Shown piece by piece: positions 1 to 64,000 of a stretch of DNA of 64,000 bases. A program made the translations under genes and the position numbers. The stretch spans positions 17,692,001 through 17,756,000 of the forward strand of contig NC_060110.1 in the NCBI RefSeq assembly GCF_021155765.1. Reading direction: 5' to 3'. Numbering within the stretch: position 1 is the first letter of the stretch; each line of letters opens with the position of its first letter. The notes beneath the pieces were generated by a model. The model was not told the origin of the DNA. It made no database searches and worked only from the letters and a program-made list of their open reading frames with translations. The DNA is from Diprion similis. Lineage: Eukaryota > Arthropoda > Insecta > Hymenoptera > Diprionidae.

Positions 1-1783
1 CAATGGGTGTTTTTTACACTTTGACCGAATTTTACTGCTCTCATAATAATATCAGTACACTTTCCCAAATATGTAATCTGAAGAATTGGATTGGGCTCAA
101 GATTGTAGACATCTCAAATAATCCAATTGATTGCACGAGTTTATGCAAGAAGTTTATAATATTCCACATATCCAAGGTCGAAGTAAGATGATCGACACTC
201 AATAGTTTCTCCGTATAAAAACCTGCTATTCAAATTGACTGTTCGTGACCAGTTTTGATTATTTTCATTGCATTGCGGCATTCACAGTATCATTATAACG
301 CAATACAATATTGATATTATAACACCACATGCGAATTTTTTTCCATTTTTAGAACAGTCAGCTTTTACGTACGCTAGTCTGCGAATTTTCATTATTATCT
401 GTAGGGTGAAACCCTTGCCATCATATTTCACTTGCTATCTGCTGCATTTACAAGTTGGCGTAACATGATTCTTTCGATTATTGGAATCCTTAAAAGTTGA
501 AGTCTTAATTCTCCATGATTAGTATGTCGGTGGTGAGTGTGTGACCAGTTCGGATATATTAGAAGCGAATCAAACATTTGGGGGTTCTTTGGACAAGGAC
601 ACGATTGTTAACATGCCGAATGTCAATAATCTGCAAAATCTCAAGCAGCTCAGCATCACTAACTGTGCTATAAAAAAAGTATTTGAGATACCTTCTGGAC
701 GCTTACAAAATTACGTATCACTTGCATTTAAATCTGATCTGATTTGCTACTACCAATTGTGTGGTCGAGACAAGTCTTGGATTCTCTGAAATTTCTCTAA
801 CCGTTGATGGTTACAGGTGAATCTGACAGAGGATCTCCTACCCAATCTCGAAAGTTTGGATCTTCGACAGAACCAAATCACAACTTTGTGCGGTCTCCAT
901 ACTCTGAAAAAGTTGCAAACATTAAGTCTGAGCCACAACCAAATCGGGAGATCGATGACTGTTTATCAGAAAGATTTAGTCCTGCCCAAACTTTTATTTC
1001 CCAATTTGGTTACTCTCTTCTTAGATCACAATGGCATTCGATCTCTGGTGGAATTTAATTTTCAAAGCATGCCGATGCTAAAATATCTCTTCTTGCAACA
1101 CAACGAGTTGCAGGACGTCAATGGTACCGAAAATGATAATTCACGATTTCAGTGTATCCTTCGTGTTCGATCGATACGAAATACAGGGTGAGTTTTTTCC
1201 AGTGTCCCATTGAGAGGAGCTTGGCTGTGCTTAGATTCCACATGTCTCCACGAGAAAACTCACCCTGCATATTTTTTTTCACATACTCATGTAAATTTAA
1301 TACAAATTATTTGACAGGAGTGCAAGGCTGTGCGGGATTGGAAACTTTGGTGGTGGATCATAATAAAATTCAAATGATTACAGAAGAGGATTTTCACTCG
1401 GAAAATAATATTAGATCATTTCTCTCAGAGTACAATAAAATAAAATTTCTGAACTTTGTCAGACGTCTTTCAAAAATTGAAAAGCTATTTGTCTCTAACA
1501 ACAAATTGTCTGTGCGTAACGATCAATTTAATAATTCTTCAATGCTTTGTCATCGCGATTTGTAATCCGACTATACTTATCTAATAGTTTCTGAATTTTC
1601 GCATAGGACAAGGATCAGATCAAGAACCTAGGCCAATTAAAACGTCTGAAGGAAATCACAATACTCGGAAATCCTCTTTGCAAAAGAACAAATCATTACA
1701 AGCTCGCTTTGCAAGCTCTGGTCACGTTGAGGCGTATCGACGGTCATTCAGTAATGCCGAAAGACTATTTAGACGATGAATAG
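1..1783 (+). CDS. Lrrc9: Leucine-rich-repeat protein, LRRC9-like, C-terminal part (5' end outside window)
   Basis: Five exons join in phase: up to 182, 523-714, 817-1123, 1318-1511 and 1607-1783 (TAG). All junctions are GT-AG and preserve the frame (phases 0, 0, 1, 0). The product is a run of SDS22-like leucine-rich repeats, for example LESLDLRQNQITTL, LVTLFLDHNGIRSL, LKYLFLQHNELQDV and LETLVVDHNKIQMI, ending in an LRR cap (ITILGNPLCKR, then LRRIDGHSV). The order of features, with EFYCSHNNIS, then NLKN, a capping IFH segment, a linker with FGGSL and a second LRR block, fits my memory of the C-terminal region of LRRC9, a large LRR protein of uncertain function. The family call is from recall, not a search. 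The first exon may extend left of base 1. The intron at 1124-1317 contains a small inverted-repeat element. Confidence 0.72.
1184..1267. repeat. Small inverted-repeat element in LRRC9 intron
   Basis: CAGGGTGAGTTTT at 1184-1196 is the exact reverse complement of 1255-1267. The 84 bp between the outer ends lies wholly inside the intron 1124-1317. It looks like a very short non-autonomous transposon remnant or hairpin; no clear target-site duplication is visible. Confidence 0.6.
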
Positions 1784-2409
1784 TATATTTTAACGATTAC
1801 AATTATGTCTGTGCGATATTCTACGAGTGTAATATTAAGTCTTTTTAACAATGCCATGTAAATACTATCGAAACACTAAATGTTTTGATTTCTGAACAGT
1901 CTTTTGAAATTTCTGTATGACGCAATAATCTTATTCTATGAATGTACTTTGGTTATCTAAACAGAAATATTTCATAATATATGGTCACTGAAGGTAGGCA
2001 CCATGCTGAACAAGTCAGCAGGTACACGTAAATTTCATATTTTCCTATAGTAGAAAATTCCATTGAAATGACCATCTAACTGCGACATTATTGCATCAGT
2101 GCTGCTTAGGCTTTGATGATAATCATAATACATGAGATTTTCCTCGGTCGATAACGACTGATTATAGCATTCTTTTGAAATTTAGTTACAGATTTGGTAT
2201 ACACATACATTGTTCCACGTCTAAATGGGGGAATCAGTAGGTCAGAGGTCATAATGCCTCCAAAAGCCATCGCAGAGTTCATCTTTGAGATCCGTAGACT
2301 CAAGACCTAGTGAAGAATTGTTTGGCATGCACACTCGCAGTCTAACGACCACGTTATTACCTATTTGAAATATTTTACAAGTAGTATCACTGTTGATACG
2401 TTGCATACA
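1784..2409. other. Intergenic, LRRC9 to EndoU
   Basis: AT-rich sequence between two plus-strand genes. It should hold the 3' UTR of the LRR gene and the promoter of the EndoU gene, but I see no canonical AATAAA or TATA box that I would assign to either. No coding segment is supported. Confidence 0.5.
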
Positions 2410-5400
2410 ATGCGAAGCAAACGATGGACAGGATTCTTCATGGTTGCAATCACCATTTTTGTTGGTAAGTTTACGACCATCTGTAAGGCATCGTTTAGCC
2501 TGCTAAAGAAATGAAGCTTTTAAGATTCTCAAAAACTCATTATGTGCAGTTGCAAATAAATTATTGGGTAAAATATTACACACAAAAAACATATCATATT
2601 CGTATTGAATTGACATTTACCCTTAAAATACGGCATAATGAAAAACCATGAAAAGACGGCGAGTAGACCGCCAAGAAATTCTGTTGAAACACGATTCACC
2701 TGCATTTGGGTTTAGCCAACTGTTTTGCGAATATATAGTTACGAATGCATAATATCTTGATATGAAATTAAGTAAGAGTTCGTGAAAGAAAAAATTGATC
2801 GATACAATAAATATTACGTATCCGATACGTAATATCTGGTAAGTTCATGCACCTCTTAGTATAGGCTTACAACAAAATGCAATAATCGGTGTTGCAATAT
2901 TGTAATTGTCATTTTTTGTAATTATCAACATTTCAATAACTGTTTTAATACAGATGTTTTTGTTGTTTCACGTTAGAAAACATTTTGCTTCCGCATGGTA
3001 AAAATAGTTACACACACACGCACACGTATGTATACATATTTTTAATATTTTTAAAATAAACGTTTACCTTCTGAACATAATATTAAAGCATAAATATTAC
3101 ACGTTCGAAAAACAATAATATTTTGAACTGAAAAAATAATTCATTGTAATCATATACTGTTTTTACGCAATACATATATTAGGGTTATTTTTTTTCGACT
3201 ATTTTTTTTTCAGTCCCCACCTAAAGTTTTGTTGGATATGTCGAACCAAAAATTGCCTGAGAGTTATAGCCCTTAATATTAATATTAAGTACTTTCCCTG
3301 GGCGTGAAAAGATATTGTCATATTGCAATATTTAATAGTTTAATGATACCCATTTTTCTTTTGCCCAATTTTCATTGAACTATTGTGATTTTCTATTGTG
3401 ATCACATATTGCTCTTATAAAACTACTTTTGATACTGACTGTCGTAAATCCATACGGTAGAAAGATATTCTTATTCCTAGTAATACTATAATGATATTTT
3501 AAAGATTCAAGCGAGAAGCGATAGTATAAATTTAAAGGATTGTTATTGATGTTAAATTTATTCTTATTTACAATTTTTAATAGTTTATTCTGATGTTTTT
3601 CCAAAAGATTTAAGCAATTAGAGTATGGTATGGAAAAATGCATAATACAGCATCATCAATGTTTCAGTTATTATAATCTTGGAGAGCTTATGAAATAACC
3701 GTTAAATATTTTGTTGTGTTTTGAATGTATTCAATATGCTTATCGCATTTCATTTTGCAGTCAAATTTAACTCCCAAGTTCCTACATGTTTCAACTCTAC
3801 TTAAGATTTACCCGTTATCTGAGATATTTAAGTTTACCAGAACGCTAGTGCAGTGGTAACCAAAGGTCATATAAACAGTTTTGTCAATAATTAATGATAG
3901 CTTATTTAACGCCTATATAAAGCCAGCCATTGATAACAAAGTCAAGAAAAAATTCTGAGAAGTCCCGGCATATTTCAAGCGAAGCATATTAAGTGACTTG
4001 AAGTATAAAGTCTATAAAAGTTGAAATTTTTTAACGTTGTATTAATTGTGATCCTCAGGATGCATGGGAAAAAAGGAAAACAACGTCACCAAGTCGGAAC
4101 TAAAGCAGTTGACGGAAGAACTTTATGGCAATGAAGATCGGAACTTTCAATCTCATGTTGAGATCAATTTTCAGGGCAAATTGACGAAGAGGAAATTCAG
4201 CGACGTTGCGCCCCAACCGTAAGACAATTGTGGCTCATCTAATCCATAAAATCCAGATGTAGATTTAATAATTATCTCAGACATTCAATGTTCTTGAGAG
4301 CATGTTGTAAAAATATTATTGTTATTATGATGTGGCGATTACCGCTCTAGCGTTGAAAATCTTGTAGTAATACTAGAATCAATTCTGCACTAGATGACAG
4401 ATAACCAAAGACATGCATATGATTTCGGCATATAGGTTGTTAGCCGTGGATGACGAGATTCTTGAAAATCCAGTAGTAAAAAGCCTTCGCAAGTTGTTCG
4501 ACAATTACGAAATGGATACGAGTAAAATGGAGAATGTAACCCCTGAGGAAAGAGGGGAAGAAGAAAGGTTTCTGGACGCTTTACTCGAGACTCCCTCGAT
4601 TAATCGTACGATGAACTTCTTGTCCGATCATGGCCTTTTCGGAAATGGCAATCGCACATACAGAGAAATACTTAAGCATGTTTGGTTCTATCAGTATCCA
4701 AGACATCAAAGAATCAATGTAGCTACAAGTTCAGCGTTCGAGCATATTTTTTGCGGGGAATTGAAAAATGGCAGACAATTAATAGGTTTTCACAATTGGG
4801 TATCTTTCAACAATGCCGAGAGGTCTGGTGACATGGAATACTGGGGATACAGATGGAAGAGGTCCTTGGCAAATGTGAGTTAAACTGTGATTGTAAGACA
4901 GACGTCGATGGATTCATTATGTTATAAGTGTGAAAATGGTGGCTAACAACTTCACTGCACTTTTTAGAAATTCTATCATGGACCAGAAATGTGAATTTCA
5001 AACGCTCAATGCTTCATTCTTCGAAAACTGAACCAGGAAGTGTACAGTTAGCACTAATACATCAATCTTCTTCTTGGTTTTTTTTTTCTTTTGTTTTCTT
5101 GATAACTCTATTACCTGCACCGAGTGTGTAATAACTTATTTTGCGGTGCATAAGTATCATAGGTATATACATACATAAAGTCATGGTCAATTCAAACGAA
5201 CCATTCATTACATCGGTGATACCGATTTGTAATTATTGTGAAATCCGTAGACGGAATTTTTTATTTTCATGGACAAGCATTTTGTTTTTGTGTACTTTGG
5301 TTTAAAAGATTTCCGGTAGGACGAGTCGTGTGAGTCGGTAAAGTCTCCGATGACGATCACGAATTCATTTAGCGCGCGATGGAGATCGTGATTACACAAG

Positions 5401-6266
5401 TCTTAGCTTAAGTGTTGCTTCGGTCAATATGTATTACCGTAATTAAGGTCTTAAAAATGTCAAGGTCGTAAAAAAATATATGACCTACTCTGAGCCCACT
5501 ATCTTACGGTTCTTATTTGTAGGCTCAGAGTAATAGCTATTTATGTGGCATGCCCGTAAACCGCCTGTTTTTTTGGCAAGGACAAAGATTTCAGGACCAG
5601 CTGAAGGCGAGCCGGAAGCGAGCCGGAAGCGAGCCGGAAGTGAGTACTGAAATTATCCGAGTCAAAAACCGGTTTACGGGCATGCCGCATACAATATTTT
5701 TTACGGTATGAGCATTGAAAAGCAAAACGAAGAGTGAGGTTATGTCGCGTTCTGTTCGACGAAGCTACTTTATTCGGCAGTTTGCGATGCGCACTTCGAA
5801 CTGCGCATCAAAACTGCGGAATAAAGACTTTATTCCGCGACTTCGTTCGCTGCCGTGTAAAGCGTTACTTTACGCAACGAAAACTGCCACAAAAAGTGAA
5901 CTTTTCAATGTCCATGCCTTAAAAAAGAAATTCTACTCAGTTTTACTTGTGTTTCTTCGAATATCATATTGCCAGAAGTGTTTACCGTTCTGCAGATACT
6001 TAATATTAAAAATAATTCTTTTTCAGACCACCATTCCCGCCGTGGTATATGCGACCTACCGTTACGTTGGAAAGGTGAAGTCGTCGTCATTTTTTGTCGG
6101 AACTTCGCCAGAGTTGGAAATATCCTTGTATACACTTTGCTATTTTGCAAGACCTGATAAATACTGCCATATATCGATGGATGGAACCAATTTCGGAATC
6201 CGCACCAACGTTATGAGACATATTGGTCGTGAGGCTCACTTAGCTTCAGCATATGCGACACTGTGA
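2410..6266 (+). CDS. Secreted poly(U)-specific endoribonuclease (EndoU/XendoU family)
   Basis: Four exons (2410-2464, 4059-4218, 4436-4874, 6027-6266) join in phase to give 297 residues, about the size of single-domain XendoU. Residues 1 to about 20 form a signal peptide (basic start, then FFMVAITIFVG), so the protein probably enters the secretory pathway. The XendoU core fills residues 70-297. The two family catalytic histidines fit H175 in FEHIFCGE and H191 in GFHNWVSF; the catalytic lysine is probably K236 (K234 is the alternative) just before SSSFFVGTSPELE. The C-terminal block LYTLCYFARP is typical of the family. EndoU enzymes cut single-stranded RNA at uridines, using Mn2+ in XendoU, and leave 2',3'-cyclic phosphates. 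The start ATG is the only one that adds a signal peptide. A polyadenylation signal AATAAA lies at 6595-6600. Introns 1 and 3 carry repeats annotated separately. Confidence 0.88.
3370..3980 (-). mobile_element. Decayed non-LTR retrotransposon (LINE) reverse-transcriptase fragment
   Basis: On the minus strand, inside EndoU intron 1, the translation (several frames, with stops) reads like the C-terminal end of a LINE polymerase: LSLIIDKTVYMTFG, then a segment with RNLGVKFDCKMKCDKHIEYI, then an open stretch at 3380-3643 with LLEKHQNKLLKIVNKNKF and SLESLKYHYSITRNK. This pattern (IDKT.YM.FG, YLG..FD..L.W..HI, LQ.K.LKIV) is common at the end of jockey- or RTE-like ORF2. Frameshifts and stops show the copy is dead. 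Its orientation is opposite to the host gene. The clade is not resolved and the boundaries are approximate. Confidence 0.72.
5486..5532. repeat. Short perfect hairpin in EndoU intron 3
   Basis: TACTCTGAGCC at 5486-5496 is mirrored by GGCTCAGAGTA at 5522-5532, an 11 bp perfect stem with a 25-base loop. It sits just left of the larger inverted-repeat element at 5542-5691. Confidence 0.6.
5542..5691. mobile_element. 150 bp inverted-repeat element with internal GC-rich tandem repeat
   Basis: The ends form 22 bp inverted repeats with one mismatch (5542-5563 and 5670-5691; core GGCATGCCCGTAAACCG). The interior contains three copies of an 11 bp unit, GCGAGCCGGAA, at 5607-5639, far more GC-rich than the surrounding intron. 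The structure looks like a MITE or foldback element. No transposase is encoded. I saw no other copy in this window. Confidence 0.6.
5768..5838. repeat. Long imperfect hairpin next to a perfect palindrome in EndoU intron 3
   Basis: CTTTATTCGGCAGTTT...GATGCGCA starting at 5768 pairs with TGCGCATC...AAAACTGCGGAATAAAG ending at 5826, giving a stem of about 25 bp with small interruptions around a short loop. GCGGAATAAAG at 5816-5826 then forms an 11 bp perfect palindrome with CTTTATTCCGC at 5828-5838, around a single base. The two structures share an arm and so could alternate. Confidence 0.55.
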
Positions 6267-8450
6267 AGACCATGAGTGTAATTCAGCATTTTTCAACATT
6301 ATTAGTCTTATTCTCGAAGAGTGGCGTTTCATCTTAAAAACAGATTCAATACCTGCACTTCTCATGAGCCTTAACTCTTCATACGCGGGGGGTTACAGTA
6401 TAAAATACATAGGAACTTTAGTATGGTCAGATTGGTCGCATGAAATCGAATCTTTCGAATATCTCGTAATTTTAAACTCTAAATTACAGTGCAAGGATGA
6501 TGTTGATATTTAATTATTTGTTTTCAACTGGAAAAAAGTGATTCAATTATTTACCGTATTTTATACTTTATACTCAGAACGAGTTTTATGAAATAATAAA
6601 GGCATTAATGTTTTTTTGAATTGAAAAAAATGTCTTCACGAGTTTACTGCAGTTAGTGCTCTCCGTATGCCGAGGCATTATTCTTACGAGGACTTGCGTA
6701 ACACTGCAGGTATACATTTCGTAATATTTATAAGATTATAGACAGCCTGCCGTTTACTGTTCAGCAAATTATCAACATTGACAATTATCCGCCTATAAAA
6801 TAACTGTCTGCAGATTCAATAACTTTGTTATTTTTCTTACGTTCCCCGTTAATCGCATGCAAATCGCGTTTGCACAAGTCACCATGTATCGTATTCGGGG
6901 GAATTTTATTTTTTCCCTTCTTGCCAGATACGTGAAATTGTTTGCAAGAACTTGGTCAATGCGTTGGAACGTCAGTGACACAGAAAGTTGAAATTATCTC
7001 CTCCGTGTGCGTATTCATAATGTATCACCCTTCTTTATCGAGTATAAAACTAATTTCGCAATTGGAATTCATAGAAATTATTATTCCAAAAGTTGGAGGG
7101 GCTAAGAATAGGTAGTTATTGCAGGAGAGATACTCTAAAAAATGACGGTTTTTATTCTTTTACAGGAATGCAAATGTAGGAACTTATTAAAACTGTGAGA
7201 TTATGAAACCTTTCAATACTATTAATACCGTCAATAATATTTTCATGTTTTTGGTATTATCGTGTCAATGAACTTGGGGGATCACAGTCTCCTCCAAAAT
7301 GACTCGAGATAATAACTTAATCGAACAGTACGAGATATTTCAAACAGAATACACTTCGCAAAAACAATGAACTATACAAATGGTTTGCTCAATTCCGAAA
7401 ATAATTATAATGGTGTAATCGCTTATCTGCAACAGAAAAACATAGCTGTAGAAATTCATAAGGTGGGTATAGCCGGTTATTCATATAAACTTTATAAGTT
7501 GCTAAAGGACTGTGAGTGAGTCGAAGCGTGTCCTTTGTCTAGTCGTTTTCACCTCCTAACAATGGAAACCATTGCATTCATTCCCTTCAGAAGTAATCGA
7601 ATTACGATTAACTGATCACGACTCACATCGAGCCTGAAAAAAATATAAATAATTTCTTCTCAAATCGCCTCCATCTGATTGGCTGATTTTATTTCGCGTT
7701 TGAACGCAAACATGTTACGAACACCGCGTCCACTCATCAGTCACGCTATTCTTCAATTACAGCTATATAAGGTAATAAAGATACGTGAGATAATCATCTA
7801 AATTTTAATTTACACCTTTACTGGGACTTTATGACTTTTTGTTGCTATTTTCCGTTTACTCGGTGCATCAACCGCCTTGATTTATTGAAGGGTATAACTA
7901 ATCTTCAACTCCAGATTATTTATAACATAATATTTGTGGACAATACCACGGGCGTTCGACTTCATCTCGCAATCACATATATGTATAATATTAATATATT
8001 GATGTTTTCTCCACCGTTTCACCTGATCGTTGCGTGAACGTGTTGAAAATGGCTACACATGCTTACGTCAAAGCTGAAGACATCATGATCTACTATCGTT
8101 ACATAGTACTAGATTATGTCGCAACGTGCGCGTGATCATTTGCTCATTGATCATGGATACATACACATGTAAAAAATCGTTTGCAAATTTTTTCAACATA
8201 CCTTCGTCACATCGCGTGTTAGTTAATCGTAAGGGTCAATGTACATAAAAAAACTTCTGCGGCAGCTTGTGTAGCAAAAACATGTAGATGCGATAATCCG
8301 AATCGGTATGGAGTAACCTTGACATTGGCACGACTCTCAGGACAAGCAGGTACTACGCTTCTTTTTTTTTTTTTGTCTTTTTTGTGTAAATGGTTTTACC
8401 CTATCGTCTCTAGTGGATATGAAATTACTTTGAATTACTTAGTTTTACCA
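6267..8450. other. Intergenic, no gene supported
   Basis: Contains the EndoU 3' UTR as far as about 6620, then AT-rich sequence. Small open frames here (for example 6253-6513 and 7831-8037, plus) have no recognisable domain and no coding-like composition. I see no RNA gene. Confidence 0.5.
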
Positions 8451-8904
8451 CCACCCATATATTGGGTGGTTGATTTTTTAACTTTTTTTTCAAAGGTGTC
8501 ACTCGATAAATTTATGACAGAGACTGAACAAGACAAAAAAAAAATTATCGCAAAACCTGGTAGAGGTAGGAAAATATTTAGAGGTCGTTACCAATTATTA
8601 TAATATTTTTTATTTATTTTTATGTGTACACCTTACGAGCTTATATATAACATTAGTTTTTTTTTTGTATCACGGTCCGATTAATCGTTTACCAATCAAC
8701 AGCAAACTGCGTCTAACAATTGCGCAGTTGGCTGTTCTCATCTTTTATCCGAAAGATTAATCGTTTCGGAGAAGATTGGATAACGGTATTTAATACCGAA
8801 AAAGGAGATCATATCACCTCAATGTCCCTATTTCATTTTCATTTATGATTTTTGGGCCTAATTTTTGGGAAATTAAAAAAAAAAAGTTAAAAATCGAACC
8901 ACCC
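8451..8904. mobile_element. Putative 440 bp non-autonomous element with terminal inverted repeats
   Basis: GGGTGGTTGATTTTTTAACT from 8464 is inverted with few mismatches at the right end (AGTTAAAAATCGAACCACCC, ending 8904). Directly to the left, CCACCCA (8451-8457) pairs with TGGGTGG (8463-8469), as if a second end abuts the first. The interior has no coding sequence. The family is unassigned and the target-site duplication is unclear. Confidence 0.5.
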
Positions 8905-9705
8905 TAGTTTTCTACACTAAGTATTTTGAAATTTTTCATTCTCACGTAGTCGCAATATAAAGACGATTTCACGGCTGCTCATATCGCAAAGTCATATATG
9001 ATCGCCAGGTTAATAATACACGATTAGTTGCTTTTAGTGAAGCTTCATCAGGCTGCGTAAAAATCTCACGATCACGTGAACATCGGGGGGAAAAATTTTT
9101 TTCGTTGTGTTGAAAAAAAAATCGGGTATGTATTATCTTGCGAATGAAATCATTAGCGGGAATGGTATATTCCATTGAGGATTTATCTCATTTGATTACC
9201 CACGTACTGATATAATACAGAACAAAATTAATTTATGAGTTTATATGTTTTGAGACAGAGCACATTTTTTGATACAATTTTGATAACACTCGTGGAAAAC
9301 TTACTCTTTATTATGTAAACACCGTCTTGTTTTATCTCTGTTTAAATTCTATTTACATATATATTATATATACATCCGTTCGATAATCTATATTTCGTTA
9401 TACGCATATACATGTACCATATACATACATCAATTTCAAGGTATCTTTGAAATTTGCACGAGGATCATCGCTCGACTGTATACATTTACAATGATCTCAA
9501 AAAGGCATGTCTTACATTGGATTTAATCTAATCTTATTAAGCAACGTCAATTTATTTTACTGCTTTTTCGCTATTGTCGAGTCTTCTGTAGTGTGCACAA
9601 AATAAAAAGCACTGACCTACGACTTTGGTTGCGGCAACTTGTCGAATACTTCCACACATTTCACTTTTTGCTTTGAAATGATTATCTATCAATGATGCGA
9701 ATAAC

Positions 9706-10130
9706 ACCGGTCAACACGAGTTTTAAATCTGGATTCTAGACTTAAAATTTTGATTTCTTTCACGTTACTAATAAAGGAAAAAATAGTTTTATTAGATAAA
9801 GTCTGCTTTATCTAATATAACTATTAAAAGTTTTGTACAAACCAGAACGATGTTTCGGATTTTAAAAAAATTACCTTGTTTCTCAAACATTTATTGTGAA
9901 CAACAATTAAACAAACTTCAGTAACGCATTTGAATCACTTTGACTCAAAATTTTTCATGTGAAACTGAAGTTTGTTTAATTGTTATTTACACTAAATGCT
10001 TGAAGAAATAGGTAATTTTTCTTACACAAGCAAAATTTATCTAAAAAACCTATTTCTTCTTTTATTAGGTACGTGAAAGAAATCAAAATTTTGCATCTAG
10101 AACTTAGACTCAAAAATCGTGTTCACCGGT
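9706..10130. mobile_element. 425 bp imperfect palindrome (foldback/MITE-like element)
   Basis: Both ends start with ACCGGT (9706-9711 and 10125-10130) and continue as long inverted arms: the left arm reads inward through AAAATTTTGATTTCTTTCACGT near 9745-9770 and the right arm carries its complement near 10075-10100. Inner arms also pair (CAATTAAACAAACTTCAG near 9905 with CTGAAGTTTGTTTAATTG near 9965). The whole unit can fold on itself, with arms diverged by substitutions and small indels. It codes for nothing. It lies upstream of the Tps1 promoter. Confidence 0.7.
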
Positions 10131-11034
10131 TTAGTTATCAACGTAAAAAACACAAGAGCAAACTTTATAAGTAACAAATGAAGATTTTGGTTATCATTCG
10201 ATGTATAGAATCAGACTTTATTTACTTAAATATAAACACAAAATAAAAATAATTTTTTTTTTTCTCTTCGTAGCCTTGTCTAACGTATTAAAGTGTTGAA
10301 GGCTGGAAGAAGGAAGTATATAGTTTCAGGTCATTGTACATCGCATATTCGTCTATTTTCAGAAGTTAGTACAGTGCAGTAATTTGCATCTCATTGGTGG
10401 CAATCGTGTGAGCGGAATGACTAGTATTTCAAGTTCTATAATGAAGTGCATAATGTAGTAGCGTGACGTTTCAAAAGTAATCCACCGTTAAACGAGTAAG
10501 AGAAGGCCTTGTTTTCTATTCGAATCAAAAATGCGAGAAGTATAATTAATTTCTAAAAGTGTAACGATATTCCTTATTCAAGTGAAAATCCACCCCATCC
10601 AAGGAAAAGGAATTGAGGTGTTTCAAGTGAACGCGCCTTTTTCAGCGACTCTAGGGGGAAGCAGAATTCCCTATATATTTACCCATTGAACAAACGAGCG
10701 AATAGGCCACATTCCATGCGAAGGCTAAAATTTAAATCGATACACGTATCGGTTCGTATTTAAGTGAGCAGCAAATTAACGGGTGAACCGCGAAGCGTTC
10801 GTCGTTTTTTCTCGAAATTTCTGATTGATCCGAGCGCAACTTCAGACCGCACTTGTAAGGCCTGTGATGGTGTAATTGGTGGTGCAAAATCTGGGGGATT
10901 TGACGAAAGGTATTCACCACGTGTTACGCAAGGTTTGGCAAGACTGGTACGATGTATCTAGAATAGAATCGATTCGGCAGCCAACTCTCGTAGCAGCCGG
11001 CAGTCTGGTGGTAACTTCTCGAAGGATCATCCGG
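10131..11034. other. Upstream region of Tps1, no gene supported
   Basis: No coding segment is convincing. Overlapping small frames at 10732-11112 on both strands have no family features. This is the likely proximal regulatory region for the promoter that follows. Confidence 0.4.
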
Positions 11035-11173
11035 TATATAAAAACACCGAAGCCGGTAACCGGCGACGCGCAATTACACCGCTCCGCAAGAAACGAACAA
11101 TTCCATGTATAATTGGTGAATGTTTACTTGTGCGTAATTCTCAGACACAGTGTAACTAGTCCAACAATTTAAG
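11035..11173 (+). promoter_or_regulatory. Tps1: Candidate Tps1 promoter and 5' untranslated exon
   Basis: TATATAAAAA at 11035-11044 is a good TATA box, which would place the start of transcription near 11065. A strong splice donor follows (AAG at 11171-11173, then GTGAGTC), so a non-coding first exon of about 110 nt is likely. The next plus-strand gene is Tps1, with its start codon 5 kb downstream. Assignment to Tps1 is by position only. Confidence 0.42.
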
Positions 11174-14100
11174 GTGAGTCGTTTGTTTATCGCATTTACC
11201 TATTTTCCTAACAATAATATACACAGTCTTAGGATCAGGCCTCGTGCACCCTTTTAATTACACCCACAATGCCTGTCTCCCTCTGACGTCCCTTCAATTA
11301 ATCTCTTTCCGTATAACGCGAAACGTCAACACGAGAATCGTGCTGATTATAAGTTGCATTAAGCCTTATCGCCGTCAGTCTGGGTCGAGAGGCTGCCGAT
11401 TAACACGCTGGTCGCACTGATCGCGGCGCGGATGGGTTATCAGCAAACTGTATTACATACGTAATTACATTAGTTCCGATATCGCAGAGACGACCGTGAA
11501 GAGGATTTGGGAATATTTTACAGCGCGTCGAGACGCTCGCGATTTATCATATGCGCTGACCTGTGATAATTTTCTCTCACAATTAGGCGCATTCGCTGAT
11601 CGAAATATTTTTTTGCCTTCAGGTTGTTGTCGTTGCGTAATTTTCACGCATTTCTACACACTCGCCGAATCGAAATGACTTGACAAAAACCTACTTATTC
11701 CTAATTCATATTCTGATGTTTATTCGATTTTAGCTTATTACCCATCATGAACGCGACGTCGTTTGTTTTGCACCTAAATATCGCACAAACGGAACAATGC
11801 TGTCACTAATCTGAAGATTAAAACTACGGTCAAATTTATTTTTTAACATGAAACTAATTTTCTTTTTCATCTATTCGCCGGGTTGGATCTCAGCCGAAAT
11901 TATTTGACCGCTTTAGATGAAAATTTGAACGAATATTCTATTTTTTACTTGTTATATGTTTACGCCAGATCAGGGGTGAGTTTTTAATGTTGAATTTTGC
12001 GGTCTGAAAATCGCGTCTGTTCAAGCTTCTGTACAATTGATAGCCCCAGTCATTCTTGCCGAAATTCAGACCTTCGTCAAATTTTGCTATCTCTTTACAT
12101 ATTCTAGAATCTTCCAATTAATAGGTGTTTTTAGATTCAACTTATACGATTTGCTTTCAGTGAAAACTGAACGCTTGTATGCTGGTGGAAAGCGTTTTTG
12201 TTCTTCCCGCCGCTACTATTTTCGTCAATATTAAGCGCAAAGTACTTTCGCCCAAACTCATGCGCAATATACAATACATGCATCATAGTTTCGTACAGGC
12301 TGCGGTTACGAAGCTAAAAATAAACGATTGCATTCTTTTGTCCAGCTCGACAATCGCTCCATCAAGCCTTCCGGCGATATCGTAATTCACACATCCTACT
12401 CCAATGCCGTAGTTTACATTCAGCGAACCGTCTGCGGAACACGTGAAACAGGATCTGCACCTGCATTTTATAAATCTCAGACACTCGTATTCGCCCGGCT
12501 GTGGCCCTATAAGCTGCGGCTTTGCAAATCAAGAACTGTCGCACGATCTGCATTTTGCAATGCACACATCTACAAACGCGCAAACAAAGGCTGTGTAAAG
12601 CAATCCAGCACGCCAGAGGCACTAACAAGTGGAAATAATCATTGTTTGCTATGTTCGGTGCATAAAAACGGTGACCATTAACATACCGCACGAAAAACAT
12701 AGAGAACGTCTTAATTTCTCGAGAGTTTCTTGTATTCGCAAGTCCTTCTTCAATCATATACGCTTGTCAATATGATTTTCAGTTTTTGTGACTGTCAAAT
12801 ATTATCATATCACACGCTGAGAAAATACGTTTTTTCTTCTTTTCTCACCGTTCATCACTGAGATGGCGAAAACAGTTTTTCTGTTTCTTTGCGAGGCTGT
12901 TTTTTATGGACTTGACTTTACTAAACACGTCATTCGACGATGGATCAACAACTCCTCTACTACTCTTCAAAATCAGACTCTGACTGATGATATAATCATC
13001 CGCTTGGATCATTGCACGAATCACGCGTGCAACGCGGTCTTCTACTGTATTCGTTCGATGAAAAAAAGTCGATAAAACAGAAAACTGAAATGTAACTTTT
13101 TCATTTCTTTTCTGATTCCGTTATATCGTCAAGAAAATTTCATTCCTCGTTGATAATTCATTCTCTTCGTCGGTGCAAGTTTAAACTGAAGATTGTACAG
13201 CACGAAAAACTCATGAGTAAAGGATGCTGGTTTCGCAAAGCTTACTAGAAGTAGTAAAACAGATTCAAGTTCAGCCGAGGCGCTCAAACGTTTGACAACC
13301 GAAATCCTCGCCTCTTTCTTCTCATCCTTAGCGTCTACTTTCCACGAACGAAATCGATGAAGAGAACGAGTCGTGCACCTTACTCGCCCAGTCAGCCGGC
13401 CTTACATCTTGACCTATCCTACGCTTCGTTTAAACGGCTCCCAGCCGCGACGTATGACGAAAAGCAATCGAGGCTTCGTGCGCTTGTCGCGCATATGCGA
13501 TACAGTTGCATTGTACGTGCGTATATCGACAATACTCGTACGTTCTCTGACCAAAATACAAGATGTTGCGCATCGCCACGCAGGAGCGTAGCGAAAAAAA
13601 CTGGCACCCACCCGATCCCATGACAACGTATCGTGCACTAAAATTCTACCGGATGGAAGCGTTTCACAAATTTTTCAAAGCTCTTGCGTTACACTGATGC
13701 TCCTCATTTTCGCGCGATCGAAAAAATGTCACCTAACCGAATTCTCGGATTCGAATTCATGCTTTTTCACGGTGCGCATTCACGCGCTTTCACGGTGCTC
13801 ACAATGAGCGCACTATCCGCGTAAGGTGTAGATACGTACACTCGTGGTGTCGGAGACGCATCGCGTTTTTGTTTACGACGTGTAAACACAGTAAATGTCA
13901 AGGAGGAAGGTTCGGATGGCGACAATCACAAGATAGGCGCGTGCTCTAGTCGGTCTTATTATGTTATACGTGTTTAACTGTAAACAGTTTTAATTGCCTT
14001 CATTTTTGTATCGTTGCACATTTTTATTTTTTTTTCCTTTTTTTTTTTTTTTGCCCCCTCTTTAACGTAAAACGGTTCACTGATATTGTATTGCACGGCT

Positions 14101-14857
14101 AGTCGGTGGTTACGCAATTATGCGTGCAATTTCTCGTCTCCTCTCGTCTATATGTATTTCATACGCGAGGGAATTCACCTCGGACTGAACACCCGTTGAC
14201 CTCACTATTTTTCTGCACTTGTAAAGTACGGCCAACCCGGAACAAGACGTACAGACTAATTGTAAGTTTCGCGAACAGTATAACGATGAAATTCAGATCT
14301 CTGATGGAAATTTTTCTACCCCATTATTCTTTACGCGTTAATTCAAATTTTTGAAAATCAGATAAGCGCTCTTAATGAAAATTTTAAAATTGATTTAAAA
14401 AGAGTAATAGAAGAAGATGAAGAAGAAGAGAAAAAGTGTTTACAGGAGGCGAGAATCAGGGGTATACCGTTATGTGCAAAATTCAATTACACGGTCGTGA
14501 AAACTCCTGTAATTGTATCACTGCTTATATTCCTCGACCATTATCCATTGCATCGTTATTCCACTGATGCGAAAATCTCGATGTAACTTCTAGTGAAAAC
14601 AACACGCTAAAAAATGTCGCCGATACACTGTAGGTACAACTCTACGATATACATTCTGAAAACATCGAGGAAATGCGTGGTAGAGGGTGTGTAGCTGGGC
14701 TTAAACGGGCAAGAGGGGATGGAGAAAAAAAGGAGCAGATTTATAATTAACCTCTTTTCATTTCGCGAGTGGTTCACCTTCGCTCGGGTTATACGCCATT
14801 GAGAGAAGATAGAAAGAGTCTGTTTTGAGTCTAACGCGAAAACGTGGTATAGGGGGA

Positions 14858-14873
14858 GGGGGGGGGGGGGGGG
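14858..14873. repeat. Poly-G tract
   Basis: Sixteen consecutive G, preceded by AGGGGGA. This is a strong G-quadruplex candidate on the plus strand and a place where sequencing length errors are likely. Confidence 0.85.
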
Positions 14874-15013
14874 TGAAGGCATGATTTAGGGTAAACTTGA
14901 AAATGACGAGACAGTCACTCGATGTCTCGGCATAATCGGTATACCGTAGATTATTACAGGTATACCTACTATGTTAGAGTGTTTCGGAAAAAAATATTTT
15001 GCGACTTTTCACC

Positions 15014-15064
15014 ATGGCACCCATTAAAAGTTTGTCCAGACTAAAGGAAAGGTTCTGTCAAAAG
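15014..15064 (+). CDS. Tps1: Possible alternative first coding exon of Tps1
   Basis: ATG in a strong context (TTCACCATGG) opens 17 codons, MAPIKSLSRLKERFCQK, ending exactly at a good donor (AAG|GTGAGC, phase 0). If spliced in frame to the exon holding 16098 it would give Tps1 a basic N-terminal extension. I cannot identify the matching acceptor, so this is a candidate only. Confidence 0.3.
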
Positions 15065-16097
15065 GTGAGCGTTCTAGGTTACGTGGAAGATCATGCTCAG
15101 TTGATTTTTCACTTTTATATAGTTGTTCAGATCTATGAAGCATCGTGAATAAAAACTTTTTCTTATTGCTTAGATCAATCGTAATATCAATTTACGTCAC
15201 AAAGAAGAGACACGCTTGTAATATCAAGCCTCCAGTTGACGTTCGAGAACTCGATCCGACGACTTTCTTTTATTATTAATTCAATCTCATGAAATAGTTA
15301 TGATTTAATGTCAACTTATAATTTAAGAGAATAAGATTCCCGGTTGGTATATCCTTGTATTACGGATCGTCATCTCTGGTTTGGGTTAGATACAAATCTC
15401 AGGAGAGAAACAGTTATCGAAATGCTGGAACGTGTTTCTTTATAAACTCAAAAAAATGGGTTAAAAAAGTGAAAAATCATACGAGCGCGATCTTCTACAT
15501 AACGTATAACGCTCATCTTCTCACAGAATCTTTCTTTCAACCTGCACGAACAAACGGTTTAGGGGGTGCCAGCGCCACCATGGAAAATGGTAAATTATTT
15601 TTTCTGAAACACCCTAACCCACATACATTGCAGTTGCGTGCATCAGAAAATTGTGCGATAAGTATAGATAACCTCATAGAGTTCGCGGGTGCTCGCGGGG
15701 CCTTCGGGGTGGCCTCAGAAAGACTCTGAGGTCGCGGCCCCCATTGATACGGGCCCAACGCGCGTACTTTGGACCATTTGGCCGTACGGCTAAGTCGAAT
15801 AAACGCGCCTGCTGGTCGCGGTGTCACTTCAGTGCGGCTGTGGCTCGCTTCTGCACCGCAGTTCAAAAACTTGAAGCACATAATCGAAACGAAACAGCCG
15901 TCGGTGTAGCCGCGATGTATGTTTGACAAGTATTATTCGCCGGATAAAATAACGCAAGACGTATTCTTTCGCTGCATTAATTACCGAACGTCAACCTTTT
16001 GAAACACGTGGTCCCTGTACGCTTGCGGCGAGTCAAAGAATTCAATCATCACATTGATCACTTACATCCTACAATTGTAAACGAAAACTATTTCATC

Positions 16098-19000
16098 ATG
16101 TCCACTACAGAGCCGGGCAGCTTTTCTTCGAACGGCAGCATGATCGTCGTCAGCAATAGACTACCGTTTGTTCTTAAACGAAATGAAATCAGTGGTCAAC
16201 TTGAGAGGAAAGCCAGGTAAGCCAATACTTACTTTATTCTGTGCAGAAACATGTATTTATTTAACAAAAATTTACTACGATATATGTACAATTACATTAC
16301 ATGTTACATGAACATGTTATCGATTATCATACAGACTTTATAATCAGTTTTTATACACAATCAATAAAATTATCAAGGCATTTTATCATTTTTCAGTGAT
16401 ATAGAGTAATTTTATAGAAAAATTTTACGCCTCATTTTCACTCGGTTAATCTTATTACAAAACGACTCTTGTCACGCAGTTATTTTTTAACGGTTAATAG
16501 ATTAGAACTTGTGTTGCGAACGTGTATAGGGAACGCGGTTTCATCAATCAACTTGGGTGTTTTGTGTTTTGTCAACTGTCAGAAACATTACTTTAGAATA
16601 ATTCGAATACTATGATCTATCGAGTAATCTTCTTAACACTTGGGAAATTTTCCGAATCGATAGATTATAACTGACTTACCATGTTTCTTGGTTTGATCTC
16701 TGAGAAGCACGTTATTCCAAGTTTGTAAAATCCAATTTCTCGAGTGGAATCGCGTAGACGTGTGGCAATTGTTGAAATTACTTTTGCAATACATCACCGT
16801 TACCTTCTGACTATCTGATACTTTCGTTTTAATTTATCTAAAAGCTCGCTTGAACCTGATGCAGTGTAGTTAGCAAAAAAACGATTTCAGACATTTCTTC
16901 CAATTTTCACTTTTTACAGACCAATGTAGGTAGATACACCAAGTAAAAAGAAAACGGACACATAGAGATTGTTTTTTAATTCGATTCTCAGAGTGTGTCA
17001 ACAATGCGAAAGTCCAATTCGAAATTGAATTCTAGTGTGAAAACTGATGCATCTACTCAAAACATCAGTCGATTTTTTTCCCAACTCGCGAAGCTTGGAG
17101 GCCTCGTATGTACAAAGAGCTTTTAAAGCTGAAGTAACGTTGAATGAAACACAATACGCCGCAGAGTTTGCTATTAATTAACAAAGTTTGCAAAGCCACG
17201 CCAAGGCAATACATTTTTTTCCGACAACATGTTTATCTTCTGCAGAGATATACATATATATTTAAAAATACTCAATCTTATATGGGAATGAAGATACTTC
17301 TGTCAATAAGAAAAAAACAGCGTTCAGCTGTAAATATCTCCTTCCTTACATGTGATTCACGATACATTGATTATATCGTTTTAATAACGTCGAGAAAACT
17401 CAGTGTTCTTAATTGTTCATCTCGCGTTGACTCAAATATAGATATCTGCATCATAGAATGAAAATGCACAATGGTGAAGTAGGTTTTCGCGTCAAGGTGA
17501 TAACGTCATTTGAATGCGGTCGCGAATTTTCTTGACATTAGAGAATCTATTCTTATTTGACCTAGTCTTGATTTTTCTCTCTCTCGCTCTCTTCTAATCT
17601 CTAGTTCCCTTTCTTTTTCTCGACGTCCTCCCAAGGTTGGTATATTGTCAGAAACTGAGTTATATTTTCGTCTCTGATCGGGCCACGTGGCTCGTTTATT
17701 ATGTTAATTTCTCTAAAAAACGGGTTCGGTTTTTTTGAATGGTTTTTTTTTTTTTGGAATCTCAATGTTGGATGGTCGTACATCGGCTTTAAGTATAAAA
17801 AAAAAACAAATCTGTATTTTTTTCAGATTTTTATTTCGAGCCCTGCGTCTCCCTGCTGGCCTTTTCTTGTATTTAATACTTGAGCACTAGAATCGAACTC
17901 CCTTCACATCTTCCCCCTGTAAAATCGAAAATAACCAAGATTCAAAATTCAACGTAGATTAAAAAAAAAGTATGAAATACGACGTTACATAACTTGAAAA
18001 ATGATTGAAAAATAATATACTAAATTAAAACACCCACGTCTCGTGTGGAATATACGATCTATAGAGAGACTAATCGTAAGGGCTGAGCATAAAAATCTGC
18101 GAAAATTGCAGAGCAATTTTTTCTACATTTGGAACCGATTTATGAGCACCCAAACGTCCATGGAAAGAATTTATTCTTATATCGAATGATTAATGGCGGT
18201 GTTGAAAAATGAGGGACTAGTAAACAGAGAATAAATAATAAAAAAATCGATGGCAAATATGTCCTATTAAATTGCTTGATATTCCATTTCCTGATTGATT
18301 TTCCTTTTTTATTCATTTTATTTATTTATTTATTTATTTAATTTTTTTTGTTTGAGACCAAAGTAGCAGGAAAAGGGCCGACAACATCATGACTTGCAGC
18401 GATAAGATTAGCCCTTAATAAAATCTGACTGTCACGTACATTTCCACAGTTATATTACGCGATATGTAGCATCATTGAAAGGTCAATGGGCCCTGAAATT
18501 CCACTCAATTTTTATCTGTACTCGGGATAAAGTTGCTTTTCGAACGATCGATGCCTCATATGCATTCGGTCAATATTCCTCCTCTCTTTTTTCTATTCAA
18601 CTTCAACTTCATCGTAAAATCTTGAGTAATTTTTTCCAGTAAATTTTTTCGAACAAAAACTGCCTATCAATGAATATTTCCTTGATCTCTGGAAATCATT
18701 ACTATTACAGTCACGGCTAGATTCATATCCGTCAGTTTTGTACATGAGTAGCAAGTTGCTGCCAAATGCAAAATTCAAACTCTTTTAATTCCCAATCCGC
18801 AAATCGGTCTGCAATCAACGTATGTACATAACTATGTATGTATATAATCGTAACTCAAGAGTCGCAATATTTTCATACAGAATCAAGTCGATTATTGCTA
18901 GGCATAAAATAGAAAAGTCATATAGGTGTATTAGCAGCCGCATTAAATGATTAGAAAACGTGTATTTGTATAAATTAACTCGCACACGTCGCAGCAGCAT

Positions 19001-22000
19001 CAATTATACATAAAATTATACGCACTTATAAGCACTTATGTGTGCATAAATATTGTAGGCTCTTCAACTCTAACGTTCTTAATTCTCGTACCATACCATT
19101 CTTATTGTTACAATATGTATAACGAGTCTTATATTTCGTAACGTCGTTCGACTTGCGAGGGTCAATTATACTCGCTGGTGCAGATGGTGGGTGCATCTCG
19201 TATCTCATTCTCACAATTCAAATCGACGAAAGGTTCTATTTATCCCATGTGACGATTACCGCAGATATAACGCTGTAGTATACAATAACATAGATAATCT
19301 GGCAAAAATAACCATAAACCGATAAGATATACAAACGCAGATTTGCTGACGCGTCACAAATACTGAAACTCTAACGTCAATCTGCGACTGCTGATACAGG
19401 GAAGAAGTAAAGTTCCTACAAACACCACTAATTCATCAAATTCGGCTGCCAGTTGTTCCAACCTTATATCCTATATATGTTTATCGATATTGCATAGTTA
19501 TGAATTAATTATCGTTCGCGAGTTATCACTCGAACGGAATAAACCTCACGTTATACGAATCGATGTATTAACGTTACATCAGATAACAATCGCTTGGCAT
19601 TCTTTCTTATTGTTATTATTGTTATTAATATTCTTCGTCTTCTTCTTCTTCTTCTTCCCTAGTGCCGGAGGTCTCGTTACAGCCGTAGCGCCAGTCGTAA
19701 TAAACGGAAAAGGCGTATGGGTAGGATGGCCTGGAATGCACATGGACGACCCGAACGAAAAGATTCCGGAATCAGATCCGAATGACCGTACTCCAACGGC
19801 AGGTCTTTTATCCAGCAAGGTGAGTTACGGAATTGATTCATCGCTATCATTACTCTACTTTTATTTTACCAGTGGAGACTAATTTACGCGGATTGCACTT
19901 TGTAACGCTATTGTAACGAAACATTGAGAAAAAAATCATTATTTTTTTATTTTCACAACGACTAAAGAAATTGTGATTTCAATGTGTGAGTATGTTTTGA
20001 TTTATTACGGTTTACTGAATTTCAAGGAACTCTAAAATCGCGGAATAACCATTTTCCTCGTCGTAAATCGTTATGATAACGTTACTAACTTCAACATAAC
20101 ATTAATTTTTCTTGTACGCGGTTCTTAACGGGGTCTTTTTGTCAACACGCTTCTTACACTGTTTGTATCAAGGCCTACTCTCGTCTTGATGTTTCTCTTA
20201 TCTTCGAGAGAGCGAGAGAGAGAGAGAGAGAGAGAAAAAGAGAGAGATTTGCACGGACGAGTGGAATAATTTTCGTCAAACTAAATGTTGGTTAAGTTTT
20301 ACTATATATACTCACTGCAGCGTAAACCTTGACATTGAGATTCCGGTACTGCATTGAAGGACTAATCGTACCGAATTGCGGTTTTATTATGCTTTTTTTC
20401 CGCGCATACTCCGGCGCAAATTGTAAGTGATAGTTTCGACATTCGAAATATATCATTCGAATTGTATGAACGACGGATGAATAAAAGCGCGAATATGCAG
20501 TGCAGGGCGATAATCATGTGGATATTTTTCATTCATTTTTTATTTTTGTACGTCGTATTTTTAGTGGAAATTTCTTCTTTTCTTTTCTTTTTTCCATCGT
20601 ACCGCAGCTACACAAACGATAAATAAATGTGTTTTGCAACTCGAGTTGCAGTATTATATGCGTCACAGGAAAGTTTTGAGTCATATATACACACGTATAT
20701 ATGCATATAATCTTGGCAAATATTTGGATATTGCCAATTCGTATTTTATTTATCTGGGAGTCTGACCTCAAATTACGTCTATATAATACATACGTGGGTG
20801 TATTATGTATATTGCAAAATATCGTACGTGATGCACGTGTGTTATATATATATATATATATATATACTTATTGTGTTGCAATAATATTACTCGATTAATG
20901 AAGCTATTAAAAGCACAACCTTTGCTGATGAGGGTGACGCGGTGCTCCGAGAATCGACGTGAATAGATAAGAGGAGAAAAGAATTTTATGAATAACACTC
21001 GTGCCTCGTTTAATATCGCAAATTTACCTATAATTTAAGCGCAGTTAAGATCTTTTTACGTGTGCGCACTCAGGTCTACAACCCGATTGAAATTATCTCA
21101 TGTTGGAAAGTTGTTGGAACTAAATAACAATCGGTAACGAGCTAACGTGATTATAAGGATCCTTTGACCTAAATATTTTTGATAAGATGCTCGCGCTCTG
21201 ACAATAAAACATCCATCAATATGGTGATATTACAAAATCAAGATATTATAGCTGCGCGCCAGCTGTTATTGAATAGTTATTTATGATTTTATTTCTCTGA
21301 CGTTGATTTATTATGTCGCGATCTTTGTGTCAAGACTTTTTACACTCTGATTCATTTTGCAAACATCTGCAGTGAAACAATAATTATTTAGTCTATCAGA
21401 TTTCTTTCCGCATTTTGAACAACTGAGGAAAAATTATTCGTCAAATTTCTACTGTTGTCACATTTTTAACTAAATTTGAAAAATCGTTGTTAAAAAAAAA
21501 ACAAAAAAAAAAAAACAACAATAACAACAATAATAATATCAAAAAAATTGCAAACTTTAAAGTTTTACTTCTGTTTACGCAATTGTCAAATGATTTTCCC
21601 ACATGCAGATATGAAAGATTTTTTGTGGTAAATAAAATTTATTCGAGTGATCGTGAACGAAACTCATGGCGAAACGAGTATTATTTTTGTTCGACAGATA
21701 TATCGCTTGTACTTTGGTAAAAACAAGAAAACAACAAATACCAGTCTGTTCGACAATTGACGTTCACGATTAATATGCAACATATTTAAATCAACTGAAA
21801 AACATATTTGACGCAACTGATTTAGTTTTTCGACCGAAGAATGTTGATTACGTTATATACTTGGTGTATTTCAACAAATCCTTTCTCCGTTCTGTCCATA
21901 TATCTTGCAAATATTTACATATTAGTTTGAACAAATAGTTACAGAATTATTGTACTTTGGTGTACGATCGTTAGGTTCAACATTGTTAACTATCGCATAC

Positions 22001-23452
22001 AATAATTATTCTTACTACTGCAGCTACTCAATTACACTCGTATATTATTCTAATAATATAAGAATACTTCACGAGGCGCGATAAATACATGTAATTTTGG
22101 GGAACTTTTTTTTTTTTTTACCAAGTTCTTTAATATGCGTCACTGCCTACCTTAATTTTTTTTTTTTTTTTACAACAATATGAACAGTAACAAGGTTTCC
22201 CTAAATACACAGTGCTCGAGGCGATTACTTGTATATACGTATGTTAACAAAGTAATAAAGTATTACACTATCGCAGTGTAATCAAGTATCGATTAGCCGA
22301 TATCGAAGTGTAGAAATGAATGATTCCACCAATTCTGTATATTTCTCATCGATCGACTCGATCCTCGAACGGGATTCTCGCGAGAAGGTAAAAACATTTT
22401 GTATGTCGGTATACATGTAGATGTATCGCGGCTGAAAAAAGGACGAAGAATGCAACAAGGAATTTGGCAACCCGCGACTTTGTCGCTGCGTAATATTCCG
22501 TAATGTCCTGCGGCTGCATCGCATTGGTGTAGAGAAATCGGTTTCGCGGTGTTCATCACGCATCACGCATCGTTCATGCATCGAACACGTGGAATCATTA
22601 CGTCTCCAATCGGTGAGAAAATCTTCCGCAATTCTGTCTGATCTCTCGCTACGAGGCGACGTGTCGCACCTTCGGTGACTCACTGCAGACAATGAGACGT
22701 GTTATCCCTGACAATCGAGCTTATGACATTCGTTAAAACAGCTTCGACCGACGGAAAAAAACAATCGGCGAAAAAGCCAGATGCATAATTATTTGCTTAT
22801 TTAGGCGTACGAATGCTGCAGCATGGGATTGCACATACCTATATATATATATATACATATGTATGTGTATATATATATGTTGTATTAATGAGTCACCGAG
22901 GCGGTTTTAGCGTAATACACACCTATTCAACGTCCTACGTTTGTTCCATTATGTCTGCCTCAACATAAATGCCGTTCTAACTCTGTTCTACGTAATTTCA
23001 TTATTCGGTATTACCATTGACAAAGACGGAATACAAATAGGCAGTCAATACGGTATATATAAAACCAAGGCTTCTGTCGTGATTTGTACGAACGCATCGA
23101 GGATCGATTATTTACCAAAGACTATAGTGATCGGTTTTTTTTACACAGGGTAGCAAGAGATATACGTCATACTACATACAATGGCATAAGTAATCTCAAC
23201 CTTTGAATTCGTGGGTCGACCCTGAGAAAAATGAATACATATAGATGGCGATAAAGTTGTATCATCTAAACGCATTGAACGCATGAATCGTTTAACTACA
23301 GGCTGTGTCATAACCCGATAAGGTTTACTTATCGAGGATACAATCGTCGTGCAGAGTGTGTTTGGCTTCTTATTTTCTAATTCAATTCACGTATCTTTGT
23401 TTTATCATCAATTCACAAATCCGTGACAATTTGTTTGCACGTAATAAACGAG

Positions 23453-23490
<38 letters not shown>

Positions 23491-24067
23491 ATATATACCA
23501 AAGTCTGGAGGGTCGTAAACCTAATCACCGTGCAGAACCTCGCTACAGTTAATCCGTATTATACGATGAAACGATCGTGAAATGTGTATATAGTATAGAT
23601 ACGCATCTTATAGGTATACTTGAGATTGATATAAAACTTGATACCGTTTGAAAAGTCTGTGTAAAAATATTTAAATAGGTTTTCACGTGAACACAGAGTG
23701 CACAAACAAATATGTGATCGTCATGCGTCGTGTCTCTAGAATGTGGTTGTGGAACGTAAGATCGGATGCTCTCGGAAGAGGGTAGAAACAGGTTTTGTAC
23801 AAAGTAGTTCGCGTTCAAGTTTTTGGCACCAGATGCGATTTTGCTAACGCGGCTGACTCAGGGCGGCGTAAAACGTAACAGCCACTGATCTGATCGCATC
23901 ACGTAGTTGAGTGTATATTTGGTTTGGATGAATGAGTTTTATTGTTAGAATAGGTCAAGAATAAGAATTTGGAATGTAATTCTTCACCAAATGCTACCTA
24001 CTCTTACGACGGTATGATTTTTCTAACCAAGTCATCGCATAAAAATTTTACAACCGTTGGGTATTTC

Positions 24068-24102
<35 letters not shown>

Positions 24103-27100
24103 CTTTCTTTTAACGATTTAATTGATTTTTAAATCAAGAAAAAAGTTGTGTACCTTTTCGTCACAGGGAGAGTATTAGTAATTGATTCAATATATTTTTG
24201 TTTACGCTTTGACCTTATTTACTTTGTGACAGTCAGAATCGTTCCAGCTTAAATATAAGATAAGGTGTGGCAACAATTATTACAGAATACGCTGTTATTT
24301 CAGTGTATCTTTCATTCATAGTTCACTTAAAATTGTTCGTAAAGACATACACTAACTATAAATTTATTACCTATATCTTGTCCAATCAAGTTTGATTAAA
24401 AAAAATAAATTATATATTCAACCAAATTACCTTATTACACGAATAAGTTGACGTCGGGATTTCAATGTCTGCTTCACTAGGGATAGTTACACAGTCAAAC
24501 ATGACACTATTTACCAAAACATGCCTCAAACACGTGAAGCTCTCGTGTTTATCGTGCTCCTAATCACTCACAAAGAAAAGTTAGCTTTGTCCGAGTGAAT
24601 TAGGTGTTCGGCCCACGTGTGAAGATATTCTTTTTATGTATGTAACGTTGGACGAAATATCTAGCTCAATTATATTCTTGATATTTGGGAGAAACATTTT
24701 TTCCCCCCATTCCATTGAGGACTGTCTGCTGGTTAGAAAGACAGCTTATCTTAAACTGTATATCTACCAACTGATTAAAATCCTGGTATTACGACCGATT
24801 TATTTATCTAAAATATCTCCTTACAATGGGATGAAACTGTCCCAATCAGCAGAGTACAAATATTCATCGATATTATATACCTACGTATCTACTCTTGTTT
24901 TATCTTCTAATTTTGGGTATACGATTAAGATCTAAGGCACTGTCTTACTTTTACTTGAAACAATAATCGTTGTCAGCTGGTAACATTGCGACTTATTCAA
25001 AAGTAAACCAATGAACAGGGTTCCTTGTCCAATAATAACATTTACCATATATTATATGTATACCTGTATTAATATCCAACATTTAAATAACACGCTCAAT
25101 AAATTTTATCGTATTTTTTCTTCGGCTGAATCGTTGATCGCTTCGGAAGCTCGTTTTCGTGTCGGACCAGTCAAGAGCTTGAATTTATACTAGCATCGCC
25201 CAGTTGCGCGTTTAAGGATTTGGACATCAACACCGATGTCTAATCGCAGCGAGGAGGTGGGGTCATGGGGTTATCTGTTCGAATGACGTGCGAACTACTT
25301 TTTATCTGACGGCGTGCGCGCTTGTATGGCAAAAAAAAATACTTTCGTTCCGTTCGTAGGACTCAAATGTAGGCGGTGCATGTATATACGTGTTAATTGT
25401 ATAATCAAATTTCCCAACATTATCGTCCGTTTGAGTGGAGCGTCATAAATTATGGTTGTTTAAAATTAAAGTCGAACGTACGTTAAAATTTTTTGTTTTG
25501 GAATTTTTATTTCTTCTAGGTTTTATTTGAACTATTTGCTATCTTGTATGAAAAAATTTTATCTTACGTTTATTAATTAAATTATATGATTTGGATCGGT
25601 GGTTTGAAAATATAGCGTAGTCAACCATGAATCCATTAAATTATATTCATTTCTCTTCATTATATGTATATATGAAGTATATGTGAGTATTTTCTTGAAA
25701 TTATCTCTACGTTTTTGTTTTTGCAATGCGTGAGTAAGGCTGGATTAGATTCTAAGCACAATATTTAAGAAAAGTATGAGAACCATCGACGAATCGGCTA
25801 CTGAAATTTTTACTGGAAACAATATAACTGCCACTGTTCAAGACTGTTGCATGACTCACGTAAATGGAATCAAAAATAACTGCGGATTATTTATCTGACA
25901 ATGAGAAGTATCGGGTTAAGACTGCATTGGTAACGTAAAACCGTTACGTAACGAAGCCTGAATAATTATTGGCCCTGTTTCATTTGCCAAGTTGCCATTT
26001 CTCATTCACACGACTATATATATATATATACTTAGTTCGGGGTTTAAAAAAGAAGAACAACTTGCAAAATTCTCGTTCGTCGCGTTTTGCTCATTCGAGA
26101 AAGAATATTTACATCCTACGTTTATTAGTCAACTGCGCTCGCTGAGATAGCTCGTATTACTATCTTGAAGACAGTAAATATTTTTGCTAAACATTAATCG
26201 CAATACCGCAATACAATATTAACAAGCGATTATAAAATCCCAAATGACTGTGTGTAAGTTTTTTTTTCCTTCTTTCTTTTTTATATCGTTCAGTCGTATA
26301 TTATCATTTTTCGACTCAACAGCTGTTAGATAAAATTGGTGGAGTTTTTTCCGCAAATAAATATTCCGCAACATTAATTTTGATCTCACATACTGACTTT
26401 TGTTACGCCGAACGTGATTTGAGCTTGATCTACAGCATGGCGGTATTCATTTTTATTTTCTGCTAGTTATAAACATTCGTTTCACGTGAGCCATTCATCG
26501 ATCTCTGATTCATTGAGACTGTTCCCGTTTTACAGTCAATAATCACTAGTGTTATAAAATAATAATAATGATATAAGTCAATAATAAACAACAATCTTAT
26601 AATAATAAACAATAATCTAAGTGTTATAAAATACTTAGTAGAAAACCTAAAAACGATCAATAACTATCTTTGGGATACAAATAGCGGTCGCCTTGTTGCT
26701 TTCCCAGGTAATTGACAAGCTTATCGGGCTCCAGACATTGTATCTAAGAACTAAATAAATAACGTGCATTTTAGTTTTGTAAATCCTTCGATGCAATGAG
26801 ACTCTCCGAAAATATTTACTCACCAGAATAATTTGTGTCACTGCGATTATATAAGAATGTGACACAACTCCAAATATGATTTCTGTCAAACGGCCACTTT
26901 CTACCATTTTTTATATGAATGGTTTGAAGAGAATGCTGTCCTAAAACTTTTGAAAGTTTCGAGGTGTGGTTAATCGGAAGGGTCAGCTGATTTCTGACAG
27001 ACTCGTTCATTGCGTTATCGCAAAAGTCAAGTCATTTGCGTCAATAAGCATGGTCTGGTGTGTTTTCTTGTTAATTTTTTTTATCCTGTTTATTTTAAAA

Positions 27101-30100
27101 TCTGAACAAAAAGAGTGCCGAGATAATGGTAATATAAGTTGTTTGCCGATGAAAATGAGTGAGTTATTACACCGAGGGCTCGACGGGATCAAAATCCAAT
27201 CACAGACGGACTTTGCACGATTTACAATGAAAACGATTATGAAGTTTTCTTTTATTCATTATATTTTCATGTTTCTTACTATAAAGTTGGCGCTTTTATT
27301 TTATTTTTTTCCTAGTTGTTTGAGAGCGCGATATTACAGCGTGTAATGAATCGTGCAATCGCCATCCGTCCGATGGTCAATATTTCGCAAGACTCGAGAT
27401 TGCAAAGGGGTGGGCAAGCGATCGCTTGAGAAATAAGGATAAAAGGAGTTAAAAACGATTCGAGTGAACGTCACTTGACCCGAAACTCCTGACTTTATTA
27501 CTCGCATGTTTTTTTCATCATCCTTGTCTTCGTATTGTTATTTATGTCTTACGATGAAAAATATTTATCGTTTGGTTACAGGTCGTCGCAGTGCACGTTG
27601 ATCCAACAGTATTCGATTCCTACTACAATGGGTGCTGCAATGGCACTTTTTGGCCACTGTTTCACTCCATGCCCGACCGGGCAACTTTTATTGCTGATCA
27701 TTGGCGTGCTTATGCCACCGTCAATCAGGAGTTTGCTGCTCAGACCGTAAGTCCTTCGATCTGTTAAATCACCCTTAGCTCTAAACACAGGTAAACAATG
27801 AATATCTGCAATTCAACAATCTAGTGTCAGTCAAACGGTTACGTATTCGTCAGTAGAAAACCGTTTTATGCCTGGTTTTATGTCCTCTACATCTCTCTTT
27901 AACATTTGTTTGGCGTTTGGTTCTCCGACTCTACATTGTACCCTTGATTGTTTTATTTGTTTTGTTTGTTCTGTAATCCAATTTCACGACGTGAAACTCA
28001 TTTGTTCAGGTTAACGCGCTTGAAAAAATTCACAAAGAACAATCAGGGCAACCTAATGGAACACCTTTGGTCTGGGTCCACGACTATCACTTGATGCTGG
28101 CCGCAAATTGGATCAGACAGTCCGCTGAAGATAAAAATCTCAGGTTGAAATTGGGATTCTTTCTTCATATTCCATTCCCGCCTTGGGATATTTTCAGGCT
28201 ATTTCCATGGGCTGATGAAATACTCCAAGGAATGCTTGGTAAGAATGATTCACAAAATGACTTTTATTCTGTTGGATTCGATTGAAAGACATCAAATCTG
28301 AACTGAAATGTAATTTCGACCTCGTAAATCTATTGGTTTTTCAAATTTCCTTCACTTAGGCTGTGATATGGTCGGTTTCCACATCCAGGACTACTGTTTA
28401 AACTTCGTCGACTGCTGTCAAAGGAGTCTCGGCTGTCGCGTCGACCGCAAAAATCTTCTCGTCGAACATGGTGGCCGAACAGTTCGTGTGAGACCTCTGC
28501 CGATCGGAATCCCCTTCGACAGATTCGTTGCTTTATCCGAAAGTGCGCCCAAGGTTATGCTTACCAACCAAAAAATAGTCCTGGGTGTCGATCGTCTCGA
28601 TTACACCAAGGGGTTGGTGCACAGGTTGAAAGCCTTCGAGATGCTATTGGAAAAACATCCTCAGCACAGAGAGCAGGTATGAACAATCGCATGAGTACAA
28701 TCTGAAACGAAATTTTGTGCAACAATTATCATTTACACCGCGGTTTCACGCAGGTAACCATGCTTCAAATCGCTGTCCCATCGAGAACGGACGTGCGCGA
28801 ATACCAGGACTTGAAACTCGAAATGGATCAACTGGTGGGCCGTATCAACGGTCGATTCACGACACCAAATTGGTCGCCAATTCGATATATATATGGATGC
28901 GTTAGCCAAGAAGAATTGGCCGCTTTTTACAGGGAAGCCGCGGTTGCACTGGTCACACCTTTGCGCGACGGTATGAATCTTGTGGCAAAAGAATTTGTCG
29001 CCTGTCAAATCAAGGTGCCTCCGGGTGTCTTGATCGTTTCACCCTTCGCTGGTGCTGGTGAAATGATGCACGAAGCTCTCATCTGCAATCCCTACGAAAT
29101 CGACGAGGCGGCTGAGGTGATACACAGGTAAGTTAAAATGTCCCTTATAACCATGGATTTCAATTGAAGTTGAGAAGCGAAGCGCGGTACCAGTCTCGTT
29201 GACACCCCTGAAAATTGCACATTACTTATTGTTGATTCGGCATATTTATTTTGAATTTTGTTTGTGTTTAACGTGTGTCGTTTACAAATTTTTATCTTTG
29301 TATTATAGAGATACATATATTTTTTATATAACACAATGACGATGAAAGTGATTTTCAGAGCTCTGACGATGCCGGAAGACGAACGTACCCTTCGTATGAA
29401 TCATCTTCGTCGTCGGGAGAGAATCTACGATGTTAATTACTGGATGAAGTCGTTCCTTCAGGTGATGGGATCCCTGGAAGAGAGAGACGCCGTAGGTGCG
29501 ACTACCATGCATCCAGTTACCATGGACGACTTCGATGACTATTTGAGCAAGTAGGTACCACAGACAGGAGAATTGTGCATGACTGGGCCCAGCCAGCGCA
29601 TGTGCTAGAGGGCACACATATCTAACACTCCAAATTCAATGGAATGTTTATCCGACACTTTGTCGTTGTCGGTTTCGTCTCTTTGTCGCATAAATATTGT
29701 TCAATAACAAGATGAGGACTTTTGTCGATATGCATACGATTGATTGAGGATGATCTAAAGAGAAAACGAACGAATAGGAAGGGATTAAAATAATAATATA
29801 TATGTATTGCTTGAACGGTGGTATGGTAAGATTGATATTCAATTTCTAAATTCGTTTATCCTCATCTTTCTGTAGGGTAAAGAGCTGTGTTTTACTATCG
29901 TGAGATACATGTTTTTCATATACTCGTTTATCGAGATCCAGCTTTTTTGGGACTATGTATGAAAAAAAATTGAAAAACAAAACGCATGAGTTTGGGTACG
30001 TCACTGCGAAGGCAATGCCTACGCGGAGTCTTTTAAATTTCTCAGTTTAATGAGAGGTGCATGGTATCTCACCCGTATTTTGGGACCACTCGATGAGAAC

Positions 30101-31535
30101 AAATATACAAATGGCCTCCCTGCACCTGCACGTACTTCTGAACGATGCAGGGAGATTTAAATTTGCTACGGAAATGGGCAGCTAACTGCTTCTAACGTGG
30201 CGGGCCCGTGCTGTGCCGCGACCTGACTCATGATGAAAGCCGGGTAACGATCCAGTGATGGCGCATGTCCCCTAGGTATATTGGCGATAATCACAAGTTG
30301 GCCCTCCTCTTGGACTACGACGGTACCTTGGCTCCGATAGCGACTCATCCGGACCTGGCCATCCTACCTTTGGAGACAAAGAACGTCCTTCAAAGGTTGT
30401 CCAACATGTCGGACGTCTACATCGCCATCATCAGTGGCAGAAACGTGAACAACGTCAAGTCCATGGTGGGAATCGAAGGCATTACTTATGCCGGAAATCA
30501 CGGACTCGAGATCTTACATCCGGATGGAAGTAAATTCGTGCATCCGATGCCCGTCGAGTTTGAAGGCAAAGTTGCCGGTTTGATGCAGAGTTTACAGGAC
30601 CAGGTAAAAAGTATTTACAATGGTGCAGTTATTCTTTTCTTAAATTAGGCTGAATTGCATGTGTAAACGAGCGCAAATATTACTTCTGGTAATGACTACA
30701 TCTGGTACTCATGAAGTTGCTACGAATGCTGTTTTAGGTTTGCAACGAAGGTGCCTGGGTGGAAAACAAAGGGGCTCTACTAACTTTCCACTATCGAGAG
30801 GCGCCGATGGAGAGCCGACCTCAGATGGTTGAGCAAGCCAGAAAATTGATAGAAGAGGCTGGGTTCAAAGCTTGCGCTGCTCATTGCGCGATAGAAGCTA
30901 AACCCCCGGTAGAGTGGAACAAGGGTCGTGCATCTATTTATATACTGAGAACTGCGTTCGGTCTCGACTGGAGTGAACGGATCAGGATCATTTACGCGGG
31001 TGACGACGCAACCGACGAAGACGCCATGAAGGTGCGTTTTATCGAATGGGGAACCTAGTGCACATGCATGTTGGTAGTTTGGCAATACTTGTTTAAAAAA
31101 AAAAAACGCACAAAAAGTGAACAATGTTTCAAACCACGAGCTGAATCTAACGATTTAGAAATTTTTCGATATCAGTAGTAGCTATAGTATAACATTTGAA
31201 CGAGGTCACAAAGTAGAGATTGTTTTGTTACAAGTTGCGAAAAAATCTATCAATAACATATATTGTTGAACTGGTTTATACAGGCATTAAAAGGTATGGC
31301 AGCGACTTTCCGAGTTGCTTCGTCGCATATAATTCGTACATCAGCTGAACGACGTCTTCCAAGCACGGATTCGGTGTTGACGATGCTGAAGTGGGTCGAG
31401 AGGCACTTGAGCAGACGCAAACCACGCAACAGCGTAGATATATCATCAAGATTCCGGCGAGGAAGCACTGGCATTGCTATGGAGATGTCATTCACGTCAC
31501 CAGAAAAACAGAAAATCGAGCAACAGGTAGCGTAG
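16098..31535 (+). CDS. Tps1: Trehalose-6-phosphate synthase/phosphatase (fused GT20 + HAD)
   Basis: Ten coding exons join in phase: 16098-16216, 19663-19819, 27582-27746, 28010-28238, 28360-28676, 28754-29127, 29359-29550, 30276-30603, 30738-31031, 31284-31535. The product is 808 residues, normal for insect TPS. Residues 14-500 are the GT20 synthase domain, which joins UDP-glucose and glucose-6-phosphate: SMIVVSNRLPF (14-24), GGLVTAV (42-48), the WVHDYHLMLAA block, RPLPIGIP (268-275) and GVDRLDYTKGL (299-309). Residues 519-725 are the HAD phosphatase domain that would remove the phosphate: DYDGT (531-535) with the nucleophile aspartate, and GDDATDEDA (715-723) with the metal-binding acidic residues. 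Both active sites look intact, so one cytosolic protein could make trehalose, the main insect blood sugar, mostly in fat body. There is no in-frame ATG upstream of 16098 in its exon. The C-terminal 80 residues are basic and Ser/Arg-rich. Confidence 0.95.
18311..18349. repeat. (ATTT)n microsatellite
   Basis: TTTA/ATTT tetranucleotide repeats in the first Tps1 coding intron (16217-19662), which otherwise shows no recognisable feature. Confidence 0.8.
19631..19662 (+). repeat. (TTC)n microsatellite forming the 3' splice site of Tps1 exon 2
   Basis: A run of TTC/GTC triplets ends in CCCTAG at 19657-19662, directly before exon 19663-19819. The triplet repeat itself serves as the polypyrimidine tract. 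Confidence 0.75.
20205..20247. repeat. (GA)n microsatellite
   Basis: An interrupted GAGA tract in the large Tps1 intron. GAGA tracts can bind GAGA-factor-type proteins in insects, but a plain microsatellite is the simpler reading. Confidence 0.85.
20843..20866. repeat. (TA)n microsatellite
   Basis: TA dinucleotide tract of about 24 bases in the large Tps1 intron. Confidence 0.85.
22841..22879. repeat. (TA)n microsatellite, interrupted
   Basis: Two TA tracts joined by ACATATGTATGTG, in the large Tps1 intron. Confidence 0.8.
23450..23488. repeat. (GA)n microsatellite
   Basis: A second GAGA tract, starting CGAGAGCGAGAG as the one at 20205 does, in the same intron. Confidence 0.85.
24064..24111. 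repeat. (TTTTC)n and poly-T tract
   Basis: Pyrimidine-only tract with TTTTC units, in the large Tps1 intron. No acceptor AG follows closely enough to suggest an exon. Confidence 0.8.
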
Positions 31536-34500
31536 TCGTCGTGAGTCGCGGACTCGTATGTCGCTCTGCTATAAATAATAAGAGTAGTCTGTAATAATTA
31601 TTACCGTGTCCTCGCAACTATATAATACCTATATGTGTAAATTTATAATGATGCAGCGGACACAGCGAGCGAGCAACGGTCATCCGTATTTCAGTTCATT
31701 TACAGCTATCTGTCAGTTCGAAAGTCAATTTTTCTGACAAATATATCTACCTGTTATTAGAAAAGTGACTACGTACGCCGTGTCGTTCGCAGATTTTTTC
31801 TTCCGCGCTGTAATTCTATGTCATTGAATTATCAAAGGTGTATAATTGCGATTGTTCGTATTGATCAAATACTCGATCAATTCTTCCAGCCTATTGCAAT
31901 TGTCAAGTGGTCAATGTAGGTTAACCAACCATCCTGAAACCTCAATTCTGCCGTCTTCGAGATTATGTTTGCGTTAATTCAAGGATCACGTATGTGAAAC
32001 GATTCCCACCAAGTTTCATTCCTAATTTTCTCATGGTTGACGAATGAATGGTGTTGACGGACATGAAAGTATTCAAACGATTGATGAGTAAAGTCAAAAT
32101 TTTGGTCGTGGGTGAAAAAATTTACTTTAGTTGGGAGGAAGCGCTGCGCAACAGTGGATTTGCACAATTGCCCAATCAACGAGTAAATTATTTCCTGACC
32201 AAGGGTTAAATTCAAAGTATTTGTTTTCGTTTTTTTTTTTCATCCAGCCTAAAGACTAAATTCCAATTGATTTATTCATTTTTTCTATATGTGCCATATA
32301 TGCAAAAATTCATTCTCTGTAATTTTAAATTTACGTCGTTATTGTCACCTATGTAAGATTCGAAGCCACCGCCTGAAATTATTCGTAATGTTGCACAACG
32401 TACCGATTAAATCTTCCTTGTTTCTGGTTTTCCCCTCCCTCCTGAATCGTAATTGTCACTATTTACGATGGAGTCACGAGTTGGGACTTGGAAGCGGAGT
32501 AGCAAGTTGCACAAATAGTTTTGGAATAGTAACGAGCGTCTTATACGTTCCGACGCCATACTAGATTCGTAGATTCTATCAGATACGTACTATGCGATCA
32601 TTACAGCTCAAATGGTTGAACATCGCGTGATTCATTGTGCAGACTTACATGCTCAACTTGAATGTAGATTTCAATTTTATTCTTAAATATTGATCGGGAG
32701 TACACAGAGCATTATCAAATATAATCACAAGAATTTTTTATACAGACAAGACTGCTCGTTTAAATATCATTATTTTTGCAATAATGAAAGATGGTATATG
32801 GTCGTAAAGGAATTTTGCAAGATCGTAGAAACAAGAAATAAAGGAATATATTTTTAGGTATTTTTACATCGATATCTTTGTACGTACTTCAAAACATTCA
32901 CACTAAAGTTTACAAATGTAAGTAAAAGGAGAAATCTGGTTAAAAATGCAACAAGAAACAAGCAAAAAACAAAAAAAGAAACGAATCAATGCTATAAAAT
33001 ATCAAATTTGAAACACAAAAAAGTAAAATCAAGCTGTTTACAAATCAATGTGTAGAAATTAAGATTTCAATGTCGTACATTTGTAAACGAACTCCAAGCC
33101 CGAATTTATATAGTGAATTCAAAACTTCCGGGGCTATTTTATATAGGTTCGATGTCAAATTAGGGTAAATATGTGTAATTCATATCTTTCGATCCTGAAA
33201 CGTATTTTATTATTCAAGTACGATATTAGAGCAACTTGTATTTGATTTTTTCTGTGACTCGCTAGTTTGTTTTGCGTTTATCGTTATTTAGTATTTAGCA
33301 TTCAAATGTAGAATTTAGTCCACTTAAATGATAGTAATTTGAAAACTGCTGAGTATAAGGCTAATAACCGCAATCTCGTATTTCCAGTCGTATTTATTAG
33401 CCACTTATCACTACTAGTCAAGAAAGAATCCATAAACATGGAGTTTATTCATTATACACTGAGAAGCCGGAATTCAGAAATTTTTAAATTCATTTTACAT
33501 TAAATTTATTGAGCAACTTATCAGTTTTTATGAAAACAAGATGTTCCTACATGTTGAAGCAATCCATTTTATGAATAAAAATTGCAGAATTATTTGTGAA
33601 AAAATGTCATCCCATTCGAACCGCCTCGATGGGTGCGTTAAAATAATTGTAAGAATTAAGTTACTGTTAATCAATGAGTATCAAAAGTTCCTTGATGTCG
33701 TATCATCAAAGTACAAAACATTTGATCAATTTTTTTATAATGGCTCAGGAAATTGAATCCAATGCTCGTAGTGCAAAGGGAAAATGATTTTTATCAGTCA
33801 ATTTTTATTCACTACACTACTATAGCAAACAAATCCCTGAGTAAGTTATAACTATCGTTACAGTTGTCAATTTACAGTTGATGTGAAAAAGTAATGTAGT
33901 TTAAGTGTAGACACACCAAAGGCAATCTCTTTTCATAAAATTATATTCAATAAAAAGTTAAAGAATGTTTAGAAACTTGAAAATAAGTATAGCGTGAAAG
34001 TAATTTTGGTGTGCTCTCGAATTTCGCGAGTAAGTTTTTCGACAAGTATATTTTATATAGTATGTCAAAGTTTTTGATGATTTATATAACTTCTGTTTAA
34101 GGTCTCATTCTCAAGAAGGCTGTTAGTAAGAATGTGTAAAAAGTAAAGTAGAAAGAAAAAAACTGATAAGGCTGAATCACGCTGTATCGCGTTTGCCTGC
34201 CTTGAAAGTGGCCCGGTATTTTATACATATGCTGTAATGAAATGCTACTTGCTATAATACTTGTGAAGAATGAAAATTGGAAATAAAAATAAAGGAACGT
34301 ATCTATTTCCTAATTATAAATAAATACTTTTTTCCACGGTATATTTGTACAAGGAGTACACAATACATATCAATTACAAAAACCAGTTTTTTTTTGTTTT
34401 TTTTTCAAGTATTCCTCGAACCGAGTATGTCCAAATTCAAATTCGAAATGTGAAATTCAACACCACATAATAGAAGTATGTTGTAACGACGGTAATATCG

Positions 34501-37500
34501 CGTGATAATCTTCATTCGAAAATATTAGCTATCAACGCCACTTAAACGTGATAACTTGGATTGGTAAGACAAAATAGTAGGAATTCCTGGTATGGTGGCT
34601 GTTGGTATAGGTATACGCTTATACCACCATCGGTAAGCAGTGACGGTGAGTATTGATTCATTCTCAATTCTAGCATCGCGTACCTATTCGGACAAATGCC
34701 AGGCGGAGACACTAGAATCTGTAAATTATTCCAAATTTTTTCTTAAGCTGTTTACAAATAGTTTCATTTTACAAACTATTTTTCAGGCATCGAGAATTCG
34801 TAATGAGTTTTACATAATTATTACACGCATTCCGAAGTCACTGGTGGATTATAATAATTAAGCCTTTTCACGGAAAAGTGAACCCAAAAATATCGAGTCT
34901 ACAACGAAGAGTACTTTTTCAACCAAGTGTTTGAAAGAAGAACATTAAGAAGAATAGGTAATTAAAGAAGCAGATCATTTTACTCGAAAAGAAAATATTT
35001 TTTACTTGTAATTAATCGTTTCTTTGTTATACACTATATTCAATGCACGCTCAGTTGGGTTCCCCCTTTTTTACCTCGGAGAAAAGCCATGAAGAGCTCG
35101 TCAATGATAATAAAATTTAAGTCTCCTCGAGGAAAGCCCTCGTGTAGACTGCAGAGTTTGATGTCAAAGGGAGAAATACTTTTCACCGGACATAATACGG
35201 CTCCTCTATGCAATTCCGAAAACATCCAAATATTTTCATTGGATCCGACGGTCGGTTGCTACAATGGAACGCATGGTTTCGGAACCCTTAGAAATCGCGT
35301 AGCTCGCATAATATATTTCTCCATTGCAAGCTCGTCGCTTGCGAACGAAACGGCACACATAAAGGCGCGATTACACGGTGTCCATTTCAGATGTAAGGAA
35401 GAAAGAGACCAAACACTCTGTTGGCAGCGGCGATCGCTTTTCTCGCTCTTGGTCCCGGTGGGCGGGTGGGTATTATTTTCGGTATTTTGCCGATTCAATT
35501 GTGTGCGATGAAAAGGCAGCGTTTAACAAGAGTTTAATAAAAGGCAAACAAGGATGTCTTGGCCAGGCCAAGGATCTGGGATTATTTGCTTTCAATGGAA
35601 CCCGAGGACCGCAGCTGCTGGCTCACTGATTCCTAGGCTTCACTCGTGGTATGTTCGCGTTTGCCACGTTCAGCCGTATATCCTTCTCTTTCCAGGATGC
35701 AGGACTTGAACCAGAGCTTAAGACCACGAGATACGAATTGTACAAATTCTCCGTTCAAATTTTTTAAATTACAAATTCACGCGTATTCTACAAATGTTTA
35801 CAACATGTAGACAGATATGGTCAAGCACTCAGAAAAATGTTTAGTTTCAACAGCTAGTATTTTGTTGCTTTTTGGTGAATTTCGAGATCAATATACAATC
35901 CATCAAACGTTGCAGATGTCGACGGAATCAAAACAAAATTACTCAAATTATTTTACTCGTAGAGAACAAAAATTTTCATAATCTTTTATAAGTTTCCATA
36001 AAGTTTGTTAAGACATTCCGAAACATCCTGTTGCAATTACGACATGTCAGATCTACATAGTGAAACCATTCTGCAAAGATTGCAAATCGACTTTGTCGTT
36101 CTTTGCCGTGATGCCCGGAGGAAGTCGTACGATTTGAGAAGCGAAATTAGGGGGTTGAGGTAACCCTGTGGAGGGGTTTGAACATTTTTACGGCTCAGAC
36201 CTAGGGACGCGGTCTAAGTTGCGTAAGCCTGCAGCCTAACTTTGCCGGCGGCGGCAATCGATGCTGATGTAATTATCCAAACGTTGAATTCTTTATCGGG
36301 CTGAAACAATGGCGTATTTTCAGACCAAACAACATCGCGTACCCACTGACTGGGGTGGCACCCCCTGGCGTACTCTCTTTGTTTATACTACGCAATAGAA
36401 TAATCTCTGCACAGAGTTCAGTAACTATAACCGCGGAAGAACCAACGGATGTGTACATGCTGGACGTAGGAAGCGTGTGTAACGCGATGAGTGGCGTATA
36501 CGTCGTAAGGAAAATGCACACCTCGACAAGCAATCATTTAAAAAAAATAATTCATTGGTCCATAATTGATGCTAACCTGATTCACATATAAGCGCATTGC
36601 CAGTGATGATAATTCTACAACGAACCGCGACAACTCTAAACAATAATGGTGCAAGTAATCAGTGAAAAAGTTTTACTATACACGGACGAGAATTGCCGTG
36701 AGCAATCAAAGTGCCTGTTTGAAAGTTTTCTTCGTAATGGAGCATTGCAGTTATCTCGTACAGCGAAATGAGTGTAGACCAACTCCCTTTAGACTCAAGG
36801 AAATTAATGAATTTTGCGGGTCATCTTCAAAATAGCGTTAAGAGTTTGGAGAGGCTAAATTCGGATGGTAGTTAACAAGATAGAAAACAGGACGCCATCG
36901 CTATGTCGTTTGAAACGAGTAAGTATCACGACTTTAATCAAATTCGCACAATTATCGTGAATTATGGTGATAATTTTGAGGATGAATCGTGAATCGATAG
37001 CAAATGCCCAAGCCTCTGGAAATTAGCAATTCTTTCAGCAAATATGTGTGTGAATTGGCTGGCATTTTAATAGCGTCAGCGATGATTGGGGAATTCAAAG
37101 CTCCGACGTGCTCGTGCCGTCTTAATTTAAATCAAAGATCTAGGCTTATCTGGTGTGCGATAGTGCGCGGCGGGCTAAGGCTTTTAGTCGAAGAGTTATT
37201 CGAACGTGGATTTTACTAAGTGAGATGATAATGCATTGGGACAACAATCCGGAAGGCGATGCGGCAGCGAGCGTCTTGGCCCTGCATAGATATCTTACCG
37301 GGGATCCCCGCCTATCCGCGATATATAGCGTTATCTAATCCCAAAGGAGTGTTGATTCTGCAGCTCACACCCGCATCACGCGATGAGGTTTTCGTGTCGC
37401 CGGGGATTACCCCTATTTTGCGACCGGGAGCCCCTACCTTCGGCCACCTACTCAGCCAGCACCCTCGGGCCGCCATCGTAAGTTCGAATGAAAACAAAAT

Positions 37501-40500
37501 TAATGCTTTGCCACAACACGGTTGTAAGCTCCTTGAGTAATTACCCAGCCGTTTTACTTCCTCGGTTGGTTGCATAATGAATTTATAAGTAGGAAAACCG
37601 ATCGGTATATACATACCTGTATAGAAAAAAATAAGTGACTTTGGCAGAATTTTTACCTTCGCTGAATCCGCCAATCTTATAAATCACCGCTTTCCCACTT
37701 TATCTGGCTTCCTAATTTTTGAAGCAACAGTAACCGCTCATAAAAATTTACTTTAAATATAATATATAATTTAAATATACAGTGGATGTAATGATCCTAT
37801 GTACTCCTCGTGCCTTACGTAAATTTTTACCAAGTACTCACCACCATTTCTCCAATTTACCGAAGCCTCGAGTGACGCCATCGTTTTATAGTGATAATGA
37901 GAAAAAGAAGAGAGGAAAAAATGTTTTTATTGGAAAAGTGAAAGAGAGAACGGACGCTGGCGGATTTTGTTTCGGTCGAGTGTTAATTGGTTCTATCGAA
38001 AATATGACGGTCACGCCAATTGGCTGCATTTACATGTATCTCGTATGTATATGTACACTGCCGTTGTCCAATTATAGAAAATTAATTGGCAATCGATCAA
38101 CTACGACGACTCGGTTGCATTAAACTGGCGACGAGGCAAACAGCAAATAACGCGCCAGATTGCACGGAATTTACTGTCAAGCCCTTTGAATATATCGATG
38201 TTATTGTAAAGCGTCGACCAATTACGTTTGTGATAACCGTTGACGCGTATATTTACTCCTCGTTCGCCATTGCAGCATAAAATTAGTTTCGCCCATCATC
38301 CGGTTTCCATAACGTGATTGGGTGCGATCGTGATACCAATAATGATCAATTTCTAAACCGGATGTAGCACCGCGGATGTTGTTAGAGATCACTTTACACA
38401 CGCAAGCCAAGAAGTATCCTAAAGTACATTTTACGTTAACGTAAGTTTGTGCAAGATGAATACCTGAATTTGTATTTCGTGGGAGCTCCCATAAAAATGT
38501 TCCGACAAAGGTATAATAATATATAATATATTACACTCCTTTTTTGCGGCTCGGTCTTCTTCATCTTCTTCGTCTTAGCAGCGGGTCTAGAAAGCAAATA
38601 TTTGCCGCAACGAATTATAATCCGCGTGGAAGTTAAAATATAGTGACGCGGATGCCCGAGCTTTTGTGTTGGAAGTTTTTTTTTATAGAATTCGGCATCT
38701 TTCATGATGCTGCGGCAGGATTTTACGCGGGATGGAAATCGAGGAGATATTTAGCTTAGGATGAAGAGGTAATTCGCAACGCGTAGTCCTCTGTCGGCTC
38801 AATTCTTCCAGCTCCGGCATGTTACTGCACAGAATTCTTTCCTCGATGAAGGTGACATCTGATATCTTTCTTAATGAACCCATCAGTCGCGCCTTTATTA
38901 TATGTATATTACACTATCGGGCAGAACTGTATTCGGACACTCGTCATCGCTGCCATTAAAAACCACACCTACTGCTTACAGTACTTATCGTTGCCGAATA
39001 AATTTTGAATACGATTTTTCATTACCACACCCCAATTGCCAGTGTGGGAATATTGAAATGTGATTCGATTTTTTTTCTCTGTTTTTTCTGTTTTAACAAA
39101 AATCAACATTTTTTTCCCATACGTACTGGGTTATTACGGCGAAATCGAGAAACGCACTTTTCGCAAAGATTTATGTACACGCACAGAGATAGGATTAGGA
39201 CCTACAGGCAATCAGTGCTAAAATCTAATACCACCGTGCCCTAATGCCGTGACAATACCTGCAAAACAGACAAAACAGATGTTTTCACGTCTATAAGCAC
39301 GACGTTAAGTGGATGCTGGGGACACCTGCTGAGCTTGTTTCTCGGGGGTCACACTCGAGACTCTTGGCTTAAAAATCAAAAGCTTTCGCCCGGGAAACAC
39401 CCGTGAAACTGCGCCAGTGTTGCCGCGCTACGGGATGCTTGTCCTTTCCTGCAAAAGGAATCGTAGAAATTCGCAAAGCCATCTATACAGGCTTGACGTG
39501 GAAATTTCGACATGGAATCTGCCTACATAACGACAAAGAAGAGACTATGGCACAGAAACATGCCGCCAGCTCGGTGTACCAGTAACAGTATAGCTAGTCG
39601 ATACCAAAAAGCAAACAAGGAAACTACCGCCGTGTCAAAAAATCATCTAAGTCTTGGGGATGAGTAAATTCTGCAGTGTGCCAGTATTACAATTGTTAAA
39701 ATGAATTTGACGTGACTATAGATGTGGAAACTCGGTTTACTCGTATATCTACACCGTGCAGCAAAGTTGTATCTAATTAATGCAATGTGCATTATACTTT
39801 CCTTGTCGTACGACTATTTATCGTAATTAATTATCTAGACAAAGCCACATATTCGCCGGCGGCATGATTACGCTGTATGCAATAATTCCTGCAAGCAAAG
39901 CTTGTATAATAACAAGTTTAACAGAGCTGCTGCAGGCGGCAGGGTAAAGTAGCAGGCGTGAACGAATGAGGTAATATTTTCATGGTAGGTTTACTTTAAG
40001 ACCGAGATTCGAAACACACGTCCCTGTCACGGATGCCCCTGGGGGATGAAAATATTCAGAGTAAACTTCACGTCGGGATTATCCATGAACCTCATCTCTC
40101 CGACGTGAGTACGACAGCCAATTAGGTGTTACCTCTCGTGAAAACATACGACTGGAACTGAAGGGATTTGGGAGAACAGTGGGTGGGTGGTTACAGGTCG
40201 CGATGTAATTTGTATAATATACTTCTTGACTTGGGATTCTTCATCCTTCCAGAATATGTTTATAACCTAGTAAATCCTCCGAGCGCTCAAAAACTGAGAT
40301 TAGAGTGAAAAATCAGGCTTCGATTTCACGCGAAAGCGAAACTCGCGAAACGTTTAGCTCGACAGAAAACCGAATGGACTCAATTGGGCTCCATTTGCTG
40401 GACTTAAGATCCTCCGATTTAGTCTTACGTAGCTATAATAGTTGATTACCGCGAAGACAATTATTTCCAAAAGAAATTAATTCCTACCACGCAAAAATTC

Positions 40501-43153
40501 GACGTAACATCTCGAGCAGCAATGTGACTGCAGAAGTTGACGACTTTTATTGACTTCCGATTGCATTACCATTTATTTCACTCCCCCGTGATAATTTGAT
40601 AAGATCGCTGAAGGGATAGCGCAGCACTCTGCCGTTGACAATGCAATTAACTTTTGCTTTGTCCCGTGAACACGAGTTGTCATATACTTGTCGTGGGCAG
40701 GCCAATAAGCAGGGCTCTCGCTGCTCCGACAATGGGGCCAACTTATTATATTCATGAGTCTCAGCTCGTTCGCACTTCAGGGGAAGTGAGAATACGAGAA
40801 GTACTTTGATGCGGCAAATTTACCCCTCCTCGATCTAGTCAACGTGTTCTATTATATGATTTGCAGAGAATGAAACCATACCGCTGTTGAAAACACAGTT
40901 CACACGCTGGTCCGATTTTATTATGCAGCAGGAAATATTATTTAGAATGGAGATGAATTCAACTGCGCCGTTTCAGAAAATGAAATACTGGTTTTCTCCG
41001 ATCATTTTGTACCCTGCTCGTTGTAAAAAAAAAAAAGAAAACGTTTTCGCCGTTTCGCCTTGCGATACGTTTTAATTACTAGGTCAAGATTTCTTGGTTT
41101 TGCAAGTACTATTTTAACGAATCTCCCTAAGGCGGAAAGCAGCTTGTCGTACAGAATCGTAATGCAACTTTGGTAATTTGAATCGTGTTTTGTACCGCCA
41201 TCTTGGTCTCGCATAGACTCCGATGTGCGACGTTTCGCAAGGCTGGCTCACGCCAAATTCTTCAAACTGGTTGTACAAAATGGGTCCTAATCCACAGTGC
41301 GACTAAATCCCACCTCTCGCACGCTGCCTCGAACTGCAACTGCAGCGTCAATCAGAACTTGTACATGTGCAGCACCGCCCGTTTATCCCCATATCGTCCA
41401 TATGCCGATATCCTATGGTTGCCCCGAGAATGCGAGCAAAACATTTAAGGCGCGCTTAGCGATTAGCCTTCGACATCTGAACTCGGATTGCGACCGAATT
41501 ACTAGAAGAACTATAAAAAATAGCGTGCAACATGCACTATACACTTATTTTGCATACCGCTCCGATTAACCGTTTAATATTCATCTCTATGATGATTTCC
41601 ATGTTATTGTTGCATAAAAACTATGAACGTACAGCAACCAGAGATTCATATAAAAGAACGAGAATCACGAAGGGTTCTAACAGCATGCCGTGTGTAAAGC
41701 TGTAAGGGTGATGCAGAGGGCAGGGATACATGGGATCTAGGATCTCTGGATTCGACCACGATTAACGTCCGGATTAGGATTAGGGCTGGCATATATGTAT
41801 CCGTGCGAAAGAATAGCCCGTATATTCGCACACGCGGCGAAATTGTGCGCGTATGTAAGTTTCTGAACGGTTTCAACGTATGGATGGACTGCTATATATA
41901 ATACAACGTCGAACACACGTACGGTGGTTCCGTTTATACCATCGTACGCACACAAATCGGAATTATGTACATAATCTACACATATGTACATGTATAATAT
42001 TTCTACTACGTGCGTAGAAGCTGCACGCGAGATTTTCCCATCCCCTAATACCCATTACAACGGTTTTATGTTCTTAAATCGGGCCACATGGACGCGGGAT
42101 CTTAAATAATTGAAGAGACATTTTACGGATTACAGTTCAACGATACCCGGCGTACCTGGCGTGACGATGGGGACCCAATTTTTGCGCCTGATTTTCCGGT
42201 CATTCTCGTCGTCTAAAGAAAATTTTTATAATCTCAACAATATCAGCAAAGTTTAAAGCGTTAGTTTTACTAGTGAAAAAAGAGGTATTGAAAACAAACA
42301 AACTCTTACATCGAACAAAGGGGTCCGGCCTGATTATCGCTAAGATGGTATAACAGCGTTAAGTGAGGAATCGGTTTGAAATGAGTAATATCAAATAATT
42401 TAAGCAGTCTGGAAAATAATAATTATCATATTCGTGGATTAACTGAATGGTGTAAAATAGGCATTTGCATCTGATTATGATATCTATTTCACTGTACATT
42501 TCAGACACAATTTCCGCAATTGCACAATCTTCTACTCTGCACATCATGGGTGAGGATCTTCACCTGAATGCATATCGCGTATGCAGACACACACATGTAG
42601 CTGTAGATCCAGGGAACAGGCGAACGGAAGGTACAAAGAGAGCGGCGTGAAAAAACGGTAATACACGGGGCGTCTGATGATTATCCACACTAAATGCGTC
42701 AGCCCCCTCCACCGGCTCCAACCCTCCGGTTACGAAGTTACGCTTCCGGTTGTCATCGCGAAATTCTGTCCCCGAGAACGGCGTTTTCCTAGGGGATGGA
42801 ACTCGAGGCCACGCCTAGCAGCCAATCGGCGAGAAGACTGCAGGGTGGCTCAGGCAGCGAGGGTGGCGCGTCGACGAGGAACTACGAGGCCGGGGCTTCG
42901 TGTCTGGACATTTGTCTCTTCTAGTCAACGAAAAGCTCGTCGAGGAGAGGGCGTCGAAATTCGCCAATGCACCGGCTCGAGTTTTCACCCGAATTGTACA
43001 ATTTCTTTCCGCCTTCTGTTGTCGTGAACCTCGTTTTTCATTCGTCTCGGTAATCAGTCGACGAATGCAAACACGCGCCGTGTCGCAACATGTTCAAATC
43101 GAGGATATTCATCAATCGACGCTGATAAATCGTCTGCTGTGTTTCAAACGGGC
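31536..43153. other. 11.6 kb region between Tps1 and goosecoid without a supported gene
   Basis: The left part (31.5-35 kb) is AT-rich and should hold the Tps1 3' UTR; the first AATAAA I noticed is at 32837-32842, and another lies near 34283. From about 35.0 to 43.1 kb the composition becomes GC-richer with many short frames on both strands (for example 37004-37540 plus, 37312-37674 minus, 41185-41569 plus). None shows a domain, signal peptide or coherent splice structure. Lying directly upstream of a developmental transcription factor, the area is a plausible enhancer domain, which is inference. Confidence 0.5.
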
Positions 43154-43190
43154 TATAAAACGTCCGTAAATCACTGATCAGAAGTTTCGT
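43154..43190 (+). promoter_or_regulatory. Gsc: Candidate goosecoid core promoter
   Basis: TATAAAA at 43154-43160 is followed 26 bases later by ATCAGAAG, an initiator-like site at about 43180. The coding start is at 43592, giving a 5' UTR of about 410 nt without need of an intron. Confidence 0.5.
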
Positions 43191-43591
43191 GAAGTTAGAA
43201 CCGGCGGGATTGAAGAAAACTCAAAAAGTGCCAGAGTGCCTGATTCGTTGATTAGTTTCCATTCCGATTGGCTCGGGCTGATCAAATTTGCTCGACTTTA
43301 AGGTGAAAGTGATCCAACTCTGCACCGACGCGACGGATGCTGAAATCTGTGCAAACCACCGACGTGAATAGATATAGAGAGTTGGCAAGCCGGAAAATAA
43401 TTCGAGACAAACGTCGAGGCGATTGCTTTGAGTGCGAATATCATACACGGGGCAATCCGTTCGTCGAAGCGAATGTTGCGTCCTACTTCCGGTGAATTGG
43501 ATCCCCTGAAGGACCTCGGAAAGACAATTGAGGAAGTTTCACGATCTGGCAAATCGTGCGGAGTCACCTCGGAGGAAATAATATTTGGAAC

Positions 43592-46500
43592 ATGGTAGAA
43601 AGCAGCTTCGCCGGCGACTCCCCAAAATCAAGATCCTCGATGACCGAACCTTCCAGCCCTGTTCAGGACGGACCAGGACTTTCTGGGTACAGTCACGCCT
43701 ACTTGTACGGCTACGGGGCCGACACCTTGCAGCAAAAAATCAAGTCCGAATCCCAGATAATCCAGTCGTCAAGAGATCATGTGGATCTCGATCGCGAACG
43801 CGTATTTTCCAGGAGCATTCACAGCCCTGCGAGTCCTGATCAATTGAATTACCGTCCGTCCGTGTCCAGGCCCAGCTCTTCTTCGGCTACCATGTCTTCG
43901 CCCACGTCCATATTCACCATCGACAGTATCCTCGCCCCTCGTACAGGTGGTAACGTCACCCCGACGAGCTCCGGAAGTTTGTCCACCGTGTCGAATGCCG
44001 AACCAATTAACTCGCCGCCGAGGACAGCCACGATGCATCCGCTTCAGCAGCAGCTCCATCACTTGGCGTTCACGTCTGCAGATTTTCTAGGTGGGTTTGA
44101 ATTTTCAACTCGCTCGTAACGAAGATTGCGTGTTTTTATTCAAAAACGGCCAGGAACCGTTGAAGGGAACTTCATTCAAGGGGAATTTTCATTACGAGTA
44201 CTTGATTCATATTTCCGATTTGTCGGAACTTCGTTCCACCGTTCTTCGATGAATAGTTGAAACCGTTTTAGAAAAATACTGGAGGGGTCACTTCGATAGT
44301 CCACATCACTTGGAAACCCCGAATGTATTTACACAGCGGCGATGATTCGCTAAATTAAAATTCTGTTGTCTTTACTACTGCACGGGGCTTCCGTAGAACC
44401 GTTACAAGAAGCCGTAGTAAGTGTGAAATGAAGATTCATCGTTTCCTATATGAGACGCGCCCATTTTTATTAGGCAATAAAAGATCTTTCAAAAATCAAA
44501 TTTCATTTCTAAAGCCCATGGATAGATTTCACACCCGTTTTGCGTACAACGTAATAGGCGAGTATAAATTAATTATCGATCCTGCTTATGAGTTGACAGA
44601 ATTGTTCTTGCCCGAATTCTCTAACATCCCAAGCGATTCCGATACCAAAGATATGTGATGAGATTCTAATAAGAATTCGAAGAATATTTTTACCCTGCAG
44701 TCACGGGCTGCAGTATTTTTCCTTTTCAAAGGAAAATTGTCTGGTCCGCGGTGCACTCGAGACGAGACAAATCCGACGTAAAACCTGAAGGCATCACCCG
44801 TCTCGCCTTTTTACCACCTTAAAAGCGCTAAGTATTTTCGTATTTTTTCCCACCCCGAGACTGGAACTAGAAACGCATCGTCGCCCTGAAACCTACAATC
44901 CGTCTTCCTCTCGCATGGACGGTTTCGCGCTTGCAAATCTGCCGCGAACTCCGGATGGAGAGCAAAGCTCTTTTTCTATGGAGAGCGTACAGGCACCGAC
45001 GAGCAGGGGAAGGGGGGAGAAACGTTTAGGGGTAAAATGTAAGCAGCTTTTTTTGTAAGATTTTAAATAAGGTCTCTCGGGGGAATACGGACTCGGCACC
45101 GGAGTCTCGACGCCTCGTGACATGCGAGGGAACGCTAAGTGTGCGCAGCAGAGTTTAAACTCTGGAGAAATGTAATCCAGGTGAAGCCTTAATGGACTCA
45201 CAGCTAAACTGGATTCATATTTGCCAATCTGATATGCATTCTCAGGCTCGTTTATTTGATCACCTCAGACGGCTGTACTGCACTATTGCATAAATTTGTA
45301 TGAAAAAAAAAAGAATGAAAAATCAGTTATACTGATTCGAACCAATTTCGAATCCATTTCCACTATCCGATTCAATCTGATTCTCAGTTTAGGTCTTTCA
45401 TTTAGCTCACGAAGAAACGTGTGAACTGATTAAACTTCCATTCGTTTTGTAAACGTTACAGTTTGTAAGAGGGCACCAATTGTACAAAATTATAATCCGT
45501 GATTAGTGAGGGTGTACCTTTGTCAAATTGGATTACCTAGTTACTTAGGCTAGTTTAGAGTAAACATTAAATTTTCGACTAGACTAACTCTTGCTTATCT
45601 GATTGTTGCCTCTCTGTTTGTTTCAGCTGCCGCCTATCCGGGACTCTATCCTGGCGGTTACGTTGCTGCGATGGCAGCGGCTGGTGTTTCGCTCCACGGA
45701 CAACCGGCTTTTTATCACGCGACGCACCCTTATCACATGAGTCCAGGAGTTCCGGGGGCTGGACCGATGACCAAGAGGAAACGGCGCCATCGTACGATAT
45801 TCACCGAAGAACAATTGGAGCAGTTGGAAGCCACCTTTGACAAGACTCATTACCCCGATGTCTTGCTCAGAGAGCAGTTGGCCCTCCAGGTCGATTTGAA
45901 GGAAGAGCGCATCGAAGTGAGTTGAATTTTGATAAATTAAGAAACGTTCCAATATTTCGTTGAAAATCCTTTACCTTAATTAGAATGAAAAATTAAGTTT
46001 TTTAAACGGTAAAGCTGAGAGAGTTTCTTCCGAGTATATTGTGCAGTTACGTGTGTTTGAAACGACTGGTAGGATCGACGCGTTCACTTTCAATTATTGA
46101 GATTTTGTTGATACTCCGAATTTGTTGTGTTAAAATAATACAGGACTGTGTTCCCAAATATTTGTAAAGCCCTTGAAATTCTTTCCCTTTAAAGTCCAAA
46201 CATGGATGGATTCGGTAGAATTATTTCGACAAACAGCGCTGACAAGCCTTGTATACCTATAAAAGACCCGAGGGTCTTCCTGCACGGCTGGCAGGAAGAG
46301 ACACGAAGGTTCAGGACAGAGTATCCAGTGGTGGAACCTCCGCAGTGGGTCTGACAAATTGGTTTTTTGAGAAATGAAAGATATTCGGTTACTCTCTGGT
46401 AAATATTTGACCTACCCGCGTTTGGTCGATATGCACAATTTATAATGTAAGCAAAGCCTCACTGTCGGAAGTCAATTGTTTGTAGCGTTAATGCCGTTAA

Positions 46501-49500
46501 TGCACAAAGCCTATAATATTTTAATGTGACTAAAATGTCCTAAAACAGTCCGATCGGAGTGGTTTTGTTTGACATGCTGAGACTGTACGATACATTTTTG
46601 TCATCCATTAACTCTCCTACTTATTATCACCCTCGTTTTCCATACCGTATTAGCTTTTACATTTTCACATATTCTTTGCCGGATTTTAGAAAATTGTATT
46701 CACACCGTTGAAAATAGGTGCTTCGAAAACCCCATACTCACAACTTGTCCCAACTGTTTTCTACGCGACCATCTTTACCTGTTCCTCAGTAAACTCAATC
46801 TACATGTTTAATTATGATTCTATATTGAGACTCTCGTTGAAATATGATCGAAGTCTAAGGATAATTTCACAGCACGATGTAGTGTTCAGACTTCCGAACT
46901 TTACTTATTCGATAGTTCTTGACTAGGAAACTCGTCTACGTCACCTTGACAAACCCTTCAAGTTTAAGTTAATATTTCCCGAGAAAATTCTGCGCTTTGA
47001 CAAGTGCCCTGGTTAATAGACCGAGATGTAACTTATTCCTCATTTCTCACGCGATAGTCGATCGATTACCAATCGCGACAAATAATTAAACCTCTTCTCA
47101 ATTACGCGGTTTCAATGAAGGTACAAGAAGGAAAATTCTGGACTCACTTGATACTTGTTTAGCCACGACGCACAACACTTGCAGATTTCGCAATATTATG
47201 TATCTACAAACGAGATTTGCGAAAGAGTACTCAAAGATCTCTAGTATATCTTACCGTCGTCATGATACAGCGTTTTGGAAGCTAGTATATGACGTATATT
47301 CCTGGACCACCCACGTCGAGAGGTAATATCGCTTGGACTTTGAGAGGCTTAGTCAAGGAGTCTTTTCTGCAGTGAGGCAGCTTCTGGATTTTGGAACAAC
47401 ACCAACCTCGCCGCAGTGAGCGATCACATCGGAGATCTTCGCTTCTCTATAGATCTAAATTCCTAAAGAAATACAAAATTTGTTTGCACAGACGGCTCTT
47501 CGCTGCAATGCTGTGAGCCAAGATATTCGGAAGGGTACATATATATATATACGAGTATTCCCTACGAAACGCTATAGTCGTCCCGTTTCTTTGTAAGATT
47601 TTACTGTTTTATCGTCGGAAGCTTTTCTCCGTCGGAGTTCAAAGCATTGGCAAAATTACAATTCGTCACTCCTCGCACTTTACTTTTTCACGTCACCGTG
47701 AATATATAAATCGTAAAATTTGTCTGAGAATGTGCAATATCATTAGGGAAGCAAACCAACTGACAATTGTACAATTGTAACAATGAGTATCGGTTGTCTT
47801 CGGTATAATCGACTCGGACAGGCGTGTCGTGCAAAACGCAGGCGTGATATACACGGGTTAAAATTCTTTGATCCTTTCTCGTCCCCTCGCCCTTTCTCCA
47901 TTACCTCTGGGCCTCTCACCCTTACAGTTCTCATCCATTCGGAGGGTGTTGTCGTTGGCTTATAAATCTACAGTACATCTTTCACGAGTTGCTTTGATGC
48001 AACAACACATATAATATTCAAATAAATTATCTTGTATGTCGATAATTTTTTCATTTTTTTTCTTTCGTTTTTTTATTTACTTTAAATCATGACAATTTCT
48101 TGTCGAAATCTGAAAAATATATTAGTTATCGTATACGAAAGACTAGACGGCACATTGAATTGATAGAAGTTGTTCGATTCATCATCATCGAAGGGCTGCA
48201 AATGTTTAAAATGAAAGCTCAGACACGACAGATAAAAAAAAAAAAAAAAAAATTGACCACGCAATTACGGTACCTATAAATTATACAAATTTTAATGTCT
48301 ACAGATTTAAGAAAAATCGCGGTAGTATAAATTCACGGAAGAGTTTGTCATGCATATACTAACTCTGGTTTGTTTTTTTGTGTGTGTGTGTGTGTTTTTT
48401 TTTATTAGAAATGATGAAGCGAGTAAATATGACATAATACTGCCGCAGATAAGAAAACCCTGACTTCACTGTGAAATTTCGCACCTAGGGAGTCCTGGAA
48501 AATCCTAATCTGCTTTTACTGCCTAAAACTTTGAACAGACCGTACACAGTGAAAAGGCGCATTCATTTATTTGGGAAAAGTAAATAGCCAAAGACTTTAC
48601 CGATTATACTGTTTTCCCGGTGTTTCTTTTTTTTTTCTACTTCCGTAGTACAACAAACGTTTCTACGAAGTTTTAAACGAAACTGCTGCCTACCTTCAAA
48701 ACGGGACAATTTACAATTTATAAAAAAATTCATGAAAATTTACTCTCATACGCTTTACGTGTAGGTAGACGAACTAACGATATTCCAAATTATTATTCCA
48801 TCTTCGACGTCGTCGCGACAACCTTGGATACAGTGCGTGTCTGTTAATGGTGAAAGTAATAAAATAATACGTATACAGGTATAAACGGCTATTGTCAATG
48901 CATGTCAATATTTGCAAGATATTTATATAAATGGATGAGTTTGCTCTGGTCTCCGTTGATACTTGGTCGATTTACGTTGAAATTTGAAATATAATATTCA
49001 CGAAAAATGATGTTGGGTTCACACGTACTCTGGTCAATTGTTGTTGTAATCACGACCTTTCCGATGATATGTTGAAAAGGAGACCTTGTCAACGGATTTG
49101 GAAAGATTTTTAATGACAAACACTATGGAGTATAGCTTGAAAATCTCGCTTCCGGGATCCGATGATATGGCGCAAAATTTGAATATCGTGAATCGTGTCT
49201 TCACATAACCTTGACTGATTCATTACTAATAATAACAAAGTGAAGAGTAAGCCGTTCATTTTTGGTAAAAAGAAATCTATTGTACATTGAGATGTAGATA
49301 TGAAAATAATGGAACTGTTATCTGACGACAATGGTAGTCGAATGAAAAATTATGGACAGAACTTTATTAATAAAATTATAATAAACTATCACCAAAAATG
49401 TTCTTAAAATTCATGAATTTTATTTTCTTGCATTATTCCAAAGGACCACTTCAATTCCCAGAGACTTGTTAAATCTATAAGCGAGATGTATGGAGACATG

Positions 49501-49819
49501 CTTCTCTGCTTCGCACCAATTGATTCTGACGCAGACAAGTCTCGTTCGTCAGCTCGCGAACTCGTGTCACGATTGAATTACACCGCTTCATTGCCTGTTA
49601 TCAATTTTGTTGTTTCAGGTGTGGTTCAAAAACAGACGGGCCAAGTGGCGTAAGCAAAAAAGAGAAGAACAGGAAAGGCTTCGTAAGCTGCAGCTCGAAC
49701 AACGGCAACGTACCGACGACGCTGTCGTCATGTCGCCAATAAGAGTCGCGAATCATCTTACCCTTAGGAAAGATCCTCATGACCAGGATACAGACAGCTC
49801 TGATCTTGAAGTGGCGTAG
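43592..49819 (+). CDS. Gsc: Homeobox protein Goosecoid
   Basis: Three exons (43592-44090, 45627-45916, 49619-49819) join in phase to 329 residues. The eh1/GEH repressor motif [11 protein letters not shown] is at residues 106-116; this motif recruits Groucho corepressors in the family. The homeodomain occupies about residues 218-277, starting [20 protein letters not shown] and ending [15 protein letters not shown]. Lysine at homeodomain position 50 (residue 267) predicts binding to TAATCC-type sites. The intron at 45916/49619 falls between homeodomain positions 46 and 47, a common paired-class site. The N-terminal part is Ser/Pro-rich, with LQQQLHH before the first junction. The first in-frame ATG is 43592. 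A polyadenylation signal lies at 49910-49915. Gsc acts in the nucleus as a repressor in foregut and head patterning in insects. Confidence 0.96.
48380..48395. repeat. (GT)n microsatellite
   Basis: Short GT repeat flanked by T runs in goosecoid intron 2. Confidence 0.75.
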
Positions 49820-49919
49820 TCTTCGAAAACCGTCAAACTCGCAAACAGACCAGAGAATTTTTATTCCGGTTTCCATGCTTTCACGATTTACAAAATTTGA
49901 ATAAAGATTCGAGGCGTGC

Positions 49920-50538
49920 AGTGCAGTATTCGGTCATATCTTATTCTCGGCCGAGTGTAAATAAGATGTAAATATGCCTGTAAATATTGATGAACTATGA
50001 ATGTAGAGAAATTAATAAATTATTGTTCAAATAGGAAAGACAAAAGGGATTACAATTACGTTTATGATTCACAAATCATTTCCTTACAATCGTCGTCCAT
50101 ATATTTATGCCAGGTACGGATATGAAAACTGAATGCTTATCGATTTCAACTACAATCTTATAGCACAGGTTTGTACGTTGGAAAAATCATTGTAACATTT
50201 TCCTTTGAAGTAAAATGATCAGATCTCCACGCCTGAAAATTAATTCAGCCTTCCAGGTAATTCTATAATTTGGACAGATGTTTTAACTATATTATAATTA
50301 TCTATCATATTAGAAACAGCGATACCATTAGTCGATAAATATCACGAAAGCGGAGCGGAAAGTGTGTCGGAAATTTTTATACAGTATAGACATTTTTCGA
50401 AAATCAAAAACCAGCTTTAGACGTTTTCCATAAATATGAAATGCCACATTGTACATACGCTTTGCGTTCGCATATCTAGTAAGTATAAGTGAATTCTGGC
50501 CTTCAACGTAAACGGATTCGATATCGGGCATTGTAGAC
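49920..50538. other. Intergenic, goosecoid to fucosyltransferase cluster
   Basis: AT-rich, no gene supported. The frame at 50328-50555 (minus) shows no recognisable family. Confidence 0.5.
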
Positions 50539-50600
50539 TGATAAAACACGTGCACCTAGATTTAGTCAGTCACGCAGCGTCGCTTGCCGACACGAGATCG
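50539..50600 (+). promoter_or_regulatory. Conserved promoter-like block of fucosyltransferase copy A
   Basis: A block with GATAAAACACGTG, then the initiator-like TTAGTCAGTCA and CGTCGCTTG, closely matches 53922-53983 upstream of copy B. TCAGT (50566-50570) matches the arthropod initiator. It lies about 450 bp upstream of the ATG. Confidence 0.5.
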
Positions 50601-51032
50601 ATCTAAAAATTAATAATTTCGTGTAATATAAAATGTAAAACGAGTGCAGAATGAGTGCGGTAGACAATAAAGTGCAACAAAAAGGTATATAAAAATATAT
50701 GCCAGTGATTGAGCATATTTTAAAAACAATTTAAAACTTCCTGTCCATTGAATAATGACATCAAATTGTACTCAGGCAGATCAGAGTTTCTAGATTCAAT
50801 TTAACTATTGAGAATATTGTTGTGCTAAATGCACAAAGTGCTATTCGACTAATGATTCACGGTTTTCATAAAATTGTGCGGCAGAGTTTGAAGTAGGAAC
50901 GAATGTAAGAATCACATTCGTAAAGGTAGTTCACAGATTCAGACCCATTACGTCACTCCATAGGTAAAGATATATAAAATTTCATACTGTAACAACAGTG
51001 AAGATTTACATAACGCACCGCATGTTTGAAAA

Positions 51033-52280
51033 ATGAGTTGTGTAACGAGCCATTTACAACGCGTAGTTACCTTGCGAGTATACATGATTGTTGCATTGGT
51101 TATTACACCAATGATTCTGCCATTTTTGTACGACAGAACACAATGTCAAAACGAGGTTCTGTATGGGTTCGAGTCAAGTTTGGAACGTAGAAATCACGTG
51201 GCACTGCTTACTATGGCGAAGAATGAAACAGACAAAAAACCGAAACTAGTGAATAAGAAAAAGACAGTTTTGTACTGGACGAAAATGTTTTCGAGTAAAA
51301 ATTTTCGCTTAAGTGTACACGACGAAAATCCTGACGTTTTTGCAAACTGTCCTGTCAGCTCTTGCATTGGAACAAGCGATCGGAATTATCAACCTGTCGA
51401 GGAATTCGACGCTCTACTGTTCCACGGTCCAGAATTAAACGCCAGAGATCTGCCAAAAACAAGATCACCAAATCAACGCTACATATTCGCGGATTTTGAG
51501 ACACAGGTCTTTCATCCGATACCGAAAAGATTAGAATTCAACAATTTTTTCAACTGGACAATGACTTACAGGAGAGATTCTGACATCATGCGGCCGCACG
51601 CTATGTTCAGGAAAATTAATAACAACGAACTGATCCCCCCCGAGATTCCTGCACAGTGGTTGAACGTCTCCGACGGCAACGTGTCCGAGTCTTCACGTCT
51701 CTTGTTCAAGAAGAAGTCGAAAATGGCCGCATGGTTCGTCTCTCATTGTTCGACGAACAGTAAGCGAGAGAACATCGTGAAGAAGTTGCAGAAATACGTG
51801 ACGGTTGACATTTATGGAACATGTGGTAAATTTGAATGTCCGAAATCCAAAGGAGACGAATGCTACGAGCAATTGGAAGAAGGATATTTCTTCTATCTGT
51901 CATTCGAGAACTCGTTGTGTCGTGATTATATCACGGAAAAAGTATACCGGATCCTAGACTACGACGTTATACCCGTCGTTTACGGTGGGACAGACTACGA
52001 AACTTTTCTTCCGCCGAATTCCTACATCAACTTACAGGACTTTCCCTCGATCGAGGCACTCGCCAATTTCCTTACGAAACTGAGTCAGGATGAGGAGAGG
52101 TATCTGAGCTACTTCAAGTGGAGAAATTTTTACAGAATGGTCACTGGGGATCCCCATGTTATCGCTTGCGAGTTTTGCAAAACCCTTCATGAGCCGAATA
52201 TGCCTCGACAGGTGATTGCCAACATATACGATTGGTGGGCTGGAGGATCGCAGTGTGTCCCACCACCTCAAATCAACTAA
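51033..52280 (+). CDS. Alpha-1,3-fucosyltransferase (GT10), copy A
   Basis: Intronless, 415 residues. It is a type II membrane protein with a short cytosolic tail (1-15), a membrane anchor at about 16-33, a variable stem, then a GT10 catalytic domain. Family blocks are KKTVLYWTKMF (76-86), ETQVFHP (136-142), NFFNWTMTYRRDSD (171-184) and the alpha-1,3-fucosyltransferase signature FENSLCRDYITEK (291-303), which lies in the GDP-fucose binding region. NWT (174) and NVS (211) are potential N-glycosylation sites. Enzymes of this family move fucose from GDP-fucose to N-acetylglucosamine of glycans in the Golgi. The insect FucTC-like group is the best guess; the acceptor (core or antennal GlcNAc) cannot be read from the sequence. 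A polyadenylation signal AATAAA lies at 53237-53242. Confidence 0.92.
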   Translation: MSCVTSHLQRVVTLRVYMIVALVITPMILPFLYDRTQCQNEVLYGFESSLERRNHVALLTMAKNETDKKPKLVNKKKTVLYWTKMFSSKNFRLSVHDENPDVFANCPVSSCIGTSDRNYQPVEEFDALLFHGPELNARDLPKTRSPNQRYIFADFETQVFHPIPKRLEFNNFFNWTMTYRRDSDIMRPHAMFRKINNNELIPPEIPAQWLNVSDGNVSESSRLLFKKKSKMAAWFVSHCSTNSKRENIVKKLQKYVTVDIYGTCGKFECPKSKGDECYEQLEEGYFFYLSFENSLCRDYITEKVYRILDYDVIPVVYGGTDYETFLPPNSYINLQDFPSIEALANFLTKLSQDEERYLSYFKWRNFYRMVTGDPHVIACEFCKTLHEPNMPRQVIANIYDWWAGGSQCVPPPQIN

Positions 52281-53921
52281 TGAAGTCATTGGTGCTAATC
52301 AAGATGATTTTATTGGCATTTGACAAGGAAGAATAAGTATAGGTATATATGCTCGCGACCGAACGAATAAGGAGGAATAAGAACACTCTTATTGCTTCTT
52401 TGTTTTCAGTCATTTATGAGGATATTCCACATATAATGTATACATGTATATAAATGGTGCACCTAATACTTTGCTCATAAGTTCGAAGGCTTATAGATTT
52501 TCAGGTTACGAGTAATCCCCTCTTATTTTTTCTTAGAATTCCTTCCGTCAATTGAATATTTTTTTTTCTTTATTCGAAGATTCTTCTTGAGACATATTAT
52601 ACTCTTAGAAATTGTACAGCAATAGCAGCAAATTTAATGTGTCTTTAAGAAAATATATTTTAACTTCTACCAGTTATCAATTTTTCAAACAGTTATTTTC
52701 ACTAATACGATTCATTCTCATGAGAATTGTTTCTCAGAAAGGATTGTAGGTACATTGTTATAGCCCTAGGCCAGGGTGGTCAAGAGGTGAACCATTTTTA
52801 TTATAAGTAAATTATCATGTACAAACATTGAACAGTGATTCCTTGTAGTTTATAAGAAAATGACATGAACGTGTTTGGTTAAGAACCTCCAAGTTCCGTT
52901 GGATATTATTTGATACTTTTTGACACGTAGCTAAAAAATAATATTAGTTCGATAAGTACTGACAATAACGAGACAGATTCAGTTTTACGGGGTTAAACTG
53001 TGCGTGTGTATGTGTGTTTTTTTTTATATATCATATACAATTTATTAGGTTTTTCAAAATGGAAATGGTTGATCTGCTATTTTACGAGTATGATGTGATA
53101 ACAAAATAAGTAAATCTTCCAGAATTAAATTACTTCTACATAAAAATGAACTAATCTAATCCAGACTGTAAGACCTTTCCAACGAATCGCTAAGAATGTG
53201 ATTTTCAGTGATGTATAAAGTATAATTGAAAAGTGAAATAAAGTAAAAACTGTTTCAGGGCGAAGAATAAATTTATTTCTATCAGACAATTTATTTCGTA
53301 TAATAATAGCAGCAGCATTACGTAATCCGGTGTTTCATTCGGGGAGAAATGCTGAATGAACACCTGATTTACAATGAAATAAATGATAAAGTTCAAACTG
53401 TTACGACGTGGCGTTGATGTGATATTTTAATATGGTCGTTCGATATGCTCGTTTTAAAAATGTGCTCATGTGCATTAAATGTTGACGGATCGAGGGTAAT
53501 TTGAATCGCAAAATGTTTAACGTCATCGATAGCCTTGGGATACACCTGTCTGTAAATTATAATCCTTAATTGTACAGGTGAAAATTGGATATGTTTATAC
53601 ATGCTAGTTCTATGTAGATATTTGTACATATTAAGTCTGATCATGCATCGAATGATAATTTGCTTCCAACTTACGTTGGATTCTAAAGAAGGTATAATAT
53701 TGAATTTAAAATTACGATGGATTAATTACACGGGAAAAAGAGGCAGGTTTTTCGGATTTTGATACAGTCAAGAGCGTTTTAGGAAGTCCGAAATTCTCTA
53801 TTTATTAAGATATATTCCTTAATAAACAAAATCCGCGATGTACGTTTAACATCCACATATTTATTAAATAAGTGAGTCCTGTACTTAAATGTGAACAAAT
53901 TCAATATCGGCCACTGAGATG
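52281..53921. other. Spacer between fucosyltransferase copies A and B
   Basis: Contains the 3' flank of copy A, part of which (about 52868-53245) resembles the sequence after copy B (about 55818-56230), showing that the duplicated unit includes the 3' end. Nothing else is supported. Confidence 0.55.
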
Positions 53922-53983
53922 TGATAAACCACGTGTGGATAGATTAAGTCAGTCAAGCACCGTCGCTTGTCGACACTAGACCG
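53922..53983 (+). promoter_or_regulatory. Conserved promoter-like block of fucosyltransferase copy B
   Basis: Counterpart of 50539-50600, with GATAAACCACGTG, AGTCAGTCAAGCA and CGTCGCTTG conserved. The initiator-like TCAGT is at 53949-53953, about 500 bp upstream of the ATG. Confidence 0.5.
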
Positions 53984-54449
53984 GTCTCAAAGGCAGTTTT
54001 CTCATAAACTTGAAATGTTATGAATACGGGCCTTGGAAGTGCAGAGTCAGTGACATAGGTGAGGAAGTGTAAGAAAAATATTGATGAAGAAATGTACCAG
54101 TGACGCAGCATATTTTTATAAATATTTGAAACCACCTCCCCGTTGACTAATCACATCAAGTTATAATCAGGCATATGAAAGTTCGTCAATCTAATTTAAA
54201 GATTAAGGATTTTGCTGTAATGTACATAATGCGATTGGGCTCATGATAAGGTTTTCGTAAAACTGTATGGCAGGTTTTAAAGTGGTGAAAATGTAACCGT
54301 TGCATTGTTACAGGTTATCTGCTTGAGCGACTGATTGATGTTTATTTATATCCAGTTTGTACGCTTCCATCAGTCTACCGGTAAAGATAGATAAGACTGT
54401 ACACCGTAATAATAGTTAATATTTACATGACGCATCGCGTGTTTTAAAA

Positions 54450-55697
54450 ATGAGTTGTGTAATGAATCATTTGCAGCGTGTAGTTACCTTCCGATTGTTC
54501 ACGATTGTTGTATTGTTGGTTGTACCCATGATTCTGGTATTTTTGTACGGCAGAACACATTGTCAATACGAGGCTCTGTATGGGTTTGAAACAAGTTTGG
54601 AACGTAGAACTCACGTGGCACCGCTTACTGTAATTAAGAATGAACCAGCCAAACCACCGGATCTAATAAAGAAGAAGAAGAAGACAATTTTGTACTGGAC
54701 AAAAATGTTTTCAAGTAAAAATTTTTACTTTAGTGAACGGGGAGAAGATGGTGACATTTTTGCAAACTGTCCTGTCAGCTTTTGCATGGGAACAAACGAT
54801 CGAAATTATCAACCTGTCGAGGAATACGACGCTCTTCTGTTCCACGGTCCGGAATTGAACGCGAGAGACCTGCCGAAAAGAAGATCACCAAATCAACGCT
54901 ACATTTTCATGGATTCGGAGACTCAGGTTTTCCACCCAGTACCGAACAGACCAGAATTCAACAATTTTTTCAACTGGACAATGGCCTACAGGAGAGACGC
55001 AGATATCATGAGGCCGTACGGGGTCTTCAGGAAACTTGGTACCAACGAGGTCATACCTCCCTACATTCCAGCACAATGGTTGAACGTCTCCGACGGCAAG
55101 GTGTCCGAGTCTACGCGTCTCTTGTTTAAAAAGAAGTCGAAAATGGCCGCGTGGTTCGTCTCTCATTGTGGGACGAACAGTAAGCGAGAGAACATTGCTG
55201 AAAAGTTGCAGAAATACATGACGGTTGACATTTATGGAAAGTGTGGTAAACTTCAGTGTTCGAGAGCCAATGAGGACGAATGCTACGAGCAATTGGAAGA
55301 AGGATATTTCTTCTATTTGTCATTCGAGAACTCGTTGTGTCGTGATTATATCACGGAAAAGGTTTACCGGATCCTAGACTACGACGTGATACCCATCGTT
55401 TACGGTGCGGTTGACTACGAAACATATCTACCGCCGAATTCCTACATCAACGTCATGGACTTTCCCTCGATCGAGGCACTCGCCAACTTCCTCACGGAGC
55501 TCAGTAAGGACGAGGAGAGGTATCTAAGCTACTTCAAATGGAAAAGTTTTTACAAAGTTGACACCAGAAAGCACTATATCGTTTGTGAGTTTTGCGAGGC
55601 CCTCCATGATCCGCATTTGCCGAAACAAGTTGTTGCCAACATATACGATTGGTGGGCTAAAGGATCGCAGTGTGTCCCACCTTTAGAAATTAATTAA
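54450..55697 (+). CDS. Alpha-1,3-fucosyltransferase (GT10), copy B
   Basis: Intronless, 415 residues, the same length as copy A and collinear with it along most of the protein. The membrane anchor is at about 16-33. The catalytic region keeps TILYWTKMF, ETQVFHPVP, NFFNWTMAYRRDAD and FENSLCRDYITEK. Differences cluster in the stem (residues 55-75), where a lysine-rich stretch replaces part of copy A, and near the C-terminus (360-395), where KVDTRKHYIV replaces the copy A sequence. The frame is intact with no stop, so both copies look functional. The upstream DNA also matches copy A back to about 500 bp. AATAAA at 56221-56226 is the likely polyadenylation signal and corresponds to that of copy A. 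The acceptor specificity could differ from copy A, but this cannot be judged here. Confidence 0.92.
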   Translation: MSCVMNHLQRVVTFRLFTIVVLLVVPMILVFLYGRTHCQYEALYGFETSLERRTHVAPLTVIKNEPAKPPDLIKKKKKTILYWTKMFSSKNFYFSERGEDGDIFANCPVSFCMGTNDRNYQPVEEYDALLFHGPELNARDLPKRRSPNQRYIFMDSETQVFHPVPNRPEFNNFFNWTMAYRRDADIMRPYGVFRKLGTNEVIPPYIPAQWLNVSDGKVSESTRLLFKKKSKMAAWFVSHCGTNSKRENIAEKLQKYMTVDIYGKCGKLQCSRANEDECYEQLEEGYFFYLSFENSLCRDYITEKVYRILDYDVIPIVYGAVDYETYLPPNSYINVMDFPSIEALANFLTELSKDEERYLSYFKWKSFYKVDTRKHYIVCEFCEALHDPHLPKQVVANIYDWWAKGSQCVPPLEIN

Positions 55698-56476
55698 TCG
55701 AGTGAACACGCACTTTTAAATTATTTTTATAACCATTAGTTGGTGTAGCTCGACGTGAAAGAGAAATAACATTCTCTCGGAAAAAATTGCATTAAATTGT
55801 GATTTGGAACCAAGTACCGTAAACGTGTTCGGTTGCCAACCATCAAGTCTTGTCGGATACTATTTCCCAATTTTTTTAGCACGTAGCTGAAAAACAATAT
55901 TATATACGTACAGAATTTAGATAGGTATTTTAGGTACAGATAATTTAGCTAGGTATTAACACTAATAACTCCGATTCATTCCTACGGGATTATTTCGTAA
56001 GTTGTGAACGTTTTTTTTCATCAATTCAGATTTATCTACACGTATAAAAAAAGGTTGATCTGCTATTTGATGACTTTGGGTTGTGATGTTAGAACAATTG
56101 ATTCATCTCAAATAAAATGACTATTAAATAAATATGAATGTATCTACCCCAGGCGAAGAGTCCTTTCCGTCTAGTCGGCTTACATCAGTTTTCTGGATAT
56201 ATGTATAGGTGTGTTTGAAAAATAAAAATAGTCGAATGCTACTACTAAATAAAGAAGAATTTTATACAGAGTAAAAGATTTATTTTATACAATCACGGTA
56301 ACAATGTAATGTAGTCTTATGTTCAATTCTAGGATAAATCTTGAATCAATATATAATTTAGGTAAATGGTAACGTTCCCGCTGTCATGATGTGGAATTCT
56401 TGTGGTCTAATTTGTCAAGAGACCACCTACATTATAGCAAGGTGCACTGTTAATCACGTATACTTTAATGGCAAGC

Positions 56477-57682
56477 TTATGGGATTCCTTGGAATTGAGG
56501 CTCGCGTAAGCACTGATTGGTTGTCCACCAACCGTAAACGTCATCTATTATCATGGGCGATTGATCGACTTCGTGCAATTTTTTACAAAGTTTGCAAATG
56601 GTATAATGTTCGGGTCTAAGTTCGACACTATAGTAATTTTTCCACTTGAAAAAGCTCAAATATCGCTCCGTGTTTTGGCTAACGGCCCAAAGGTAATCTG
56701 CCAGTGACTCAGGACTAGAAAAGTCCTGTATGTCAATGTAAGAACCGGGAGGTAACACGCTGGCATAATCGGCTGCTCCATAGACAACAGGTACAACATT
56801 ATACTGAAGGAATTTGAAAGCTTTTTCTGTTATATAGTCTCTGCAGAGAGAATTTTCCAGGGCAAGATAGAAGTAATAGTCTCTTTCAACCATCTCAAAA
56901 CAGTTGGTTTCCTCTGGATCACACTTGAGGGTTCCACAGTCCCCGAAAATGTCTATTGGTATGTGCTGTTTCAAGGCTTGCACGTAAAGTTCCCTTTTAC
57001 TGGAGGTAAAGCAGTTGGACACAAACCAAGAAACCATTTTTGTTTTTCCCTGTACCTTCAATCGGGTTTCCTCAGGAATGGTCCCCTCGGAAACATTCCT
57101 CCATGTAACTGGAATTTGAGGAGGCACGTACTCCATTATGTCGATCACTTTAACAACACCGTAGGGTCTCATCAGTGTCGAGTCTCTTCGGTAAGTCATT
57201 GTCCAATTGAAGAAGTTTCTGTATATCTGGTTATCTGGGATTGGGTGAAACACTTGAGTCTCCAAATTGAGGAATACGTAACGCTGATGGGGGGACCTTT
57301 GCTGCGGCAAGTCGTTAGCCTTGATATCTAATGCGTGGAATATGATCATGTCGAAATCTTGCACGTTCAGAGCTGTTCTGTTGTTCGTAGCGACGCACTT
57401 CCAGACGGCACATGAGGCGAAGATATCTCCGTCCCCAAAATCCATGTTGTCGCTTTCCCACATCTTCGTCCAGTACAAAATCGTCTTGGTGTTTGTCTCG
57501 TGGATGGAGGAGGCCGGTCTGTCGACGAGTCGCTCTTCCTGATGACGTGAGAATCTCACCTCCTTATCGCATAACCGTGTGTCGTTAATGTGTCTACCTA
57601 ATATCCAGAATGTAATCGCTGGAACTGATATCAGAAGAATCAGGAAGTATAATTTAACGGACACTCTTCGATTCAATGACAT
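56477..57682 (-). CDS. Alpha-1,3-fucosyltransferase (GT10), copy C, inverted
   Basis: Intronless, 401 residues from the ATG at 57682; the frame is open a little further upstream but without another ATG. Membrane anchor at about 9-28 (VKLYFLILLISVPAITFWIL). Catalytic blocks: TKTILYWTKMW, ETQVFHPIPD, NFFNWTMTYRRDS and LENSLCRDYITEK (275-287), where Leu replaces the Phe of copies A and B. It is clearly more diverged than A and B are from each other, so it is the older branch. It is convergent with copy B; the reverse AATAAA at 56280-56285 lies only about 55 bp past the signal of copy B. The function is as for copy A: a Golgi fucosyltransferase of unknown acceptor. Confidence 0.92.
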   Translation of the reverse strand: MSLNRRVSVKLYFLILLISVPAITFWILGRHINDTRLCDKEVRFSRHQEERLVDRPASSIHETNTKTILYWTKMWESDNMDFGDGDIFASCAVWKCVATNNRTALNVQDFDMIIFHALDIKANDLPQQRSPHQRYVFLNLETQVFHPIPDNQIYRNFFNWTMTYRRDSTLMRPYGVVKVIDIMEYVPPQIPVTWRNVSEGTIPEETRLKVQGKTKMVSWFVSNCFTSSKRELYVQALKQHIPIDIFGDCGTLKCDPEETNCFEMVERDYYFYLALENSLCRDYITEKAFKFLQYNVVPVVYGAADYASVLPPGSYIDIQDFSSPESLADYLWAVSQNTERYLSFFKWKNYYSVELRPEHYTICKLCKKLHEVDQSPMIIDDVYGWWTTNQCLREPQFQGIP

Positions 57683-57694
57683 GATTTCGCGCAC

Positions 57695-58261
57695 TTGATA
57701 TTCTTCGAATATTTGAAAAAGCGTGATTAGTTAAGTTTAAAAAACTCCAGCCTAGCGACAGGTACTACGTACATTTCATCTATAACGCGTGATTTTCAGT
57801 GGCTATTGTAACATTGCTAGCAGTCCACCGTGTCAAGCAGTCCAGTATTAGGTGGAGAGAATGCCTTAAAAAGTTTTCTTGTAATACAACAGCACACGGC
57901 CGCAGTGTGTTCCACGTGTGGGTAGTTTACTGAAATTGGTTGATACAGGTGTATATGTGTACACTGTAACGCTTGCCGAGATAATTTCCAGCACGTTCGC
58001 ATATATGCCTATCATTTCAAATTGGGCACCTTCTAACTGATAAGATATCATGGAGGCCAGGCATGATAATATGAGTAAATGCTGTCAATGACGAATCCCA
58101 CGTCGTATAATAAATCAATATATGAAGCACAAGTGCGTTCCAGACCAATTCAGTCGATATCTGCTAAATAAAACATAAGTTCATATACGTTCCAAAAATT
58201 ATGTTGCACAACTTTTGGAAAGGTGAAAAGACTTTTCTATATAAAAATTATTTGACATATA
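57695..58261. other. Upstream region of fucosyltransferase copy C
   Basis: No gene is supported. It should contain the minus-strand promoter of copy C, but I do not find the GATAAA/TCAGTCA block that copies A and B share. Confidence 0.4.
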
Positions 58262-58584
58262 CAGGATGATTATCTATCAACAGAACGGTCTGTCGTATGC
58301 TATAGTTCAATGAATAATGCGCATGCGCTAAAATTTGAGAGCAATTGTTTGTCAGGCTGACCAATTGTCATAAATTCAGATGTCAAGTCGCCGCAATGTA
58401 TGTAACCTCAGAAATTTTTACAACTGTCGGTGTTGAACCCAATTGCGAGTGATGAGTTTGAAAATTTTTGAGGTTACGTTAGTGACGGTTGGTCCCCCTG
58501 CGAAACAACTGCTCTCGGATTGTAGCGCATGCGCATTAAATCATGGTAAACGACGGACCATTCTGTGGATAGATAATCACTCTG
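58262..58584. mobile_element. 323 bp MITE-like element with 34 bp terminal inverted repeats
   Basis: The left end (58262, CAGGATGATTATCTATCAAC and on to GTCTGTCG) and the inverted right end (CAGAGTGATTATCTATCCAC, from 58584 inward) match at 29 of 34 positions. A second paired block, ATGCGCATGCGCTA, is present inside each end. There is no coding capacity. The flanks do not give a clear target-site duplication. Confidence 0.72.
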
Positions 58585-60243
58585 CATACGTCTGACAATG
58601 AATCGATTTCACTCAGGTCTCCTCACGCTTATACACTTTTAAAACATGGTAAAATCAGATGTGTTCATTGACCAACTGTGATATACATATCATACATATG
58701 ACACAGAGAATTCTGTATGCAGCACAAGGAAGGATATGAGTTTATGTCCCACAAACCACAATGCTTACCTCACTTCATGCCCAGGGCCTTGCAAGGAGTT
58801 GTTTCAACGAATTATGAAGGACGAGACCAGCAGCGTTCACCAAGTTTGGTAAGTTCACTAAGCACCTAAACTCTGCAGAACCGCAGTTAATTGTAAGACA
58901 ATCACCCCTGCAAGTTTAACGGCCCCAACGCCACTGCGCCGTTGAGACCTAAAGGCGATCAACTTAAGTGCCTTTCTCGACTGGACGATCTCGACCCACT
59001 TAATTATTTACGTCAGTCGAGGACCAACTGGAGCAAAGAGAAAATGACTGCTACATGCACACAAAGAAAGATTGGACACAACATTCTTCACGCCATTCCT
59101 TATCTTGCTATGGAAGCTTTTTTTTTAAATCTTCCTATTTTTTTAACGAAACACTGTCGAAGAAATACGCTAAATTCGATACTTTTTGTTCAAACTGCCG
59201 CCATTTTGTCAACTTTGATTGAAAAAAAATAAATAAATTATGAATATCTGATTAATAATCTTTTTACAAATTTTGTTTTAAGTAATATTTACGGCCACAA
59301 TCGTATACACCGCAAGGACTCATTTTTTTTCAAAGTCATTTTCAACCTTTTAAAATAAATGTAAAGAAAACAAAAACAAACATTTTGAAATGTATTTTGT
59401 TCTTCATGAGTGCTTTGATTTGACATAAAAATATCGGATTGATCAGCACATTTTAACCATCGAAAAAAAAATCGCGAAAATCAGTTAATATTCGACCCGT
59501 TACACTAGCATGGTCCCTTAATCGACATTTCTTATTCAACGTATCGACTGGTCAGCATGCCATAATTTAATTATTATATTTGGGGCACATAACGTAGTTA
59601 TGTACAAATTATTAATCGATCATCAAAATTGTGGTGTTGTAACAAAAAACTATACTCTCACCTCAGACTTTGATCGGACAGACAGATCATGATAGAAATC
59701 CAAGTATTTAGTCGCAGTCCAAATAATGTGTATTCGTGAATTTAGTTTTCAATTTGAAAACCACCGTTTACTGGCGTTTATCGTGTTACATCCCGCCGCA
59801 TCTTCAGCTGATACAAATAAAAAATCAAAAGTCTTTACGTAAACAAAATTTTACAGTCTGTGCTAACGATTGACTTTTGAGGGATTTCAATATAGTCTAG
59901 CTATGGATTTCAGTTACCACAATACAGAAAGTAAAAAAATTCCGCTTCACTTTGCTCTCTATTTTACGTAAAGTTATAGATACACAATCGTTCGTAATTA
60001 TGTTTCATATCAATTTAGAACGTTCCTAGTCTCGTGATACAACTATAAAACTAATACAGTAACGGTATAATGTGCAAATAAATTTTATTACTCCTGCAAT
60101 TTACAATAAGCAGCACTTTATTCAGACACTTGTACAGTTATAATTTTTTTTTATAGATCACGAATGCTACTACACAATAAGATAAGAAAATAAATGTATA
60201 AGAAGCGTTCTTTAATTGCTCAGTTCAGTCTGTCTGGATCACT
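58585..60243. other. Intergenic, no gene supported
   Basis: AT-rich. The plus-strand frame at 58942-59232 has no recognisable family. The right end holds the 3' UTR of the minus-strand gene, with a reverse AATAAA at 60117-60122. Confidence 0.5.
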
Positions 60244-63153
60244 TTAAGTCGTTGGTGGTTTCAGATAAGCGGCAGCTTCGCACGGAGAATCTTCGCAAGC
60301 AGTTTTGTCCGTAGTTTTCTTTTTCTGCTTCGCACCTCTGGACCGGCAGTTCTTGTGATCTGAATTGTCATCGTCTTCGAGGGGACAGTTGACTTTGCGC
60401 AGTTTTTTAAGTGGTTTGTGCCTAACTTTTTTTACAACCTTTTCCAGACACCTTGTCGGCCCTACGTCAATGGCGTTAGCAATTCGGATAGGATTAACAA
60501 CGAACTCGCTACATTCGGTAGAAGCGATGGTCAGCGTAAGGACGTGCATAAACTTGAGAAAGCACGTCGTTCTGATGAGATAAATCACGCCACCGCCATA
60601 TTGGAAGAGTGGTGGACCAGTCGAGTGAACGTCGCACATATAATAAGCACCGCAGAACTTGAAGACGCAAACGCAGGTGCTTTCACATGTCACAACACCG
60701 AACGGGTGCTCCAAGAACATGTCCTGCAGGGTAGCCCAAAGTGAGTTCGACGACTTGAGGTACAGACGACCCGTGACGCCGGGCATCAGGGTACCTTGAA
60801 ACATCGTCTCTCCGATTTTAACATTCTTCGTTAGATATCGGTCCCAGCTTTCGACGTCCGCATACTCCGGCCTCTTCGCTTTCAACTCCGCCTCGAGTGT
60901 GCTGATCGTGTAATACTTATCTCCGCACATCACTATCGCGTCAAGAGTCTTGGAACTCCAGTACTCCGGTGCGGTGATTCGCGTCATACCGGCGCAGACG
61001 ACGTAGCAGGCGTAGGTCTGTTTACCGCGGTGTTCAGCTGGGAAAAGTGCCTGAGTGGGGTGAATCTCACCCCATAAAGAGAATAGCTTGTAAGGTTCTT
61101 CGACGTAGAATTGGTGCCAGCGCAATTTTCCCGTAACCACATTTTCTCGAACCATTTTCTTCCTCGAACTCGGACAACGTATCCACGTAATTTTAAACTG
61201 CTTCAACCAGCAGGGATTCTCAGTTTTATCATCGTCTTCGGTTCTGTCGCACCAGTTTGCGGTGTCCAACGGGTCATACGGACAGACCTCGATTTGCTTT
61301 TGCACGATCGGGCGCATCATCGGTTTCGGTGCTTGACGCTCGAGCAGCTTGGTGTTTATCAACTCATACTTGTTATATATAACTTGGAATATCTGAACGG
61401 TAAATACGTCTTGCTTGGGCTCATCTTTCGCTGGCTCTCCTTTCCCTCCTGCATTGTCAACATCGCCTTCCTCGCCTGTTTTATTCTCACCAGCTGGTCC
61501 ACTGTCATCGGTTTTCACCTCCGGTTTTGGTACTTCGTAAACGTATGCCCTCAGCAATAGAATCATCAAGTGTCTTCTCAAAGCATCTCGACTGCAAAAC
61601 TTGACGATACAAGCATACCCGGAGTCATCCCAAAACCCAGTATCATTGCACCGGTATGGATTGTACAAATACCAGAACAAACCTTCTTTCCAGAAAGCAA
61701 GGCAATACCTAGCTGTTCTAAAAATGCAATTCTGATACTGAAAAGGTAACTTGTCAAACCATTTTTCAATTTCCTTAGTCCCCTTGTGAACCGGAGCTGT
61801 CTGTTGGTCTCGCGTTTTTTCAACTCCAATTTTACTCTCCACCTTGACAAAATCTTTTCGCTCGATTTCAGTCAGACGACCATGGTTGGACTCGACGTAA
61901 TCCCAGTCAACGTCACTGACACGTGGAACATCCTTCATCTCTTGGACTAATTCGATCCCAATGCAGTAAGTGTAATTGTAAACAGCAACCTCGTTAAGTT
62001 TCTGTATCCCAACGTGTTTCACATTGATATTACCCATGTGTGTAAAGAGGCTCCATCCTCTGTCGTAAATGTAATCGATATTACCACTCCAAGTGTACTT
62101 GTATCTCAACTGCGTTTTCACTAGAAGAGCAACAACTGCCTGATAAAAGCACCACTTCCAAGTCTTCTCGCGTATTCTCAGTACGTCTAACTCTGGCAGA
62201 TGCATTCCTGTCAGACCCCTTAGACAAACGTTTGCGTAAACTCTGTTGCCTTTTTTCTTTGAGACAATTTCAGTCAAGATGTAATCCCCGCTGACCAAAC
62301 CGTGATTCGGACCAACGGCTCTATCAACCATTGGAGGATTCGCTCTCGGCGACGGACACGTCGGAGGGATTCTAGCGTGCCAAAGTTCCTTGTGAGTGGC
62401 GAAGTCATCCTTCGGTTCAGGGGACGCATTGTCTTCCGGTTCCGACTCAACGCACCGTTCTCCAAACTTCCTCTTCTTTTTTGAAAGGTCAGATTTTGAG
62501 TCTGGTTTTTTACACGGCCAAGATCCCGGCCAGTGGCCACTATCCGTTTTTGATACTACCGGTGCTTCGTCGGGAACGAAGCAGCTCATGTCAACCTGCA
62601 TCGTGGGACGCGTTCATTGTCAAGCCATCCGAAAAGGTGAATAGAAACCTTCTCTCTATACGAAAGTGATTCCGAAGTTACTTACTGGAGGATTGTCACG
62701 CATTCTGTCCCATACTTGAACTTTTTCTTCAGGCTTCAGTCGATTTGGAAGTTTTGTTCTCTGACCTTGATTGAACACGTTTATCGGGTATCCTTTAGGA
62801 ATGACTTCCTCTTCTGACTCCACAAAAGGTAGGTTGGGTAGATCTGCAGGTTGCCTCAAGTTTAGTTTGTCCTTCGCTTCCAATTCTTTTTCCTTTTTCA
62901 TGTAACTGTAATTTAACATTGACGTGATAAAATTCTATATCTATTTTCACCTGACGTACCGCAGTTTAAATGAAACTGTACGTGAAACATAGTAGTGGAC
63001 AAAAAATAGATATTATAGTGTGAAATGATACTTCAAGCTGGGGAAATTGGTCAACACGTACGTATTTATATACAGTCTCCATAAGTCGTCATCGGGTTCC
63101 CGAATTTTTTCCTTCTTCTTTTCGACATTTTCGTCTTTCTCTGGGTCACTCAT
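60244..63153 (-). CDS. Uncharacterised 887-residue protein with two degenerate cysteine-protease-like modules
   Basis: Three minus-strand exons (63153-63062, 62905-62686, 62595-60244) join in phase. The ATG is in a good context (GTGAACATGA), and the long exon really begins with GTTGACATGAGC after CAG, not at the ATG three codons upstream. The N-terminus (1-170) is acidic and Lys-rich. Two similar regions follow, about 243-453 and 610-800. Shared pattern: W..(N/T)(I/L)D.I...G (YTWSGNIDYIYDRG at 271; EYWSSKTLDAIVMCGDKYY at 648), then an aromatic strand (FWKEGLFWYLYNPY at 405; FKFCGAYYMCDVHS at 749). They are joined by a Gly/Asp/Lys-rich linker (462-500); the C-terminus is basic. The RGKQ-then-cysteine and D.H.. 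positions recall ubiquitin-specific cysteine proteases of the C76 kind. Module 2 keeps DVHS but has Thr after RGKQ; module 1 has neither. I infer a pseudoenzyme; no function is known to me. The gene model is firm, the fold is a guess. Confidence 0.85.
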
Positions 63154-63270
63154 GTTCACTTTGTACACATTGGCGTTAAATGAAAAATAAATAACATACA
63201 ATATGCAGAAAACCTTGAGGTTATCTTCAAGAATCTAACTGACCATTAATTATCATTCAATTCTAACCAT

Positions 63271-63564
63271 ATGGAGCTGCAAATACTCAATACCGAACTA
63301 AACAAAGCTTGCTATTTCGAAGTGAAAGTGTCACTTGTGAATTTTCGGTTGCAAAAAACGTGCGCCAAAAAAATGTCGCGTCCGAAAACGTTGCGGACAG
63401 AAAAATCCAAGCCACGAAGATCGTGTGACTTGTTAAAACGAAGACAAACGACGATAAGACAAAGCAACGGAGATGTTTCGAATTTAAATATTGAATCTTT
63501 TAGCAAATCGAACACAATTGAATGTTCAACCTCATTCAATCAATACTGTGAAATTTTTACATAG
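63271..63564 (+). CDS. Small hypothetical ORF, head to head with the 887-residue gene
   Basis: 97 codons from an ATG, ending TAG at 63562. The product is basic (KKMSRPKTLRTEKSKPRRS) with no domain I recognise, no signal peptide and no membrane segment. Its start lies 118 bp from that of the minus-strand gene, so a shared promoter would be possible. It may be a chance ORF or the first exon of a gene to the right. Confidence 0.22.
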   Translation: MELQILNTELNKACYFEVKVSLVNFRLQKTCAKKMSRPKTLRTEKSKPRRSCDLLKRRQTTIRQSNGDVSNLNIESFSKSNTIECSTSFNQYCEIFT

Positions 63565-64000
63565 TACCTATACTTTTTGCGAAGTGAGAATAATTAAGGT
63601 CGTTCAGGCTTAGCGTGGAAAATAAATTAACCAAGACTCGTTTGATTCGAGTATACACAACGTTTCGTTATGTGATTTTGTAATTATTTTCCTCTTCACT
63701 CAACGAAGCCCCACAGCGAAGGCAATCTCGCCCGAAGCCATTTCTCGACGCAAGATTTTCAAAGTGTTTATAAAATTACCGCGATACAAGGTAGAAGTAA
63801 CTTGAAACCCTACGACACCGCGCATATTGAGATCATTTGGATTTTACTCCTACGTGCGGAGCGGCATTTAGAAAAGCAGGGAATAAACATACCTGCAAGG
63901 GGAACCTTTTTCGCACCGAAGTCTTAGCGTCGATTCGCTAACCCTTTTAGTGCTCTTTCGAATCCCAAACCATCCAAGGGACGATAATGTTTTCTGTATA
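63565..64000. other. Right end of window, no gene supported
   Basis: Mixed AT-rich then moderately GC-rich sequence. No splice-supported coding segment is visible before the window ends. Confidence 0.4.

Follow-up and report, generated by a model that had tools for sequence, protein, structure and literature searches.

A minus-strand gene of the sawfly Diprion similis encodes a predicted 887-residue protein that contains two modules of the VTD (viral tegument-like) family, both predicted to be inactive, and by its sequence it is a further member of a kind of inactive VTD (iVTD) protein already described in insects. The explanation preferred here, held at somewhat better than even confidence, is that of a domesticated, Helitron-derived protein with two iVTDs, which would act as a non-catalytic scaffold in the male germline. 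The gene lies in a window of 64,000 nucleotides (C6:17692001-17756000) of an assembly of 269 Mb in 60 contigs.

The predicted model, based on reading-frame and splice-site reading, has three minus-strand exons with ordinary splice signals. Exon 1 (63062..63153) is an open frame with a putative start codon at 63153-63151 and a GT donor; putative exon 2 (62686..62905) has an AG acceptor and a GT donor and keeps the frame; exon 3 (60244..62595) encodes residues 105-887, including both modules, and ends with the stop at 60244-60246. Past the stop, polyA-like signals occur at 28 bases (ATTAAA) and at 122 and 155 bases (AATAAA). RGKQT, DVHS, W273, and W650 were all confirmed in the product. Module 1 covers residues ~205-455 (61543..62295, minus strand; approximate boundaries) and module 2 residues ~585-845 (60373..61155, minus strand). 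Elsewhere in the window are three clustered family 10 fucosyltransferase genes, with one long open frame each (51030-52280 and 54420-55697, plus strand; 56477-57730, minus strand), and open plus-strand stretches matching an XendoU endoribonuclease (4398-4883) and a family 20 glycosyltransferase (28706-29131).

The assignment to the VTD family was made by profile. Of 177635 distinct PDB sequences, a profile of 11 modules, one of them from the window (A2), matched 8ADD alone at E<=10 (E 2.5e-11), over most of the 213-residue chain. The fuller profile of 16 modules (A1) found 8ADD at 2.8e-12 and 8ADB at 0.072, followed by an RNA helicase at 0.42 that was taken as chance. A leave-out profile, built without the window modules, found module 2 at E 3.3e-33 and module 1 at 1.1e-9 (in its control the best shuffle reached 8.5 bits vs 38.2), and itself found 8ADD at 3.2e-13. 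Both window modules were thus shown by sequence profile to belong to the family; module 2 alone reaches 8ADD at E 0.1 only, so membership rests on the family profile. 8ADD is DrT1-VTD2, a papain-like VTD deubiquitinase of a zebrafish Helitron, and 8ADB is a Waddlia VTD bound to ubiquitin (PMC9741609). From this homology we infer a papain-like VTD fold for the modules; AlphaFold2 single-sequence models, one per module, had pLDDT values of 34.5 and 36.0, too low to confirm it. The initial annotation had proposed duplicated, degenerate papain-like modules of deubiquitinase type in which a Cys box precedes an Asp-x-His box, and the family-profile match to 8ADD bears this out, the fold following by homology. 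Binding of ubiquitin-like partners in place of cutting, its further proposal, is at present hypothetical.

Its placement of the modules among the ubiquitin-specific proteases did not survive. At E<=10, neither exon 3 nor any of the 16 modules had a USP or UCH model among its listed Pfam matches (HMMER filters drop most matches above about E 0.1), and USP (C19) membership was rejected for want of Pfam support. According to PMC9741609, USPs share the papain-like fold class, but Asp-x-His is a signature of VTDs, which differ in this from typical deubiquitinases. Exon 3 had a single phmmer match in the PDB, interleukin 3 (E 0.57), taken as chance. Herpes_teg_N (PF04843; peptidase family C76) matched one of the 16 modules at E 0.094; it ranked only sixth of 17 weak families, outscored by five unrelated-looking ones, and thus adds little. 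A PF04843 search of the genome itself gave no match, and 14 control genomes were equally silent, so that absence is unproven. The herpesvirus large tegument protein deubiquitinase has the wider VTD family and the Asp-x-His arrangement in common with these modules, as described in the same source (PMC9741609). No relative of either module 2 or the 8ADD segment was confirmed in viral contigs, and a literature search on peptidase C76 in insects found nothing.

An internal repeat had been reported as seen directly, through a Trp-containing motif at both modules. The duplication is true, but a literal search for the motif catches module 1 only (W-SG-NID; module 2 has W-SSK-TLD, longer by one residue). 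Direct visibility was not upheld either: modules 1 and 2 have no BLASTP match to each other at E<=1 and MAFFT, given just these two sequences, aligns them out of register, so the repeat is demonstrated via relatives only. These relatives were found in a six-frame genome search with exon 3, which gave two further loci with long open frames, on contigs C1 (1825 codons) and C8 (1316 codons, with a second frame of 1248 codons just upstream). The C1 locus (C1:1638195-1643669, minus strand) is an uninterrupted frame with seven inactive VTD modules; TTAGG repeats, presumably the insect/arthropod telomere repeat, start at the end of this contig. The C8 locus (C8:13870167-13877785, plus strand) has 3 + 4 VTD modules in its two neighbouring frames (C8a and C8b), which, read by eye, probably form a single spliced gene whose first exon lies upstream and ends in RGLQ.

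A family profile seeded with 12 modules (seven from C1, three from C8a, one from C8b, and one from the window) returned 16: seven in the C1 frame, 3 + 4 in the C8 frames, and both in the window protein; one C8b stretch at E 1.2 was left out of the set. The repeat is therefore present at both paralogous loci, with seven modules each. Narrower profiles saw less of module 1: for one from the seven C1 modules the match (25.9 bits, E 5.5e-6) was confined to its C-terminal part, and module 1 is absent from the list of a profile built on module 2 and C8b_4. Genome searches with the C1 and both C8 frames gave one extra locus at E<=0.01, on C10, and a weak match at C7:2074258 (E 0.09). Another weak place is C11:4355833 (E 0.65).

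In a tree of 17 rows, with long branches and nine of its 14 inner branches open, module 1 (W_1) groups with C8b_1 and C8b_3 (support 99/98) and module 2 (W_2) with C8b_4 (95/88). Each window module thus has its closest relatives at the C8 locus, where they follow one another in matching order. Since W_1-W_2 fits C8b_3-C8b_4, the pair looks like a copied block, not a fresh duplication of a single module, with W_1 nearer either C8b_3 or C8b_1.

Alignment with 8ADD located the remnants of the active sites. Module 1 had been described as lacking both boxes; its Asp-x-His is gone, replaced by Asn416-Pro-Tyr418 (61654..61662, minus strand), but Cys253 (KWC-FY; 62149..62151, minus strand) occupies the position of the catalytic Cys in the family alignment, with Trp instead of Gln before it. 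The reading of module 2 was confirmed in both product and family alignment: Thr631, after RGKQ, replaces the catalytic Cys (61015..61017, minus strand) and Asp759-Val-His761 is a kept Asp-x-His box (60625..60633, minus strand). Across the family, the nucleophile position holds Cys in three of 16 modules (W_1, C8b_1, and C8b_3) and a gap in one, the catalytic Asp is kept in 11 and the catalytic His in W_2 only, and the full triad of an active VTD deubiquitinase occurs in none. The three Cys-keeping modules are the supported group of the tree, and all have Tyr for His. A second Cys, two residues past the former His position (e.g. DPYxC), was observed in these three and also in C1_2 and C8a_2.

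DrT1-VTD2 is enzymatically active and cuts K48 di-ubiquitin, and single replacement of Cys322, Asp451 or His453 abolished its activity in each case (PMC9741609); the distance from Cys to Asp-x-His in the 8ADD segment of this analysis is one residue shorter than that numbering gives, and the box is the same as in the profile alignment. Because each window module, unlike this enzyme, has an incomplete triad, both are predicted to be inactive. The complementary retention within one protein could suggest a composite enzyme, in which Cys253 of module 1 and Asp759/His761 of module 2 form one swapped active site. This is hardly credible: C8b_3 keeps its Cys, but the next module, C8b_4, has Asp-x-Arg, so the complement is not kept, and Trp stands instead of Gln before the Cys of module 1.

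The ubiquitin site might instead be intact in the modules, which would then read K48 ubiquitin chains in tandem and shield or deliver these in spermatids. An acidic residue at the position of Glu377, which helps to hold the ubiquitin tail in DrT1-VTD2, is found in four (C1_3, C1_4, C1_5, and C8a_2) of the ten modules that have a residue at this position, in a gap-rich stretch. In the window protein this position is His in module 1 and a gap in module 2, which speaks against ordinary ubiquitin binding. Phe398 and the Pro-Ala-Leu loop are not evidently kept in either module, in a loop region that is poorly conserved in VTD enzymes too (PMC9741609). Chain reading appears unlikely. A somewhat better, though still doubtful, candidate is a set of repeats with a structural role only, in the sperm tail or a different structure of the sperm, with the fold kept and ubiquitin unbound. 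The count of seven modules at both paralogous loci, the loss of catalytic residues, and best-kept columns that form core-like motifs, e.g. W....LD.I..GD and YY.DP, agree with such a role, but the only tie of the gene to sperm is through Drosophila relatives. With the residues of the ubiquitin site not evidently retained in the window modules, the protein is no less likely to have a structural or ubiquitin-independent role than to read ubiquitin.

A possible origin of the modules is seen on C10, where C10:2052818-2053321 contains a broken VTD whose HQG and KQC boxes share a frame and whose DAHSR lies in a different one. Its C-terminal piece matches the 16-module profile (E 9.3e-17) and module 2 (E 2.6e-7). 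For the short Cys-box piece, the match to the profile is at only 0.075 and that to 8ADD at 2.6e-5. By eye, C1_4 (NQG) and C1_6 (HQA) also have Gln at the position of the HQG box. Helitron_like_N matches occur ~6-7 kb from the relic on the same strand, covering residues 5-41 of one frame (E 6.1e-11) and, with stops, C10:2045987-2046424 (E 1.6e-8 and 1.8e-19). Between relic and Helitron matches lies what by eye is a nested LTR retroelement, with a zinc knuckle (E 2.1e-5) and weak aspartyl-protease matches. A decaying VTD beside a Helitron Rep-like frame is likely the kind of source from which the modules came.

A genome search with the C10 C-terminal piece found 11 places at E<=0.01, namely the piece's own site, a single stretch within the C1 frame, and nine more. 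The decayed VTD-like copies are located on C10 (L011, L035, and L036) and on C4, C7, C1, C5, and C9 (L038-L046). Eight of the nine further places had loci, and seven of these eight aligned again. The Asp-x-His box was covered in four re-aligned loci, three of which keep it and one of which has DSY; with the C10 relic included it is kept in four of five relics, vs one of 16 gene modules. In nine relic loci, C10 among them, pattern searches for the Cys box yielded HQG..QC for C10 alone and a bare KQC for L045.

Such relics in the same genome could suggest that the window gene, too, is a decaying transposon fragment or pseudogene. This is very improbable, since the 887-codon spliced frame is intact, and the C10 relic is frame-broken and eight of the nine further relics have stops inside the match, but the gene loci have none. 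Helitron_like_N has at least 27 matches in the genome; among those found, none is on C6, the contig of the window, or on C8, and the C1 gene has none closer than 14 Mb. Descent of the module family from Helitron-borne VTD deubiquitinases is supported, although not proven, by sequence similarity and by published work (PMC9741609).

Insects have a large group of inactive VTDs outside transposons, many of them with multiple copies (PMC9741609, 2022). The Drosophila iVTDs CG32436, CG939, CG4669, CG14402, and CG32462 are all testis-specific, with copy numbers of 5, 3, 2, 1 and 1 (PMC9741609). CG32436 also appears in the selection-test table of a study of sperm-precedence candidates (PMC2864193). 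Drosophila iVTDs resemble the window protein in having several VTDs per protein, a location outside a transposon, and at least one active-site residue gone (PMC9741609). The window gene likewise has lost at least one active-site residue, carries several copies and has no transposon context. By description, CG4669 has two VTD copies, like the window protein; the paralogous loci have seven modules each vs five, the most listed in Drosophila (PMC9741609). A literature search that joined Drosophila VTD proteins with sperm and axoneme cryo-EM found nothing.

For the domesticated scaffold preferred here, Helitron-borne VTD deubiquitinases would have been taken up as modules of host genes and their catalytic residues lost, with the fold presumably surviving as a binding or building module. 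The protein may then act without cutting, as a scaffold joining partners, ubiquitin-tagged or not, in developing male germ cells. The male-germline role is suggested because the Drosophila iVTD genes are testis-specific (PMC9741609), and by this analogy a non-catalytic role there is the best guess for the window protein. A bolder extension, which must be considered a long shot, is that Helitron deubiquitinases became multivalent, non-enzymatic readers of ubiquitin or Ubl proteins in the male germline, in which the Cys and the Tyr-for-His of the sublineage of module 1, C8b_1, and C8b_3 would be reused non-hydrolytically, through covalent trapping, redox, or disulfide linkage in sperm.

Multi-iVTD proteins of insects were already known (PMC9741609), and the present analysis adds one more member and a view of its likely transposon relatives. 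The gene joins a family with Drosophila members that are described as testis-specific. A single genome displays both a likely type of source, namely a VTD that is decaying next to a Helitron frame and still has catalytic motifs, and the product: two, seven, and seven inactive modules at three loci. If the scaffold reading is true, transposon deubiquitinases would have become parts of sperm development without enzyme activity.
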